A DNA stretch of 64,000 nt, from positions 721,555 to 785,554 of the forward strand of contig NC_011677.1 in the NCBI RefSeq assembly GCF_000150955.2. The letters run 5' to 3'. The notes under the pieces are model-generated. The model searched no databases, was not told the DNA's origin, and worked only from the letters and a program-made list of their open reading frames with translations. Both the position numbers and the translations under genes were made by a program. This DNA is from Phaeodactylum tricornutum CCAP 1055/1. Taxonomy: Eukaryota > Bacillariophyta > Bacillariophyceae > Surirellales > Neidiaceae. How positions within the stretch are numbered: position 1 is the stretch's first letter; each line of letters opens with the position of its first letter. Below are positions 1 through 64,000 of this stretch, one piece after another.

Positions 1-1026
1 CCAAGGAATACCCTCGTCCCATCGTCCTTCGACGCCGATTCGGGTCAATAGCTCCGCTTTATCGCGGCGGCCGAACCGAAGATATTCGTTGTATTGCGCC
101 AGGGCCGTACGATGAAATGCAATTTGTGGCTCTGCTGTGACATTGGTATCGAAAGATCCTTCGCGTTGATGAATGGGTGAAGTAAAATATTTTGCTCTCG
201 GATACTTTTGCATAGACAACTGGATCGCATTCCAAGCTTCCTGCGTGAGAAAACAGTGTCCATCCCATGGAAGAATAAATTCCGCAGCGCTATTCTCTTT
301 GCCATAGCGTAGCATGGCATTTCTCGCGCCATTGATGTTGGTAACATATCGGATTTTGTTGTGTTGCACACTTTGTTCAACAAGCGTCGCAGCCTTTTCT
401 TCCGTCGAGAGTTTGATATAGTGCCTCGAATGAATTGAATCCTTACTGTCAAAAGAATACAAAATGCTGTCGTATTCGCGAAGCGAAAAAGGGATGATTG
501 TGTACGTTTCATTACAAGACTTTAAGCGTTGGATGACTGCCTTCTCGACCTTCGCATCAGTAATTCGATTCAAAAACCAATGACGGGTTGTATTGGGAAA
601 GGAAGGCTCGTTTTCAAGAATATATTCGAGAATTCGTAGTGTTTTGTTCAATGAGTTGGTCGAAGAAAGGGGATTCCCGATGGCCCGTACAACGACAATA
701 GAACGAGTGGACGATCCCTTTGATAAAAGGGAAGTTGCTGTTACACTGGCTTGGATGCTTCTTGTTTCCGATTCCAGCGTTTCTGCACTCTTGTATAAGG
801 TATCTATGCCCTCGAAGAATCCACTGATATTTTGTTTTTTAGCGCCTTTTTTGCCGGAAACTTCAACGAGCCTCCCTTTGTACTCATCAAAATCAAAACC
901 ATCGCCAGGCATAGGCAAAGAGAACAAGGATCGCAACGCCAGAATATTGGCAGTTGTAAGAATCAACACAACCAAAGCAATCAGTTTAGCTGCCGAAGCA
1001 ATGCATTCGGCTTTTCTCGTTTTCAT
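1..1026 (-). CDS. Partial type II membrane protein, glycosyltransferase-like (cut by window edge)
   Basis: An uninterrupted frame of 342 codons runs from an ATG at 1026 off the left edge, so the C-terminus is missing. The protein opens with a short basic stretch (MKTRKAE) and one hydrophobic helix at about residues 9-30. This is followed by a low-complexity stem and a folded region, the layout of a Golgi type II membrane enzyme. Around residues 245-275 it carries an NGARNAMLRYG segment and then FILPWDGHCFLT. The acidic, aromatic-rich PWDGHCF block recalls glycosyltransferase or polysaccharide-enzyme families, but I cannot name the family with certainty. No intron is needed. Function is inferred only from architecture and this motif. 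Confidence 0.6.
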   Translation of the reverse strand, partial: MKTRKAECIASAAKLIALVVLILTTANILALRSLFSLPMPGDGFDFDEYKGRLVEVSGKKGAKKQNISGFFEGIDTLYKSAETLESETRSIQASVTATSLLSKGSSTRSIVVVRAIGNPLSSTNSLNKTLRILEYILENEPSFPNTTRHWFLNRITDAKVEKAVIQRLKSCNETYTIIPFSLREYDSILYSFDSKDSIHSRHYIKLSTEEKAATLVEQSVQHNKIRYVTNINGARNAMLRYGKENSAAEFILPWDGHCFLTQEAWNAIQLSMQKYPRAKYFTSPIHQREGSFDTNVTAEPQIAFHRTALAQYNEYLRFGRRDKAELLTRIGVEGRWDEGIPW

Positions 1027-2235
1027 GCGCAAAAAAAGTTTGTTCTTTCTGGAAAAACTGTGGTCACAGTCAATGGGATCCGTTGCAGGAAAGATGGAGA
1101 CTTTTACTTTCAGAGGCCGCACAAAGCAAGGTGCATCAAGATAAGTGCTTTGAATGTTCAGAAGAGACACTGCCCACAATATTATTGGCTTCGTCGACAG
1201 GCACAGAAAAGGAAAGTTGACAGAAAAACGATTTCCGACCGACAACTTTCCTCGAAATTAAATATCAAAGAACGGGAAACAGATTTTAAAAAATAGTAAA
1301 CCAAATATCTACTATAACATAAACGAGTATTTAACGAATAAACAGACCGAAGTCGCCTCTACCTACTAAATAGAGAGCAGTTACCGTTAATATAAGTCTC
1401 GAAGCGAAGCAAAGAATATAAGATCGACATGAGCATGCCTACCAATCTCACTCTAACGTTTAGGTAGCCGATGAGAAATCTGGCTGTTACAATTCATTTT
1501 GCTAGTAACAATCAACAATTTTGAAAAAGACGCTCTTATATTATTTTAGTGACACTTACATTCACCTATGCCCTTCAGTCCTACTTTCCGAATTGGAAAA
1601 GCAAATGGTCGAAATAATAGGTCTACCATGTATTTTTTAAGTAAAACCTACTTGTAGACAAGAGGCCACGTACTGGTTTTGGCCAAGACCTGGCCTTCTA
1701 CTTCTATTAACAGTAAGGCTGACAACAGGCCAAATTATATCTCAATACTGAAGTTTGGTGATAAGAATTCTTCTTTTTTAATGCGTTGTAACAGGGATAC
1801 TGTACAAGAATGGGCTGTAAGGAAAAGACTTCCAATGCCCCATTTGCAGGTATTCAAAAGGGATTGATTTGTTTACTAGTAGTGATTGAGCTTCAAGAGA
1901 TCACATACCAGATGACAAAAGTAGCAATGGGGCTGGCCATCATGCGAAATCATATCCTCACAAGTTGGATGCTCTAAGAACAACAGCAAACTGTGATTGA
2001 CACAACCAACAGGAAATAAAAGAGGATAGATAAGATACTCACGAAACAAGCTTTCGTTTTAAATTGTTCACACTGGACTGTACAATGCACGGAGAAATTG
2101 TAGATATAAATACATTTACGGTTTAATTTGCGTTTATGTTAAAGGAAATGGTGACGGGTGATACAATGGCTGGAATGATAAAAGTTCCTTGATCTCAACG
2201 CTTCAGTTTTACATTAGCCAATTCTTTTTCTTTCC
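1027..2235. other. Intergenic, no gene recognised
   Basis: AT-rich stretch of about 1.2 kb between two genes that both read leftward. A 62-codon open frame at 1679-1867 has no recognisable features. No terminal repeats or transposase-like frame are visible. Confidence 0.5.
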
Positions 2236-3102
2236 CTAAATCGAGCCACATTCCATGTCATCTGGTAGGATTGGTTTGTGTGTGCTTTTGCTTTTCTGAG
2301 CTGTTCCGGAGTGCGGACTTGGTAAGGGGCTTACTAACCACGGTCTTCCGCGGTCTATGCTTGATTCCCAGTGTTTGATAGAGAAGTTCCATGGTAGCTT
2401 ACTGTGACCAATGGTAGATTTTTGTTCCACTATTACTGGAATTATAATCTCACTTGGAAGTACAAAGGAGGGCGCTCGATTCTTTCGACTGTTTGGCACC
2501 ATATGTGGTTGCAGTTGGTGCCCTTGGCAAGTACGTGATTTCTTTGCCGACTTGATTTTTTCTCTAGCAATTCTATTGCCCGGGTAGAGTGGTGTTGCGT
2601 AAAATGAATAATCTCGCATTTCCTGCTCTTCTTTGCTGTGATCAAGAACCAAGTTTTCTTCTTCTTTGTAAGTAGCTTGGCGAGAAAGATCTTGCTCGAC
2701 TTGGTGGGTCCCTACCGTGGAAGTGGTTGCTCGGCTCGGGGTGGTTAGAGTCGTGTTTGAAGTGGGGAGAGCCGAGGCAATCTTCGGAAGCGAACTTTGA
2801 ATTTGGCGCGAAGGACTACTTCTGTTTGATTCTCTGGAGTACCGACACACGCGATTCCAACCAGCGTTCGGTGTGCGTACGCTTGTTTGTGATAACGTAT
2901 GCGTCGATTCTGTCTTTTCACTGAGAGTCGACTTTGCAGCATTGGGAGAATGTGTACGTTCTTCCAATTGCTTTTCCCAAAGGCGTTCCAAATCTTCTAC
3001 TTGTTTGCTTGCCGCTCGTGCCATGTCTCCTTTGTACAGACCAACGGTTGCGGCGACGGCGTTGTAATTTCCGCAAAGGTCGCATTCGGCTGTTTCAGAC
3101 AT
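2236..3102 (-). CDS. Hypothetical protein with N-terminal CxxC motif
   Basis: Single open frame of 288 residues from an ATG at 3102. The N-terminus (SETAECDLCGNYNAVAATVG) contains a CxxC pair. It is followed by a short helical, charged segment, with KQVEDLERLWEKQLEER at about residues 33-50. The rest is Ser/Thr/Pro-rich, polar and probably disordered. I do not recognise a family. The structured, compositionally plausible first 50 residues argue that the gene is real. The low-complexity tail could hide an intron or a wrong end. It is head-to-head with the transporter at 3882, about 780 bp away. Confidence 0.45.
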   Translation of the reverse strand: MSETAECDLCGNYNAVAATVGLYKGDMARAASKQVEDLERLWEKQLEERTHSPNAAKSTLSEKTESTHTLSQTSVRTPNAGWNRVCRYSRESNRSSPSRQIQSSLPKIASALPTSNTTLTTPSRATTSTVGTHQVEQDLSRQATYKEEENLVLDHSKEEQEMRDYSFYATPLYPGNRIAREKIKSAKKSRTCQGHQLQPHMVPNSRKNRAPSFVLPSEIIIPVIVEQKSTIGHSKLPWNFSIKHWESSIDRGRPWLVSPLPSPHSGTAQKSKSTHKPILPDDMECGSI

Positions 3103-3881
3103 TGCGGTTCGTTCATCAGTGTACAGGTCTGCCTATCCACAAATTGTGAGGCGTCCAGCACTGTAAAAGTGATCCTATGGCGTCGGGTGGCCCCATTCGT
3201 TCCGGGCGCGTTGAAGCGGTCACAGGCAAATGTGGTGACGAAATATTCTAACCCGTCAATCTATCATGTGTTTCGCATTGTGCAGCACCTCTAAAGAATC
3301 CGAGAGGGTTGTCATGAAAATCTTTCGAAGCCATCTTTGCGATTCGATCCATGTTGCAATCTAAATTGGCTATATACACGGGCCGCAACTGGATAATGTT
3401 TCCATTGAATGTGAAGCCACTTCCTTACAGGAATGTATTCAGGCCAACGTAATATACACAGGGGCAGCTTTTCCGATTGGTCTACTAAAAACGAGACCAA
3501 TTCTGTCCTTTTGACGGTGAAAACCCTTTGACATTGAGCTACTGCTAGCTCGTGACACCACGCAAACGTGATTTGGCCTTCGTCCGACACCTACCCTAAT
3601 CGCTGAAATCTTCGTCCCTTCACGCAAGTCAGTGACACTGGGAAGATGAATTCGTTTTTTTGTCAGCGCGCGAAGCAATTTTCTGTAACCCTTACATTTG
3701 CGAATTGGATCATTCGCAGCAGCCATTCCTGCGAAAACATGGAGGTACCTGGCTAAAATATCAATGTACGTAGGGCCATGTGAAAGAAAGACCATTCAAC
3801 TTACGGGTAGCTACTTCATACCTCAAGCCTCCAAAACGGATTTCGTTGACGACACTGCCGTGCGCCGGCGTTGCCGGGCCC
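3103..3881. promoter_or_regulatory. Divergent intergenic region
   Basis: This space between two divergent genes should hold both promoters. Leftward frames here (for example 3439-3795) show no domain signal and I treat them as chance. The transporter frame stays open upstream to 3780, but the first in-frame ATG is at 3882. Confidence 0.4.
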
Positions 3882-5576
3882 ATGAGCCGTTCCCTGGTTG
3901 AAGGCGATGGACACTCTCTGGGAGAAGAAAGCGTATCTTTGTCGTCCAGTCGACCGCCACGATCGCTGGACGATTTCCTGGAACTAGCGTCCCGTCCGGC
4001 CCCACACACGCCCCCGCCATACCGCTATTGGCTTATCTTTTTAAGCCTAGGATTGGCAAACAGTTCGGACGCTTCCGAAATTTTGTGCTTGTCGTACATT
4101 CTGTCGGAGAAAAGATTCGAGGATGTCATTTTACACGACGAGGCGTGGCGGAAAAGTTTGTTGGCTGCTGCCGTCTTTTTGGGAATGCTGATGGGGGGTC
4201 TCTTTGTGGGAGCCTTGGGCGATTGGCATGGCCGTCGACCAATGTTGTTGGTCGGGTTAACGACCAACTCCGTGGCGGGGCTCTTGTCGGCTTTGGCAAC
4301 GGACGCAATTTCTCTTAGCGCGTTGCGGTTGGTGGCTGGTATAGGTATTGGTGCTACAGTACCACCGTTGTTCACCTTGTGTAGTGAACTGGCGCCCCCG
4401 GCCGACCGCGGCTTTTGGGTTACGGTCGCAGCTAGCTTTTGGATGGTTGGTAGCATTTATGTGGCTATTATAGGCTGGACTCTGTTGGGCAATGGAGCTT
4501 CTTGGAGAGTTTTTGCGGCTGCCTGTGCGCTACCGTCAGCATTTGGATGCGTCATGGTCTACCGCTTCGTTCCTGAGAGTCCACGTTTCTTGGCCATGCG
4601 AGGAGACCACGAGCGGGCAGTAGCCGTGGCGCAATACTTGGCCGACTCTATGAACTACGTTGGGTCTCGCTTGCGACAGGAAGAACTGCTTGAATATTAT
4701 CCGCGACACGCTGGAGATACAGAACGTCGGTTCCCTGGCGATGTCTCGTGTTGGCATCAGATTACCAAAGCATTTACGACCTTTGCGGTTTCCGTTACCC
4801 AACTCTACAAACCACAACTCCAGAAAACAACCTGGCCGTTACAGATGGTTTGGTTTAGTCTCTCATTCGGTAGCTACGGACTTTTGACCTGGATCAATAC
4901 GCTTTTTGTCGAAGTGCACCTGGAAAATCTGTACCTGAACTCGTTGCTCTTTGCGCTGTCAAATTTACCCGGAAATCTTCTTTCGGCCTGGTTGCTCGAT
5001 CGGACGGGGCGAGCGACGCTACTAGTAGGTAGCGTGATTGCGGCGGCCCTTTCCCTCTTGGCCTTCGCCTACGTGGCAGCACAGGAAGCCAGTGACTCTC
5101 CATCAGTGTCCAAATCCTGGATTATTGTAGCTGCCTGCTCCTTTCAATGCTTTACGATTACGGCGTGGAATTCGATTGACGTCATGACGTCAGAACTTTT
5201 TCCGACGACAGTCCGGTCAACTGGAATGGGACTTTGTGCAGCGTCCGGTCGAGTTGGGGCAATGCTTGCACAACTGGTCAATGGAGCCTTGGTGCAAAAT
5301 CCGACGCGGCTTTTGATCGTGGCCGCTATTACTTTATTGATGGGAGCACTCACCCCAGCTTTACTGCCGGGGGGTGATCAGACAGGGATGGCAATGCTTG
5401 ATCGGGTTGCGGTTGTGCATGAGGACAATGACGAAGACAGTGTTCTGGATGTTTCATTGCGAGATCGTGTGGTACTGCAATCTCGGCAGAATCAAAAACA
5501 CAACGAGCACGGCTATAATCTGGTAGATTCGGTTGTATCGCGACAAGCACATCGATCGACTTCAATGGTAGAGTGA
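3882..5576 (+). CDS. Major facilitator superfamily transporter, SV2/SVOP-like
   Basis: A 564-residue protein with about twelve hydrophobic spans. After a polar N-terminal tail (about 75 residues) comes the MFS loop 2-3 signature GALGDWHGRRP. The mid-protein PESPRFLAMRG segment is typical of the sugar/organic-ion porter branch. The late FPTTVRSTGMGLCAASGRVG segment is characteristic of SVOP and organic cation transporters. The C-terminal 60 residues are acidic and cytosolic. It probably moves a small organic solute or ion across a cell or endomembrane; the substrate cannot be told from sequence. The ATG at 3882 is chosen because the longer frame only opens on a non-ATG codon. No intron is required. 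Confidence 0.85.
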   Translation: MSRSLVEGDGHSLGEESVSLSSSRPPRSLDDFLELASRPAPHTPPPYRYWLIFLSLGLANSSDASEILCLSYILSEKRFEDVILHDEAWRKSLLAAAVFLGMLMGGLFVGALGDWHGRRPMLLVGLTTNSVAGLLSALATDAISLSALRLVAGIGIGATVPPLFTLCSELAPPADRGFWVTVAASFWMVGSIYVAIIGWTLLGNGASWRVFAAACALPSAFGCVMVYRFVPESPRFLAMRGDHERAVAVAQYLADSMNYVGSRLRQEELLEYYPRHAGDTERRFPGDVSCWHQITKAFTTFAVSVTQLYKPQLQKTTWPLQMVWFSLSFGSYGLLTWINTLFVEVHLENLYLNSLLFALSNLPGNLLSAWLLDRTGRATLLVGSVIAAALSLLAFAYVAAQEASDSPSVSKSWIIVAACSFQCFTITAWNSIDVMTSELFPTTVRSTGMGLCAASGRVGAMLAQLVNGALVQNPTRLLIVAAITLLMGALTPALLPGGDQTGMAMLDRVAVVHEDNDEDSVLDVSLRDRVVLQSRQNQKHNEHGYNLVDSVVSRQAHRSTSMVE

Positions 5577-6189
5577 TTGAATATAAGGATTTTCATAGCA
5601 ATCCCGAACGCGTGGACTTTAACCACTTTGCCCTCCGGGGTATACTGAATCCTAACCATGTGACTCAGATAGTCTTCAAACACTTCTCAGTACAAGCTAT
5701 CGCACCGAGTCAATAATAGCGATCTGGACGCCTGCTCCGGGGATTGAATAATTGAAGCGTGTCGAATGAGCGAGGAGCCCGTCTGAACAAAGCACATTAC
5801 GCATATAACATAACTTAAAAAAGTAACTTATACTGACATCGCCCTCTGGCGGCAGCTTATTTTGCAGAAAGGGAAGGTCCGATTTTGTCATTCCAACGGT
5901 AGAATAGCTGGTAATTGCCCACTTACAATAATGTTTTTGGTCGCATGAAAAAGTCGATCGTCCTTAGTTCTTGTCGCCTCTCCAGATTGTAATTGAGAAG
6001 CACATGATAGCCATGGTAGGTATGCCACTATCCCCTCCTGACGATAGCATTGGGAAGCATCCCGATGTTGGTACCGACTTTATGACGGCTTTGCTAACTT
6101 TAAAAACAGCGCTTGTAACAAGTAAAGATCTGCAAACATATGCCAACCTTTACCGAGATTATTGTCCTTTCAGGACTTGGGTGAATCCG
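5577..6189. other. Intergenic, possibly decayed 5' part of the cyclase pseudogene
   Basis: No intact gene. A 79-codon rightward frame at 5971-6210 may be part of the lost extracellular domain of the neighbouring broken cyclase, but similarity is too weak to claim. Confidence 0.35.
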
Positions 6190-8085
6190 TCTCAAGAATA
6201 CTTCTCTTAATTCCATCATTTTTATGATTGCTGTAGCCCTGATATTCCTCTTCACAGCAGCCATGTTTGTGATTCACAACATCCTCGTCGAACGTCGCAA
6301 CACCCTTGTAATAAGGAGTGCCACTGAAAACGAACGCAATTGAATCCAATTTTTCCGAAGGGATTCCGTAGCGACTAACTCGACCAGAGAAAGCACGAAA
6401 CAAAGGTTTTGGTGATGGCACCTGGCTTGAAGAAGAGGCTGCCTCTGCTCCACAGAAAGGTCAAAAGTCGTTTCTGACCAATTTTTCAATGCCACCTACT
6501 ATTGGCACCCATAATTGTGTTTTGAGGTCCAAATCTCTTGCCGAGCTCTACCCGTCGGCAAAAGACGTGTTTGCGGACATAGTGGGCCTCACTGCGTGGA
6601 GCTCTGTTGGCAAACCATCACAAGTGTTTGTACTTCTCCAAAACATCTATTTGATGAGATTTCCAAGTATCGTCGCATCTTCAAGGTTGAAACTGTTGGC
6701 GATCGCTACGTGGCAGTGGCTGGAGTATCTGAGTACCGAAAAGACCATGTTGTAGCCATGTCATGCATTGGTCACGATTGCGTCAATAAGATGAATTCGT
6801 TGGCGAAAAGCGAGAAGTGACGCTAGGTCCCGACTCTGGCAATCTGTCAATTCAGATGGAATACATAGTGGTCCGGTGACCACATGAGTTCTTCGCGGAG
6901 ACCGAGTCCGTTTACAGCTGTTTGGTGACACAATTAACACAACCGCTAAAATCAAAGGTTCTGGAGTCTCTGAGGCTATTCGTTTCAGTCAGGAAACAGC
7001 CGAGTTGCTTCAGACTTTCGGCAAGGGACACTGGGTGAAACCAATAAGAGAAAGAATCACGGCAAGTGGCACAGGGAGCTAACGAAGTTTTCGTTCACGC
7101 TGAGCAGAAACCGTTCAGTTCAGTATCAGGAGCGGTGACGGCCAGTAGCACCGGAAGTGATCAAGAGGACTGTACATATGACGTGTGCCTGTCTAAAACC
7201 CCCAATGAGACTCTCGGCAACCCAGAATAGAGTAGCTCCAGGAATACAGATGTTTTGAAAAGGCATTTTCAACAGGTTGTTGCACGCCGTAACGCAGCAA
7301 CTACAATGATTGTTTCATCCAATGGGACAGGCCAATTCCCAAATACAGACAAGCAAGGCCTTGAGATGAGCAAATATCGTGCTGCATTGAAGGAAGTACA
7401 GAAGATCATCAGTCTCCCGCAGTACCATTCTTCCATCACCAAGTCACAGCAGGATCCGGCGACAGCGCCGCTCAGCGAGAAAGTTTTGAGCCAGCTTGAA
7501 GACTACATTCGTAGCGCAAATGTATCGTGACAATCTCTTTCATATCATTGAGCACGCCAGTCAAATGTCAGTGATTTGTCGTCAAAGCCGTGGCGGCGAC
7601 CGACATAGTCGACAAGGAATTGAAAGAGCTCCGAAACAACCGCTGGGCGAAGGCATTCAAACCGGATTGCTCCCAGGATAGTAGCAGCGGTACGCTTGCT
7701 TCCGTTAGCTGTCATGGCAGCATCAACCGCAAGGTCACTATTGTGATTGAGCATTTATCCGAGCCTCCAATGTCGCGCACACTATGCAGCAGTGGCATGT
7801 GTACCGGAAACGGAACGAGCGCTTTTTTATGGAGAGCTACAAGGTGTAATCGGACATGGCTGAGTTGAGGTGTATCCGTCAATTAAATAGTAAAAAGGGC
7901 GAAATGGGGTTTTCGACTTTCACACTATTCCTTTGGCGAAGAAGCCGAAGGAATGCGGCGTGGAGTCTCCAGCGATGAGTACTTGAATAATGCCTTGGTG
8001 AACCGGAAAGAATGGGAAATTAAGGGTCAGCGAGTGGTAAAAGAAATGGCGAACTCAATAAAGGCGATTGAATCAATACAGTCCA
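6190..8085 (+). pseudogene. Decayed class III nucleotide cyclase-phosphodiesterase gene
   Basis: Pieces of one protein appear in order in shifting frames. First a membrane helix near 6205-6280 and its cytosolic linker (LVERRNTLVIRSATE). Then the cyclase domain: KDVFADIVGLTAWSS near 6560, FKVETVGDRYVAVAGVS near 6683, GIHSGPVT near 6858 and LQLFGDTINTTAKI near 6915. Then a linker and remnants of a cyclic-nucleotide phosphodiesterase: MYRDNLFHIIEHAS near 7520, NRKVTIVIEH near 7727, HTMQQWHVYRKRNERFF near 7779, and a decayed tail to about 8085. The family joins a receptor-like membrane part, a cyclase and a phosphodiesterase. Here several single-base shifts and stops break it. The central phosphodiesterase core with the metal-binding histidines is missing. 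Clearly non-functional as a whole. Confidence 0.8.
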
Positions 8086-8283
8086 TAGCCTTCAACATTC
8101 AACGTATACGCACTGATAAATGATCAAGCGTTGAGCTCAATTAAGATGAGTCTTTCTATAATTAGCGTTGAGCAACATTGCTTGTTGGTATTACCGGTTC
8201 ACGCTTGTCTCTCAAGTCGCCGGCCTTCAGCACTAGCCGCCGGCTCCGCGTCGGTGTCGCCGCTATAGTTTGAGATTGTAATG

Positions 8284-9273
8284 CTACAGCTCATCTTCGT
8301 CATCACTATCGAAGATGTCGCGCTCTGGAAAGTCTCCGGTTACAACTTTTTTACCACGAACAAACGCACCGTATCGATCCATTGCTTCGAAAAACACAAC
8401 ACCGTTGTCCACTCCGTTATTCTGACCGACTGGTTCGTCGAAGCGAACACCAACCCAGTGGCCCGGCTTTTCCTGAGAAAGTTTTCCAATAAAAGCTATT
8501 TCGCCCCTCCTCTGACCCGGCTCTACCTGACAGCGTTGCCCAACCTGACAGTGAGCTACCGAGTCCAGTCCGTACTCATCTGATCCAACCATTTCTGACA
8601 TTTTGATGGGTGCCACCACATCGGGTTCGTCCACAACAACTTTTCCCGTTGAGTCTACGATGAAGCCTTCCGGTAACGGCAAGTGTTGTTTGTGCAAACG
8701 CTTCGCTTCGGTTAAGGCTCGGTGCGTTGCCGCGTGCTTTCGCAAGTTGAAGTCAGGTTGACGCTCTCGCTGCTGGCGTCCCCAATCTCGTAGCGTACCT
8801 TTACGGGCATCGTATTCATCCTCCGTCATGCGATATTTCTCCACTAACGAAACATCTTCGTAAGCGCCTCCGGCAGAGCCCGAGTGAGGATTGAGGTCTA
8901 CGCAGTGCACCCGCATTCCGTGGTGTAGGATACCGAAATAGCCCAGTTTGATGTCGTCCGAGGTTTCGGGTGGTATCTCGTGCAGTAAACTGTTATCGTC
9001 GTGGTTGTCGTAAACGAGCAAGTGCTGAAATTGAGCCGATGTGCCGGTCTTTTGGTGAATGCGCGTCCGTAACGTCTCCAGGCTATCATGTTTGGCGAAC
9101 CGTAGCTCGGCGTGGCGTTGTTCGAGGTTGGAGTGTGTCACGTCTAGGACAACGAGGGCATCGTCGACGGTATCGTATTGTGTTTCGTCTCTGGCCATGA
9201 CGTAGCTGCGTACAGCGAGTAAGTCGTGGTTGCGCATACCTTCTGGTGGAGAGGAAGATGACGAAGTCGCCAT
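8284..9273 (-). CDS. TBCB: Tubulin-folding cofactor B (Ubl and CAP-Gly)
   Basis: A 329-residue protein with a ubiquitin-like domain at about residues 40-120 (VTHSNLEQRHAELRF, TSAQFQHLLVYDNHDDN). A charged coiled stretch follows, then a C-terminal CAP-Gly domain with GHWVGVRFDEPVGQNNG and YGAFVRGKKVVTGDFP. It ends in DEDEL; TBCB proteins end in a short acidic tail that, with CAP-Gly, binds TBCE and tubulin. In that family the protein binds alpha-tubulin during dimer assembly and disassembly in the cytosol. Length and domain order fit the family well. No intron is seen. The start ATG at 9273 is followed by a Ser-rich stretch. It is head-to-head with the gene at 9998. Confidence 0.9.
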   Translation of the reverse strand: MATSSSSSPPEGMRNHDLLAVRSYVMARDETQYDTVDDALVVLDVTHSNLEQRHAELRFAKHDSLETLRTRIHQKTGTSAQFQHLLVYDNHDDNSLLHEIPPETSDDIKLGYFGILHHGMRVHCVDLNPHSGSAGGAYEDVSLVEKYRMTEDEYDARKGTLRDWGRQQRERQPDFNLRKHAATHRALTEAKRLHKQHLPLPEGFIVDSTGKVVVDEPDVVAPIKMSEMVGSDEYGLDSVAHCQVGQRCQVEPGQRRGEIAFIGKLSQEKPGHWVGVRFDEPVGQNNGVDNGVVFFEAMDRYGAFVRGKKVVTGDFPERDIFDSDDEDEL

Positions 9274-9997
9274 CGCCCTTTGACGAGCCCCGGATATATT
9301 GAAGAAGGAAACGACGAACTAAACGCCGTTGGAGCCGTCCTGTTGTGGCGGGTTCTTGGATCTTTGGCTCTGGAGTCGTCCCTGTGTCAGGAAGGCGCTA
9401 AACTGTCTGTTGCGGAATGATTACTAGTGAATAGCAGCGCCTTTTTGGGTCCCGTGTACAGCGACCGGTCTGTGTGAAGCTATTGTGGTACAAACATGCA
9501 CCACACTAGCAGTATTACAAACAGTCCAGAGATGGTTGATTTTGACTGTGGCCGTGAACAGACATTCGAGACCCGGATTTCGAAAGCGGACGTGCCCGAG
9601 CCCTGAAAATTGGAATTCGATACCTGTGTTTGCGTTTCGCGGTCTGGCTCTCGATCCGATCGAACACTTTTACTGTTAGGAAGACAGACGACGTTGGACC
9701 AAACAGCACAGCCAGCAACTAGCAACTTACGGAGAGTAACGAAGGGCCGGCGGAATCTAGAAGATTGGTCTTCAACACACAACGGCATTGGTGCGCGCGA
9801 TACGGTTTCAAAAGCTGGTTAGGGATTGAACCGGTAGGTTGAGGCAACTTTCCGTTGCGCAACAGGTTTACGGCGCGCGGTAGGCCGGCCAAAATCGAAC
9901 TCAAATTGTGTCCGTACTTCTCTACTACCCTCCAAAACAACCAAGTCGACTTCTTCCTTCTGGGCATCTCTTATTCTGCCCACACCGCCTATACACC
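9274..9997. promoter_or_regulatory. Divergent intergenic region
   Basis: About 720 bp between divergent genes; must contain both promoters. Open frames here on both strands show no domains and are treated as noise. Confidence 0.4.
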
Positions 9998-10768
9998 ATG
10001 AAGTTTCTCTCGGCCAACACACTACTGTGTTTGATACTGGGGGTACCGGTGGCCCTAGCGTTGGTGCCTTCTTCGGGATGGAAGCTACCCGACGCGCGAC
10101 CTTCGCTTCAATCTCGAAATCTACAGGTCGGTGAAGTGTTGGGGCAAGCTTTGACGGCTCCCGTTATTCTCGGCGGCATGTACGCCGCCGTCATGGTATT
10201 CAAAGAAAATGCCAAATTCAACGAAGTGGATCCAGTTTACCAGGCTTCAAAACCTGGGGAGACCGCCTCGCCCGATCCGAAGCCGGTATCGCCTCCGCTC
10301 GAAACCAAGGTCGTTCCCGAAAAAGTAGTGGAGCAACTGGAGACGGCCATGGACGACGCGACAGATGCCGTGGAAGAAGCCTTTCTCGGATCTACAGCGA
10401 CTACAACAGTAGCCGCAGCACCAATGGAAGAAAAGTTCGAGAACAATCCTCCCGCTACACCCAAAGGTTTTACGCCCACTCCTCCCGAGAAGACTCTGAA
10501 CGACCTCGTGAAAGAAGTCGGCAATACGTTGGAAAAGAACCGAGCCGTGGAGCGTACCGTGGCGTCGCGTAAACTAGCGCAACAACAAATAGAGCCTGCA
10601 GAGCCTACCATGGCCGACGATACCCCCAAGTCGGCGCTCGAAGCTGAAACGTTGACCCCAAAAGTCAAAACCGGTACACCGTCGGCAAACAAGAGCAAGC
10701 GCCGGGCAGCTATGCGCTTGATAAAAAAGGTGGTGGCACCTTGGCGAAAATGGAAGAATATCCAGTAA
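9998..10768 (+). CDS. Unknown secretory-pathway or plastid protein, Pro/Thr/Glu-rich
   Basis: A 256-residue protein from ATG 9998. The frame is open further upstream, but this ATG begins a clean signal peptide (MKFLSANTLLCLILGVPVAL) with likely cleavage at ALA|LVPSS. Leu is a tolerated +1 residue in diatom plastid pre-sequences, so plastid import is possible. A second weak hydrophobic stretch (APVILGGMYAAVMVF, about residues 60-75) could be a membrane anchor. The rest is rich in Pro, Thr, Glu and Lys, probably disordered, ending in a strongly basic helix (KSKRRAAMRLIKKVV). I recognise no family. Confidence 0.65.
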   Translation: MKFLSANTLLCLILGVPVALALVPSSGWKLPDARPSLQSRNLQVGEVLGQALTAPVILGGMYAAVMVFKENAKFNEVDPVYQASKPGETASPDPKPVSPPLETKVVPEKVVEQLETAMDDATDAVEEAFLGSTATTTVAAAPMEEKFENNPPATPKGFTPTPPEKTLNDLVKEVGNTLEKNRAVERTVASRKLAQQQIEPAEPTMADDTPKSALEAETLTPKVKTGTPSANKSKRRAAMRLIKKVVAPWRKWKNIQ

Positions 10769-11395
10769 GCCTTTGTTCCTGATTGAGAAGCAAAAGTATG
10801 GTTTCTACTTGTTACGTGGACCGTGTGAATCATTGGATTGCTTGCAAAGGTTCTTCTAGTCAACTCCTCCTCCTATTACTAAAAAAGCTAAAGTGTTGTC
10901 CCCGTTGCTTAAATTACTCGTACGACACACCTTGCAGTAGTTGGTTGGATGCTGCGCTTTATCGAAGATAAAACAAGCCGCCTCCAGCAAGGTATACATA
11001 ACTACAGTTGATGTAGAGAACCAAGTTTCCATTTCGAGTAACTGTGCAAAGAGAACAACCATCTTTTTGTCGTCTCAATTTTCCTTTCAAATTCAACGGT
11101 TTTAAATGTACAAATAATATTTTTGAATTCCAAATGATATTGTCCCAAGGTTCGGAAGAATGATACCATCGAACTTTCTGGAAACATGACGTGTCCCGGT
11201 AGCCTTCCCAAGGTCCGGCACTTTCCCATCACAATTCTCGACCTTGTTCTGCACAATCGACCCTGTGGACGCAACGTGACATTGTCCTTCTCCATAAGCA
11301 AACAATTTTCGAATAGGCACGTTCCCTTTTTCTCACTATTCCAACATTGGGCAAACAATCGACAGCCACTAGCATTGAGATACGAAGTAGAAAGG
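10769..11395. promoter_or_regulatory. Intergenic and presumed nitrite reductase promoter
   Basis: About 630 bp with no gene recognised; it should contain the 3' end of the left gene and the promoter of the nitrate-pathway gene on the right. Confidence 0.4.
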
Positions 11396-13383
11396 ATGAG
11401 GTCAGAGCTTTCCAAATTTATGCTCGTGTGCATCGGCAGTGCGACGCTGCTCTCGGCGTGTTCCAATGCCTTTGTATCGATAGCGTCATTCAAATCTTCC
11501 GTATCTCGCAGCGACCGTGCGTATGGTACATCACACTCGTCTTCAGCATTGTTTTCTACCGAAGCCAAGGCGAAGACTTTATTTGATACAGTCGATGAAC
11601 GTACAGGCAAACCGACGGGAACATCCTTCTTACCTGCCGATGTCGTTGAGCTCGCTGCCAAGGGAAATCCGATCGAGAAGGCCAAGCTGGCCAAGGACGG
11701 CACGTCGGCGTTCATCGACGTATACGAGTATGCGCGTAAGATCCGAGAAGGGGAAATGACCTGGGAAGAAGTAGAGAAAGCCGATCTCGATACGGTGCGT
11801 TGTCTTTTCTCGACAAGTCAACTTTCTTCTGTTGCTAGGGAATTCTGTTTATTGTACCGGCGGTCTTGTTCCTCTCACACTCGACCATCCCTTGTTTTTT
11901 GTCTATGTTATTTTAGAGACTCAAGTACGTCGGTATGCTGCACCGCGGCAAGCGCACACCCGGTCAATTCATGATGCGTCTCAAGGTACCGAACGGCATA
12001 GTCAATGCCGACCAAATGCGATTCTACGCCGACTGCGTGTCGAAATACGACGAAGAATTGGGCGTCGTTGACATTACCACCCGTGCAAATATCCAACTGC
12101 GGGGTGTCAAAATTGAAGACGCCCCCGACATTATTGATGGTCTGCATGCGCGTAACCAAACCAGTTTCCAATCGGCATTGGACAGCGTCCGCAACATGGT
12201 CGGAAGTCCACTGGCCGGTATTGACGACCAAGAAATGGTCGACACGCGCGAGTTCTGCAACGCCCTGAACGACTTGGTCAGTCTCGACCCCGTCACGGAA
12301 ACCCGTGGCAATCCAATGTGGGGCAACTTGCCGAGAAAATTTAATATTGCCGTATCCGGATCCCGAGATGACTTTGCCCACACGCACATCAACGATATTG
12401 GATTGCAACCTTGTCCCCATGCAAAAACGGGCGAAATGGGCTTTAATGTGGTGCTAGGCGGATACATGTCGATTAAACGTGTCGCTGAAGCCATCTCGGC
12501 GAACATGTGGATCAAAGCGGATCGAGAATCTGTGGTAACCTTATCGGAAGCAATTTTACGCATTTTTCGGGATGAATCAGAGCGAAAGGACCGTCAAAAG
12601 GCGCGTCTCATGTGGCTCGTTGAAAAGTATGGAGTAGAAGAGTGGAAGAAAGCCGTCACCAAGGAGATTACAAGCTACGATCGTGGGGTGTCCGTGGAAG
12701 ATGCCCAGCCCGCGCCCTCCGGTAAATTCGAACGTCGTGAACTTTTGGGAATTCACAAACAACCACAAGACGGCAAAGTTCGCGTTGGCGTTCTAGTACC
12801 GTCCGGACGACTTAGTCGACACGAATGCCGTGAGATTGCGGACATTGCGGACAAGTACTCGGACGGCGAAGTTCGATTGACCGTCGAACAAAATATCATT
12901 TTTCCCAATGTTGATGAAGACAAGGTTGATGAGCTCCTCGCGGAGCCTGCATTTGGCGCTGGCAAGCGACTGAAAACAAATCCTGGATTTATCGAAGGAA
13001 ACATTGTGAGTTGCACCGGAGCTCAATTCTGTGGATTGGCGTTGATTGAAACAAAGAGCAATGCGGAAGCACTAGGCAAGAAACTGGAACGACTTGTCAC
13101 AGTTGACCGTCCTATTCGCATACATTGGACTGGGTGTCCTAACTCGTGTGGTCAAGTTCAAGTCGCTGATATTGGAATCATGGGCGGGCCGGCCCGCAAA
13201 GAAATTGATGGAAAGAAAATGGCAGTCCCCGGATGCAAGATCTTTGTTGGCGGCCGTGTCGGCGAAGATGCTCATTTGGCACTGGAACCGTATAAGGAGG
13301 GCATTCCGCTGGACGACGACGATCTTCTGCCAGTGTTAGTTGACATTCTTAAAACTGAATTCGGTGCGAAGGAAAAGAGATGA
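11396..13383 (+). CDS. Ferredoxin-nitrite reductase, plastid
   Basis: Two exons, 11396-11794 and 11917-13383 (intron opens GTGCGT and ends TTTTAG), give about 621 residues. The enzyme reduces nitrite to ammonium in the plastid stroma with six electrons from ferredoxin, using siroheme and a 4Fe-4S cluster. The cluster cysteines are visible: C499 and C505 in CTGAQFC, and C540 and C544 in TGCPNSCG. The N-terminus has a signal peptide (FMLVCIGSATLLSACSNA) and Phe at the cleavage site (NA|FVSIA), then a basic Ser-rich transit region. Ferredoxin/sulfite-reductase half-domains occur twice, as in the family. Ferredoxin-NADP reductases and the siroheme-branch methyltransferase lie in the same window. 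Nitrate regulation is expected from the pathway but not shown here. Confidence 0.95.
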
Positions 13384-13802
13384 GCACCTGTTGGGTCGCG
13401 TTTTTTGACAGGCGCATTGTTGTACTCCGCGATCCGTCAGTAAATTCAATATTGCATACTATCACGTAAGGTCAGTGGAACAAACAGCATTAAACGACAA
13501 CAACAAAGCAGCGGTCGCAATCACCAGGCGACAGTAAGTTACTAGATGAGACCTCTGTACCTTAAAACGACGCAAATCTATTTTAAAGTCTCAATGAGGT
13601 CGTTAGGCAAAAGTCCAATGTCAAGGACCCAGGACAGCGGCGTTCCGTGGACGATGCGCACTCAAGTGCACCGTCCGCTGCTAGGCCAAGCGTAAAAGCT
13701 TGACATTGTCTCGCCACATACTTCCTTGACCTTCGTCATCAACAAAAGATAGTTACCGTTTCTTTCCGCTATTTTCTCCCCACACACATCGATTGTTTAC
13801 AG
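13384..13802. other. Convergent 3' region, nothing recognised
   Basis: About 420 bp between the 3' ends of nitrite reductase and UBC9. Only untranslated and termination sequence is expected. Confidence 0.4.
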
Positions 13803-14405
13803 TTAGTTTTGGGGTTGATTCTTACGAGCTTCAATCTTGACACGTCGTTTATACTCCGCTTTGTTGCTCAGGAAAAGATTGATTGCTTCCGATTGTGCCG
13901 GCGAATCTGGATTGGGATCATCCAGCAAGTCCTGAATACCCGTCAATACCTGCTTAATTGTAATTGCGGGGCGCCAACCTTCTTCCTCGTTCAAAATTGA
14001 TAAGCATATTGTCCCCGATGGATAGACGTTGGGATGAAACAGCGGAGGAAAAAACTTGCCTACAATTCCGAAATGAACGCAAATCTGTGAGGACTTGCCT
14101 TGCTGCAGAGACATCCGATACATCTCCTGGTGATCCAGCAAATCGACTTGAACTTTGTCTTCGCCTACAGCATACTTACATTTGGGCGGTCGTGACGGAT
14201 ACTCTTCCGAGAATTCCATCCGGACTTTGAACAGACCCCCTTCCCAATCGGTACCACTTTTGCCGGGAATACCCGCTTCCCACGTAAACATGTCGGAACT
14301 ACCGTCACCTTTGGAGGTTGGCCGGGCATAAAAACCAATCGGGTGATCCTTGCGCCAAGCCTTGCGCTCCTCACTCAAACGGCCCTTGGCGATACCGGCG
14401 GACAT
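13803..14405 (-). CDS. UBC9: SUMO-conjugating E2 enzyme UBC9
   Basis: Two exons on the minus strand, 14405-14180 and 14059-13803, yield 160 residues, the usual UBC9 length. Removing the intron (GTAAGT to TTGTAG) joins PPKCK to [15 protein letters not shown] exactly as in the family; reading through it would insert about 40 foreign residues. The active-site cysteine is C94 in SGTICLSIL. The N-terminal basic helix, used to bind SUMO and the E1, is present ([17 protein letters not shown]). [18 protein letters not shown] is typical UBC9. It accepts SUMO from SAE1/SAE2 and passes it to target lysines, mainly in the nucleus. Head-to-head with the SOD gene, about 600 bp apart. Confidence 0.93.
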
Positions 14406-15012
14406 GTCGATACTTTTACGAATGCTCTTTCGATGCAAGAAAATATGCAGCAGTAAAAGTTCCGACGACTGACTTCGAAGAGGCTGTAGTGAATGGCAAA
14501 AGCTATCTCGAAACGGAAGCACGACGGTATCGGCGAGAAAGACGCGACAGTGGCGCACCTAACCGACTTCAGGTGGGTAACGACAGGAAGCACCATTGCT
14601 TACGGTCCGTTCTTCCTTCACGGCGTATCCGCACGCCGGTTCTGCGCTGCTACCGTGGAGATCCTTGAGAAGTGACCCGGTCGTGAGATGGACAGACGCA
14701 GCTTTTCCACAGCGGATCTGTTAGTAAAAGAACATGGGTTTTGGTAGGCAGCCTACTTGGCACGTTTCTGCCAAACCGACTAATGAAACAGCAACTGGAA
14801 CCAACAAGCGTATCTTGTCATGACGTCAGTCGAAGATGCCTTTGGAACAACCAAGCGAGACCAGCAACACGCGATACAAGCGATATAAGGGATATGTGCC
14901 ATCACGTGCCCTCTTTCGCAGCCTTTTCTACCACAACCGACAATACCCTCAGTCCGTCTCCCTCCATCACTTCTGGCCTACAATTCTACTATCTTACAGT
15001 TCAGCTCTCATC
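14406..15012. promoter_or_regulatory. Divergent promoter region of UBC9 and SOD
   Basis: About 600 bp. It contains the palindrome TGACGTCA at 14821-14828, listed separately. Open frames crossing the region are not credible as genes. Confidence 0.4.
14821..14828. promoter_or_regulatory. TGACGTCA palindrome (CRE/bZIP-type site)
   Basis: A perfect 8-bp CRE palindrome about 185 bp upstream of the SOD start. TGACGT/ACGTCA elements are known CO2/cAMP-responsive sites in Phaeodactylum promoters. Whether this copy works is inference. Confidence 0.35.
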
Positions 15013-16018
15013 ATGAAGTTTTCCATTGCAACAACAGTGCTCCTGGTTGGATCCGCCGCCGCTTGGTCCATGAAAACCGGTAAGAACGAAACTACGTACT
15101 CCATTTTGGATCTTTCGTGTCGCTGGAGGCCTCGGATAGCGCTGTGTCTCGGAATCTATCGAATTTTGAGTTGATATACGTTCAATACGATCCACTTTTG
15201 CCCTCTTCGTATCACCATCATCCTACGCGGCAACACTCTCATACGAATTGGAGCTCACTTTGTTCGTTGCTTCTGTAGACGGCCCGAGTTCTCGCCGCGG
15301 CTTTTTCGAAAAGTCCGCGGCCGTCGCTGCCGGGCTTGCCATCGGATCGGCCCCGGTCACGGCTAACGCGTACTCGGTCCCCGACCTCGCGTACCCCTTC
15401 GAAGCTCTCGAACCTTACATTGACACACCCACGATGAAGATCCACCACGACAAGCATCACGGAACCTACGTTGCCAACATTAACAAGGCTACCGAAGGCA
15501 AGGACGAGGTGCCCATTCTTGATTTGATGGAGAACGCTATCGAAGCGGGTCCGGCCTACCGCAACAGTGGCGGTGGGCACTACAATCATGCCTTTTTCTG
15601 GGACGAAATGGCTCCTCCGGATCAAGCCAAGAACACCAAGCCCTCTGCGCAGCTTGTCGACCTCATCAATGCCAGTTTCGGAAGCATGGACGAAATGAAG
15701 TCCAAATTCGAAGCCCTCGCCGCTCCAGGAGCCACCTTTGGATCCGGATGGGTATGGGTTTGCGTTAACCAGAAGGGGGACGAACTCAAGCTCGTCAACA
15801 CACCCAATCAGGACAATCCGCTCATGAAGGGAGTCGCGGACGAAATCATGTTCCCCATTCTGGGTTTGGATGTCTGGGAACACGCTTACTACCTCAAGTA
15901 CCAAAACCGACGTCCGGAATACGTCTCCAACTTTTGGAATGTCGTCAACTGGGACAAGGTCAGCGAAAACTGTGCCTACGTGGTCGAGAAGCACGTTGGC
16001 GTGAGCGTTCGCGGGTAA
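15013..16018 (+). CDS. Mn-type superoxide dismutase with plastid and Tat-like lumen signal
   Basis: Exons 15013-15079 and 15279-16018 (GTAAGA to CTGTAG) give 268 residues. The enzyme converts superoxide to oxygen and hydrogen peroxide. The metal ligand blocks are present: IHHDKHHG, GGHYNHAFFW and DVWEHAYY. GGGH before NHAFFW, GSGWVWV and PNQDNPL (the Gln position of Mn enzymes) point to Mn rather than Fe. The N-terminus has a signal peptide (MKFSIATTVLLVGSAAA, W at +1), then SSRRGFFEKS at residues 26-35, a hydrophobic stretch and APVTANA|Y. The SRRxFF-K core fits a twin-arginine thylakoid transfer signal, so the mature enzyme probably starts at Y54 in the thylakoid lumen. This targeting is inference from the sequence. 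Confidence 0.92.
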
Positions 16019-16271
16019 ACATATATCCACCATTCCTTTCACTGGAAAGGATGCGCAGCTAGCAACGTCCGTGACTACTGGGTACTCAAAGCATCCCAGC
16101 CAGCATATATGAACGTTCCGATAAATAGCTAAAGAGCTACAACGATTCGAAATTAGACGATTAGTTTTTGATCTTATCAGAGGTCCTCTGGAGGGATGGG
16201 GAGTCTCGTTTTAGCGGACTAAGTTTGTTAGGAGAACCCACACGGCGTGGCCGACTAGTTTCTCTTTGCAG

Positions 16272-17039
16272 TTATTTCGTCTTTCTTGAATCGTCAGTTC
16301 CCGTCACTGCTGCAGCGGAAGTGCTCGTTTCTAGATCGGTCCGTAGCTTGGTGACCAATAGGATGCTTTTGGCATGCTGAGCCATTTGCCAGTCCATGAA
16401 CGCGTAACAAAGGGTAACGATAACGTGAAACACGAGGACAACAGGAAAGTCTCGCTTTCGTACGGTGCTTTCCAGCTTGGCTTTGGCCAAGAGATCATCA
16501 ATGCAACCATTCGTTCCGTGCTGCGCAGTTTGATACCGATGAATTCCAATCATGGGAACCATAAGGAGTGTGGCCAGAATGTAGCGAGAATTTGAGAAAT
16601 CGCTGTGCGACTCTTCGTCTTTAAGAAAAAAAGCAAGCAACGTAGCCATGACGACAGCTAGCAAATTCACCGCCGAATCCTTCAGTACGATCAGCATTGC
16701 CTCGTTTCCTGGAATCAAATTAGCATCCTTTTTTTGTACGCCATTCCAGGCTTTGATATCTTGCAGACAGGCTGCCATGGGCGATTGCGATTGATGAAAA
16801 GTCAAAACGATTAGCAAATACGAAAGCATCAGTAGATACTTTCTCCATTGTTGATGTAGAACCTGGGTCGACAACTTGTTTTGCATCACTGTGGCTTCGG
16901 CCTGGTCGATTTGAGCCGTCAAGGATCCGTTGCGATCCTTAGATTTCTTGCCTCGATGAGGTGATGCGGCTACAGTACCAGAATCGTCTGTTGGTGTTGC
17001 CGCGGCGCTTTTGTTGGCGCTTTTTTTCTTCTTGGCCAT
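16272..17039 (-). CDS. Unknown four-helix membrane protein
   Basis: A 255-residue protein from ATG 17039. It begins with a lysine-rich tail (MAKKKKSANKSAAA) and a second basic patch (HRGKKSKDRNG). A short coiled stretch and four hydrophobic segments follow, near residues 68-83 (YLLMLSYLLIVLTF), 120-140 (LLAVVMATLLAFFL), 152-168 and 200-218. The C-terminus is Ser/Thr-rich. The basic cytosolic tail and small size suggest an ER or other endomembrane protein. I recognise no family. No intron is needed. Confidence 0.65.
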   Translation of the reverse strand: MAKKKKSANKSAAATPTDDSGTVAASPHRGKKSKDRNGSLTAQIDQAEATVMQNKLSTQVLHQQWRKYLLMLSYLLIVLTFHQSQSPMAACLQDIKAWNGVQKKDANLIPGNEAMLIVLKDSAVNLLAVVMATLLAFFLKDEESHSDFSNSRYILATLLMVPMIGIHRYQTAQHGTNGCIDDLLAKAKLESTVRKRDFPVVLVFHVIVTLCYAFMDWQMAQHAKSILLVTKLRTDLETSTSAAAVTGTDDSRKTK

Positions 17040-17666
17040 AGTTACTCTGCTTCACAGTCAAACTGTCCAACGTCCAGAACTCGTGGAGGAATGTGATAAG
17101 TTTGTCAACGGAACGAGAGTATCCATCAGAGACCTCCAAAATATATGTAGTCTTTGCGATTGGTTGCGAAACATTGGAAAACGGGGAATCCCGGATAGAC
17201 CGTGAGCAGTTACAAGGACGTATGCCAAATGTCGCATCAACACGAAAGGCGTAGGACGGCTAGGAAAGGAAAGTGCCCTGGGCTAGAACTATTTACAAAG
17301 TTCAGGGCCCACGTCCAGCAAAAAGGAACCACTTGAGGGCTCTACTAGCTTTTTCCCTTGTACATCACAGGCCATTAGAAGTGCGTTTGATACTTTCTCT
17401 TTTTTTAATTGAGTTTGTAAATTGAGTGTTTTGGTTCTTTGTGCTTGCATGAGATTGGTTTGACCAACAAGGAAAGTGTACAAAGTCCCAGACTATGTCC
17501 TTCTGAAGGGATTAGACCTCGTCTAGGCTGTGTATAACTGCGACTAGATTTTTCCTACTTTTCGAAACTCGCTTGCTTTGTTCACATAAACTTTAGTGAA
17601 AAGAAAATCGACTAGCAATACGCAAGTGACGGGGATTTGATTCTCACGATATGGCTAGGTTGGCGT
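17040..17666. other. Intergenic, nothing recognised
   Basis: About 630 bp between two leftward genes; contains the promoter of the left one. Short open frames here lack features. Confidence 0.4.
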
Positions 17667-18383
17667 TTACTTTTTCGAACGGGCGTGTACCACTCTTAGA
17701 TACTGTGAATGGAGCAAATCCAGAAATCGATCGTCTTGGACCAGCGATAGCAAAGCAAGCTGGAGCGACTTTTTATCCAAGGCAACTCCAGTTGGCGGAC
17801 TAGCGTGCGATGTAGACGTAGAATTCGTTGCTTCGGCCGCGGCAACGGACAAGACTGACGCCATGGCGGTCGCTTCGTCAGCGGATGCCGCTCGGGGCGC
17901 TGCCGCAGTCGTTGTCGCCGTACCGTTACTCTCCGATGTGGTACTGATTCCCAAAGTCGCCAGTGGTACGTGCCCCTTTTTCACGCGTTCAATGGTCATT
18001 TGTAAGGCCTCATTCATGGCGATGCGCTCGTCGGCAGAGTGGAACCAAATACCCCGTATACACGTCGTATCCTCGACAGGCTGTTTAATAATCAAGTAGG
18101 GATCCTGGTGCTGCAATTGCATCACGGGCGTAATGGACATGATAAAGTTTTCGGCAGAGTTGCGGTTCAAAACTATAGCTTGATAGGGATCGCTGGATTG
18201 CTTGGTAACGACGAGAAATAGGGATCCTTCCACGTCGCATTTTCGCCACGCATTGTCCGAGAATTCGTACAGTACAACGTGCGTAGCCGTGTTTTCGATG
18301 GAGACAATCTCGTTCGAGCAGGTGCGCTGTAACAGACGTAAATTGGCCTGTCGACGCGCTTGTTCCGAAGGAGGACCCGCCAT
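17667..18383 (-). CDS. DCP1: mRNA-decapping enzyme subunit DCP1
   Basis: A 238-residue protein. The N-terminal half is the EVH1-like DCP1 domain (LRLLQRTCSNEIVSIENTA, ATHVVLYEFSD, LFLVVTKQ, AIVLNRNSAENF, RGIWFHSADER). A Ser/Thr/Ala-rich linker follows. The last 35 residues (LQLALLSLVQDDRFLDLLHS) match the DCP1 trimerisation helix. DCP1 activates DCP2 in cytoplasmic P-bodies during 5'-3' mRNA decay. The ATG at 18383 is used; the frame opens slightly earlier only on a non-ATG codon. Head-to-head with NSF, 514 bp apart. Confidence 0.88.
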   Translation of the reverse strand: MAGPPSEQARRQANLRLLQRTCSNEIVSIENTATHVVLYEFSDNAWRKCDVEGSLFLVVTKQSSDPYQAIVLNRNSAENFIMSITPVMQLQHQDPYLIIKQPVEDTTCIRGIWFHSADERIAMNEALQMTIERVKKGHVPLATLGISTTSESNGTATTTAAAPRAASADEATAMASVLSVAAAEATNSTSTSHASPPTGVALDKKSLQLALLSLVQDDRFLDLLHSQYLRVVHARSKK

Positions 18384-18897
18384 ACTGTGCAACGTCGGCT
18401 AGGGGTGTGTGATGTTGGTCGGAGAACAGATATTTACAAGTAATTTGCGTGATCCTCCTGTCGGTCGTTTGGGCGTACTCTTAGCCACTGGAAAGTCCTG
18501 TCGAGAATTATGCTTTTGGCGTCGGACGAGTCGCGACACCGTGACTTGTAAAGACGACTAATGGGATCCAACGACGTGACCTTTTTAAATTCTCCGGGTC
18601 TTTGGAGCGGTTGAGCTCATTCCCGTCCTTGACCCGAGTCGTGTTTGATAATTCGATAGCGCCATTACATTCGCCGAGTACGATCGCATCGGGAGGGCGC
18701 AAGTCTTGGCTGCTGCGAAGGCCAAAGACCGTGACCGATCCCATTCTAGAAACGGCTCCTTATTGTCCTTACTATTAATCCGATTCGATCTTTACTTCCC
18801 GTCAATTGTTGGCTCCCATTTTTGATCCATATACGCACCAAGCGATACTTTTTTATATCAACTTTGTTTGATCCGAACGCGATCGATCCTCAAAGAC
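18384..18897. promoter_or_regulatory. Divergent promoter region of DCP1 and NSF
   Basis: About 510 bp, no gene credible in it. A 78-codon leftward frame (18508-18744) has no recognisable domain. Confidence 0.4.
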
Positions 18898-21168
18898 ATG
18901 TTCAAGGTCAAACTCCAAGTCGGCAATTTGCCGTCGAATCGTCTCGCACTGACGAACAAGGTGTACGTATCTTCCAACACGGCCGCCAAAATTGGAGAAT
19001 TCTACGCAGGCCACGGCATTGAGCCTCTCAATAACTCGACAGCGTATTTGGTGGCGGTGAATGGACACCCCTATGCCGTGGAGGGACATCCGCAAATCGA
19101 TGAGGGTCAGATTGGTCTCAACGGCCTTCAGCGACGGTACGCCAAGCTCAGTTTGGCTGCGAGCGTCACCATGCAACCCTTACAACCCTATCCACCGGCA
19201 CCACTCGCGGAACTCGAATTGGCCGTTGACACTCTTTCCAAAACAAAACGCGACCCCAAGGCCAAGCCCAAGGACATTGATAGCGAACGTCTCGCGCAAA
19301 CCGTACTGCTGATTCTGGAAGATCAGGTCTTGGAAATTGGTCAAGTTATGGCGTTGGATTTCGAAGGCACCAAGCTGGAATGTACCGTCAAGAATATGGG
19401 GAGTCTGGCCGATTTGAAAAAGAAGAAAAAGGACGAAACGGCAACGTCTACTACCACCATGGGACAATTGCTGGCGCCTACGTATGTGTGCTTCTCCCGT
19501 GCCGAAGGGTGCACCGCAATCGTCCTGACGGGAGAGCACGTCGCCGAAGGTGCCGGGGGTGGTCAGGCTCAAAATATTTTCCTCAACGATTTTGATTTCG
19601 AAAAGCTAGGCATCGGCGGTTTGGACGCCGAATTCAACCGCATCTTTCGACGGGCCTTTGCGTCACGAATCTGGCCACCGCACATTATTCAGCAAATGGG
19701 CATTGCGCACGTGCGTGGTATGCTGCTCTATGGACCGCCGGGCTGCGGAAAAACACTCATTGCGCGCCAGATTGGCAAGGCGCTCAATGCGCGTGAACCG
19801 AAAATTGTCAATGGACCGGAGATTCTCAACAAATTCGTTGGCGGGTCGGAAGAGAAAATTCGGGAGCTCTTTAAAGAAGCCGAGCAGGAACAACTGGAAA
19901 TGGGAGATAATTCTATGTTACACATTATCATTATGGACGAGATGGACGCCATTTGCAAGCAGCGTGGGACGGTTAAGGATGGAACGGGTGTACAGGACTC
20001 AGTAGTTAACCAGTTGCTCTCCAAGATCGATGGTGTTGATTCGCTCAACAATATCTTGTTAATTGGCATGACTAATCGTAAAGACATGATTGATGATGCC
20101 TTATTGCGGCCCGGGCGTCTCGAAGTACACGTGGAAATTGGATTGCCCGATACGGCCGGTCGCTTGCAGATTCTTAATATTCACACGAGGAACATGCGCA
20201 AGGCTAACCGGGTCCTGCAGGATGTCTTGGACCGGTTGCCTGAACTAGCCGAACGGAGCAAGAACTTTTCCGGTGCCGAGCTTGAGGGTCTCGTCAAGGC
20301 CGCATCATCGTACGCCTTGACACGCTGCGTAGACGTTAAGGACTTGACTAAGGCACCCGATACGAAGAATTTGATGTTGCGCTGGGAAGACTTTGAACGC
20401 GCTCTGGAAGATGTGGAGCCCAAATTTGGTGCCAAGAGCCAAGAACTCAAGGCTTATTACCGGAACGGATTTGTTCCATACGGCGAATCGTTTGATTTAC
20501 TCATGGGCACTTTGGAGCGGTTGGTGGAACAAGTACGAACATCGACACGAACGCCGCTCATGTCAGTCTTGTTGCAAGGCCCACCATCGGCGGGGAAGAC
20601 AGCCATCGCTGCGAAAGCGGCCGTCGATTCGGGGTACCCTTTCGTACGCATGATTTCCGCAGATGAAATGATTGGGTACTCAGATGTGAGCAAATCCCAA
20701 ATGATTCACAAGGCGTTCATGGACTCGTACAAGTCACCATTGTCGCTAATTTTTATTGACGATCTTGAACGCATTATTGACTACGTTCCAATTGGACCAC
20801 GGTTCAGTAACACTGTACTGCAGACACTCTTGATTTTGCTGAAAAAAGTTCCGCCGGATGAAGGGCGTCGTTTACTGGTGATCGGTACCACGTCTTGCCC
20901 ACATTTACTAGAGGATTTGGGATTGGTCCAAGCATTCGGGGTCACGCAAAGCATTCCTTTGTTGGACGATCCTGTGAACGTTGTGGAGGTGCTGCGTACC
21001 GCTGCTCATATGAGTGAAATGGATGCACAGGCCATTGCCAAAGCCATCAACAAGCCTATTGGTATTAAGCAGCTTTTGATGGTTGCCGAAATGGCGAAAC
21101 AAGGATCAGAAGGTGGTCGCGTGGATCCTAGCGTTTTTATGGAATGCCTTCATACAGTTGGGTATTAA
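18898..21168 (+). CDS. NSF: Vesicle-fusing ATPase NSF/Sec18
   Basis: A 756-residue intronless AAA+ protein of standard NSF length. The N domain (residues 1-190, starting MFKVKLQVGNLPSNRLALTN) binds alpha-SNAP and SNAREs. D1 has Walker A GPPGCGKT at residue 279, Walker B IIIMDEMDAIC and the arginine-finger segment ALLRPGRLEVH. D2 has GPPSAGKTAIAA at residue 561 and LIFIDDLERIIDYVPIGPRF. It hydrolyses ATP to take apart cis-SNARE complexes after membrane fusion. The ATG at 18898 gives the conserved N-terminus; the frame opens further upstream only on a non-ATG codon. Its stop lies 104 bp from the convergent helicase gene. Confidence 0.96.
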   Translation: MFKVKLQVGNLPSNRLALTNKVYVSSNTAAKIGEFYAGHGIEPLNNSTAYLVAVNGHPYAVEGHPQIDEGQIGLNGLQRRYAKLSLAASVTMQPLQPYPPAPLAELELAVDTLSKTKRDPKAKPKDIDSERLAQTVLLILEDQVLEIGQVMALDFEGTKLECTVKNMGSLADLKKKKKDETATSTTTMGQLLAPTYVCFSRAEGCTAIVLTGEHVAEGAGGGQAQNIFLNDFDFEKLGIGGLDAEFNRIFRRAFASRIWPPHIIQQMGIAHVRGMLLYGPPGCGKTLIARQIGKALNAREPKIVNGPEILNKFVGGSEEKIRELFKEAEQEQLEMGDNSMLHIIIMDEMDAICKQRGTVKDGTGVQDSVVNQLLSKIDGVDSLNNILLIGMTNRKDMIDDALLRPGRLEVHVEIGLPDTAGRLQILNIHTRNMRKANRVLQDVLDRLPELAERSKNFSGAELEGLVKAASSYALTRCVDVKDLTKAPDTKNLMLRWEDFERALEDVEPKFGAKSQELKAYYRNGFVPYGESFDLLMGTLERLVEQVRTSTRTPLMSVLLQGPPSAGKTAIAAKAAVDSGYPFVRMISADEMIGYSDVSKSQMIHKAFMDSYKSPLSLIFIDDLERIIDYVPIGPRFSNTVLQTLLILLKKVPPDEGRRLLVIGTTSCPHLLEDLGLVQAFGVTQSIPLLDDPVNVVEVLRTAAHMSEMDAQAIAKAINKPIGIKQLLMVAEMAKQGSEGGRVDPSVFMECLHTVGY

Positions 21169-21272
21169 AAGGTATGGCTTTCAGACGACCAATATCTAGA
21201 ATTGACTAGTGATTAATATAATCAAACACTGCGCTGTCCACAGTTTGTCGGTACCCGTCTTCCCTTCGTATT

Positions 21273-23042
21273 CTAGTGCGAAAATTGCCTTCGGTCCGAG
21301 GCATCGCGTTTCCCATATGGGTTGTCAGCAGAGAACGCATGCCCAGATCCAGCTAGTCTGGCAGTTTTGCCGTCAACTTTTTTCTTTCTTTTTTCTTTTC
21401 CAAATGCCAAATCAACGCGAGGCGGTGTTGTAAAGCCAAAGGCCACACCTACAGCCTGTAGATCCAGCTCGTGCACGTTGAATATATCACGGTGAGAGTG
21501 ACTTGCGTATGCAAGAAGGTAGCTTCGATAGGCGTCACGCGACGCTCGATTCAGATAATAGTTGCTTTCAATCAACCGGTAAAGCTGAGACTGCACATTT
21601 GCAACCTTTGTGGTTGGGAAATCATATTCATTTAGAGTCACCTTTGCGGCCTTAAGGTAGCGCAGAAATCCCGTTTCTTCTGGAGTCAAAAACAGCAAGG
21701 CTCGTCCAGATCCCTTGGCACCTCGAGCTGTGCGTCCTACACGATGAATATACTCCTTTGGATCGTCCGGTGGATCGAATTGGATGATCCAGTCAACACG
21801 AGGAATGTCAAGTCCACGAGCTGCGACATCTGTACACAACATCGTGCCAATATCGCTCTTACAAAATTGAAAGAATGTCGTTGTACGCTTTACTTGCTTC
21901 TGGCGACCATGGATATCCATAACAGGAACGTCAATATAGTTCAACAGTTCAGCATGGTATTTGACCGAGTTGCAGGACGAAAAGAATACCATAATCTTCT
22001 TTTTCTTGTTCTTTTTCAGAAACGTGAAAAGTAGAAGGAAACGCTTGTCGGATGGGCAAGTCACATAGCCTTGCTCTAGTCCAGCAGCAGTAGCCAAGTT
22101 AGTATCGCTCGGAATGTCGACAAAAACCGAATTCTTCGGATTGATAGAAAGTCTCGCCAAATCCTCGACTTTCTTGGTTTGTGTAGCGGAGAAAAGCATC
22201 GTCTGTCTTTCCTTTGGTAGCAATTTCAAAATAGAGCGCAAGTCGTCTTCAAACCCTTGTTCTAAGATGCGATCGGCCTCATCCATGACCAACGCCAGTA
22301 AGTTACGAAACACAAAAGCCTTTGTATTTTGTAAATGATCCAACAAACGACCGGGAGTACAGACAATGACATTCACTCCTTTTGCCAAGCGCTCAGATTC
22401 CGTTCGTCTGTTTGCTCCACCCATAATCAGACCATACGTCTGACTGTGCTTTCCATGCGTGCAAAGCTCTTGGAGAACGCCGTAAATCTGCATAGCCAGC
22501 TCTCTTGTCGGAGAAATCACAATCACCCCCGTTCCATTTTTGGACGTAAACTTTGCTTTATGCAAAAGCTCAATACAGGGGATCAAAAAAGCGAGAGTTT
22601 TGCCAGATCCGGTCTTAGCTGCTCCAATGAGGTCCTTTCCTGTCAGAAGAGGCGGAATCGCTTTACTCTGAATCTGTGTCATGCGAGTAAAACCCAAATC
22701 GTTCAATCCGTACTTCGTCTTTTCGGACAATGGCAGGTTTTCGAAAGTGTCATCCTTACTTTCGGCATAAAAATTGGGCTTTTCGCCATCTTCATTACTG
22801 TCAACTTGCTCAGTCTTCGCCTTCTTCGACTCTGTAGGTTGCTCGTCGTTGCTGCTCGTACTAACCGAGCGTTTCTTTTTCATTGACACATCTTCTTCTT
22901 CTTCCGTCGTCGGTTCATGTTTCGCAACTGCTTCCTCCGAAGTCGGTTCATGTTTCGCAACTGCTTCCTCCGAAGTCGCTTCTTCCGTGACAGGATTTAG
23001 GTCCTTTGCCTCCTTGCGCGTTTTCTTGTTTTTCTTCCCCAT
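21273..23042 (-). CDS. HAS1: DEAD-box RNA helicase DDX18/Has1
   Basis: A 589-residue intronless protein. A Lys/Glu/Ser-rich N-terminal tail of about 110 residues is followed by the DEAD-box core: Q motif [62 protein letters not shown] and HRVGRTARG. The C-terminal [10 protein letters not shown] block and the basic tail are diagnostic of Has1/DDX18, which remodels U14 snoRNA on pre-60S and pre-40S particles in the nucleolus. ATG 23042 is used. The N-terminal tail contains a perfect 33-bp duplication (22911-22976) that repeats [15 protein letters not shown] palindrome lies 144 bp upstream of the start. Confidence 0.93.
22911..22976. repeat. Two perfect 33-bp tandem copies inside HAS1
   Basis: The 33-bp unit at 22911-22943 recurs without change at 22944-22976. 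It preserves the frame and adds eleven residues to the acidic N-terminal tail. A third, degenerate copy may precede them. Confidence 0.9.
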
Positions 23043-23489
23043 GTTCGTCAAATCCTTACATGAATCGGTTTCACAGAATAATGCTGGCGAAGATTTCCAG
23101 AGGAACCGTTTCCGGCCCTTCCAGATTGTTCGCTGTTGTTGGATGGTAACTCTCGAAATGGTTGGTCAATTGGAACCATAACCAGTGACGTCACAACCAG
23201 GAAAAAGAACTGATTGTGACTGCGATTGCGAAAACGTTGCGTAAGAGTTATCGTGAGGAGTTTCGGCACTTTTTCTCCCTGACATTGGAAAAAATGGGTG
23301 GAAGATCAAAACTACTTATATTAATTGTAAAGTCAGATATGTGTCTATGCAGCACTTTGCATGAGTGCGCGAAGGATACTCAAGGCCAACAATCCTAGCT
23401 AGAGGAGTGTAGATCACCCTACACTGTTCATACAGCCTCAGCAAACTACGATATCAGAAGGAGGAAGACGAAGAACAAAAGAATTCCAT
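23043..23489. promoter_or_regulatory. Upstream region of HAS1
   Basis: About 450 bp. It holds TGACGTCA at 23186-23193 and no credible gene. Confidence 0.4.
23186..23193. promoter_or_regulatory. TGACGTCA palindrome upstream of HAS1
   Basis: Perfect CRE-type octamer 144 bp upstream of the helicase start codon; function inferred only. Confidence 0.35.
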
Positions 23490-25010
23490 TCATAAGTTTA
23501 CGATGTTGAATACAGCCGTATTAACCAGCGATTGTAGTGAAGGAAAGTATTGCACCCCTCTACCGTCGTTCCCGTCCATTTCTTGGAGCAATGGAAAGTT
23601 GACCCAGGTGCTGGCTTGAAATGCTTGCAGGTCGACTGGTTGCGTGGTTATAAAATTCACTTTGCCTCCGCTAGTATCCATGTCCATGCATCCCGCAATC
23701 ACTGATTTACCCATTGATCGCACTCTGGCGACCGCGTCGGCTACAGCAGAGCAACAGTCCACGTGTGACCAAACCGCGTTGGCATTTGCGTCTACGATTT
23801 TAGAAACAATACCATCAACTGTTGAAGCCGTGTTACATTGGACGCCGGTAGGAGGAATGACGCTCGAATCGGTAACCTCATTGTAGTACGTTGCACATCG
23901 ATCGTTGATGAACGTGAGGTCAGGTCTTGCATTAAAACAGAGTGGTGTCGCGTTTGTGCCACTCAGAAGCTGCAGAGTTATGCGTCCGGCTTCCTTTCCG
24001 TAGTCAGAGTCTTGCAGATAGCCAATGTAAGGTAGACGTGCAAATCCTGTTACAATCGCTTCAATTATCACGTTGTTGTATCCGGTATTGAATATTCCAA
24101 TGTGCGGAAGCACTGGATTTGATGCTATACCTCGGATCGTCTGAATCAATGAAACATCTTCGGAGGGGTCGGTTGACATCATGGCAGAAACTCCTCCGAT
24201 CGTACTCGCAACAAGGTTTACCTCGACCAGAATGTCAGCCAAATCCCTCGTAGGAGTTGCCTGCGAATCATAGCCAGTCATCACGAAGCAGGTACCCGCG
24301 GAATCACTGGCTGACTCGATTCCACCGTAAATGTTGTCCCAGAAGGGCTCAAACCCGCTGATGGTTGAGGAATCAGCCAACGCATGAGTTACAAAAACTG
24401 CGGTCGGTCCATCGAACGAGCAGCATCGCTCGGGATTCCGAGTAATGACTTCATTTACTTGACTAAGAATTGTCTGCGCTACATCACTTGCGCAGCCAAT
24501 GGGTGCAGCCGTTTCAACCCCACCCCCTTTGCCTTTGCCCTTTCCCTTTCCTTGGCTGCTGTCTGCCTTACTACTCCCGCTCCTTTTGCCGCTCCCACTT
24601 CCTTTCCCGCTTTTAGAGCTCGTTGATGATTCAATTTTCAATTTGTCGCTCTTTTTCATAGATCGCGACTCTTCCGGTTGCTTTCGTTTGGACTTCCCGC
24701 TACCAGTGCTGTAAGGAGGAAGTGCAGCCGGTCGTTCTCCACCGGACTTCGGTGAAGGCGACGGTGGTTCAGACCCAACAGGGAATGTGTCGCCTTTCCC
24801 TCCACTACCAGAAGGGGTTTCATTACTTTTCTTGTTTTTTAAAGTCCGGCCGTGACCGCTGTTTTTTCGAGAAAAAGGGCGCAATCTCTGCTCATCACTG
24901 GGTTCACTACTTCCATTTGTTGTTCCGGCTTCTAAGTCTGAAAATGTAATTGCAGCATCGGTAACAACTGCGATAGAATACGCTGTCACAAGAGCAAGCG
25001 CCACCTTCAT
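23490..25010 (-). CDS. Secreted periplasmic-binding-like protein with Ser/Gly/Lys-rich stem
   Basis: A 506-residue protein from ATG 25010. It has a signal peptide (MKVALALVTAYSIAVVTDAA). A long low-complexity stem (about residues 30-165) follows, rich in Ser, Gly and Lys, with runs such as SGKGSGSGKRSGSSK and GKGKGKGKGGG. A C-terminal globular domain (about 168-506) looks like a type I periplasmic sugar-binding fold: alternating beta/alpha segments, GFEPFWDNIYGGIE, LPHIGIFNTGYNNV, PYIGYLQDSDYGKEAG and VNAVWSHVDCCSAVADAV. Several cysteines suggest extracellular disulfides. No enzyme motif is seen. It is probably extracellular or wall-associated and may bind a small sugar-like ligand. The stem resembles silica-associated diatom proteins in composition only. 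Confidence 0.75.
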   Translation of the reverse strand: MKVALALVTAYSIAVVTDAAITFSDLEAGTTNGSSEPSDEQRLRPFSRKNSGHGRTLKNKKSNETPSGSGGKGDTFPVGSEPPSPSPKSGGERPAALPPYSTGSGKSKRKQPEESRSMKKSDKLKIESSTSSKSGKGSGSGKRSGSSKADSSQGKGKGKGKGGGVETAAPIGCASDVAQTILSQVNEVITRNPERCCSFDGPTAVFVTHALADSSTISGFEPFWDNIYGGIESASDSAGTCFVMTGYDSQATPTRDLADILVEVNLVASTIGGVSAMMSTDPSEDVSLIQTIRGIASNPVLPHIGIFNTGYNNVIIEAIVTGFARLPYIGYLQDSDYGKEAGRITLQLLSGTNATPLCFNARPDLTFINDRCATYYNEVTDSSVIPPTGVQCNTASTVDGIVSKIVDANANAVWSHVDCCSAVADAVARVRSMGKSVIAGCMDMDTSGGKVNFITTQPVDLQAFQASTWVNFPLLQEMDGNDGRGVQYFPSLQSLVNTAVFNIVNL

Positions 25011-25894
25011 CGTCAAACGGATCGTACAATTTGGACTTTACATAGTGAGCCCATTCGCAACAGCCCGTGGAATACCCGAAGATCCGAAAGAAGTCTTTTA
25101 TAGCTGGAAAACTTGGAAAATGTGGCGACCAATTTTTTACGGATGTCGGCAGGCATGCAATGTTTTCGCTTATGTGAGCGACAAATATTTCCTACCTCAC
25201 CAAAGACTTCAATATGGGCGTGCACCGTAGCGTACACAGCAAATTTGAACAATTTTATTTTGACATTTACAGTGAGTTGACTGTATGTAAATCCTCACTT
25301 CCGACAAATTTTGTTCGTCCTTCCGATTGGAACTGCAAACACATTTAGATAATCGCGCCCTACAAGAGCCGATGTTTCCGCGGAGCATACAGAAAGACTT
25401 GAACGGTCGTTCAATTGGCGAGAAAAAGCAGAAACTGAGGACATAAAAGAAATATTTATGGTATCGGAAAGGCGATATAGATTTTGTTTAGAAAAATTGA
25501 TCTTCAATCTATTATCTATTATGCTGAAGGACGTGGCGCCTCTCCTTTCAACAATTAATATTGTATTGTTACGTAAACTCGAAGTCGACGAACGCAAATC
25601 ATCTACCGCTCGCCCTCATCCAGTCAAGTCCTGACATGTATGTCAGCGCAGCTTTTCAAAAAATGTTGTCTGTCCTCTGTACGTATCCAAATGTTTCGCT
25701 TCTCTGCTCGAGTGACTGACTCCTGGTACCGAACTTACAAATGGAAATTCGAGTGGTTCACCCTGTTTCCACGATCGCGAAAGACGAAGGCGTTTTTACG
25801 AGCGCAATGAAACGGGGTGTGACTAGCGTACTTTGTTGTCCTTTAGCGTTCACCAATACTTTTGGTCTTTTACGAGCAGCACAATAGTGTAGAT
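25011..25894. promoter_or_regulatory. Divergent intergenic region
   Basis: About 880 bp, AT-rich, no gene recognised. It includes a short inverted repeat near 25264-25291 (ATTTACAGT ... ACTGTATGTAAAT). Confidence 0.4.
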
Positions 25895-26590
25895 ATGCAA
25901 CGCGCAGCCCTTCGATCCGTGTCCGCTTTTCAGCGCAGCAATCAATGCCGAGAGCCAATATTAGCCACAGCAATACATCGGCAACATACTCGTACTCGTC
26001 CTGCTGCCGCAGTAGGCCATTTCCACTCGGTAGCTGGTCGACTATCTCTCGATGATAAAAATGATGAAGAAAAAAACCGGTCCAGGCATGAACTTTCAAG
26101 TATGTCGATTCAAGTTGCACCCTATCACACTACATCACCACCGGAGCGAGCCGTGGCGATCATGATGAGCTTAGGCGCACTTTCTGCAGTCTCTTATGCT
26201 GCATCCAGCGGCGTAAAAGCCTACAGAGAATGGCAAGCATCATTGCCAGAAGAGCCTCCAAAAGAAGAACAAGTCAAAGAGAAAGTGAACGACGAGAGTC
26301 AACAGAAAGGAAAAGAGAAAGAGAGCGATGGCGCACGGGAGAACGTGTTTGCAAAGTGGTTTGGTGTAGGTGTTGGTTCCAAGTATTACGAAGGCGGCTT
26401 TGAAGATACCATGACACGAAGCGAGGCAGCCCTGATTCTTGGCGTTCGCGAATCTAGTGATCCGAAGCGTATCAAGGATGCGCATCGCAAACTGCTCATC
26501 CTGAACCACCCAGATACCGGTGGTTCAACATACATGGCCGGAAAGATCAACGAAGCTAAGGAACTTTTGCTTAAAGGCAGACGATCTTGA
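25895..26590 (+). CDS. TIM14/PAM18-type mitochondrial J-protein
   Basis: A 231-residue protein. It has a basic, acid-free presequence ([15 protein letters not shown]...), then one membrane helix at about residues 88-110 ([17 protein letters not shown]). A charged linker follows, and a C-terminal degenerate J domain carries the NHPDTGGS (HPD) motif and the ending [16 protein letters not shown]. This arrangement and the C-terminal position match TIM14/PAM18/DNAJC19. In that family the protein stimulates mtHsp70 at the TIM23 import motor from the matrix side of the inner membrane. The linker is longer than in yeast and rich in Glu and Lys. The ATG at 25895 starts the presequence; the frame opens earlier only on a non-ATG codon. 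Confidence 0.88.
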
Positions 26591-27040
26591 AACTATTCGA
26601 GAACATACTGTGTTAAGAAGGTTATAGTCCATGAATCGTTCAAAGATGGCTCTTTTCAGTGGGGAGTTAGATTTTTCCTAATCTCTCCTTGTGTTTGCGA
26701 AGCATTTTGTCAGTAGGCATGAAGGATTGATGCCAAGCTAAAGCGTAATCATCAGTAATCGCTTCTAATCACTGCCAGTTATGTAGATCAGTTCATGATC
26801 TAGTTCTTCGATGGGGAAGAAGCAGACGAGGGTTGTCGCCTTGTAGACAAATGGGAGTCGTGAAAGCTCATCGGGACTCATTTGACGAATCAAACACGTT
26901 ACAAAATGTTTACGGCACCTTATCGTTTTCGTTCACTTTTGCCAAGCAATCAAATAGCAGTCGCCATTAACTGTTAAGCCACTTCTTGCGGTCGACAGAT
27001 TGTGAACCGATCAGCTCTTACACTATCCCAATTTTTTCAA
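26591..27040. other. Intergenic, nothing recognised
   Basis: About 450 bp between two rightward genes; presumed terminator and promoter sequence. Confidence 0.35.
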
Positions 27041-27985
27041 ATGATTACAGGAATCGAAAAGCCACAACCAGTATCGATCGGTGACTCGCTGAACGCTACG
27101 TACAACACAGAACAATTTACGTATTATCGCCGCTCTGGGAATGGAGCCCGGCCTACGTTACACATTGCTATTAAAAGCGCGAGCACTACGACAGGAAATA
27201 ACATTGTTTCGTCGAGCCACGATGCGACCGGAATCATGGTTTGGCCAGCTACGCATTTGATTTGCCAGCACTTGGCGTCAAATTCGTTCAATCCTGGCGA
27301 CTGCGTCCTAGAGCTTGGATGTGGTTGCGGGCTTGCGGGTATAACTGCATGTTTATCACGAAGGTCCACGCTAAATCAATGGGTCTCAACTGACATGGAC
27401 GAGAGAGCTCTGGACCTCTGTCGCGAAAACTACGCCGTGAATGGTATATCAATCGACGTGGCAGACTCTGTCGCGAAAATTGAAAGCCTCAGGTGGGGGG
27501 ACGAGAATCGAATTGCTTCGATTCTCCATGAGTTGCGAAAGCGATACGAGGATAATGGAAAGCTTTTTGACAGTCTGGTCGGAGCAGACATTGTCTATCC
27601 CTCAACTTGCGGCCAAGTTCTATTGGATCTGTTGAGAACGGTAGATGCCTTGCTCAAACCGGGCGGGACATTCTGGCTTTCATTTGCTACACGAGATGGA
27701 CCGAGGACACCCTATCGGCTACTGGAAGTAGCTAGTGAAACAGGTTTTGCGCTTGACTGCTTTCCACCACTCGATTCCAGTACAGCAAATCTCATGCCAC
27801 CGATGCTGGACAGTAAACTACTTATTCTTAAAAGATCCGTCGATGCACGCGATCGAAACGCAATGATCGGATACGAGTCCTGTCGTATATTTCCGGGAAT
27901 GCTTCTGGCGTTGGACCACCTTGACAGCCCGTCGAGTGATGATGATTGGGATGCACCTCCTTTAAATGACGACACGGATGGCTAG
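27041..27985 (+). CDS. METTL21-like (lysine) methyltransferase
   Basis: A 314-residue seven-beta-strand methyltransferase. The SAM-binding motif I is VLELGCGCGLAGITACL, the acidic end of strand 2 is STDMDERALDLC, and the post-strand-4 motif is SLVGADIVYPS. The family PF10294 (METTL18/21/22 group) uses a D/E-x-x-Y/F motif here to methylate lysines on chaperones or elongation factors; GADIVYP fits. Substrate is unknown. The frame is open to 27002 on a non-ATG codon; the first ATG is 27041, and a missed upstream exon is possible. The C-terminus is acidic. Confidence 0.78.
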   Translation: MITGIEKPQPVSIGDSLNATYNTEQFTYYRRSGNGARPTLHIAIKSASTTTGNNIVSSSHDATGIMVWPATHLICQHLASNSFNPGDCVLELGCGCGLAGITACLSRRSTLNQWVSTDMDERALDLCRENYAVNGISIDVADSVAKIESLRWGDENRIASILHELRKRYEDNGKLFDSLVGADIVYPSTCGQVLLDLLRTVDALLKPGGTFWLSFATRDGPRTPYRLLEVASETGFALDCFPPLDSSTANLMPPMLDSKLLILKRSVDARDRNAMIGYESCRIFPGMLLALDHLDSPSSDDDWDAPPLNDDTDG

Positions 27986-28788
27986 AAGCAGCAGAAAGGA
28001 GATGCCACGCAAAGGGTGTCGGCCAACCGGGATTACTGCCATTTTTTTTTGGAGGCAGACTTGTGACTACTCGACAAGTGGAATCCTCATCGTAAAAAGT
28101 ACTTTTGTATGAAAATCAAGGCGAGCGGTGCAAAATAAAGTCCAACAAATGTAACATAACGAACACTCCAAGTAAAGCAAGGCTATACCATTTCTCTTTT
28201 ATTTCATGAATAAACATGTCGGAAAGGATAGCCGCCATTCACAGTCAGGGAAGCCAGACTAGGCGGGACGACAAATTTGGTTTTATCTGGCGACAAAGGG
28301 GATTTAAGTAGGTGGTTTTGAATGTCCCTTATCTCTCTATATATCGATGTTCGAAATTCAATTATATAGAACGTCTGAGACGTCACGCTTTCGTGCCTGA
28401 AGCCCGAATGGAAATGCAAGAAAAGCGATCGGCTTTTCCGCAACGGCATCAAAAGTGAGCGGCACGAAAAAAGACGTCTTTGGCCGTGATTGCGTAGGGT
28501 TAGAAATTCCCCATACTCTTGCTTCGTCCTTTTTCATTGGAAAAGTAAGATTTCACCCTTACGGTCGACTTGAGATAACTACGCAAACATTCAGTCGTTG
28601 TACTGAGTATAACGGAGATCCTGTTCTTTTGCTATTCCCCAAAACAAATATCCACCTTCGTTGTTGTAAATCCGCTCAAACATCACTGCGCCGCACCTCT
28701 TCCTCCGTTTTCCGAACGCGCACTGAATGCTCACGAAAACCTCTTTCTCGCTTCTCTGTAAAGGAAAGACGCGTCTACTGACTAAATA
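27986..28788. promoter_or_regulatory. Intergenic, cyclin promoter side
   Basis: About 800 bp; short frames on both strands (28204-28452, 28455-28781) lack domain signal. Presumed to hold the cyclin promoter. Confidence 0.35.
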
Positions 28789-30429
28789 ATGGGGAAGCCG
28801 CGCGAAAGAGCCGAAAAACGGCCCGCAAATGAAGACGAGGAAAAACCACCCGATGGTGGCCGACATCGTAACGTATTCGTAAGTGCCCTCGTCGCAAGTA
28901 GATTCCTTCCTTAACGATCTACGTACAGTTCTAACGGCTCTGTATTCTACTACAGGGGGATGTGTCGAACACTCGACGCCGAAAGCTTTCTGACGGACGG
29001 GCCAAAGTCGCAATAGAGGACTTACCGCGAGAGCAGCCCTCACGCAGGCGGAGTGCGCGACTCTCGGCAAAAGCAACTGACGGCTCGGCCTTACTTGAAA
29101 AGGCCAAGGATACCCGTATTTCCCGGAGGAAAGTTTTGGATGGAGCTCATCAAGTATTTGCTAAGCTAAATGCCGAGCCACAACAATTACCGACTGTCCA
29201 GAGCACAATCGCTAAAAAGACCTTGCGCAACTCAAATCATCCGCTGGCCGAACGGCAGTCCGTGGGCACCAAAAGTACCCTGCAGCTGCGTATATCGAAT
29301 ACGGCCCGTACTGCACAGAACCCAAATTACCTGTCCGAAGCAAACTATACTATGGTTCGAGCCCCTTTGGATCCCTCCAAATATGTTCAAGGAATTGCCC
29401 ACCATGATTTTATACGGCGCTTTGATGTGTTGGAAGCCACCGACTATGTAACGGACATATATCAACGTCTATTCAATGTTGAGGTACGTCTGCATTGGTT
29501 TATGTTACTTTCTTCCAAAAAAGGCTTTTTCTCAAACATCCTTCTCTTGCTTTCCAAGCCCGATTTTCAAGTCTCTTCATATATGGAAAACCAACCAGAA
29601 CTTTCTAGTAGCATGCGAAGTATTCTGGTCGATTGGCTCGTGGAGGTCCACACAAAGTTCCGGCTCATTCCCGAGACACTTTATCTATGTGTCAACATAA
29701 TTGACCGATACCTCTCTCAAGTTGAGACTGTTCGCAAGCGACTACAACTGGTTGGCATTACTGCCATGCTCATCGCGAGCAAGTACGAAGAAATCTATCC
29801 CCCAGAAATTCGTGATTGCGTTTGCATTACGGACAATGCCTATTCACGCCAGGATATTCTCGCAATGGAGGCCAGTATCCTACGCATACTGGAATTTAAA
29901 ATTTCAGCCCCAACAGCGTATCCCTTCTGTAACCGATATCTACAGATCCTTGATATCGTTTCTCCTACAATTAAGGCTGCCGCCTGTTACTACTTGGAAC
30001 GAACCCTACAGGAATCGGAGTTTCTCCCGTTCCGCCCATCTCTCGTGGCCGCGGCGGCTGTCTGCTTGGCCCTCAACCATCCTGCTACTCGTATAGATGG
30101 CCACGCGGCGCGCGTATTTCCTGTGGTAAGATTTCGTTTGCACGTCTTTCAATTTTTAATGATGATCTTCTCACATTGCCTCTCTTTTTTCGCAGCACCA
30201 AGATCTTCAGCAATACACAGGATTTTCAGCTTCGCTGATCTTTAAAGTCGCCTGCTGTATTGCTGACAAACTTAGCAAAGAAATGTCGACCGCCACCAGG
30301 CGACCGCTCGTGGCCGTGAAACGCAAATATCAGACTAGCGAATTCCTCAAAGTGGCTAATCTAATCCCCCCTTACGACATTGGCCTGGTCGAAATGATCT
30401 TCGGCATGAATGAAGACGACGTCGAATGA
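28789..30429 (+). CDS. B-type mitotic cyclin
   Basis: Four exons placed from splice consensus and frame: 28789-28878, 28956-29483, 29559-30125 and 30196-30429, giving 472 residues. The first intron is supported by the join NVF|GDVSNTRRR, since GDVSN is a hallmark of B-type cyclin N-termini. The basic N-terminal region includes RRRSARLSAK. The cyclin N box contains MRSILVDWLVEVHTKFRL, LYLCVNIIDRYLS and ITAMLIASKYEEIYPPE. The C box follows (PTAYPFCNRYLQ to ARVFPV|HQDLQQYTGF). It should activate a CDK at G2/M in the nucleus. No clear RxxL destruction box was confirmed in the first exons. The second intron length is a multiple of three and open, so retention would not stop translation. Confidence 0.9.
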
Positions 30430-30988
30430 CTTCATAAAAAATGATCTTTGTTTGGCATTTGGAAGCGCATACATACAGTGAGTCCGATTATATGTACAAT
30501 GCCGTCGTAATTAGGGACTTCATAATATCTCTGGTACATCTTTTCTTGTTAGTTGTGTTCATGCGAAAGGAGAATGAAGCAGGAGGAACTTGATCACATG
30601 AATGTAATTCACATTTTGCAAAGTGTGAGCAAAGATGCGTCACGGAAGGACTTTTTCGCGCCTATCCCCCTTTGGGCGTGATCAGGTCACTGTCAAATCA
30701 TATTGGTCAGTTGGACAGCGCACGTAAGATAGGACTCTGACAGTAAGCCAAACACAGTACTACAACGGTCGTAAGGATTTGTCGTGGGACATTTCTTTGA
30801 GTAGTAGAAAAAACCTAAAATTGTTTTCATACCCGAATGGAACGCGTGCTGACTGACGTTTGGGACGACGATGACGGAAGCGGATCCTTTCCAATTTAAA
30901 AGCTGCGTGGTCCCGAGGGATGCCCAAAGACCTTTTTCACCATACCAAAAGTTACATCGGCTATTAGTATTTTGTAGCCCACTGCAAC
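30430..30988. promoter_or_regulatory. Intergenic, FNR copy 1 promoter side
   Basis: About 560 bp with no gene recognised. Confidence 0.35.
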
Positions 30989-32451
30989 ATGAAGTTCTCG
31001 CTTTGCATCATCGCTGCTACCGCAGCAACATGCTCCGCTTTTGCTCCGGCTACTATCAAAAGTAACGCGCTCCGCCCGAGTGTGGCAATGGACATGGCCA
31101 ATGGTGAAAAGTTTTCTAAGCGCAAGGTTGCTTTTAAGGTACGTTACCTCAGATAGTGCAGAAACTTCGAATAGCTCTTGCGTTTTTTCTCTTTGATGAC
31201 TTTGTGACTGTGTTGTAGGGAAAGCTGCGTTTGAAAGGAGCTTAGCGTTTGAAGTCGCCAATATTGAATTTACTGTTAGTCAGACTTCGCCGCCGTCTCA
31301 TTTTGCACATTTTGTTTTAGACGTTGGGAAAAGTGGCTGGCGCCCTCGGAACTTTCGCATTGGCTACCACGGGCGCTCCTCCTGCGGCGTTCGCGGCGAA
31401 GAAGGTGATTGAAGTCGTAGAAACAGCCGATAATACCAAAAAAATTGTTGGCATCGCTGGAGGTGTTCTCGCAGCCGGAGCCGTGGGAATGAAGTTTCTC
31501 GGTGGCGGTCCTGTAGAAGCCAAACAAGATTTCCTGGAAGCGGAACCCTACTGGGACCAATCCTCTGTCCCGGTGAATGTTTACAAGAACAAGGCTCCGT
31601 TTACCGGAAAGGTGGTGTCGACGAAGCGCATTGTGGGTCCTCTCGCGACCGGCGAAACGTGCCACGTTGTAATTGATCACGAAGGAAACTTTCCGTACTG
31701 GGAAGGCCAGTCCTGGGGTGTCATTCCGCCCGGTGTGCGCGAAAAGGATGGTAAACCCCACTCGGTTCGTCTCTACTCTATTGCCTCCACGCGATACGGT
31801 GACGACATGACGGGCAAGACCGGATCGCTTTGCGTTCGACGTGCAACATACTGGTGCCCGGAATTGAAAGCTGAAGACCCGACCAAGAAGGGCGTCTGCT
31901 CCAACTTTCTGTGTGACACCCGACCTGGCGAAGAAGTCCAAATGACGGGCCCTGCCGGGAAGGTGATGCTCATGCCAGAAGAGAATCCTGACACGGACTA
32001 TATTATGGTTGCCACTGGAACGGGCATTGCCCCGTACCGTGGTTTTGTCCGCCGTCTCTTCACCGAAAAGACTCCTGCCGCAGAAGCGTATAAGGGACAG
32101 GCCTGGCTATTTCTGGGTGTAGCCAACAGCGACGCCTTGTTGTACGACGACGAATGGCAAGAGGTCAAAACGAACAACCCCAATCAATTCCGCCTGGACT
32201 ATGCACTTTCTCGAGAACAGGAAAACAAAAAGGGCGGAAAAATGTACATCCAAGACAAGGTGGAAGAGTACGCGGATGAGATCTTTCAGAAATTGGATGC
32301 TGGTGCGCACATTTATTTTTGCGGCCTCAAAGGAATGATGCCCGGTATCCAGGAAATGTTGCAAACTGTCTGCACCCAAAAGGGTGTCGAATACGATGAA
32401 TGGCTTAAGGGACTCAAAGCTAAGAAGCAGTGGCATGTGGAGGTATATTAG
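30989..32451 (+). CDS. Ferredoxin-NADP+ reductase, plastid (copy 1)
   Basis: Exons 30989-31138 and 31321-32451 (GTACGT to TTTTAG) give 426 residues. The enzyme passes electrons from reduced ferredoxin to NADP+ at the stromal face of the thylakoid. The pre-sequence is bipartite ([20 protein letters not shown]). A second hydrophobic signal ending APPAAFAA (to residue 76) follows, then a helix ([18 protein letters not shown], about 92-109) before the catalytic part. FAD-binding RLYSIAST is at residues 200-207, NADP-binding GTGIAPYRG at 283-291, and the C-terminal tyrosine (WHVEVY) is intact. From 31521 on, the gene is nearly identical to copy 2 at 56756. The two N-terminal hydrophobic segments suggest membrane anchoring, which is inference. 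Confidence 0.95.
31521..32448 (+). repeat. FNR catalytic-domain block, copy 1
   Basis: This 928-bp block matches 56756-57683 with no indels (constant offset 25,235). By eye I count about 25 base differences, nearly all synonymous. Both edges are sharp: similarity starts at caaacaagatttcct and stops at the stop codon. Confidence 0.92.
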
Positions 32452-32539
32452 CCTAAGCTATTTCAAAGTGTCAGACCTTCAATTTACATTCATTGATTTC
32501 CAGTTTAGGAGTAGTTTCGTTCAACTATCTTGTGAGGTT

Positions 32540-33250
32540 TCAACATGTCCGACCGCTTGGCGAGATGACTGATCCATAGAGCCCAATACTCCTTTCTAGC
32601 GTTAAAAAAGAGTGATGTCCTCGCCTATCTTTGACGAATAGCAAATCCGGGCATTTCGACACAATCAAGTCAACCAAATTAAATTTCAGATTTGATGTCC
32701 AGCACGCGTCATGCCTTGGAGTACGGCCATAGTCATAGCAAATCTCCAAAAGAACTTTTGCTTCTTCGGTGAGAAATTGGACCACATCGAGAAGCTGCTT
32801 TCGGCACGCCAAGGCTTTCTCCAAACTGGTTACTGCACTTCACTGGTCTCCACCTGCATTCCATGTGACGGAGGGTGCAAAGATCAACGGAGCGAACAGC
32901 ATCGATGACTTGTGCGCCTCAATTTCTTCCGGGGCTGGACTGATGAAGAATTCATCTATTCTATCATAAGGACAAGCTGATACCTTCACTCCACGCTTCT
33001 CCAAAACTTTGATCAGAAATTCGTGAGGATGGAAGCCCGAGGGAACAAGTGAACAATCATCCTTGACCTTAGACATAATAATTTCGCTTGCGCATCTCTT
33101 CACAATCAGTGTACAATCGCTTTCGCGGAAATATGGTCGCTGGGAGCAGCGACTCGCGTCTTGGAGCCTCAAGATCATCGGTAATACCAGCGGGTACCGC
33201 CCGTTTTCTCCTGGAACCCACACATGCTATAGGAAAAGAGTTGGTGAATC
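32540..33250 (-). pseudogene. Broken ankyrin-repeat-family gene
   Basis: A leftward frame reads about 225 codons with one in-frame TGA near 32831. Upstream part: a basic Ser/Arg lead, then SLVPSGFHPHEFLIKVLEKRG and PAPEEIEAHKSSMLFA. Downstream part: KQLLDVVQFLTEEAK and ICYDYGRTPRHDACWT, the ankyrin consensus GRTPxHDA, then NLVDLIVSKCPDLLFVKDRRGHHS. I recall diatom ankyrin proteins with this arrangement but with an additional ankyrin repeat in the middle, which seems deleted here. There is no good start ATG. It may be a pseudogene or carry a strain-specific stop. Its end lies 89 bp from the FNR stop, tail to tail. Confidence 0.55.
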
Positions 33251-33769
33251 AGACTCTGTTTCGAGGAAACTCAACTCTCGAAGAAAAGCACAAAAGCAAC
33301 CAAGGCGTATTTTTTAACTGGAAATCGGCAGAACCTACCTCAGAGAAAATTTGGCGTTGATAACTTTTGCAACGTCAGACCATCCTTGTCAGCCGGACAC
33401 AAGTTATCAGATTGGTAGTGTCTTCCCTCCAATCGCAAAATCGGACAGAATCCTTTTAAATACAACCTTGCCAAAGCTTTGGGTGTGAATGCTTAGTAAA
33501 GGGCTCTTCTTCGCATTGTACCAGATCGCCCAATCTCCCGGCACGGCGACCTATTCAGTTTGTCACGTAAATAATGCTGTCTAGAATGAGTCGCAGAGAT
33601 GCCCTTCTATGTTGTGAAAAACTGAAGCTCAGGGTAATACAATTCATTTTCAAAGACATCAAGAGTTGGCTCGCTTTACCAGTACACGTTTGTCCCTCCG
33701 AGGCAATGCGGGAAGTGATGCAGACATTTTGACTCTATAGTCTAAGTCAGCATCAAAATGTGCGTGAAT
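33251..33769. other. Intergenic, nothing recognised
   Basis: About 520 bp between two leftward coding regions; no gene or repeat recognised. Confidence 0.35.
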
Positions 33770-34930
33770 CTATCGCCTTATGCGAGGTTCCTGTTCCAGT
33801 ATATTTGGATCCCGATATAGCCTTAGTCGCGAAGTGCAGCCTTTAGAAGGACCAGTACTTATATCCTTGTTGTTCCAAAGTTCAAGCGAGCCTCGGAAGT
33901 ACTCGATCATCCAACGACTTGTCGGTAGACCGACCCCTAGACTAGATAACGGCGACCGAACCGCTGCGTAGGATTGCTGCTCGTCAAGTCGATCCCATCG
34001 CTTGACGGCAGTTGAGTGCCCAAGCATAAAAACTTCCTCAAACTCTTGTTCGATTCCAGTCCCTTCATCTACGATGTCAATAAGAATCATTTCGTCGTCC
34101 TCGCCTAGATTGATCCGAACTGGATCGACTTCGTTTTTGCTATCTCTGTTCGCTTTTGCAACACTTGCTGCCATTGCATTTTTTAGCAGTTCTACAAGGG
34201 CATGATGTATCCATGGCCGTACTATGGTCAGTCGTAGCCCGGGCTCTGGCAGCAGAGTTTCTGGAAATATCTGTAAATGCGCATCGCACATATGAGATGC
34301 TTCAGTCACGGCATCTGAAATAGCATCTGCTAACAAGCAGTTAACGCTCACGCCTCCATTCGGACTCCCCTTGTAAAGTCTAACGTAATGGTCGCAAAGA
34401 AGCTGCACACCCAGTCGTCCTTGTAGGAACTCGTCAACATGTGAATCGACTTGAGTTTCATCGCCATCTATGTTTCGGATGTCAGATACAATTTGTACCA
34501 TCGTTTCGATGCTTCGCGCGTGTCTCGATCTCAGCTGCTCGGCAGTTGAGTGCAAAAGATGTTTGTCAGACTTGGAAAATCGGTTCCATATGTTCTGGTT
34601 GCCAACGATTTCGCTCCCAAGCTTGTATGTGTCGGCGTGCACATATCGAAGACTCTCCAAATTGGAAATAGCTCGTTGACACACGAAAGCTGCTTCGGAG
34701 TTCAATATGTTATCTTGACGGGATTTGATTTCTTTGACGATCTCAAGGATGCGGACGCACGCTTCGTGCTGATGTGCTAGCCTCTTGGTGGCTTCCGAAA
34801 GTATCAATTTGGAATTCGATGCCGTGACCCCCTCAATTCCGTGGTCGGCCAGAGATCGCAGCGACCACTTCTTTATTATTTCTGTTGCATCATGCTTCAG
34901 TGACGCCTGCAGAGCCGAGGACAAGCTCAT
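33770..34930 (-). CDS. Mitochondrial PDK/BCKDK-family protein kinase
   Basis: A 386-residue intronless protein. The N-terminal four-helix part includes VDEFLQGRLGVQLLCDHYVRLY, equivalent to the FLxRxGxRxL block of pyruvate and branched-chain ketoacid dehydrogenase kinases. The GHKL ATP-binding part follows: N box ELLKNAMAAS, G1 box DEGTGIE, and G2 box LSSLGVGLPTSRWMIEYF. These kinases phosphorylate the E1 subunit of a 2-oxoacid dehydrogenase in the mitochondrial matrix and switch it off. PDK and BCKDK cannot be told apart here. The N-terminus is not strongly presequence-like. A 565-bp internal piece (34182-34746) is copied at 38313-38877. Confidence 0.85.
   Translation of the reverse strand: MSLSSALQASLKHDATEIIKKWSLRSLADHGIEGVTASNSKLILSEATKRLAHQHEACVRILEIVKEIKSRQDNILNSEAAFVCQRAISNLESLRYVHADTYKLGSEIVGNQNIWNRFSKSDKHLLHSTAEQLRSRHARSIETMVQIVSDIRNIDGDETQVDSHVDEFLQGRLGVQLLCDHYVRLYKGSPNGGVSVNCLLADAISDAVTEASHMCDAHLQIFPETLLPEPGLRLTIVRPWIHHALVELLKNAMAASVAKANRDSKNEVDPVRINLGEDDEMILIDIVDEGTGIEQEFEEVFMLGHSTAVKRWDRLDEQQSYAAVRSPLSSLGVGLPTSRWMIEYFRGSLELWNNKDISTGPSKGCTSRLRLYRDPNILEQEPRIRR
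34182..34746 (-). repeat. Source block of the kinase-fragment duplication
   Basis: 565 bp inside the kinase gene, matching 38313-38877 with no indels and five base differences by eye. The block is wholly internal to the coding sequence. Confidence 0.93.
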
Positions 34931-35485
34931 ACGAGGATTTTGAACGATGTAGAAACCTCAAGGATCTGAAGCGACTCCAGATTAGGGTGCTAAGAAATAT
35001 TCAGAGGACAACAGAGTTAATGTAAATATGGTTTCTTGCCGAAATCAAGAAATTGTCGATTCATTTACGGGTGACTGCAGGTGAACGATGTGATTGTAAA
35101 TGTAGCAGAAATCTAACAGTAACAGTAAGTCGGATTTCATTGGTCAATATACCACACAGAAAGCAGTCGAAAACAAAGTCAACTCGTATCTGACTGGAGC
35201 TCCTGAAAATATCTGAACCCTATGAGGTGGACACACTGCTGGCCTTCTTTTCACTGGGAATTACCGAGGATGCTATATCCAAAGCTACAGTTTAAAGAAA
35301 TCACAGTTAGCAGCAATAGCAAGAATGCTACAGAAATCCCTCTTCTAAGGACAATAAATATGGAAAAAACAAAGTCAGTATCAATCGGAACACATGACTA
35401 TTCCTAGCGCCAAACTATTCAAGTTTCATCAATTCTGCAAGTCAGCGTTGATTTCTCAATCAAAAAAGGTCCGTATGGGCGAGTT
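34931..35485. other. Intergenic, nothing recognised
   Basis: About 550 bp with scattered TAACAGTAA-like words near 35117; no gene. Confidence 0.35.
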
Positions 35486-36079
35486 ATTTCTTGCGACTGT
35501 AATATTCCTTCAGAATCCGTTTCCATTGCGTCAACAAAGTATCCCCATTGACCGTGGAGGCTTCAAAATCAAGCTTCCGTTTACAATCAGCAAAGGGCTC
35601 TTCGTCGACTACTTGTCCTAATAAGGTAGATTTGCCCCTTTCGTTTAGAGAAGCAGATGCTTCCGTTCGCTTCGAACCAACTCGAAGAAACCAACGTTCA
35701 TGCTGTAGCAACGGTACGGGCGCTCCAGATATAAAGGCACGAAGCGGTCCGGCAACACCATGTTTTTCTCGAACTTTTTCTTTTGGAGGATTATGGTATA
35801 GGTCACCGAAGGTTCATTGCCGGTGCATAGTATTTCCCGTTCTCGGCGAACCCTTTCTTCTGCATTGCGTATGAGATTATTTGTCACAGCTTTCACCTGT
35901 ACAGCTTGCAAATCTATGGAAAGTCATCCACTTGTTTTGACCCAAGCGCTAATTCGCTCATTTTCCACTGATGCAACTTTCGACCCTACCAGTATACTAT
36001 TCAAAACAGAGATCGAAGCACCGTCAACTGTTGTCGTCAAGGTGTGTGGTAAAACGAGTTCCTCTATTCCTTTGGTCAT
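35486..36079 (-). pseudogene. Broken hypothetical gene
   Basis: From ATG 36079 a leftward frame (MTKGIEELVLPHTLTTTVDG...) meets one in-frame TGA near 35927. It continues in the same frame for another 80 codons or so (AVQVKAVTNNLIRNAEERV), where the reading must shift by one to stay protein-like (KVREKHGVAGPLRAF, LLQHERWFLRVGSKR). It closes near 35486 at LKEYYSRKK. The continuity of sensible charged sequence across one stop and one shift suggests a decayed gene. I recognise no family. A multi-exon gene with very small introns is the alternative. Confidence 0.35.
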
Positions 36080-36870
36080 GGACCCTCAATGAAAGTACTG
36101 ACAGTGACACATCGGATTCTTAGTGCGATTCGAATTTCTTTGTGTTTTGCACCAGGTTCATTCATTCCTTCAATTTGCTTCGAAAGATTGCCAATGTTCC
36201 AATACCTTTCGCATCAAAGAATTGTTGTATTTTTGTTGAAAGCACATCCTGTTGAGGCTTTATTCGGCATTTTATGTAGAAATCTCTTCAAAGGGTACCT
36301 TGTTTGGAGTATTCTGGCACGGTTTAAATTGTGGCGTACACCTAAAAATCTATTCACCGAAAGCGGCGAGAATGCCAATGTGGGAGATGCGTCACATCTA
36401 TAGTCAAAAACATCATATTGTCTTGACAGTTCCTGACGTGAGAATAAATTGTATCTGATGTCAGAAGCGTTAAATTTATTTAACTCTAAATCGATGCATA
36501 AATTTTACGGCTCGAGCTGCGTTCGTGAATTTTTAACTTGAATGTAAATGTATAGCTGAACTGTGTGTTTCTGTCGTGCCTCTCGATCGTGGGAATTGTA
36601 GGCCGCACGAAACACGGCTCGCGCTGGGATTTGCGGGTTGCGCGACGGTTCCTTGGTGCTCCTCTCGGAGAATCATTCTCTGAAGATTATATTAGTCACC
36701 TCAATAAATACTCGACCCCGTGCGACTGATAGACAAGGCAATTGCAGTTCGTAGAAACTCGCGCCTCCTCATCCAAACATTGGCTCGCCTTTGTACACAT
36801 TTTGCCTCAAACAAACACACTGACACTGTGAATCAGCGAGTAGGTTGTAAAAGAAGACGTCGCCACCGGT
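36080..36870. other. Intergenic, nothing recognised
   Basis: About 790 bp; a rightward 104-codon frame (36089-36403) has no recognisable feature. Contains the presumed promoter of the RING gene. Confidence 0.35.
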
Positions 36871-37986
36871 ATGTTCTGGCTTTTGTTCTGGGCCATTGCC
36901 CTGATTCTCTTTGTCGTCGGCCCCATCATAATCGACGCCCAAAAGCGCCGCAAGTTTCTGAATTACTTTCCTTGCTTCAACTTTGTGGAAGACGAAACCG
37001 AGCCGCGCTCTTCGTAAGTGCTTGAGTTAGATTCTGGGTATCCAGGTTTTGATGGCGATAGCGGAGAACGCGAATCTCACCGATCAAATAACTGTTCTTG
37101 CTTTGTAGCCCCTACCATGGAAATACTAGCTTCCATTATGTCCTGTCCAAAATACAGCAGGATGAGATTCGAGAGTCTTTCATCTTGGAAAATGTGCGGA
37201 GTTTCACCATGGTAAGTTTCACCGAAGTGATCGATCGACCCACTGGCCTACCTATGAGTCTTTTGAGAACCCCTCCCTCATCTTGTACAAATCACGAATG
37301 GAAAGACTTTGGACTCGGAAAAGATCAAGGTAAAAGAAGAAAATGAACGGCAGAACGACGTAGCCGACGTAGAGCAAGCTATACCAATTGGAAAGACGTC
37401 GCCTACAATGTCGGTATCCAAAAAGTACGCGTTGAGGGATAATGATGCCTCGAGCGGAGATGATGATGACGATGGTGGGGATCTCCAAATTGCAGTTACC
37501 TTGGATGACGGCGACGGAACTGGATTCATAGTCATTCCCCAGCCCGGAATGTGCTGCCACGAGGACTTGCCCAAGGATATGCTTCCGCAGCCTACTCGAG
37601 ACGTGCGTAACGGTTGCGCAATTTGCCTCTGTCCGTACGAGAGTGACGATAAGATAACCTGGTCGAGTAATACTTCCTGTCCACATGTGTTTCATCACGA
37701 TTGCATTGTGGACTGGCTTATGGCATCGGGACGAAAGCATCTCAAGCGACTCCGACGGCAGGAAGAGGGGGCGGATGGCGCGGCACAAACGGATCCAATT
37801 GAACGAGTGATTCACTTCCCGAAGCTCTGCCCGTGCTGTCGACAAGATTTTATAATCACAGACAGAGACGAAGATGAAAAGTCGGTATTGCTTTCACCTA
37901 CGGATTCCACCATGGGGCAATCCCAGCCGGAAGCGAGCGCAAACAGACTGGAGATGGATCCACCAACTGGAGAGGAGTCCGTTTAG
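36871..37986 (+). CDS. Membrane RING-H2 E3 ubiquitin ligase-like protein
   Basis: Three exons, 36871-37013, 37109-37211 and 37306-37986, give 308 residues. The N-terminus is a membrane helix (MFWLLFWAIALILFVVGPII). An acidic linker (SSGDDDDDGGD) precedes a RING-H2 domain: CAICLCPYES, CPHVFHHDCIVDWLM and LCPCCRQDF. About 35 charged residues are inserted between the histidine region and the last cysteine pair, which makes the RING longer than usual. It probably recruits an E2 at an endomembrane; UBC13, an E2, is in the same window, but no link is shown. The C-terminus is polar. Confidence 0.8.
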
Positions 37987-38312
37987 GACGGGGATTTCAC
38001 GGGCTATTGTGGATGGTTTGCATGCGTCTATTTGTGTGTGTGCACTATCACACAACTTGTATAAAATTAGTGCGCATGCCTCCATAACAGACATTGCACA
38101 GCGCGATCTCACCAGAGTGGTCATAGTACGCGTGCTGCGCTTTTTATACCCAATCATAGACAAACTGAAAGTAAGCCAACAATAATGCGCCTCTTTTGTA
38201 GATCTTGTGGTATGCTTCCTGTCAAGAATAGTTGTGGATGTCCCAAGTAAAGCAGTTTGCTTGATTGTTTTGGAGGAACGAATGACAATGATGTCAATTT
38301 TAAGCTATCCAA
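37987..38312. other. Intergenic
   Basis: About 330 bp with GTGTGTG-type short repeats near 38033; no gene. Confidence 0.35.
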
Positions 38313-38877
38313 TTTAGCAGTTCTACAAGGGCATGATGTATCCATGGCCGTACTATGGTCAGTCGTAGCCCGGGCTCTGGCAGCAGAGTTTCTGGAAATA
38401 TCTGTAAATGCGCAACGCACATATGAGATGCTTCAGTCACGGCATCTGAAATAGCATCTGCTAACAAGCAGTTAACGCTCACGCCTCCATTCGGACTCCC
38501 CTTGTAAAGTCTAACGTAATGGTCGCAAAGAAGCTGCACACCCAGTCGTCCTTGTAGGAACTTGTCAACATGTGAATCGACTTGAGTTTCATCGCCATCT
38601 ATGTTTCGGATGTCAGATACAATTTGTACCATCGTTTCGATGCTTCGCGCATGTCTCGATCTCAGCTGCTCGGCAGTTGAGTGCAAAAGATGCTTGTCAG
38701 ACTTGGAAAATCGGTTCCATATGTTCTGGTTGCCAACGATTTCTCTCCCAAGCTTGTATGTGTCGGCGTGCACATATCGAAGACTCTCCAAATTGGAAAT
38801 AGCTCGTTGACACACGAAAGCTGCTTCGGAGTTCAATATGTTATCTTGACGGGATTTGATTTCTTTGACGATCTCAA
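38313..38877 (-). pseudogene. Copied internal fragment of the PDK/BCKDK-family kinase gene
   Basis: 565 bp, same orientation as the intact gene 4,131 bp to the left, five differences. It encodes the four-helix part through the start of the N box (LVELL) and lacks the N-terminus, the ATP-binding G boxes and the C-terminus. No kinase activity is possible. It stays open (about 178 codons from 38836, running on into flanking DNA), so a truncated product or an RNA is conceivable. Low divergence indicates a recent duplication. Confidence 0.9.
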
Positions 38878-39365
38878 TTTTGATTTGTTGTCTCGTGGCA
38901 AATGTACTAGAATTTTTGGAAAAGATACAAAGTTCCGTCCTTTACGGTACCTAGCTATGTAACTGTAAGGGAAATGGGAACTTTTGCGAGTTCTGGCCAT
39001 CGACAGTAAAAAGACTGGGTGACGTCGATAGCATACGACTGGCCAGATGCCGGAAGATGACCGTACGCGAGGCCAGACGCCAGGCTGGCTGTGTTTCTTC
39101 CGGCGTTTGTTCGGAACCATGAGTTAGGTTAGTCTTCGCCTTTTTTCGGTTCTTTTTCTTCCTACGAGTAACACGACCAGACAGGAGAATACCGCAAGGC
39201 TGATTCCATCCGGCGATTCGAGCCATCTGCCGCCGATCCAATTTTTGCGTGTCCAATTCCGGGCACAATCCTTGGGGGATACGACTCTCGAACATCTCCA
39301 CAAAGTCTTTGATAACACAGGATTGTGTGGACAATCACTAGACTCTATATACTTGTATCGATACA
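38878..39365. other. Intergenic, methyltransferase promoter side
   Basis: About 490 bp; contains TAACTGTAAG at 38960-38969. No credible gene. Confidence 0.35.
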
Positions 39366-40517
39366 ATGAGATGCCAACGACAAGCAACAAGCAGCACCGC
39401 AATTCGATCGACTGCCTTGGTCGTCGTGGTAGCGTCGCTAACTTACCTTCATACGAGAGCATCTGCCTACTTGCCGATATCTGTCCCCCAAAGTCACCAT
39501 CTAAACTCATTTGTTGGCCACAGGTCGGCGAAGTTCCGACCTCCTTACGCTGTTGGAAAAGATAACGAACAAACGAACGAATGGGGAATACCGTACCACA
39601 CCGACTTGCCGCCACTGGGATTCAACACAAAGCGACCACCCAAAGCCTTGCCGAATGGCGGTCGTGTCACTTTGGTGGGGTCCGGGCCCGGGGATCCCGA
39701 TTTGTTGACAGTGGCGGCCTATAAACTTTTGACGTCTGATCCGGATGCGCTCGTCGTGGCCGACAGACTCGTCAGCCCAGAAATTCTGGCTCTCATTCCT
39801 GGCGAAGTCAAGGTCGCACGCAAGTTACCGGGGTGCGCCGAACTTGCGCAAGAAGAAATATACTGGTGGTGCTATCAAGGCTTGAATCAAGGACGTCACG
39901 TGATCCGACTCAAGATCGGTGATCCCTTTGTGTTTGGACGTGGAGGTGAAGAAATATTGGCCTTTCGAGATTTTGGTGTGGAAGCGGCAGTGGTACCGGT
40001 ACGTACAAATCATGACCCCGCAACGCTCAATCTTATCCTCGCTGTTTTGTCCTCAACCTTGCGCTTTCATTCTGGACCCCAGGGTGTATCGTCAGCTTTT
40101 TCCGCTCCGCTTTTGGGAGGCATTCCGGTGACACACCGCGGAGTCGCGCAGCAGGTCGTCATGTGCACTGGCTACGGGAGGGAGGGGTCCTCCCCTGATC
40201 TCATTCAGTATCACAAGGAGCAAACAGTGGTATTCCTGATGGCGGTAGGACGGCTGCGATCACTATGTGATAAACTGATTGAATTGGCGGGGTATCCCCG
40301 GGACACACCGGTAGCGATTGTGGAAAAAGCGGGTTGCCCCGAGCAACGCACCGTTGTCGGAAACATGATGACGATTGCTGATATCGCCGAAGAGCACAAA
40401 ATCAAACCACCGAGTGTCATTGTGGTGGGAGAGGTTGTGAACGCGTTACATTTGGAAGACGAAAAGTCTGGCATGCAAGTGTCCGGTTTGCTTCAGAACT
40501 ACACGGCGTCTTCGTAG
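39366..40517 (+). CDS. Uroporphyrinogen-III C-methyltransferase, plastid (siroheme branch)
   Basis: Exons 39366-39998 and 40083-40517 give 355 residues. The 84-nt intron (GTACGT to CCCCAG) keeps frame and has no stop, so it is easily missed. Its removal joins EAAVVP to GVSSAFSAPLLGGIPVTHRG, the family sequence. The enzyme adds two methyl groups from SAM to uroporphyrinogen III to form precorrin-2. Motifs: VTLVGSGPGDPDLLTV (SAM loop), IRLKIGDPFVFGRGGEE and PVAIVEKAGCPEQRTVVGNM. The N-terminus has a hydrophobic signal with RASA|YLP at the cleavage site, consistent with the plastid. Only the methyltransferase is present, with no CysG oxidase/chelatase part. Its product is needed for siroheme in nitrite reductase 26 kb to the left. 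Confidence 0.93.
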   Translation: MRCQRQATSSTAIRSTALVVVVASLTYLHTRASAYLPISVPQSHHLNSFVGHRSAKFRPPYAVGKDNEQTNEWGIPYHTDLPPLGFNTKRPPKALPNGGRVTLVGSGPGDPDLLTVAAYKLLTSDPDALVVADRLVSPEILALIPGEVKVARKLPGCAELAQEEIYWWCYQGLNQGRHVIRLKIGDPFVFGRGGEEILAFRDFGVEAAVVPVRTNHDPATLNLILAVLSSTLRFHSGPQGVSSAFSAPLLGGIPVTHRGVAQQVVMCTGYGREGSSPDLIQYHKEQTVVFLMAVGRLRSLCDKLIELAGYPRDTPVAIVEKAGCPEQRTVVGNMMTIADIAEEHKIKPPSVIVVGEVVNALHLEDEKSGMQVSGLLQNYTASS

Positions 40518-40769
40518 TAAGCAGAGATACTGGATGCACAAAACACTACACAACATATGTAAACCTCTCCAATAATTTTGAAAACTATTATGTACATACT
40601 GCATTCTCTGTATAGGATGTTCGAACGAAGCTGCTATTTTATATTAGCACAACTTCTGAAACGTATCTATGCGTGCAGCACGAATGAAACCGATTTTTGT
40701 TTTCGATCATACTTTCTTGAGAGATAGACGCGTAGCTCGGGGCCCCATCGTTTGTGCACATGCATAATC

Positions 40770-41190
40770 CTAAGCACGAATTTCGAGGCCCTTTTCTTGG
40801 AGTGATTTGAGTCTGGGTTCCTCAGGCACTTTGCCTTGACACGCTTTCACCATACGACCAGCAACCTGTACTGAGCAAGTTGCGCAGTCTCCTTTACGAC
40901 AGCTGTACTTGACCGGGACTGCAGTCAATGAGAGAAAGTGTCAGTACTGTTCTGTAATTCGCTCGTTGCTTGAGTCGTGACAACGTACCTCCCAGAGCCT
41001 TGCATGCATTGGACAAAGGGCTTCCCGCCTTGAAATCCTTTTTCTTGCCATTATAGGTAAGGACTGTCATGTGCAAAGAAGGCTGCGTTCGAGGAGTAAA
41101 CGCCATGTTTGATTGCGGGACGAAAGCAGAAGTGCTAGTGACGGCAATCGCAGCAACAAGAGCGAAAAGAGAGAAAAGTGTACGTGTCAT
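40770..41190 (-). CDS. Short plastid [2Fe-2S] ferredoxin-like protein
   Basis: Exons 41190-40989 and 40918-40770 give 116 residues. The plastid pre-sequence is clear (LFALVAAIAVTSTSA|FVP). The mature part has the plant-type beginning VLTYNGKKKDFKAGSPL and cluster ligands C74, C79 and C82 in YSCRKGDCATC. The fourth cysteine is only eleven residues later (C94 in MVKAC) instead of about 29 as in photosynthetic ferredoxins. The region between is deleted and the protein ends soon after (EEPRLKSLQEKGLEIRA). It should still bind a 2Fe-2S cluster. Role unknown: electron carrier or a subunit of a plastid complex. Head-to-head with the plastid ATP synthase gamma gene, 584 bp apart. Confidence 0.85.
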
Positions 41191-41774
41191 GGTAGTGCTG
41201 TGTTTTGTGACTTGGCGATGAGTGGGCTATTCGTCGCCGGGAGAAATGTGAGAGAACCGTGATGGGGCCAGTTTTTCGTCGGCTGCGGCAAAAGCACCAT
41301 GACAGGCGGTGCAATCTGTAACAGCCTCGAAAACGTGAACAACACGTCATTTTCGATGGAATTTTCGATTATCCCAACATGTCACAGCGCCATCCACAAG
41401 TACCGCATATCCGCTTTGAGTCCCTATTGCCCAATCAATCATGCAAGACTTCTTCTTGCGGGATTCATCGTCAGTATGAACTTGCGTACACAAGCGTGTT
41501 TGAAGCAGCTACGTAGGACGAGAAGGAAACATTCAGCGTCAAAATGTATATATATACATATAAATGTCTACCTCTATATGCACTAGAACGACTAGGGATT
41601 GAGAAGCACGTACGTATGTCACCAGCCATCAACCCGGAAACGAACGCAATCGGCGTGTGGTTGCGAGCAGGCGCAAGTGTTGCCTGCGATCCTCCAACTT
41701 CGACGAAGAGGCTGTTAGGGCGATGCCCCACAGATTGTGGACCACAAAACCCCCCTTTATTACGGAAAACAACA
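41191..41774. promoter_or_regulatory. Divergent promoter of ferredoxin-like and ATP synthase gamma genes
   Basis: About 580 bp between two plastid-protein genes; could co-regulate them. Contains a short TATATATACATATAA stretch near 41550. Confidence 0.45.
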
Positions 41775-43202
41775 ATGAGATCCTTTTGCATCGCAGCCCT
41801 TTTGGCTGTGGCATCTGCCTTCACCACACAGCCAACTTCCTTCACTGTGAAGACTGCGAATGTGGGCGAACGGGCGAGTGGGGTTTTCCCTGAGCAGAGC
41901 TCTGCTCATCGCACGCGTAAAGCAACGATTGTCATGGATGGAAAAGCCAACGGTGAGTGTTCACGTAGATTCACTACGGGGCTGTACATGCGTACGTGCA
42001 GAGACCACTCCAACGACCAGAATCGCGTGTCGAGCGATGGAAATGATACGAACCATCGTTCATTAAGACAAAATCGCTTGGCTGAAAATATGCTACCTGC
42101 CGCTTTTATCGTATAGCCGTTGTCCTGTTGGTAGTTTTTCCCGTTCGGGTTCGTTTTCATTCTTGTTAGATCGCGTCCAAGATTCGGAAATCCGATACTG
42201 CTTACTGTTGATGACCCTCATGCTTGCACTGGACACTGACACAAACGCTTTCGTTAATTAACCTTTTCAGCTATCCGTGATCGAATTACTAGTGTGAAGA
42301 ACACCCGAAAGATCACTATGGCCATGAAGCTCGTTGCTGCCGCGAAGGTCCGACGTGCTCAGGATGCCGTCCTTGCAACCCGTCCCTTCTCAGAAACGCT
42401 CCAATCTGTTTTTGGTGGTCTCATTCAGCGACTAGGAGGAGAGTCTGTAGATCTTCCTCTTCTGACCGAACGTGAAGTCAAGAAGGTCACTCTGCTGGTC
42501 ATCACTGGTGACCGTGGTCTCTGCGGAGGGTACAATTCCTTCATGATCAAGAAGGCTGAAGCCCGTTTCAACGAATTGAAGAAGAACGGTGTTGAAGCCG
42601 ATTTGATTTTAGTTGGAAAGAAGGGTATTGCCTACTTTGAGCGACGTGGATTTCCCATCCGGAAAAAGTACGAAACCGGCCAGAACCCAACGGCCAAGCA
42701 GGCTCTCGCCATCGCCGAGGAAGTCTCCAGCACTTTCCTCTCCGGAGAGTCTGATGCCGTCGAACTTCTTTACACCAAGTTCGTATCCCTCATCGCATCT
42801 AGCCCCAGTATTCGTACCTTGGTCCCCTTCTCTGCTAGCGATATTACCGCCAAGGGTGACGAAGTCTTCCAACTCACTTCTGAGTCCGGGCAATTTGGTG
42901 TGGAGCGCACAGAACTTGACGTGGCGGCGCCCCAGGAATTCCCCAACGATATGATCTTCGAACAGGATCCCATCCAGATTGTAAACGCTATCCTTCCGCT
43001 GTACTTGAACGGCCAGATCCTCCGTACTCTACAGGAGTCCGTCGCATCCGAGCTTGCCGCACGTATGCAGTCCATGCAAAGTGCCAGTGACAACGCCGGA
43101 TCGCTCGCCAAACAGTTGAACTTGGAATACAATCGTGCTCGTCAGGCCGCTGTGACCCAAGAACTTCTCGAAATTGTTTCGGGAGCATCTGCTCTGGAAT
43201 AA
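41775..43202 (+). CDS. atpC: Plastid ATP synthase CF1 gamma subunit
   Basis: Exons 41775-41952 and 42271-43202 give 369 residues. The pre-sequence is FCIAALLAVASA|FTT. The mature N-terminal helix IRDRITSVKNTRKITMAMK and the C-terminal helix SDNAGSLAKQLNLEYNRARQAAVTQELLEI form the rotor coiled coil. ITGDRGLCGGYN is the conserved central block. It is the rotating shaft of the thylakoid ATP synthase. The green-lineage regulatory insert with its two cysteines (redox switch) is absent around FSASDITAKGDEVFQL, as expected for algae with red-derived plastids. This gene is nuclear. The second exon alone begins near the conserved helix, so exon 1 is entirely targeting sequence. Confidence 0.95.
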
Positions 43203-43304
43203 ATTATACTTAACACCTAAGCAACAAATATGTTCTATCTCTCATTTGAATCGCTCGAGCTCTTCCATTGAAATGCGCGAATTAGAATCTAGCGTTCATC
43301 CCGA

Positions 43305-44054
43305 GAAAGGTAGGAAACACTGCGTGCTTTCAGGACCAGTATATAACCTTCGGCTTCGCGTGTATTTGTCGTGAGAATCACATCCATTTCGGGTTGCTCA
43401 CAACCGACAAGAGACGATACTCCGAGAGCGGCTGCCGGCAAATATATGGCATGACCGATAAAGCATAGTTTGAAGTTATCTTCATGCGAACCTACCACGG
43501 CGTGTGGACAATCACATTGCACGCCATCTGTGCGTACGCTCCCAGCACACGCTTTGCAACAAGCCGATCGTTTTCGTTTGGATTATTCAGATAGTTGGAC
43601 AAAGGAGCGTACCCTAGCTTTCTGAATAAGAGACTTTCGTCCGGTTGCATCGCACCGTCGTACAAGCCTTTTACAGATTAAAGCTCTACAGAAGCATCTG
43701 AAGCTGCAAAGAAAAGCTCGGCTGTTTCTATTGTCCGAGGCGCTGGAGATACGAGAGCTCGTGAGAAGAAAGGTTTCAATACTTTTCCAAAGGATCTTCC
43801 TGCTTTGTAGCTTGATCACGTCCTTCAGCTGAAAGAAGTCGATCAAAGTCGATGCCATTCTCCGCTTGTCCAGTCTTGCCGTGCCGCAAAAATAGGATCT
43901 TTTTCACTCCAGCATCATGCGCCAATTCTAGAAGATTTTCAGATTGATATGAAGGCTTTCCTGGCAGGCATTCATGCAATGCACGCACTGAAGCAACGTT
44001 GAATAAGATAGCTGTCTTTCCAACGAGCATTTGTTTAGCTGACTGTATGGCCAT
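43305..44054 (-). pseudogene. Broken SixA-like histidine phosphatase gene
   Basis: From ATG 44054 the frame encodes about 80 good residues including the catalytic LFLRHGKT motif (KKILFLRHGKTGQAENGIDF) and LLSAEGRDQAT. The sequence then continues in another frame (FGKVLKPFF, LVSPAPRTIETAELFFAA), meets an in-frame stop near 43685, goes on (KGLYDGAMQPDESLLF), and shifts again before the second catalytic histidine (CFIGHAIYLPAAALGV) and the end at 43305. The family hydrolyses phosphohistidine or phosphate esters; both histidines would be present in an intact copy. Two shifts and one stop indicate a pseudogene, unless they are sequence errors or small introns. Confidence 0.7.
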
Positions 44055-44288
44055 CTTTGAAGTGTGAAGAACTTCGCCGGTACGCGAAGCCGATCGCCTG
44101 TGCGTTCCGTTTGATAGAGAGCTGAAAAGCTAGCAAGATACATTCTCAAAACAGGCATGGAAATTCATTAGTTTAAACAAACCCAGACGCACTTCCTACA
44201 TTGCATATTGAGATGCCCTAGCAGTAGTTTTGTTACACTTTTTGTTTCACGAGGATCGACGATTACTTCTCTTCTATAGTCTGTGTGA

Positions 44289-47213
44289 TCAGAAAGTTTT
44301 GGCTCGATGAAGTTCAGGTTCAGACGTCGTCCCCCTGCTGTTGAGCTTGCCATGGTCGAACGAGACACCATTCGAAATTGGCATCGAGTTCGCCTTCTTC
44401 CGACGAAGTCTTAAGAACCGGGATGTTCGTTTGGACGACAACGCCGATGATGAATCTAGTTTCGGTATTGGATGGAGCACTTGTTTTCCGGCATCCTGAA
44501 CCATTACTTCGTTTTCTGGAATTGGATTGTAAACGGCTCTATCTGATATAGCTGGGTTCTCGTCAGTGCTCAAAGAGCTCACCATGCTTTGTGCATACTT
44601 TGCCTTTGCAGCTTTTGAAATGTTATTTGTGTCCGCTTTCTGGTCGATGATGCCCTCGCTGCTGGAAAAGCGGTTTTGTCTGGCCAAAACCGTGAACAAA
44701 ACCAAAACACTTAAAAGAAAGACCGAGGTGTACGAGAACAGCGTCCGAGCTGTACAGAATGCCTCCATCCGCCATAAGTCCACCTCGATCTTTCCCTCGT
44801 GGCTATCAACGGAGTACTTGACGAACCTTGAGACTTGCTCAACAGATGAAGTCACAAAGGAAGTACTCCGGAAAAAGAGATCCTCAAACTTTCGTCCAAC
44901 AAAATGTGAGTGTACGAAATAGGTCCAGATGAGCCTAGCAGATTGACGTAACACTCTTAGAAGAACAGCCACGGCGCCTTGGAAAAACTCGGACGAATCA
45001 TAGAGCACCGCCGAAACCGAAGGCGGGAATGCTGGTAATGTGCGTTCAAGTATTTTCCCTATTTTTCTGTATGCGTACACCGAGCTCCATACTCCCAATC
45101 GTAGGCATACGTTCCCCGTCGCTTTCAGAAGGCTTGCTCCGTAAATTCCGAATGAACTTGCAGCTACCCCCAGCCGTACATTATCGCTGTAGAAGTTTTT
45201 AATGTGCCGTCCAGTCTTTGATCCAAGTTCCAATGCAGAAAAGACATAGACGAGGGAAATGTCACAAACAATAAAATGTATCACAGTGCACACGGCAAGA
45301 TAAAGAACAGTTCCAATATCTTGAAGAGCTGAGCGCCACCAAGTATCAGCGGAAGCCCACTTTACTGAGAGAATTTTGGCCAAAAGAAGAGGATGCAAGA
45401 ACACAAACAATGTGCTCATCAACACAACCACCACAATAGTTCGAGTCCACAGGCCATGGCGATGCAATTTGCTTGTTGCTTTGTGCCAGAATGTACGAGC
45501 CTCTTCGACGGCGAACATAGCAGAACTCGGCGTCCGGGATATCTCGGTCTGAAAACCTGTTGTCGATACCGTTGCCTTCGGCCTATCAATGGTCCTACGA
45601 GCTTTTGCTGCTTTCAGTTCCTGCAATCTTTCCTGTTTATCGGAAGAAAAGTCCTTCGGGAGGAGACGACTGGCTGCTATTTGTCGTGTTTCTGCGATGG
45701 CAGCATCTTTTCGTTCCTGTGTCTTTTGCTCGATATCTCGAAGGTAAGTCGAGATTGGGTTTTTACTCCATACCGACCCTACCGACCGACTGCTTAATTC
45801 GGACACAGATCCGTCTCCATAGTCTGCTCTCCTTGGTGGAGTTGTGTGGACGGTCAAACTCAAATTCTGTACTATTGCGCCTCGTGTTTCAAAGCGTTCA
45901 CCACGGTTTGCTCTTCGTTCAGCCAGTGCATTCTCCTTGCGTTGTTGTTCTTCCGTCAGCTCAAACGCAGGAACAGCAGGCATTTTCCAGCCGTGCGCTT
46001 TGCATACTGCCTGAAACTTTTGCATCAGCCAGTGTTTGTAGAAATCCTCGTGCTCTCTCATTTTTCGAGCGTGCTCGTTGCTGACGGGATTCTTCAATAC
46101 CTTTTTGGTAGCAGCTTGTAGCTTCGCTAGCATAACGCCTGCCAAGTGTTTCATCAGAAACTCAAGCAGTGACTGTGGCAGAAATGCCATGTTGGGATCA
46201 ATATTGGCAACAATTCGTGTCTTTGCTGACGTCGGGGACAAGACGTGAATCACCGATTCGAACTTGCGGATTGTCATCCGTCCACTTCCTCTTCGTTTCG
46301 GTACCGGAGGGATTCCTAGATCGTTCAAAATCGGATCTTCCGACAGAAACGGGTCTTCCGGTGGCGGCGCATCTGGTGGTCGATCATGAACGCCTTGACC
46401 AACCAACAAAATACTGCCATCCTCAATAATATTATCGCAACCGATTGCCCGAAAGCACCCATCACGAGCTACACCGAAATGTGGCAAACCGATCATAAAC
46501 CAACCGACGGTGTCGAGCTTATCCAAGTCGGCCACCGTCATCGATGACGAACAAAACGGAGCCCATTTGTAGTGCAGATCCACCTCTTTCAGAACGCAAA
46601 TTTGTTCAAACAATGGAACGCCTTCAATCTCGCCTTCCAGTTTCACACTCAAGCTCTGGTCTTCCTCTCTTCTGTAGAATGTTTTAATCCCAAAATGTGT
46701 TGATGCGTACGTCCATTCGTCGTCCTCGTTGAGATTATGTAGAGCTTTTCGAAAGATACGGACGCGGTTCTGAGCAAAATAAAGAACAGAAAGGGTAAGA
46801 AAAAGGCATGAAACAAGTATTGAGTCCAACCTTTCATACCAATTCGTTGTTCGTACCTCCAATTTGTCAATGGCCGCCTTATTGGAATTTAGAATCTCCT
46901 TGGCACGGTCCAGCTCTTCCCGGTCGAGCTGCTCGGTCTCTAATTTCGCCGATTCTTTCCTTATGATAATTGCCAGTCGGCTTGGTTTGCGTTTGCTGCT
47001 CCTTGTACTGTTCCTGGTGACAATCGCCTCTTGTTCTTTTATACGACGTCGCACATCCTTTAACAAGTCGTGCGCCGTCAAATGTCGCTCGTCCTCGATG
47101 AAATCAAATACTCTCTCTGCGTCCTTCCCAAGAGAAGGACCGGGATCACCAGAATCGCCTGTCGTACAGGGTGGTCGTATGTTAAACCTCGAATGATGGG
47201 GCGTTGGGGACAT
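44289..47213 (-). CDS. START-domain multi-pass membrane protein
   Basis: Exons 47213-46857 and 46769-44289; the 87-nt intron (GTACGA to GCTCAG) keeps frame. The product is about 945 residues. It has a charged helical N-terminal region (residues 30-120) and a START-like lipid-binding domain (about 130-380: FGIKTFYRREEDQSLSVK, IEGVPLFEQICVLKEVDLHY, VGWFMIGLPHFG and SVIHVLSPTSAKTRIVANID). A basic disordered linker follows, then several hydrophobic helices between about 620 and 830. The polar tail ends in RAKTF. Lipid transfer or sensing at a membrane contact is likely; ligand unknown. If the intron is read through, it adds a hydrophobic stretch (LVSCLFLTLSVLYFA) that could mimic a membrane helix. 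Confidence 0.8.
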   Translation of the reverse strand: MSPTPHHSRFNIRPPCTTGDSGDPGPSLGKDAERVFDFIEDERHLTAHDLLKDVRRRIKEQEAIVTRNSTRSSKRKPSRLAIIIRKESAKLETEQLDREELDRAKEILNSNKAAIDKLEVRTTNWYERLDSILVSCLFLTLSVLYFAQNRVRIFRKALHNLNEDDEWTYASTHFGIKTFYRREEDQSLSVKLEGEIEGVPLFEQICVLKEVDLHYKWAPFCSSSMTVADLDKLDTVGWFMIGLPHFGVARDGCFRAIGCDNIIEDGSILLVGQGVHDRPPDAPPPEDPFLSEDPILNDLGIPPVPKRRGSGRMTIRKFESVIHVLSPTSAKTRIVANIDPNMAFLPQSLLEFLMKHLAGVMLAKLQAATKKVLKNPVSNEHARKMREHEDFYKHWLMQKFQAVCKAHGWKMPAVPAFELTEEQQRKENALAERRANRGERFETRGAIVQNLSLTVHTTPPRRADYGDGSVSELSSRSVGSVWSKNPISTYLRDIEQKTQERKDAAIAETRQIAASRLLPKDFSSDKQERLQELKAAKARRTIDRPKATVSTTGFQTEISRTPSSAMFAVEEARTFWHKATSKLHRHGLWTRTIVVVVLMSTLFVFLHPLLLAKILSVKWASADTWWRSALQDIGTVLYLAVCTVIHFIVCDISLVYVFSALELGSKTGRHIKNFYSDNVRLGVAASSFGIYGASLLKATGNVCLRLGVWSSVYAYRKIGKILERTLPAFPPSVSAVLYDSSEFFQGAVAVLLRVLRQSARLIWTYFVHSHFVGRKFEDLFFRSTSFVTSSVEQVSRFVKYSVDSHEGKIEVDLWRMEAFCTARTLFSYTSVFLLSVLVLFTVLARQNRFSSSEGIIDQKADTNNISKAAKAKYAQSMVSSLSTDENPAISDRAVYNPIPENEVMVQDAGKQVLHPIPKLDSSSALSSKRTSRFLRLRRKKANSMPISNGVSFDHGKLNSRGTTSEPELHRAKTF

Positions 47214-47784
47214 TATTGACTACCGGCGAGATGGCGTTCCGTCTAGGGTATCCACACGGGCTGCGCTCCCCGGTCGAATTCAAAGTGTCCTTCCGGTCGA
47301 GCGGATAGCGAGGCTGGCAAGGAACCAACGTTTCGCCCGACGAAAGCTCCCGGTGTGTCTTACACTTTTGAATTGCGTTACCAAGAGCTTTTAGAAACCC
47401 CGAGAATATTACTTGATTGAAACGGAGGGTTGTGGCTGACGGTGGGAATGGATGAACAACGTCGAAGGACACGCAGGTGTCCGGCTCTCGCCGTTTCGAA
47501 CGGCGGGCTCACAGTCAAGCGCTCGGGAAGCTGCAGGGGCGTGTGCCAGAAAACTCAACGGAGCAGTCATTTTCGGTGTCGTCGACCATAATATGAAAAA
47601 TCAGCGAATCCACGATTCCAATACACTCATGAATGTCTTACAAGACATGTGATTTTTTATCAGTCGGACACCGGTTTGGAGTCTATTTTTTGAAATATAA
47701 CGAAACTTGTTTACCATCGCAAAAGTGGCGTTTCCTCGTTCCTAATGTAAATTGCATCCTTCCTTTTGACAACATCAAGGAAAT
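47214..47784. promoter_or_regulatory. Divergent intergenic region
   Basis: About 570 bp between the START and Nudix genes; no gene recognised. Confidence 0.4.
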
Positions 47785-48606
47785 ATGGGGTCTGATCTAG
47801 GTTTGACACGAAAGCCTAGCACATCGTGGAGGCGACCGTTCGGCACTCCATGCATGGCAAATGCCGCCAAAGTGGTAGGTATTGGTCTCGTTTCGATTTG
47901 GCTTTTTTCGTTCATACAGTCGTCGGTTGTCACATTTATGCCAAGGCAGGCAGGAAGCTGTACCATATCGTTTGGGGATTACAAAGGATCGGAATACATC
48001 ACCGACAGTACGGTCGGACTTCCAAAATGCCTCGTGCAGAGTCGATTCCTCAAAGTACAGCAGCACCGGGTCCGAATGCCGCCAGATTCCGACAACATTA
48101 TTGATGACTGGCTATGGATCGACTACCACGATCGGATCAACGTACTCGTCGAAGCCCCCGTCGAACAAGATAATTCCCAGGAAAGGCACTTTTACGTGTT
48201 TGAGCAATCCAAATACGCCTTGGAAAACCGCAATTCAATCGCAATCGTAGGGGGCATTATCGAACCTGGCGAACAAGCCGAACAGGCTGCACAACGAGAA
48301 GTCGCCGAAGAAATGCACGTTTCGTGTCTGACATTTAAATTATTGGGACGCTTTCGGACGGACGTCAATCGTGGTATGGGCTGGACAAATAGCTTCCTCG
48401 CTTTGGACTGTAAGAAAATTACGGAACGAAGTTTTTCAAACGACGCATTCAATGTGGAGGAAGTTGGCGTTGCGGATACGGAACGGCAAGATCTGCAAAC
48501 TGTTCCACTTTCAAAACTTAGAGAGCTCGCTGCGCAAGGAAAGTTTCTAGAAATCCAGTGGACAGCAACCGTTGCTACTGCGTTATTACAGCCAGAACTA
48601 CAATAG
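47785..48606 (+). CDS. Membrane-anchored Nudix hydrolase
   Basis: A 273-residue intronless protein. A single hydrophobic helix lies at about residues 28-50 (VVGIGLVSIWLFSFIQSSVV) after a basic N-terminus. The Nudix domain follows with the box GGIIEPGEQAEQAAQREVAE, continuing EMHV. The catalytic REVAEE core and the first Glu are present, but the usual Gly after the glutamates is His. Closest in style to ADP-sugar pyrophosphatases (ADPRase/NUDT5 type), which split nucleoside diphosphate-linked sugars. Substrate unproven. Its stop is 86 bp from the convergent TLC gene. Confidence 0.85.
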   Translation: MGSDLGLTRKPSTSWRRPFGTPCMANAAKVVGIGLVSIWLFSFIQSSVVTFMPRQAGSCTISFGDYKGSEYITDSTVGLPKCLVQSRFLKVQQHRVRMPPDSDNIIDDWLWIDYHDRINVLVEAPVEQDNSQERHFYVFEQSKYALENRNSIAIVGGIIEPGEQAEQAAQREVAEEMHVSCLTFKLLGRFRTDVNRGMGWTNSFLALDCKKITERSFSNDAFNVEEVGVADTERQDLQTVPLSKLRELAAQGKFLEIQWTATVATALLQPELQ

Positions 48607-48692
48607 CAAGCGCAAGAGAGTCTATCCCTCCTCGCGCACTGGTCATTATTGTTGGTAGTGATTGTTCTAATCAATACCACAGAACCATTGCA

Positions 48693-49559
48693 CTACCCCA
48701 AAACTACCTTATATCCCTCATCAAAAATCAGCGTCAACCAATACAGTTGGAGTAGACCAAGGGGCAAGTTCAGGCCCAGGTAAAGGTACAAGACCCATTC
48801 TTTTGTTGGTCTCAGCTTACTCGCTTGGCCTGATTTCATTACAGCTGTTATATCCAACAAAAGTTGATAGCTTACAGGCCACCATAGTAGCACGCGGTAA
48901 TATATAAAACCAGCAGCAAACAGAGGTCCACAAACGGCATTGACAAGCGAATCATAAATCGTCCCGGGAACCGGTGGAAAGTACCTCCCCAGGTCGACGA
49001 ATACGAGGAAAATGCTGCTCAGCTCAGAACATCCCAAAAAAAAGACACCATAAAATTGGAGATAAGTGTAGCGGATCGAAAACCAACCCACTGTTGCCGC
49101 TATAAGGTGATGGCAGAGCATAAGGGGCGTTCGATGTTCCGGAATCAACAAAGAAATGAAAAAATCCCAGAATTGGAAAGTGAAGTTGACAGAGGCCAGC
49201 CATTCTGCTTCCGGGAGATATCCAAACAATCTACCTTCAGGAGTGGGAGGTATTGCCGTATGGGCTCTACGAGAAACGTGCCACGTCCAGAATCCCACAC
49301 TGCCGGTAATGAAGATCGCTAATCCACTCGATACTTGAAAGGCGAAAAGGTCTGGTCGATAGCACGGCTCTCCCTCAGGCACAAGCCGACAGAAGTCTGG
49401 AGCTGGTGGCGGTAAACCCAGAATCGACGGAGATTTGGCGAAAAGATGACACAAACTAGCATAAACTACGGTAAGAAACGAAATCCCGCTAAGAATGAAA
49501 GGCGCCATTCGACGAGCACCGGACGGGATCTCTGCGGCAGCTTCTGCGTTTCCTGTCAT
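48693..49559 (-). CDS. TLC-domain multi-pass membrane protein
   Basis: A 288-residue intronless protein with about seven hydrophobic helices. The TLC (TRAM-LAG1-CLN8) core shows the HH-containing helix MLCHHLIAATVGWFSIRY and the following FFLGCSELSSIFLVFVDLGRYF. The family includes ceramide synthases and TMEM56/TLCD lipid-handling proteins. Ceramide synthase-specific extra features are not evident, so a TLCD-like lipid role in ER membranes is more likely. The ATG at 49559 is used. Confidence 0.82.
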   Translation of the reverse strand: MTGNAEAAAEIPSGARRMAPFILSGISFLTVVYASLCHLFAKSPSILGLPPPAPDFCRLVPEGEPCYRPDLFAFQVSSGLAIFITGSVGFWTWHVSRRAHTAIPPTPEGRLFGYLPEAEWLASVNFTFQFWDFFISLLIPEHRTPLMLCHHLIAATVGWFSIRYTYLQFYGVFFLGCSELSSIFLVFVDLGRYFPPVPGTIYDSLVNAVCGPLFAAGFIYYRVLLWWPVSYQLLLDITAVMKSGQASKLRPTKEWVLYLYLGLNLPLGLLQLYWLTLIFDEGYKVVLG

Positions 49560-50051
49560 TGCCTAGAAACACTTCTTCTTTATGAGTAAACGACAAGTGG
49601 ATGGGAATAGCCACAGTAATATGAACACCTTCGGTGCCCCTTCATTTTCGATCGGCTTCGCCGTCGAAGATTCCTTACAGTTAATGTAAGACAGAGTGCA
49701 TCGCTGGATTTCGACTGTCCACGTTATACGGGTGATGTAAGTCGTGCGAGAGTACGAATGATGCATCCCCCCCTCCCTGTTTTGTTCAAAAATGCATGTA
49801 TGTACACTGATATTGCAGGATTTTTAGGAATTGGGACTGGCCGTGTCGTGTCGTCTGTGACTAGGATTTCACTCGGAGCACCATAAATGATTTTGATGCC
49901 CTTCAAACTCTTGTTTCATGTTACAATTAATGCTTGCGTTTGTCTCCCTCTGTTCACATTCAAGACACTTGCTATTGTAAAGCGAGACTTCGAAGAGCAA
50001 CAATACGCAGAACATTGGTGAACGCTTCTTCCAGAGTTTTAGAAAAAGACG
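49560..50051. promoter_or_regulatory. Divergent intergenic region
   Basis: About 490 bp; contains the near-palindrome CTTACAGTTAATGTAAG at 49674-49690. No gene. Confidence 0.4.
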
Positions 50052-50849
50052 ATGAAAGCGTCGGCATGTAGTTTTGCGCTTTGTTTTGGCGTGATATCCA
50101 GTGCACTTTCTTTCCGGATCCATCGGAGCGCCTTGATATCGTCTAGGAATGTAGACCTCACAATTTTGCACGAGCGCAGAAAGAGGCAGGAATACAGGAA
50201 CGCGGCAACTCAAGTTCTCTCTAATTTTATGGAAAAAGGGGAATCTGCTAGCGATGACGTCGACCCGATCGATCGGATCGATTTCAATGCGCCAAAGTTG
50301 TCTAGCAAGTTGGATCTAAAAACGCTAGCGGTCGCATTGGACGCAGAGCTTTATGAGAAAGAGTGGTTTGTGACCGGAAACGTTAATCCAATTTATTTTG
50401 CAGACTCATTTCGATTCGAGGATCCGGACGTGAAGTTGGATGGGATTGAGGATTATGCTCGGGGTGTCTACAAACTATTCGATCAGAACACGGCGCGAGC
50501 CGAAATAATTGCAACTGAAGTGAGTGAGAAGACTCCTAATACAGTCACTTGCACTTGGAGGCTGTCAGGAAGAGTAAAGATCGGTCCTGGTTTGACAATC
50601 AAGCCCTACATTGTATATACTGACTTTACAGTCGATCCGAATTCTGGTTTGATTACTCTGCAGGAGGATCGATTTAGCATCCCCCAATGGGATATTTTGC
50701 TAAGCGCTCTCTTTCCGTTTCTTATTGGGAACGTCGCTTCTCCGCCAGCTCCGCCAGTGGAACCACGCGTTGCTCCGGTACTGCCTCAGATGGTGGGCAG
50801 GACGCGAGGCCCTCTTGCTGTGTTCTCGAACTTTTTCCAAAACCAATAA
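50052..50849 (+). CDS. Plastid-targeted DUF2358-family protein
   Basis: A 265-residue intronless protein. The pre-sequence is MKASACSFALCFGVISSALS|FRIHR, plastid-type. The mature domain (about residues 85-225) includes LAVALDAELYEKEWFVTGN, YFADSFRFEDPDVKLDGIEDY, TCTWRLSGRVKIGPGLTIKP and DPNSGLITLQEDRFSIPQWD. This NTF2/SnoaL-like pattern is that of DUF2358, found in plant and algal plastids, with no established biochemical role. A hydrophobic C-terminal part (LLSALFPFLIG) could contact membrane. Confidence 0.8.
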   Translation: MKASACSFALCFGVISSALSFRIHRSALISSRNVDLTILHERRKRQEYRNAATQVLSNFMEKGESASDDVDPIDRIDFNAPKLSSKLDLKTLAVALDAELYEKEWFVTGNVNPIYFADSFRFEDPDVKLDGIEDYARGVYKLFDQNTARAEIIATEVSEKTPNTVTCTWRLSGRVKIGPGLTIKPYIVYTDFTVDPNSGLITLQEDRFSIPQWDILLSALFPFLIGNVASPPAPPVEPRVAPVLPQMVGRTRGPLAVFSNFFQNQ

Positions 50850-51010
50850 AACAGTTGTCTAAGCCTTTGCCATTTGTAGATGCTCTGTATGTTTGTTCTT
50901 TGAGACGTCGGACTTTGGTTGGTTCTCTTGAAGGAAACAACTTATAGCAGTATCTGGGGAAGAAATTGGAAACAATCTAAAGGACTTTTAGTTGAAAACT
51001 ACGGCTACAC

Positions 51011-51668
51011 CTATGGACCCTTTGCTGTCTCAGCAGCGTTCGGCTTCATTGCGAAGCTTTCCGTGAACTCTCGAGCCCGTCTAAGAGCTTCTGGTTCGTT
51101 ACTTTTCCAAACTTCTGCTACATTGTTGTCAAGCGGGTCATCCGGATTGGGTGCCGACAGCAGTGCCTGAATTGACAACAAAACTGTTCGAATTTGCAAA
51201 GCCGGACTCCACTTATCCTTTAGAATATCCAGGCAAATTCTTCCCAACTTGTCGACGTTTGGGTGATATATTTTAGTCAGAAACCGCACTTTTGGAGGTG
51301 CCATTGGGTAGTCCGAAGGTAAGAAAAGCTCTAGCTGAAACACGCCGCGCTCGTACGGGGAATCGGTAGGCCCTTCGATAGCTACAGCGAAATAACGCAA
51401 GTTATCTTGATAAGGAGTCGCGCTAATTCCTGCGACCGGCTCCGCAATCAGACGTTGAGTTTCCTTCAAACAAGAGAGAACTATTTGTAAGAATAGGAAG
51501 TTTAAAACGAAAACGTTGCGATGGAAAAGCACCTCGCTCGGAACGCAATCAGAGCAACCGCGCGATCCAGAAATGCCATTTCTCGCTCTTTTTTAAATGC
51601 CCCTTTCAGAAGCCTTTTCTCGCAATTACCTTAACGATCCGACGAGGGAGGGGGCCAACTGACGCCAT
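51011..51668 (-). CDS. UBC13: Ubiquitin-conjugating enzyme E2 UBC13 (UBE2N type)
   Basis: Exons 51668-51630 and 51463-51011 (GTAATT to TTGAAG) give 163 residues. The short first exon supplies [13 protein letters not shown], the conserved UBC13 start, joined to [17 protein letters not shown]. The active-site cysteine is C90 in [37 protein letters not shown] and [15 protein letters not shown] are typical. With a Uev partner it builds Lys63-linked ubiquitin chains in DNA damage tolerance and signalling. The C-terminus is about ten residues longer than in animals. Divergent from the alcohol dehydrogenase gene by 308 bp. Confidence 0.92.
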
Positions 51669-51976
51669 TGTCACTAATTGTAGTAACCTTGCTCCGATGA
51701 AAAACCCTTTCTTCTTGGTCCCAACGGTTGCGAACTGCTTCGTGCTGTCTCGAGACAGAGCTTTGCCATTGAATAAAATGACCTCGGGCTTTCTGAAACA
51801 TGTTTTGCAAGATTCCGTCAATCGCTGCATTCCGTTTTAAAAACCAAAATTACCTAGATAGCCCACAGTCAGTCCCTGTCGAACGAAGTCTTGCCGGAGC
51901 CTCGGGTTCCAAATTTGCAAATTGCCTATCGATTGAAGTGAGGATTTTACATCGTATAGTCCTTTCGATATACTAG
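51669..51976. promoter_or_regulatory. Short divergent promoter region
   Basis: 308 bp must hold the promoters of both UBC13 and the alcohol dehydrogenase. Confidence 0.4.
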
Positions 51977-53047
51977 ATGAAAGCAGCCATCTACAGAGAC
52001 TTTGGGGGGCAAATATGCGTTGAGGATGTTCCCATTCCTCAGATCGCTAGTGACGGAATTTTGGTTCAAGTCAAGGCTACGGGCGTCTGTCGCAGTGATT
52101 GGCACGGATGGAAAGGACACGATGGAGATGTACGACATCACGGTCTGCCTTTTTGTCCTGGTCATGAACTCAGTGGAATAGTTGTCAAATCGGGCCCAAA
52201 CGTTTCCAATCTATTAGTCGGCGATAGAGTTGTTGCACCGTTTATATTGAGTTGCGGATCATGCCACTACTGTGACAATCATCGGTCCACCGTTTGTTTG
52301 AAACAAGAACAGCCAGGATTCACATTCTGGGGATCCTTTGCAGAGTACGTATCGATTCCGCGAGCGGACTGGAATGTGAAGAAGTTACCGAACAACGTTT
52401 CCTTTATCCAGGCAGCCGCGTTGGGTTGCCGGTTTACTACAGCCTACCGAGCCGTGCTCCAGCAAGGTAGATTCCAGGCTGGTGAAACTATTGCTGTTTT
52501 TGGGTGTGGGGGTGTGGGTTTGTCCTGTGTAATGATTGCTGCCGCAAAAAAAGCACACCGTATTATAGCGGTTGATGTGTCAAAACGAGCACTAGAAAAG
52601 GCCAAAGATCTGGGCGCAACCCACGTGATCCTTTGCAATGACAATACGCAGGTCCGAAACGAGGTTAAAGAATTGGGCCCAGTGGGTGATGGAGCCGACG
52701 TCTGCATTGACGCCGCTGGGTTCCCGTCAAGTTGTGAAAATGCCGTGCACTCTACTCGTCGTGCCGGTCGCATGGTGCAAGTGGGTCTACCGATTGGCGA
52801 CGTCTCACCAAACATACCCATGGGACTAGTTGCAGGATGGGAGATCGAGATTTTGGGCTCTCACGGCTTTGCAGCAGACAATTTGTGTTCATTGTTGGAG
52901 ATGATTTCTAATGGCTCGTTGAATCCAGGCAATCTGGTCGAAAAACAAGTGAGCTTAGCGGAAGGAGCACAATCGCTGATAGACATGGACCATGGAAGTC
53001 CGCTAGGGATTACTATGATAACAAAGTTTCACGAAAGTAGGTTATAA
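51977..53047 (+). CDS. Zinc-dependent alcohol dehydrogenase (MDR family)
   Basis: A 356-residue intronless protein. Catalytic zinc ligands: C38 in ATGVCRSDWH and the GHE in FCPGHELSGIV. Structural zinc cysteines: CGSCHYCDNHRSTVC. The NAD(P)-binding Rossmann loop is VFGCGGVGLSCVMIAAA, with GDGADVCIDAAGFPSSCENA after it. It oxidises an alcohol or reduces an aldehyde with NAD(P). The pattern is close to bacterial-type zinc alcohol dehydrogenases, so ancient transfer is possible but not tested. No targeting signal is visible; cytosol is likely. Confidence 0.9.
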   Translation: MKAAIYRDFGGQICVEDVPIPQIASDGILVQVKATGVCRSDWHGWKGHDGDVRHHGLPFCPGHELSGIVVKSGPNVSNLLVGDRVVAPFILSCGSCHYCDNHRSTVCLKQEQPGFTFWGSFAEYVSIPRADWNVKKLPNNVSFIQAAALGCRFTTAYRAVLQQGRFQAGETIAVFGCGGVGLSCVMIAAAKKAHRIIAVDVSKRALEKAKDLGATHVILCNDNTQVRNEVKELGPVGDGADVCIDAAGFPSSCENAVHSTRRAGRMVQVGLPIGDVSPNIPMGLVAGWEIEILGSHGFAADNLCSLLEMISNGSLNPGNLVEKQVSLAEGAQSLIDMDHGSPLGITMITKFHESRL

Positions 53048-53488
53048 GTGGGACGCTTGACGTGAGATTGGTATTTACTGTTAAAACGCTCATAGAAACG
53101 GGAGAAAAGCATTTACTGTGATAATACTCTCGACCATCACTTCTAGGCAGGGTCGACGATTAACGGTAAATGTAAATATTATGCTTTCATTAACGTTCTT
53201 GCCACCTGCCTTTGCTGTTAATTTTGATATGGTTTGATGTCGTTGCAGAAATTGTAAATAAATGATATGACGTACAAAAACCACACAAACTAATAAATGA
53301 CCTTTTATATGTAGTAATTGTAAGGCGATTGACGAAATCTTCAACCTCGTGACGCTTCATCCCGATATTGAAACTGGCATACCCTACTAACCGTAAATTC
53401 TGTCAGGCGCACACTCACAGTCAGGGAAGATGGCTTCTCTGGCATCGAGTTCGGTAACAAAAAGTCTCCCTGCAGCACGCACCAAAGG
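53048..53488. other. Intergenic, nothing recognised
   Basis: About 440 bp, AT-rich, with TTTACTGTTAA and TTACTGTGATAA words near 53077 and 53112. No gene. Confidence 0.35.
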
Positions 53489-54487
53489 ATGACCATATCC
53501 TTTTGGTTTCGCAAGTTCCTCATAGATCGAAAGTACAAGAAAAGTCGGAGAAGAACGATGGCAAAAGCGAAAGATACATCGTCAGCGCAGAACTCTTCTA
53601 CTGCTTCGTTCCATTTGTTCACTGACTTGCACGAAGATCTCAAGCTGGCCATTCTTTCCTTCGTCGCCGATGCGCCGTTCGAGTCTATGCCAGAGAACTA
53701 TCCAAAATCTTCCTTAACCCACACGCTTCCGTTGGTTTCCAAGCAGTTTCGGGTCTTTTGTGAAGAACAGTCCTACTGGAAAGCTGCCATCGAGCGACAG
53801 TTTCAAAAGGAGCCGTTTCTATGGAAGCGAGCGCTTCACAAAATTTGTGATATTGCGCCGGCAAGCAAAGAAGCCGGGACAGCAACCGCTCCGGATCTTG
53901 TCGAGCAAGCTGCACAGGCATTACAGAAAGCAAGTTTCAAAGCGCTGTATAAAAAAATTGTGACGGATCATATACGGTTTAAAGGTCCCGTCTTTTTCAT
54001 GGGAGGCCAGGTCCAGCTTGGAGAACCGTACGCGTTGCACTTTTTCGAGCCCAGGTATCGTGTACTAATTACCGAGGTCATGCGGGGGCAGCCTGAGTCG
54101 GCCAAGAATGGAGGTCGTATTCCCCACCCAGCGCTGTTCGTCCACGCCAACCGAGCACCATTGGCGCCGACCACACCCGCAACGATTGTGGAAATAGTGC
54201 AGTGTCAAGTATATCCGGATGGACGCGCCGATGTCTTGCTGTTACCAACAGCGTATGTGTGGATCGAGAAGGTGTGGGTTCGACCAAATTCGGGTCATTT
54301 ATACTACGCTCAGTGCTTGCGTATGGGTCAAAGCGTAACGCACAGTATGAACCAGTTGTCCAGACAAGAAACTTTGACCAACGTCATGGACATGCTGGCT
54401 GGGCGATTGGACAACACAGACGCGGAGGATGATACGGAGCATGCTCGTCAAGATGACGACACTAGTTCTGATGAAGACAGTGGGTAG
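53489..54487 (+). CDS. LON-substrate-binding-domain protein with F-box-like N-terminus
   Basis: A 332-residue frame from ATG 53489; a second in-frame ATG at 53558 (MAKAKDTSS) is an equally good start. Residues about 45-125 form a helical block (LFTDLHEDLKLAILSFVADA, HTLPLVSKQFRVFCEEQSYW) resembling an F-box. A LON N-terminal-like domain follows (VFFMGGQVQLGEPYALHFFE, PRYRVLITEVMRG, ATIVEIVQCQVYPDGRADVL). F-box plus LON recalls cereblon/FBXO-like adaptor proteins of ubiquitin ligases, although no cereblon CULT domain is present. The C-terminus is very acidic. No protease domain. Confidence 0.75.
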   Translation: MTISFWFRKFLIDRKYKKSRRRTMAKAKDTSSAQNSSTASFHLFTDLHEDLKLAILSFVADAPFESMPENYPKSSLTHTLPLVSKQFRVFCEEQSYWKAAIERQFQKEPFLWKRALHKICDIAPASKEAGTATAPDLVEQAAQALQKASFKALYKKIVTDHIRFKGPVFFMGGQVQLGEPYALHFFEPRYRVLITEVMRGQPESAKNGGRIPHPALFVHANRAPLAPTTPATIVEIVQCQVYPDGRADVLLLPTAYVWIEKVWVRPNSGHLYYAQCLRMGQSVTHSMNQLSRQETLTNVMDMLAGRLDNTDAEDDTEHARQDDDTSSDEDSG

Positions 54488-54632
54488 GAATTGACGCGTC
54501 GAAAATGTCCATGGCTTTGAAGGGAGTAGGTCGTGCAGTTTGTACATTATTTGCATTAGAGTTGTTAAAATTAGACGACCACAAAGACTAATCAAATTTA
54601 CGCACTCACGTCTTTTATACTAGAAGGTAAAG

Positions 54633-55169
54633 TTACTTGGAAACTGACTTATCCGCTTCATCGGCCCATTCGTCCACGCCATCATCCTCTTCTTCCTCAC
54701 CGTCATCATCGTAATCGCTGCTTATAATTGGCACTTTGCCTTGCTCAACTTGACGCCAGTATTCGTAAACTTCGGAATCCTGATTCATATAGATCCATCC
54801 AAACATCGAGATACACGAGAGCAAGAGAACGTGCGGGAAAAATCGTCGCGTCGCACTCGGCGATGGCGGTGGATGCGGTGGCATGGGCCAACGCGGTGGC
54901 GGGGTAGAATAATCGACCCGGGTGAGTCCGTAAGGTCCCAACACTTCGCCTTCCACGATGGCGGGAAATCTTGGCGGGGGTGCACCGGTTTGGTACGATT
55001 GAACCTTTACATTGGCGTTGCGTCGACGTAAATTGCTCTCCCGGCGACTTCCGGCAACGCCACGGGCCGACCGCGTCGTCGACAACGTCCGATGCCGGAC
55101 CCGTTCGACGCACCGAGTCTTGGGAATTCGTAAGGAGAGTTCTGCAACTCTGTAACTTAGTTTATTCAT
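54633..55169 (-). CDS. Small single-span membrane protein, probably mitochondrial
   Basis: A 178-residue protein. The N-terminal 50 residues are strongly basic and acid-poor (RVRHRTLSTTRSARGVAGSRR), like a mitochondrial presequence. A Pro-rich stretch (STPPPRWPMPPHPPPSP) precedes one helix (FFPHVLLLSCISMFGWIYM, about residues 112-130), then YEYWRQVEQGKVP and a very acidic tail. The layout resembles small inner-membrane respiratory-complex subunits or assembly factors, but I cannot assign a family. Convergent with the LON-domain gene at 146 bp. Confidence 0.6.
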   Translation of the reverse strand: MNKLSYRVAELSLRIPKTRCVERVRHRTLSTTRSARGVAGSRRESNLRRRNANVKVQSYQTGAPPPRFPAIVEGEVLGPYGLTRVDYSTPPPRWPMPPHPPPSPSATRRFFPHVLLLSCISMFGWIYMNQDSEVYEYWRQVEQGKVPIISSDYDDDGEEEEDDGVDEWADEADKSVSK

Positions 55170-55620
55170 GGCTTTTTGGTTGGATCTCCGGGAGGACGGG
55201 TGGGGTTGTAGTCCAAAAAATGCGGGGTTCTGCTATTGCCGTCGAACTCTCGATCCTTCACAGTCCCATGGTCGTACACGGCCAACGAGTCTATTCCTTC
55301 CAATCGAGAACGAACCGAAACGTCTGACTGTGAAACAAAACGATTGACGCAGAACGGAAAAGTCCGGGCGCCTAAATCCGCTGTGACTGGAGAAAAAGAA
55401 AATTTGATTGGCTGATCGATCCAGCTAGGTAGTATACATTGGAGCCCTGCCCTCACTGTATCACTGTGACAAGTCAGATCCAAGATCCGGTGTTCAGCTT
55501 TTGACGGAGGAGAGAAACCAGGGCAAAAATGAAACCCGAAAACCTGTCGAACCGTAAAGCTTCCGACGCCTTTTGTCCGAGCCTTTCCGTAGTTCAATTG
55601 CAAATACGTGCAGGGGGACC
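55170..55620. promoter_or_regulatory. Divergent promoter region of the fused FNR
   Basis: About 450 bp. A 145-codon leftward frame (55166-55603) overlaps it but has no domain signal and is rejected. Confidence 0.4.
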
Positions 55621-57686
55621 ATGGCTAGAATCGTGAAACAGCTCTTTGGAGCGGTACTATGGCTGCTACTTTGTACTTACCAAGTAGAAGCGTTCTCTGC
55701 AGTAAGGTACGGTGAATTTGTATGGTCCAGTCTTGAACCAAACACTTTAGTGCCGAAGTCGTTCTCGTCGGTTGATTTTGTGGACGAGTATTCCAATGAT
55801 TCTGTTCCAACGATCTCATTTACAGTGACATCGTCTCACCTCTTTTGATTGGTTGTTTGGACAGTTGGAAGCATGCCAGAGTGCAACCCCGTGTCGTCGC
55901 TATGCCTACTCGGACAGTGATATCACGCTCTTCCGCACCCTCGGTACCTCAACTTGCAATGCGCGCTCCAGTGACTTTTTCGTGGCCCTCGAACAAGCAG
56001 CGACGTGTGGTTGCCAAGACGGTAAGCGCCAAGGCCTAGAATAGAGGATCACTTGTTATATATGTTTGCAGTGCGGCTGACAATTGCGATATCTTCATAC
56101 GACAGCTAGTTTCCAAGGCTGTGCTAGCCTTTTGTACGCTGGCGGTGGTCAATTTAGCGACTTCGTCGCCAGCCTTCGCCGCCAAGACCTCCGCTGTCGC
56201 GGCTGAACACTTGCATACGGGTCAAAAGGTAGCAAACTTTTTCCGCTCCTTTGGTATTCCCGATCTCGGAGTGCTCGCCATTATTTCGGCCCTCCCCGTG
56301 GTCGAACTGCGTGGCGCCGTTCCGGTGGGTATCTGGATGGGTCTCCCTATTGCCACGGTCTTGCCCATCTGTGTGCTGGGCAACATGATACCGATCGTGC
56401 CGCTCTTGTTCTTGCTACGTAACGAACGTTTGAAGAGTCTGATGAGTCCCATTTTGAATCGGGCCGCCAAGAAAACCTCCGAGTTGGGTATTGGGTCGGT
56501 CGAAAAACAGTGGGCCTCGTTGGCCGCTTTCGTTGGAATTCCCTTGCCCGGAACGGGGGCCTGGACCGGAGCTATGGGGGCCTTTTTACTGGGCATGCCG
56601 ACGCCCGTTGCCTTGAGTTCCATTTTTGCCGGCGTCGTTTCGGCTGGCGTCATTATGAGTGCAATTACCCTGGCGGGGAAAAAAGGTGGGATCGCGGCGC
56701 TGGCGGCATTGTTCCTGGCCACCGGCATCAACCTGGTTAGTGGAAAGAAGGAGATCAAACAAGATTTCCTAGAAGCGGAACCCTACTGGGACCAATCCTC
56801 TGTCCCGGTAAATGTTTACAAGAACAAGGCTCCGTTCACCGGGAAGGTGGTGTCGACGAAGCGCATTGTGGGTCCACTCGCGACCGGCGAAACGTGCCAC
56901 GTTGTAATTGATCACGAAGGAAACTTTCCGTACTGGGAAGGGCAGTCGTGGGGTGTCATTCCACCTGGTGTGCGTGAAAAGGACGGCAAACCCCACTCGG
57001 TTCGTCTCTACTCGATTGCCTCCACGCGATACGGTGACGACATGACGGGCAAGACTGGATCGCTTTGCGTTCGACGTGCAACATACTGGTGCCCGGAAAT
57101 GAAAGCTGAAGACCCGACCAAGAAGGGCGTCTGCTCCAACTTTCTGTGTGACACCCGACCTGGCGAAGAAGTCCAAATGACGGGCCCTGCCGGGAAGGTG
57201 ATGCTCATGCCAGAAGAGAACCCCGACACGGACTATATTATGGTTGCTACTGGAACGGGCATTGCCCCGTACCGTGGTTTTGTCCGCCGTCTCTTCACCG
57301 AAAAGACTCCTGCCGCAGAAGCGTATAAGGGGCAGGCCTGGCTATTTCTGGGTGTAGCCAACAGCGACGCCTTGTTGTACGACGACGAATGGCAAGAGGT
57401 CAAAACGAACAACCCCAATCAATTCCGCCTGGACTATGCACTTTCTCGAGAACAGGAAAACAAAAAGGGCGGAAAAATGTACATCCAAGACAAGGTGGAA
57501 GAGTACGCGGATGAGATCTTTCAGAAATTGGATGCTGGTGCGCACATTTATTTTTGCGGCCTCAAGGGAATGATGCCCGGTATCCAGGAAATGTTGCAAA
57601 CGGTGTGCACCCAAAAGGGTGTCGAATACGATGAATGGCTCAAGGGACTCAAAGCTAAGAAGCAGTGGCATGTGGAGGTTTACTAA
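55621..57686 (+). CDS. Fusion: Sm_multidrug_ex membrane domain + ferredoxin-NADP+ reductase (copy 2)
   Basis: Exons 55621-55706, 55865-56021 and 56106-57686 give 607 residues. Exon 1 is a signal peptide ([21 protein letters not shown]). Exon 2, in the chosen frame, is a basic, acid-free transit region. Exon 3 begins with a second hydrophobic signal ending in SSPAFAA (residue 108). Residues about 133-290 form a multi-span Sm_multidrug_ex (PF06695) domain with both hallmark segments, [15 protein letters not shown] and [16 protein letters not shown]. After [11 protein letters not shown] the complete FNR follows ([18 protein letters not shown]-terminal WHVEVY), one residue different from copy 1 by eye (Leu to Met). 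The two domains share one open exon. Likely a thylakoid- or envelope-anchored FNR. Choice of frame in exon 2 is inference. Confidence 0.88.
56756..57683 (+). repeat. FNR catalytic-domain block, copy 2
   Basis: Partner of 31521-32448; see there. The last third, roughly 57336-57565, is identical in both copies over more than 200 bp, and the flanks on both sides are unrelated. Confidence 0.92.
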
Positions 57687-58676
57687 CCGCAAGGTAGATT
57701 GTGAGAGTACTATGCTAGTCTGCCTTATCAAAGTCTAGCTTTGCTTGCTATGTTAATCTGAAAAACATAGCTATTCCTTCCTTGTTCTCACGATCTAGAG
57801 CTATCAAATTTACTTCGTTCGTGTTGGATCCTAGTAGTTCCAGTAGTTGACGGTTCTCTACGGTTAGTAGAGAGATAATCTAATGTTGAATAAATAGGAC
57901 AGCCGACGAAAGTTGTCAACGAATATGGCCTTACAGTTAGTGAGTTTACTGGTTGGTGCTGGGAGCAGGAACCGGGAAAATGACTCGGGAAGTGCACGTG
58001 TCGGTGCGGTGTGACTGACTATGACGCCTCGTAAACTACCTACTCCCGAGAGTTCTTTTTCGACCGGCGGAGACAGCGGGGTCCCCCGCACACTCGTAAA
58101 TAAACACCACCAGACTGACGGTACCCTTTGCAGACAGCATTCTATTCTTGACACACCCCCCGTTCCGAAAATAGAGACGATTGTTTGCGGTGTTGTTACA
58201 GTGTGTGCTGTAAGGAACGCATCTTCGTCAGCCAAGGTACGTAACGATATAAGAATGCCTTTCCGAGGGAATTACAGTTAGTTCACAATGCGAAGGAACC
58301 ACGAAGGGGACATTCCCTCCTTTTCCTGGGATTCGAATGGCGTTGTTATTGCTCGGAATACTCGTTCGCAAAGGCCAAGCAAAAGGCATAATGCAGGAGA
58401 AATAGTGTCAAAGTGGTGCTTGGTTGGTGTGGATGAGGACGACGGTGCGGGAAAAAATAGGCGCGATCCAGCCGGACGCACCTCTTCTGGTAATGCCGTC
58501 TCACGAAAACCTGTGCTCTGCTTGGGTGTTCTGACCAAATTTTGTTGTGCGTCTCCGGTTTGGAACAGGAAAGTCGTCGGAATCGCGCTCCGGTTGCCCT
58601 CACAACTCGACACTCCCAAGAGGTGCCCCCAGTCGGTCTCTGTGCGAGCACGACCCCCCGAGTGTATTTACGAACC
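57687..58676. promoter_or_regulatory. Intergenic, Ubl/Tudor gene promoter side
   Basis: About 990 bp. Contains TTACAGTTAG at 57931-57940 and again at 58272-58281. Rightward frames at 58021-58281 and 58288-58794 have no domain signal. Confidence 0.4.
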
Positions 58677-61094
58677 ATGGCATCCGAGAAGATCGTGGAA
58701 GCCTCCCGTTGGGCCATTGCCGTCAAAACGGTGGGTGGTGAAGGAACTACCAAGGACAGTTTTGTCGTGCAAGTTTCTCCGGAGGATAGTTTGACTCGAT
58801 TGCAGGACGAGATCGAAAACGCTACGGGTTTGGCGCCGCATCAGCAAAAGCTCATCTACCGAGGAAGACTCATTCACAGCCATACAGTATCGGGATCCAG
58901 TGAAGGAATGGATAGTCGCTGCGATGCAAAAGATCAGGAAGACGATTTGAAAATCAAAGACATTGTGGGACTAGAGGATGGACATACAATCCATCTCGTA
59001 CGTAAACGTGACAAGGTAGGGCAACCCGATAGCTCCGACACAACTGTGACCGAAGGCGGTGCCGGAAGTATACTCGGGGCTCTTCTAGGCCCTTCCCGCA
59101 ACAACAACACCGCTTCCTCCCGTGACGACAACGAAAACGACAATACGGGCTCGGACGGAATCACGTCTCCCATTATTCGTCGAAGCGGGCGTCGAACGCG
59201 TCCCCGTGCGCACTACCGCCTAACACAGGATGACCTGCAGTCTTCCGATCCGGGTAGTATGGAATCGGTACGACAAGGCCTCTTGACGCTCCATACCCTC
59301 CTGCCGCCAGCTCACGCCGCGCCGTTGTCTCCCCTCGATTCGCCCCGCCGATGGTACCGTGGACAATGGATTGATTGTCGGGATACCGTCAATCAATGGT
59401 TAGAGGCAACGGTTGTGGATATTGTTTACCCTGACGAAATCTTGCCCTCCACAGATCGTCCGCAGAATGCCATGACCATTCGTACGATTAACCCAGCAAC
59501 GGACCCCGCCGTTTTTTCAGCAGATTTGGAAGGGAGGCGTCTACTATTGTTGGAGCCGTGCGAAGAGGGAGTCGGAGACGATGAAGGCGGCGAGCTGGCT
59601 GGGCTACGACGCAGGGACACCAACGGACGTGTCCAGCTCTTACTCATTCACTACAACGGCTGGCCACACCGTTGGGACGAATGGATTCGGAGCGATTCAG
59701 AACGGATTCGACCGTTCCGTACCCGGACTCGACATCCCAGCCTCTCCAATCTAGCGTCCCCGACCCCCCAGAGCACCTATTCCGAAGCTCCCTCGACGTT
59801 TATTCAGCAAGACGAGGCCTCAGATCGCAGTGCGCTACTGCCGGAATTGAATCGTGTTGTGACCCAAGTACATGAGTTGTTGCAGCAAGCTGCTCATCGG
59901 ACGCCATCCCAATCAAACGTGGCTCTAGAGAACACAGAGGACTTGCCGTGGGAATCCCGTCGCAGCGATCAAGAAAATGTGTACGAAACCTGCGATCCAT
60001 CTTCAGATGAAGCACCGAGCAGTCCAGGAATGCCAGAGATCTCGTCAGGAATGCCTGTGGTCACCCCCGACTCTGGTCCACGAGCCTCGGTTAGTCGAAG
60101 AGAATTGGAAATCCTCGCACCTTTATTGGACCGTCTGGGAAGAACCTTGGTGGATGCCGCACCGCACGTGGCCGCTCTCGCAGCGTCTGTAAACGAATCA
60201 TCTACAGATGAAGAGCCAACGCCCCAACTCGAACCAATCAACGAGCATCCGAGCTCTCTTGGAGGTCTTCTTTCCCTCCTCAGTCGGGACCGACGTCGAC
60301 AATCTATAGGCTCGACAAACGTTGTGTCAGGGGATCGATCCGTTGCCGCTTCGGCTGGAGAACAAACTCACACTTCCACCGACGACAGTGTGGATCCGGA
60401 TTACACCGATTTTGCCACGGGGCTTGTCAACACGACTCGTGGTGAAGTACGTGCTGGTCCCCGCGCGCGAGTCAACGACGACGTGTCGGGATTGCTTGGA
60501 GCTTATTTAGCGGCTGCGAGCTTGGGAGGCATCTTGCAAAGCGAAAACGGGGAAGAAATGCAAGGGCTTGGTCGATTACTGCGCGAACGTGGCAACGGGA
60601 ATGGTGCTGGTATTGATATTCATATTCATGCAGTAGTAACATCGCCAGGAAATGCAGGAGGACCTATGATCTTGCCTGTCGCCAGTCCTATTATTGGAGG
60701 TGTTTCCGGCGAAGTTCTAGTTCCGTCTTCTCCCGTTCGCGAGCCGAGGAGTGTGCCTAGCTTTTCACCAAATCCACGATCACAGCCTTCTTCCATTGAA
60801 GAAGCTTCCGGAGAAGAAATGGGTATTTTTGACGATCTTTACTCGGAAACACCGGAATCAATCGACCTATCGTCTGTGGATGCTCATATCGATTATCATA
60901 GTCCAGGCTCCAATGGAGAAACTCGACAATCGAACACCAGCTCAAGCAGGAGCACGTCTCATCCTCATCTGCGACACAGGCCAGCGCTACCGCGATCTGA
61001 ATCAGGTGGAGAATCATCATCACACCGTAGGGGGTCAAACCGTCAGCGTCGATCTAATCCACTCACCCGTTTCTTTCGACGTAGCGAGTCGTGA
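58677..61094 (+). CDS. Ubiquitin-like plus Tudor-knot protein, BAG6-like architecture
   Basis: An 805-residue intronless protein. The ubiquitin-like domain is at about residues 10-105 (VVQVSPEDSLTRLQDEIENA, GLAPHQQKLIYRGRLI, DGHTIHLVRKR), with a short acidic insert. A Tudor-knot/MBT-like domain is at about 220-345 (RRWYRGQWIDCRDTVNQWLEATVVDI ends in LLIHYNGWPHRWDEWI). Long Ser-rich linkers follow. Helical segments (LLPELNRVVTQVHELLQQAA; LLDRLGRTLVDAAPHVAALA) recall the middle of BAG6/Scythe. The C-terminus is Arg/Ser-rich. BAG6 proteins handle mislocalised membrane proteins; a Tudor-knot is not usual there. The ATG at 58677 is used because the longer frame opens only on a non-ATG codon. Confidence 0.78.
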   Translation: MASEKIVEASRWAIAVKTVGGEGTTKDSFVVQVSPEDSLTRLQDEIENATGLAPHQQKLIYRGRLIHSHTVSGSSEGMDSRCDAKDQEDDLKIKDIVGLEDGHTIHLVRKRDKVGQPDSSDTTVTEGGAGSILGALLGPSRNNNTASSRDDNENDNTGSDGITSPIIRRSGRRTRPRAHYRLTQDDLQSSDPGSMESVRQGLLTLHTLLPPAHAAPLSPLDSPRRWYRGQWIDCRDTVNQWLEATVVDIVYPDEILPSTDRPQNAMTIRTINPATDPAVFSADLEGRRLLLLEPCEEGVGDDEGGELAGLRRRDTNGRVQLLLIHYNGWPHRWDEWIRSDSERIRPFRTRTRHPSLSNLASPTPQSTYSEAPSTFIQQDEASDRSALLPELNRVVTQVHELLQQAAHRTPSQSNVALENTEDLPWESRRSDQENVYETCDPSSDEAPSSPGMPEISSGMPVVTPDSGPRASVSRRELEILAPLLDRLGRTLVDAAPHVAALAASVNESSTDEEPTPQLEPINEHPSSLGGLLSLLSRDRRRQSIGSTNVVSGDRSVAASAGEQTHTSTDDSVDPDYTDFATGLVNTTRGEVRAGPRARVNDDVSGLLGAYLAAASLGGILQSENGEEMQGLGRLLRERGNGNGAGIDIHIHAVVTSPGNAGGPMILPVASPIIGGVSGEVLVPSSPVREPRSVPSFSPNPRSQPSSIEEASGEEMGIFDDLYSETPESIDLSSVDAHIDYHSPGSNGETRQSNTSSSRSTSHPHLRHRPALPRSESGGESSSHRRGSNRQRRSNPLTRFFRRSES

Positions 61095-61171
61095 TTCTCA
61101 CAGAAGAAGGTTTGCTAGATCACATCTGTCCTAATACGTGCATAGTGAAAAGCAGTGATAAGATTATAAGC

Positions 61172-63627
61172 TTAAGCGAAATTAGGCAGCCAGCTGAGAA
61201 TTTTTAGTTGTCGGTCACGTAGCGCATCCTCTACAGCTTCTTGAGGGATCAAATTTTTTAAAATCTGCTTCATGAAAGCCGCGTTGAAACCAGCAAGGCT
61301 TCCGTATACGGCATCTTTCCAGTATTTTTGTATAAACCGAGGTCTCGTATCAGGATTCATTCCGCGTCGAATAAAAATGTAGCTAAATCCCCAGCAGACA
61401 GCAGTTACCATTGACTCGTAAACGACGGTCCAAAGTTTCTTGGGAGTATCGTATCCCAACAAAAAGATTCGTTTCGTAACCACCGATCGACTAAGCCACA
61501 CTAAAACGGATGCTATCAACCCAGCAAAATCACCATTGGAGACACACTGAAAAAGAGCTTCTTGATCTGCCGCACAATCCTGCACGTTCTTCATGTGCGT
61601 CTCCATTGACACTAACCAATCAGGAAGACGAGCTTGAATCTCTGCCGAGATCGCAATTAGTGAAAGAAACAGAACGAAATAATTGGCCAAGACAAAGATA
61701 ACTTGCCGCTTTTCTTCTTTGCCGTGTCGAGTACTATTTCTTTTGGATTTTTGCCGATCCGTGATAAGCAGCTTTGTAATTTGGCGCAATTGAGCCTCAA
61801 TGGGATCATCTGAATGTAGCATCATGTCGTCGTCGCTGTCATCAGTCAAGTCTTCTTCTGATGTCGTTTTCTCTCCAATACCAGCGGGCTTTTGTTCCGT
61901 TTGTAGCGATTGAGCATCTTTTGTTCCCTTTTCGTTGCTTTCGTCAACAGTCCCTGAGAATTGTTCATTCGAAACAATGTCACTATTCTGATTCAGCGGA
62001 GGTAATATGTGGGCGCTGGAGCTTCGTTTCTTGTTTTGTGTACCCTGCTTTCCTGGTGTAAGCCTCAATGCATTTAACTGATTACGAAGCTTCTCTAATT
62101 GTCCAGAGCTAAGTCCGGCGAGTTCCTGGCGTGGATGTGGACTAGGAGCCGCGGAGGGCGATTCGGGGGCTCGAATAACTGAATACATAGATCCTGGAGT
62201 AGATGTGCCATCATTCTTGTCTTTTGTGCTAAATTGAAGCAAAAACTCAGACCCGTCGGGGATGTACGGTGACAGGACAATCTCTGAATCATACGGGGTG
62301 AAATAATGTTGAGGTGTAGCTACTACGTGCAAAGGACGTATGCCAAACCAAAACCACACATACCTTCTGGGGGACTGGAACTTTCATCTAGTACTCTCAT
62401 ATCAGTGAGCTGTGTATGGGTTGGCAACCGAAGTTTCCGGACAACGCATTTCCGCACATGCTCGTAAAGTTCAATTCCTGAAGTCCCTTCAAACCAAGAT
62501 ACCGTAATTGTACCCCTGTCCATAGAATGGTACTCCAGCTCATCGATTGAAGGAAGATTAGAGTCGGAACCAAACATGCGCTTAGAACGACTGCGAATGT
62601 GTCCTAAAAAGCTTCCGGCCCGAGCCCGTTTCAATGGAACGTGAACATCTTCTTCTAGCTTCAGCCGAATCCTACGCCTACCCCCATTGCCTCTTCCATT
62701 CATCATTACGGATGCCGACATAGGCGGATATCCAAACGACGACTGGTGCTGTTGCATTGGATGAAGTTGTAATAGTGGATGATGACGCTGAGGCGAAAAT
62801 CCGTTTTCTGATACGCGGTCCAAAATTTTTGTATGCTCGTCAACTCGAGGTATATGCTCGACTCCATCGACACTTGGAGTCCGTGATTTTGCAAGCGCAG
62901 AGGAATTGTCAGATGGTGCGTCGTAAATGAGAGCGGTGGGTCTCCTTTCTGAAGCATACGAGGTAACCGTAAGCTCTTCCTCTGCAATTGACGGGGCATC
63001 CGTATTAGTTTCTTCCACGGCAATGCTGCTACTGATGGTGTCATATTTTTTCTCAGAAGACTTTGGATCGACCTGCTTTTCGGGAGAATCTTCATAGATA
63101 CAGACTTGTTCGTCGGTCAGAGGCGTCCCAGAAAGCGTGGCAAGAACATCGGCACAATGCAGGTCGCTCATCGTTTCAGAACTATGAGCTCGATCAAATT
63201 GAGAAAGCTGGGAAGATGAGAGATATTGGCTTTCCTCGAGTATCTTGTCGTCGTTTATGTGGCCGCCATCGCTCTTGCTCAAATCACTTAGGCCAGAGCA
63301 ATCGGTTCCGCGTGGCGTTTCTTCCATGTCGTTTTCATCCAATTGTTCCTCTTGATCTTGTATACTATTCCCATCTACAACCGACGGGGGGTCCGGCTTC
63401 GTCGATTCTGACAATATGCTTGGTGAGCGAGGGCGAGAGAGAGCACTCTCACCGTGCACTGCGACGTCTGTCAAGTAGGGGTTGTCATCATAGCGGTCGA
63501 TGGTTGTGTTCATGCTGGTACCGTTCAGATCGGCTTGATCCCTTCTGGATGCGATGGATTCTTCGTCCGATGTGAAAGAGGGGGTGTCGTTGCCGTCGGG
63601 ACTCGCAAAAGAATGTTCCATCACCAT
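61172..63627 (-). CDS. Unknown membrane protein with ubiquitin-like region
   Basis: Exons 63627-62364 and 62283-61172 (GTATGT to TTCAG, 80 nt) give about 791 residues. Other in-frame acceptors at 62323 and 62320 would make an intron of about 40 nt, which is less likely. The first 300 residues are acidic and Ser-rich. A basic segment (RRRIRLKLEEDVHVPLKRAR) follows. Then a compact region crosses the splice site (TITVSWFEGTSGIELYEHVR ... LSPYIPDGSEFLLQFS) with the rhythm of a ubiquitin-like fold. The C-terminus has four hydrophobic stretches (for example VIFVLANYFVLFLSLIAIS). I recognise no family. It ends 77 bp from the convergent Ubl/Tudor gene. Confidence 0.65.
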
Positions 63628-64000
63628 GATGGCCTGCTCCAACGTCTCTTGAGCGGCCTGCTTGCAACGCCGTCACAACTTTTTCAACGTTTGGGTACTG
63701 TCCTAACTGGGGAGAACTGGCGTTCACTTTTTCTATGATTGTTCTTGCTCGTGGCTACGATGTCGTCTCCATTTCCATTTTCTAAATATCTGATTGGCTT
63801 ATTCCGACCCCTTGTTTGTCAAGAATCGTTTTCCCTTACTTTTTGTTTGCAGCAACACGTGGCAGTCAAAGCTTGGAGTCGTGAAGTCAAATATTGAAAA
63901 ATAATCCCAGAATGGTAAATTCTAGATGCCACACTCTTTTCTCCACTGCACTCCAGAAATCAATATTTTAACTACCCGGAAGTACCCGGCTGCCTACGAA
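63628..64000. promoter_or_regulatory. Right edge, presumed promoter
   Basis: About 370 bp upstream of the leftward membrane-protein gene; no other gene visible before the window ends. Confidence 0.35.

What the first reader, a model, noticed from the sequence alone, without database searches (positions are those of the whole stretch)
55621..57686. Ferredoxin-NADP+ reductase fused to a multi-span Sm_multidrug_ex membrane domain
One continuous exon encodes a complete PF06695-type membrane domain ([10 protein letters not shown] and [11 protein letters not shown] signatures) directly followed by a complete FNR. Ahead of it lie a diatom plastid signal and a second hydrophobic signal ending in AFAA. 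FNR is normally soluble or held to thylakoids by partner proteins; a covalent polytopic anchor would fix it to one membrane and could couple NADPH supply to a transport step. Sequence shows the fusion; function is inference. I know of no described protein with this architecture.
Basis: partly seen in the sequence, partly recalled or inferred. Interest (0 to 1): 0.82.

Follow-up and report, generated by a model that had tools for sequence, protein, structure and literature searches.

The report
Membrane-anchored diatom photosynthesis enzyme (FNR)
In this diatom the enzyme that makes NADPH at the end of photosynthetic electron transport is built in one piece with a transporter-like membrane protein; the join is old and shared by many diatoms, and a second gene 25 kb away puts a nearly identical enzyme on a different membrane anchor.

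Summary
A three-exon gene (55621-55706, 55865-56021, 56106-57686; 607 aa) encodes, within exon 3, a PF06695 membrane domain joined without a stop to a full-length FNR. It is no assembly error: all 120 listed database relatives carry both domains, one spliced entry matches 546 of 547 residues, and the fusion occurs outside diatoms in Triparma. New here: (1) the window holds a second FNR gene (30989-32451) with a lumen-type signal and one hydrophobic helix in place of PF06695, a layout seen in 108 listed relatives; (2) the two FNR coding parts are 97.2% identical in DNA, 25 of 26 changed codons silent, without similarity beyond them, and near-identical fused/single-helix pairs recur among other rows, which points to repeated gene conversion; (3) in Thalassiosirales and some other rows the PF06695 protein stands alone, so it probably has a role of its own. 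Most likely a thylakoid DedA-like membrane domain holds FNR on the stromal face. Location and topology are inferred; coupling of transport to NADPH is untested. Ten searches of an open-licence library found no paper describing it.

The parts
55621..55706 (+). Exon 1 of the fused gene: start codon and hydrophobic signal ending VEAFSAV (diatom plastid-type leader; motif recalled)
   Evidence: Gene model; GT-AG splice sites read
55865..56021 (+). Exon 2: transit-peptide-like stretch with twin arginines (KQRRVVAKT)
   Evidence: agrees with spliced entry P0002 from residue 61 on
56106..57686 (+). Exon 3: second hydrophobic signal ending AFAA, PF06695 domain, extra hydrophobic segment, FNR, stop
   Evidence: acceptor fixed by P0002 after a first try at 56072 broke the frame
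56106..56183 (+). Second hydrophobic signal, lumen-type ([26 protein letters not shown])
   Evidence: Alignment A1; similar in sequence to the signal of the second FNR gene, 0 of 60 shuffled controls as high
56304..56654 (+). PF06695 (Sm_multidrug_ex) match, two predicted re-entrant helix pairs and two membrane helices
   Evidence: residues 89-205 of the frame; model
56691..56738 (+). Extra hydrophobic segment before FNR ([16 protein letters not shown]), possible third membrane helix
   Evidence: Mean Kyte-Doolittle 1.99 over 45 rows; the model joins it to the helix before it
56757..57683 (+). FNR part of the fused gene (309 aa, KQDFLEA to VEVY)
   Evidence: motifs RLYSIAS, CSNFLC, GTGIAP, CGLKGM, HVEVY present
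30989..31138 (+). Exon 1 of the second FNR gene: plastid leader (CSAFAP) and start of the lumen-type signal
   Evidence: protein equals database entry P0122
31321..32451 (+). Exon 2 of the second FNR gene: signal ending AFAA, one hydrophobic helix, FNR, stop (426 aa in all)
   Evidence: no PF06695
31521..32453 (+). Stretch 97.2% identical to 56756-57688, confined to the FNR coding part
   Evidence: blastn, 907 of 933 bases; 25 of 26 changed codons silent

Best explanation
A nuclear diatom gene makes a plastid protein in which a PF06695 (DedA-like) membrane domain and a further hydrophobic helix hold a complete FNR at a plastid membrane, most likely the stromal face of the thylakoid, where photosystem I delivers reduced ferredoxin. 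Shown by sequence: one reading frame, a conserved fusion, intact FNR motifs, invariant PF06695 motifs, a second isoform with another anchor, and homogenised FNR coding parts. Inferred: import by the bipartite leader, insertion with the N-terminus in the lumen, three membrane crossings, FNR in the stroma. The PF06695 part probably keeps a function of its own (moving an ion, small molecule or lipid), since lineages without the fused FNR keep it. The cell would then run the same enzyme from two membrane addresses: the two anchor modules stay different while gene conversion keeps the catalytic part the same.
For: Both domains in 120 of 120 listed relatives, spliced entry P0002, Triparma outside the diatoms. 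PF06695 residues E, R, G-N-P of the first half and the [10 protein letters not shown] motif unchanged in 97 plastid rows. Lumen-type signal in both anchored isoforms, alike in sequence: profile score 49.2, best of 60 shuffled controls 26.3, reversed 9.75. K/R-rich loop after TM1 (mean net charge +4.4 over 45 rows) suits the stroma by the positive-inside rule (recalled). Second isoform with the same FNR and one helix, 108 listed relatives. 97.2% DNA identity confined to FNR; FNR tree with at least 8 forced label changes; 8 of 105 fused rows have a single-helix partner at 97% or more, median of all pairs 85.9%. Stand-alone PF06695 proteins in Thalassiosirales.
Against: No localisation, protein or activity data here. 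The structure model draws TM2 and the extra segment as one 46-residue helix, which would put N- and C-terminus on the same side; with a lumenal N-terminus FNR would then lie in the lumen. Two lysines sit before the last helix in both isoforms, on the side called lumenal. The full-length model is weak (pLDDT 72.8, pTM 0.54). Only 8 of 108 single-helix rows show RR in the part examined (74 KR/RK, 26 neither). The Nitzschia inconspicua pair is not homogenised (87.7%). Species identity of most near-identical pairs is unknown.
Confidence: 0.68

Rival explanations
1. Polyprotein: the fusion is made and imported as one chain but cut in the linker, giving a free PF06695 membrane protein and a soluble FNR; the fusion serves co-regulation and equal dosage.
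For: The linker is short and variable, with long low-complexity inserts in some rows such as P0061 and P0084; the two parts do occur as separate proteins; FNR was found as a 2D-gel spot in Thalassiosira pseudonana and its activity measured, with soluble extracts named in the assay methods (PMC5299434, passages), though which isoform is not said.
Against: Single-helix isoform shows that membrane-attached FNR is used without PF06695; no cleavage motif was looked for or found.
Confidence: 0.15
2. Envelope location: the PF06695 part sits in the plastid inner envelope and carries FNR there, for example to supply NADPH to envelope enzymes.
For: An Arabidopsis PF06695-type protein, At2g02590, is listed among chloroplast solute transporters (PMC2246286, one passage).
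Against: A second signal ending AxA, typical of lumen-directed proteins (recalled), is conserved in fused, single-helix and stand-alone rows.
Confidence: 0.12
3. Redox-coupled transporter: electron or NADPH flux at the attached FNR regulates or drives transport by the PF06695 domain.
For: Strict conservation of transport-domain motifs in fused rows; homology of PF06695 to DedA proteins, proposed H+-coupled transporters (PMC7818093, passages).
Against: Stand-alone PF06695 and single-helix FNR show that covalent linkage is not required. No redox centre links the two parts.
Confidence: 0.1
4. Recent duplication or capture of the FNR part in this species instead of gene conversion.
For: The identity in the window could by itself come from one recent copying event.
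Against: Both N-terminal layouts are widespread among diatoms, and near-identical pairs recur in several separate places of the FNR tree.
Confidence: 0.12
5. Assembly or annotation artefact.
For: None found.
Against: 120 of 120 listed relatives show the fusion; spliced entry P0002.
Confidence: 0.01

Closest known systems
Plant-type ferredoxin-NADP+ reductase (solved examples 1jb9, 1fnb)
   Same: Whole catalytic part, FAD and NADP motifs, C-terminal tyrosine
   Different: Here it follows a membrane domain in the same chain; plant FNR is held by separate proteins such as TROL (PMC5683061, passage)
Cyanobacterial PetH with CpcD linker domain (NF058510, NF045929)
   Same: FNR with an N-terminal addressing module; FNR part matches from profile position 110 or 114
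   Different: CpcD part not matched; the module here is a polytopic membrane domain; score below the equivalog cut-offs (364.1 of 600; 352.6 of 635)
PF06695 / Sm_multidrug_ex proteins of bacteria and archaea (distant relatives of DedA/VTT, PMC7818093)
   Same: Whole domain, PE-LRG, GN-P and PGTGAWTG motifs
   Different: Bacterial reading frames in the 80 best loci are 154-300 aa, none fused to or near an FNR; 75 of 80 have at most 58 residues from PGTGAWTG on, against 70 before KQDF here, though a few (L027, L046) seem to have a further helix
Stand-alone plastid PF06695 proteins of Thalassiosirales
   Same: Same signal, PF06695 domain and extra hydrophobic segment
   Different: End in a short acidic tail where FNR would begin
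Single-helix FNR of diatoms (second gene in the window)
   Same: Nearly identical FNR, plastid leader, similar lumen-type signal
   Different: One helix instead of PF06695

Membership tests
Plant-type FNR | Full-length FAD and NADP domains with RxYS, GTGxxP and terminal aromatic residue (motifs recalled) | tested here: met
Plant-type FNR | Ferredoxin-dependent NADP+ reduction | not testable with these tools
   Needs an assay
PF06695 (Sm_multidrug_ex) | Score over Pfam's gathering cut-off over the whole profile | tested here: met
   105.3 bits against 30.7, profile 1-121
PF06695 (Sm_multidrug_ex) | Two re-entrant loops each packed with a membrane helix (PMC7818093) | tested here: inconclusive
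   Model shows helix-break-helix at 53-77 and 132-161, but no solved structure matched
DedA/VTT (PF09335) | Direct match to the PF09335 profile | tested here: inconclusive
   Not among matches at E <= 1; distant homology of the two families rests on PMC7818093 (passages)
CpcD-PetH | CpcD linker domain ahead of FNR | tested here: not met
   Only profile positions 110-405 matched and no CpcD Pfam domain
TROL/Tic62-type tethering | Separate membrane partner with an FNR-binding motif | not tested
   The genome was not searched for TROL or Tic62

The most novel reading that the evidence does not exclude
Diatoms keep two differently anchored membrane pools of one FNR, made catalytically identical again and again by domain-limited gene conversion, and one pool is a redox-linked carrier: electron or NADPH flux through the attached FNR sets the activity of a thylakoid DedA-like transporter or lipid scramblase. 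The dual-anchor and conversion half has good sequence support; the redox-linked carrier half is merely not excluded.
Probability: 0.12. Interest if true: 0.88.

Novelty: new variant of a known kind. Interest (0 to 1): 0.62.

Why it matters
How FNR is held at the thylakoid is thought to decide how electrons are shared between NADPH formation and cyclic flow. Plants use separate tethers and cyanobacteria a phycobilisome linker (recalled; TROL passage in PMC5683061). Diatoms, which do a large share of marine photosynthesis, seem to use covalent anchors of two kinds, one of them a transporter-like domain. Because some diatoms have the two parts separate and others fused, and because the two isoforms share almost the same enzyme, the effect of the anchor can be tested apart from catalysis.

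Tried and rejected
Assembly error or chance join: rejected.

Idea that the single helix of the second isoform is the same segment as the extra helix of the fused one: not shown. The profile comparison aligned 30 columns, mostly the shared KQDFLEA part. Only the signal peptides compare well.

Origin of the plastid PF06695 domain: not settled. Cyanobacteria were not compared.

Spread beyond diatoms and Triparma: not measured. Lists stop at 120 rows and diatoms fill them. Aureococcus is said to have a 'small multi-drug export' gene (PMC10756674, one passage); whether it is fused is unknown.

Rows dropped. One search listed 120 of 386 hits: 63 fused rows already seen and 57 new rows without an FNR label. 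Of the 57, 4 (P0253, P0264, P0268, P0269) carry the start of FNR and 3 (P0271, P0279, P0285) may be cut readings; these 7 were dropped, 2 more failed the motif filter, 48 went into the tree with 58 fused rows (named ones and every second unnamed one) and 14 of 80 bacterial rows. That tree flags long branches (P0112, P0118, Corethron, several bacteria) and roots on a very long branch, so 'fused first, FNR lost at least four times' is likely but the root is unsure; P0272 and P0283 come from genomic-size or unknown contigs and could be readings cut at an intron. The FNR tree used 104 fused and 94 single-helix rows with a full-length FNR ending VEVY or VEVF, plus the C26 and C21 genes; one search used 105 and 95 rows without the ending rule. 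One search used 104 and 107 to 114 rows that fitted the cutting motifs.

Papers. Ten searches gave no paper describing the fusion. I saw listings, and passages of seven papers (PMC7818093, PMC2246286, PMC10756674, PMC5570362, PMC11314055, PMC5299434, PMC5683061); no whole paper was read. Most subscription-journal papers, among them diatom thylakoid proteomes that I recall, are not in that library.

Full report
Observation. The window is C9:721555-785554 of a 27.45 Mb genome in 88 contigs, by size Phaeodactylum tricornutum (inferred). The frame 56040-57686 is open over 548 codons. It holds a whole PF06695 domain (105.3 bits, cut-off 30.7) and an FNR aligned with solved FNRs to their C-terminus. 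RLYSIAS, CSNFLC, GTGIAP, CGLKGM and the terminal HVEVY are present. The gene model is exon 1 55621-55706, exon 2 55865-56021, exon 3 56106-57686, 607 aa; a first try with an acceptor at 56072 broke the frame, and database entry P0002 showed the acceptor at 56106. P0002 matches residues 61-607 with one difference and crosses both the exon 2/3 junction and the domain junction.

Conservation. All 120 listed hits (of 2961 at E <= 0.001) carry PF06695 and PF00175. Names in the listing include Seminavis robusta, Chaetoceros tenuissimus, Ditylum brightwellii, Fistulifera solaris, Nitzschia inconspicua and Epithemia clementina, transcriptome entries cut to 'Leptoc', 'Dacty', 'Pseudo-' and 'Coreth', and Triparma strigata, a bolidophyte. 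In an alignment of 45 rows the PF06695 motifs and most FNR motifs are invariant or nearly so; two rows (P0115, P0119) end before the FNR C-terminus. One PF06695 match was found in the window's genome.

A second anchored FNR. The genome search gave 8 matches to the FNR part, four of them over 300 bits: the fused gene; one at window 30989-32451; one on C26 (87% protein identity); one on C21 (54%). The second gene in the window encodes 426 aa: plastid leader, signal ending AFAA, one hydrophobic helix, FNR, no PF06695, and its protein equals database entry P0122. Searching with its first 135 residues gave 109 hits; 108 lack PF06695 and nearly all show, where the region is present, a pattern like [14 protein letters not shown]...[27 protein letters not shown], then a helix, then QDFLEA. 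The one fused hit, P0016, matches over 31% of the queried region. The signals of the two isoforms are alike in sequence, not only in make-up: profile score 49.2 (96.2%), against a maximum of 26.3 in 60 locally shuffled controls and 9.75 reversed. The C26 gene goes from a leader straight to FNR with no second hydrophobic stretch (read by eye).

Gene conversion. Between the two window genes, similarity runs from the KQDF codons to just past the stop (907 of 933 bases); the only other matches in the 4.1 and 5.0 kb compared are three short ones of 24-30 bits. There are 26 differences in 930 nt: 25 codons silent and one M/L. Third positions agree at 92%, against 48% between the fused and the C26 gene. 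Yet both N-terminal layouts are widespread. In a tree of 200 FNR parts fused and single-helix rows need 39 label changes, at least 8 forced by well-supported branches. Near-identical pairs are P0036/P0228 and P0024/P0213 (100%), P0072/P0137 and P0045/P0198 (99.7%), P0017/P0153 and P0002/P0122 (99.3%), P0099/P0151 (98.7%), P0087/P0149 (97.1%); the median over 105 x 95 pairs is 85.9%, and 8 of 105 fused rows have a partner at 97% or more. Against: in Nitzschia inconspicua, named for both, identity is 87.7%; in Seminavis robusta, named for both, 95.1%. Most other pairs are unnamed for at least one side. Repeated conversion limited to the shared coding part is the simplest account; repeated capture of anchors, or collapse in assembly for some metagenome rows, is not excluded.

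PF06695 without FNR. A third search, aimed at the membrane domain with a computed consensus, listed 120 of 386 hits; 57 had PF06695 without an FNR label, of which 50 remain after dropping 7 partial or doubtful ones, most ending in a short, often acidic tail where FNR would start. Named ones are Thalassiosira exigua, Skeletonema marinoi and potamos, a 'Detonu' entry, Cyclostephanos tholiformis, Cyclotella atomus and Conticribra weissflogii; six are transcripts marked complete. Thalassiosira rotula (taxid 49265) has a single-helix FNR (P0196). In a tree rooted on bacterial rows Triparma and other fused rows come off first and stand-alone rows lie inside, with 5 changes of the stand-alone label and at least 4 forced by well-supported branches; the root and some long rows are unsure. 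So FNR has probably been lost from the fused gene more than once while the membrane domain was kept.

Fold and topology. The model of exon 3 residues 1-224 (pLDDT 79.5, pTM 0.72) shows two helix-break-helix pairs and two long helices, as described for this family in PMC7818093 (passages); the full-length model is weaker (72.8, 0.54). Searches of solved structures gave nothing significant. The loop after TM1 has mean net charge +4.4, and the segment before FNR is hydrophobic (1.99), with GKKGG between it and TM2. An N-terminus in the lumen, three crossings and FNR in the stroma fit the signal, the loop charge and the enzyme's substrates; but the model draws TM2 and the extra segment as one helix, which would not give three crossings. 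Topology is inference.

Mechanism. Most likely (0.68) the protein fixes FNR at the stromal thylakoid face through a membrane domain that also has a role of its own. Cleavage into two proteins (0.15), envelope location (0.12) and redox-transport coupling (0.10) are the rivals; they are not all exclusive of one another.

Known or new. FNRs with an N-terminal addressing domain are known (CpcD-PetH), and plant FNR is tethered by separate proteins (PMC5683061, passage). A covalent polytopic anchor, a parallel one-helix anchor and homogenised catalytic parts were not found in the ten searches named under Tried and rejected. Public databases already label such proteins as FNR with both Pfam domains, so the architecture is on record but, as far as seen here, not discussed.

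Noticed in passing
34182-34746 and 38313-38877: A 565-base stretch occurs twice with 5 differences. It lies in a 395-aa minus-strand frame (33770-34957) that by eye resembles a mitochondrial pyruvate-dehydrogenase-kinase-type protein (recalled), and in a shorter 213-aa frame (38300-38941) that looks like a partial copy.
   Followed up: partly
L005 (genome C21:214917-215831): A fourth FNR, 54% identical, sits in a 491-aa frame with some 200 residues ahead of the FNR part that match no Pfam family at E <= 0.1.
   Followed up: partly
56799-57683: The FNR part scores far higher against the 1jb9 group (442 bits) than against 1fnb and similar FNRs (296 bits and less); 1jb9 is the maize root enzyme (recalled), so the diatom FNR seems nearer to the root type.
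   Followed up: no
39342-40517: A 391-aa frame that by eye looks like a uroporphyrinogen-III methyltransferase with an N-terminal leader (recalled likeness).
   Followed up: no
L004 (genome C26:300722-301615): A third FNR with a plastid-type leader and no second hydrophobic stretch; its third codon positions agree only 46-48% with the two window genes, so it escaped the homogenisation.
   Followed up: partly
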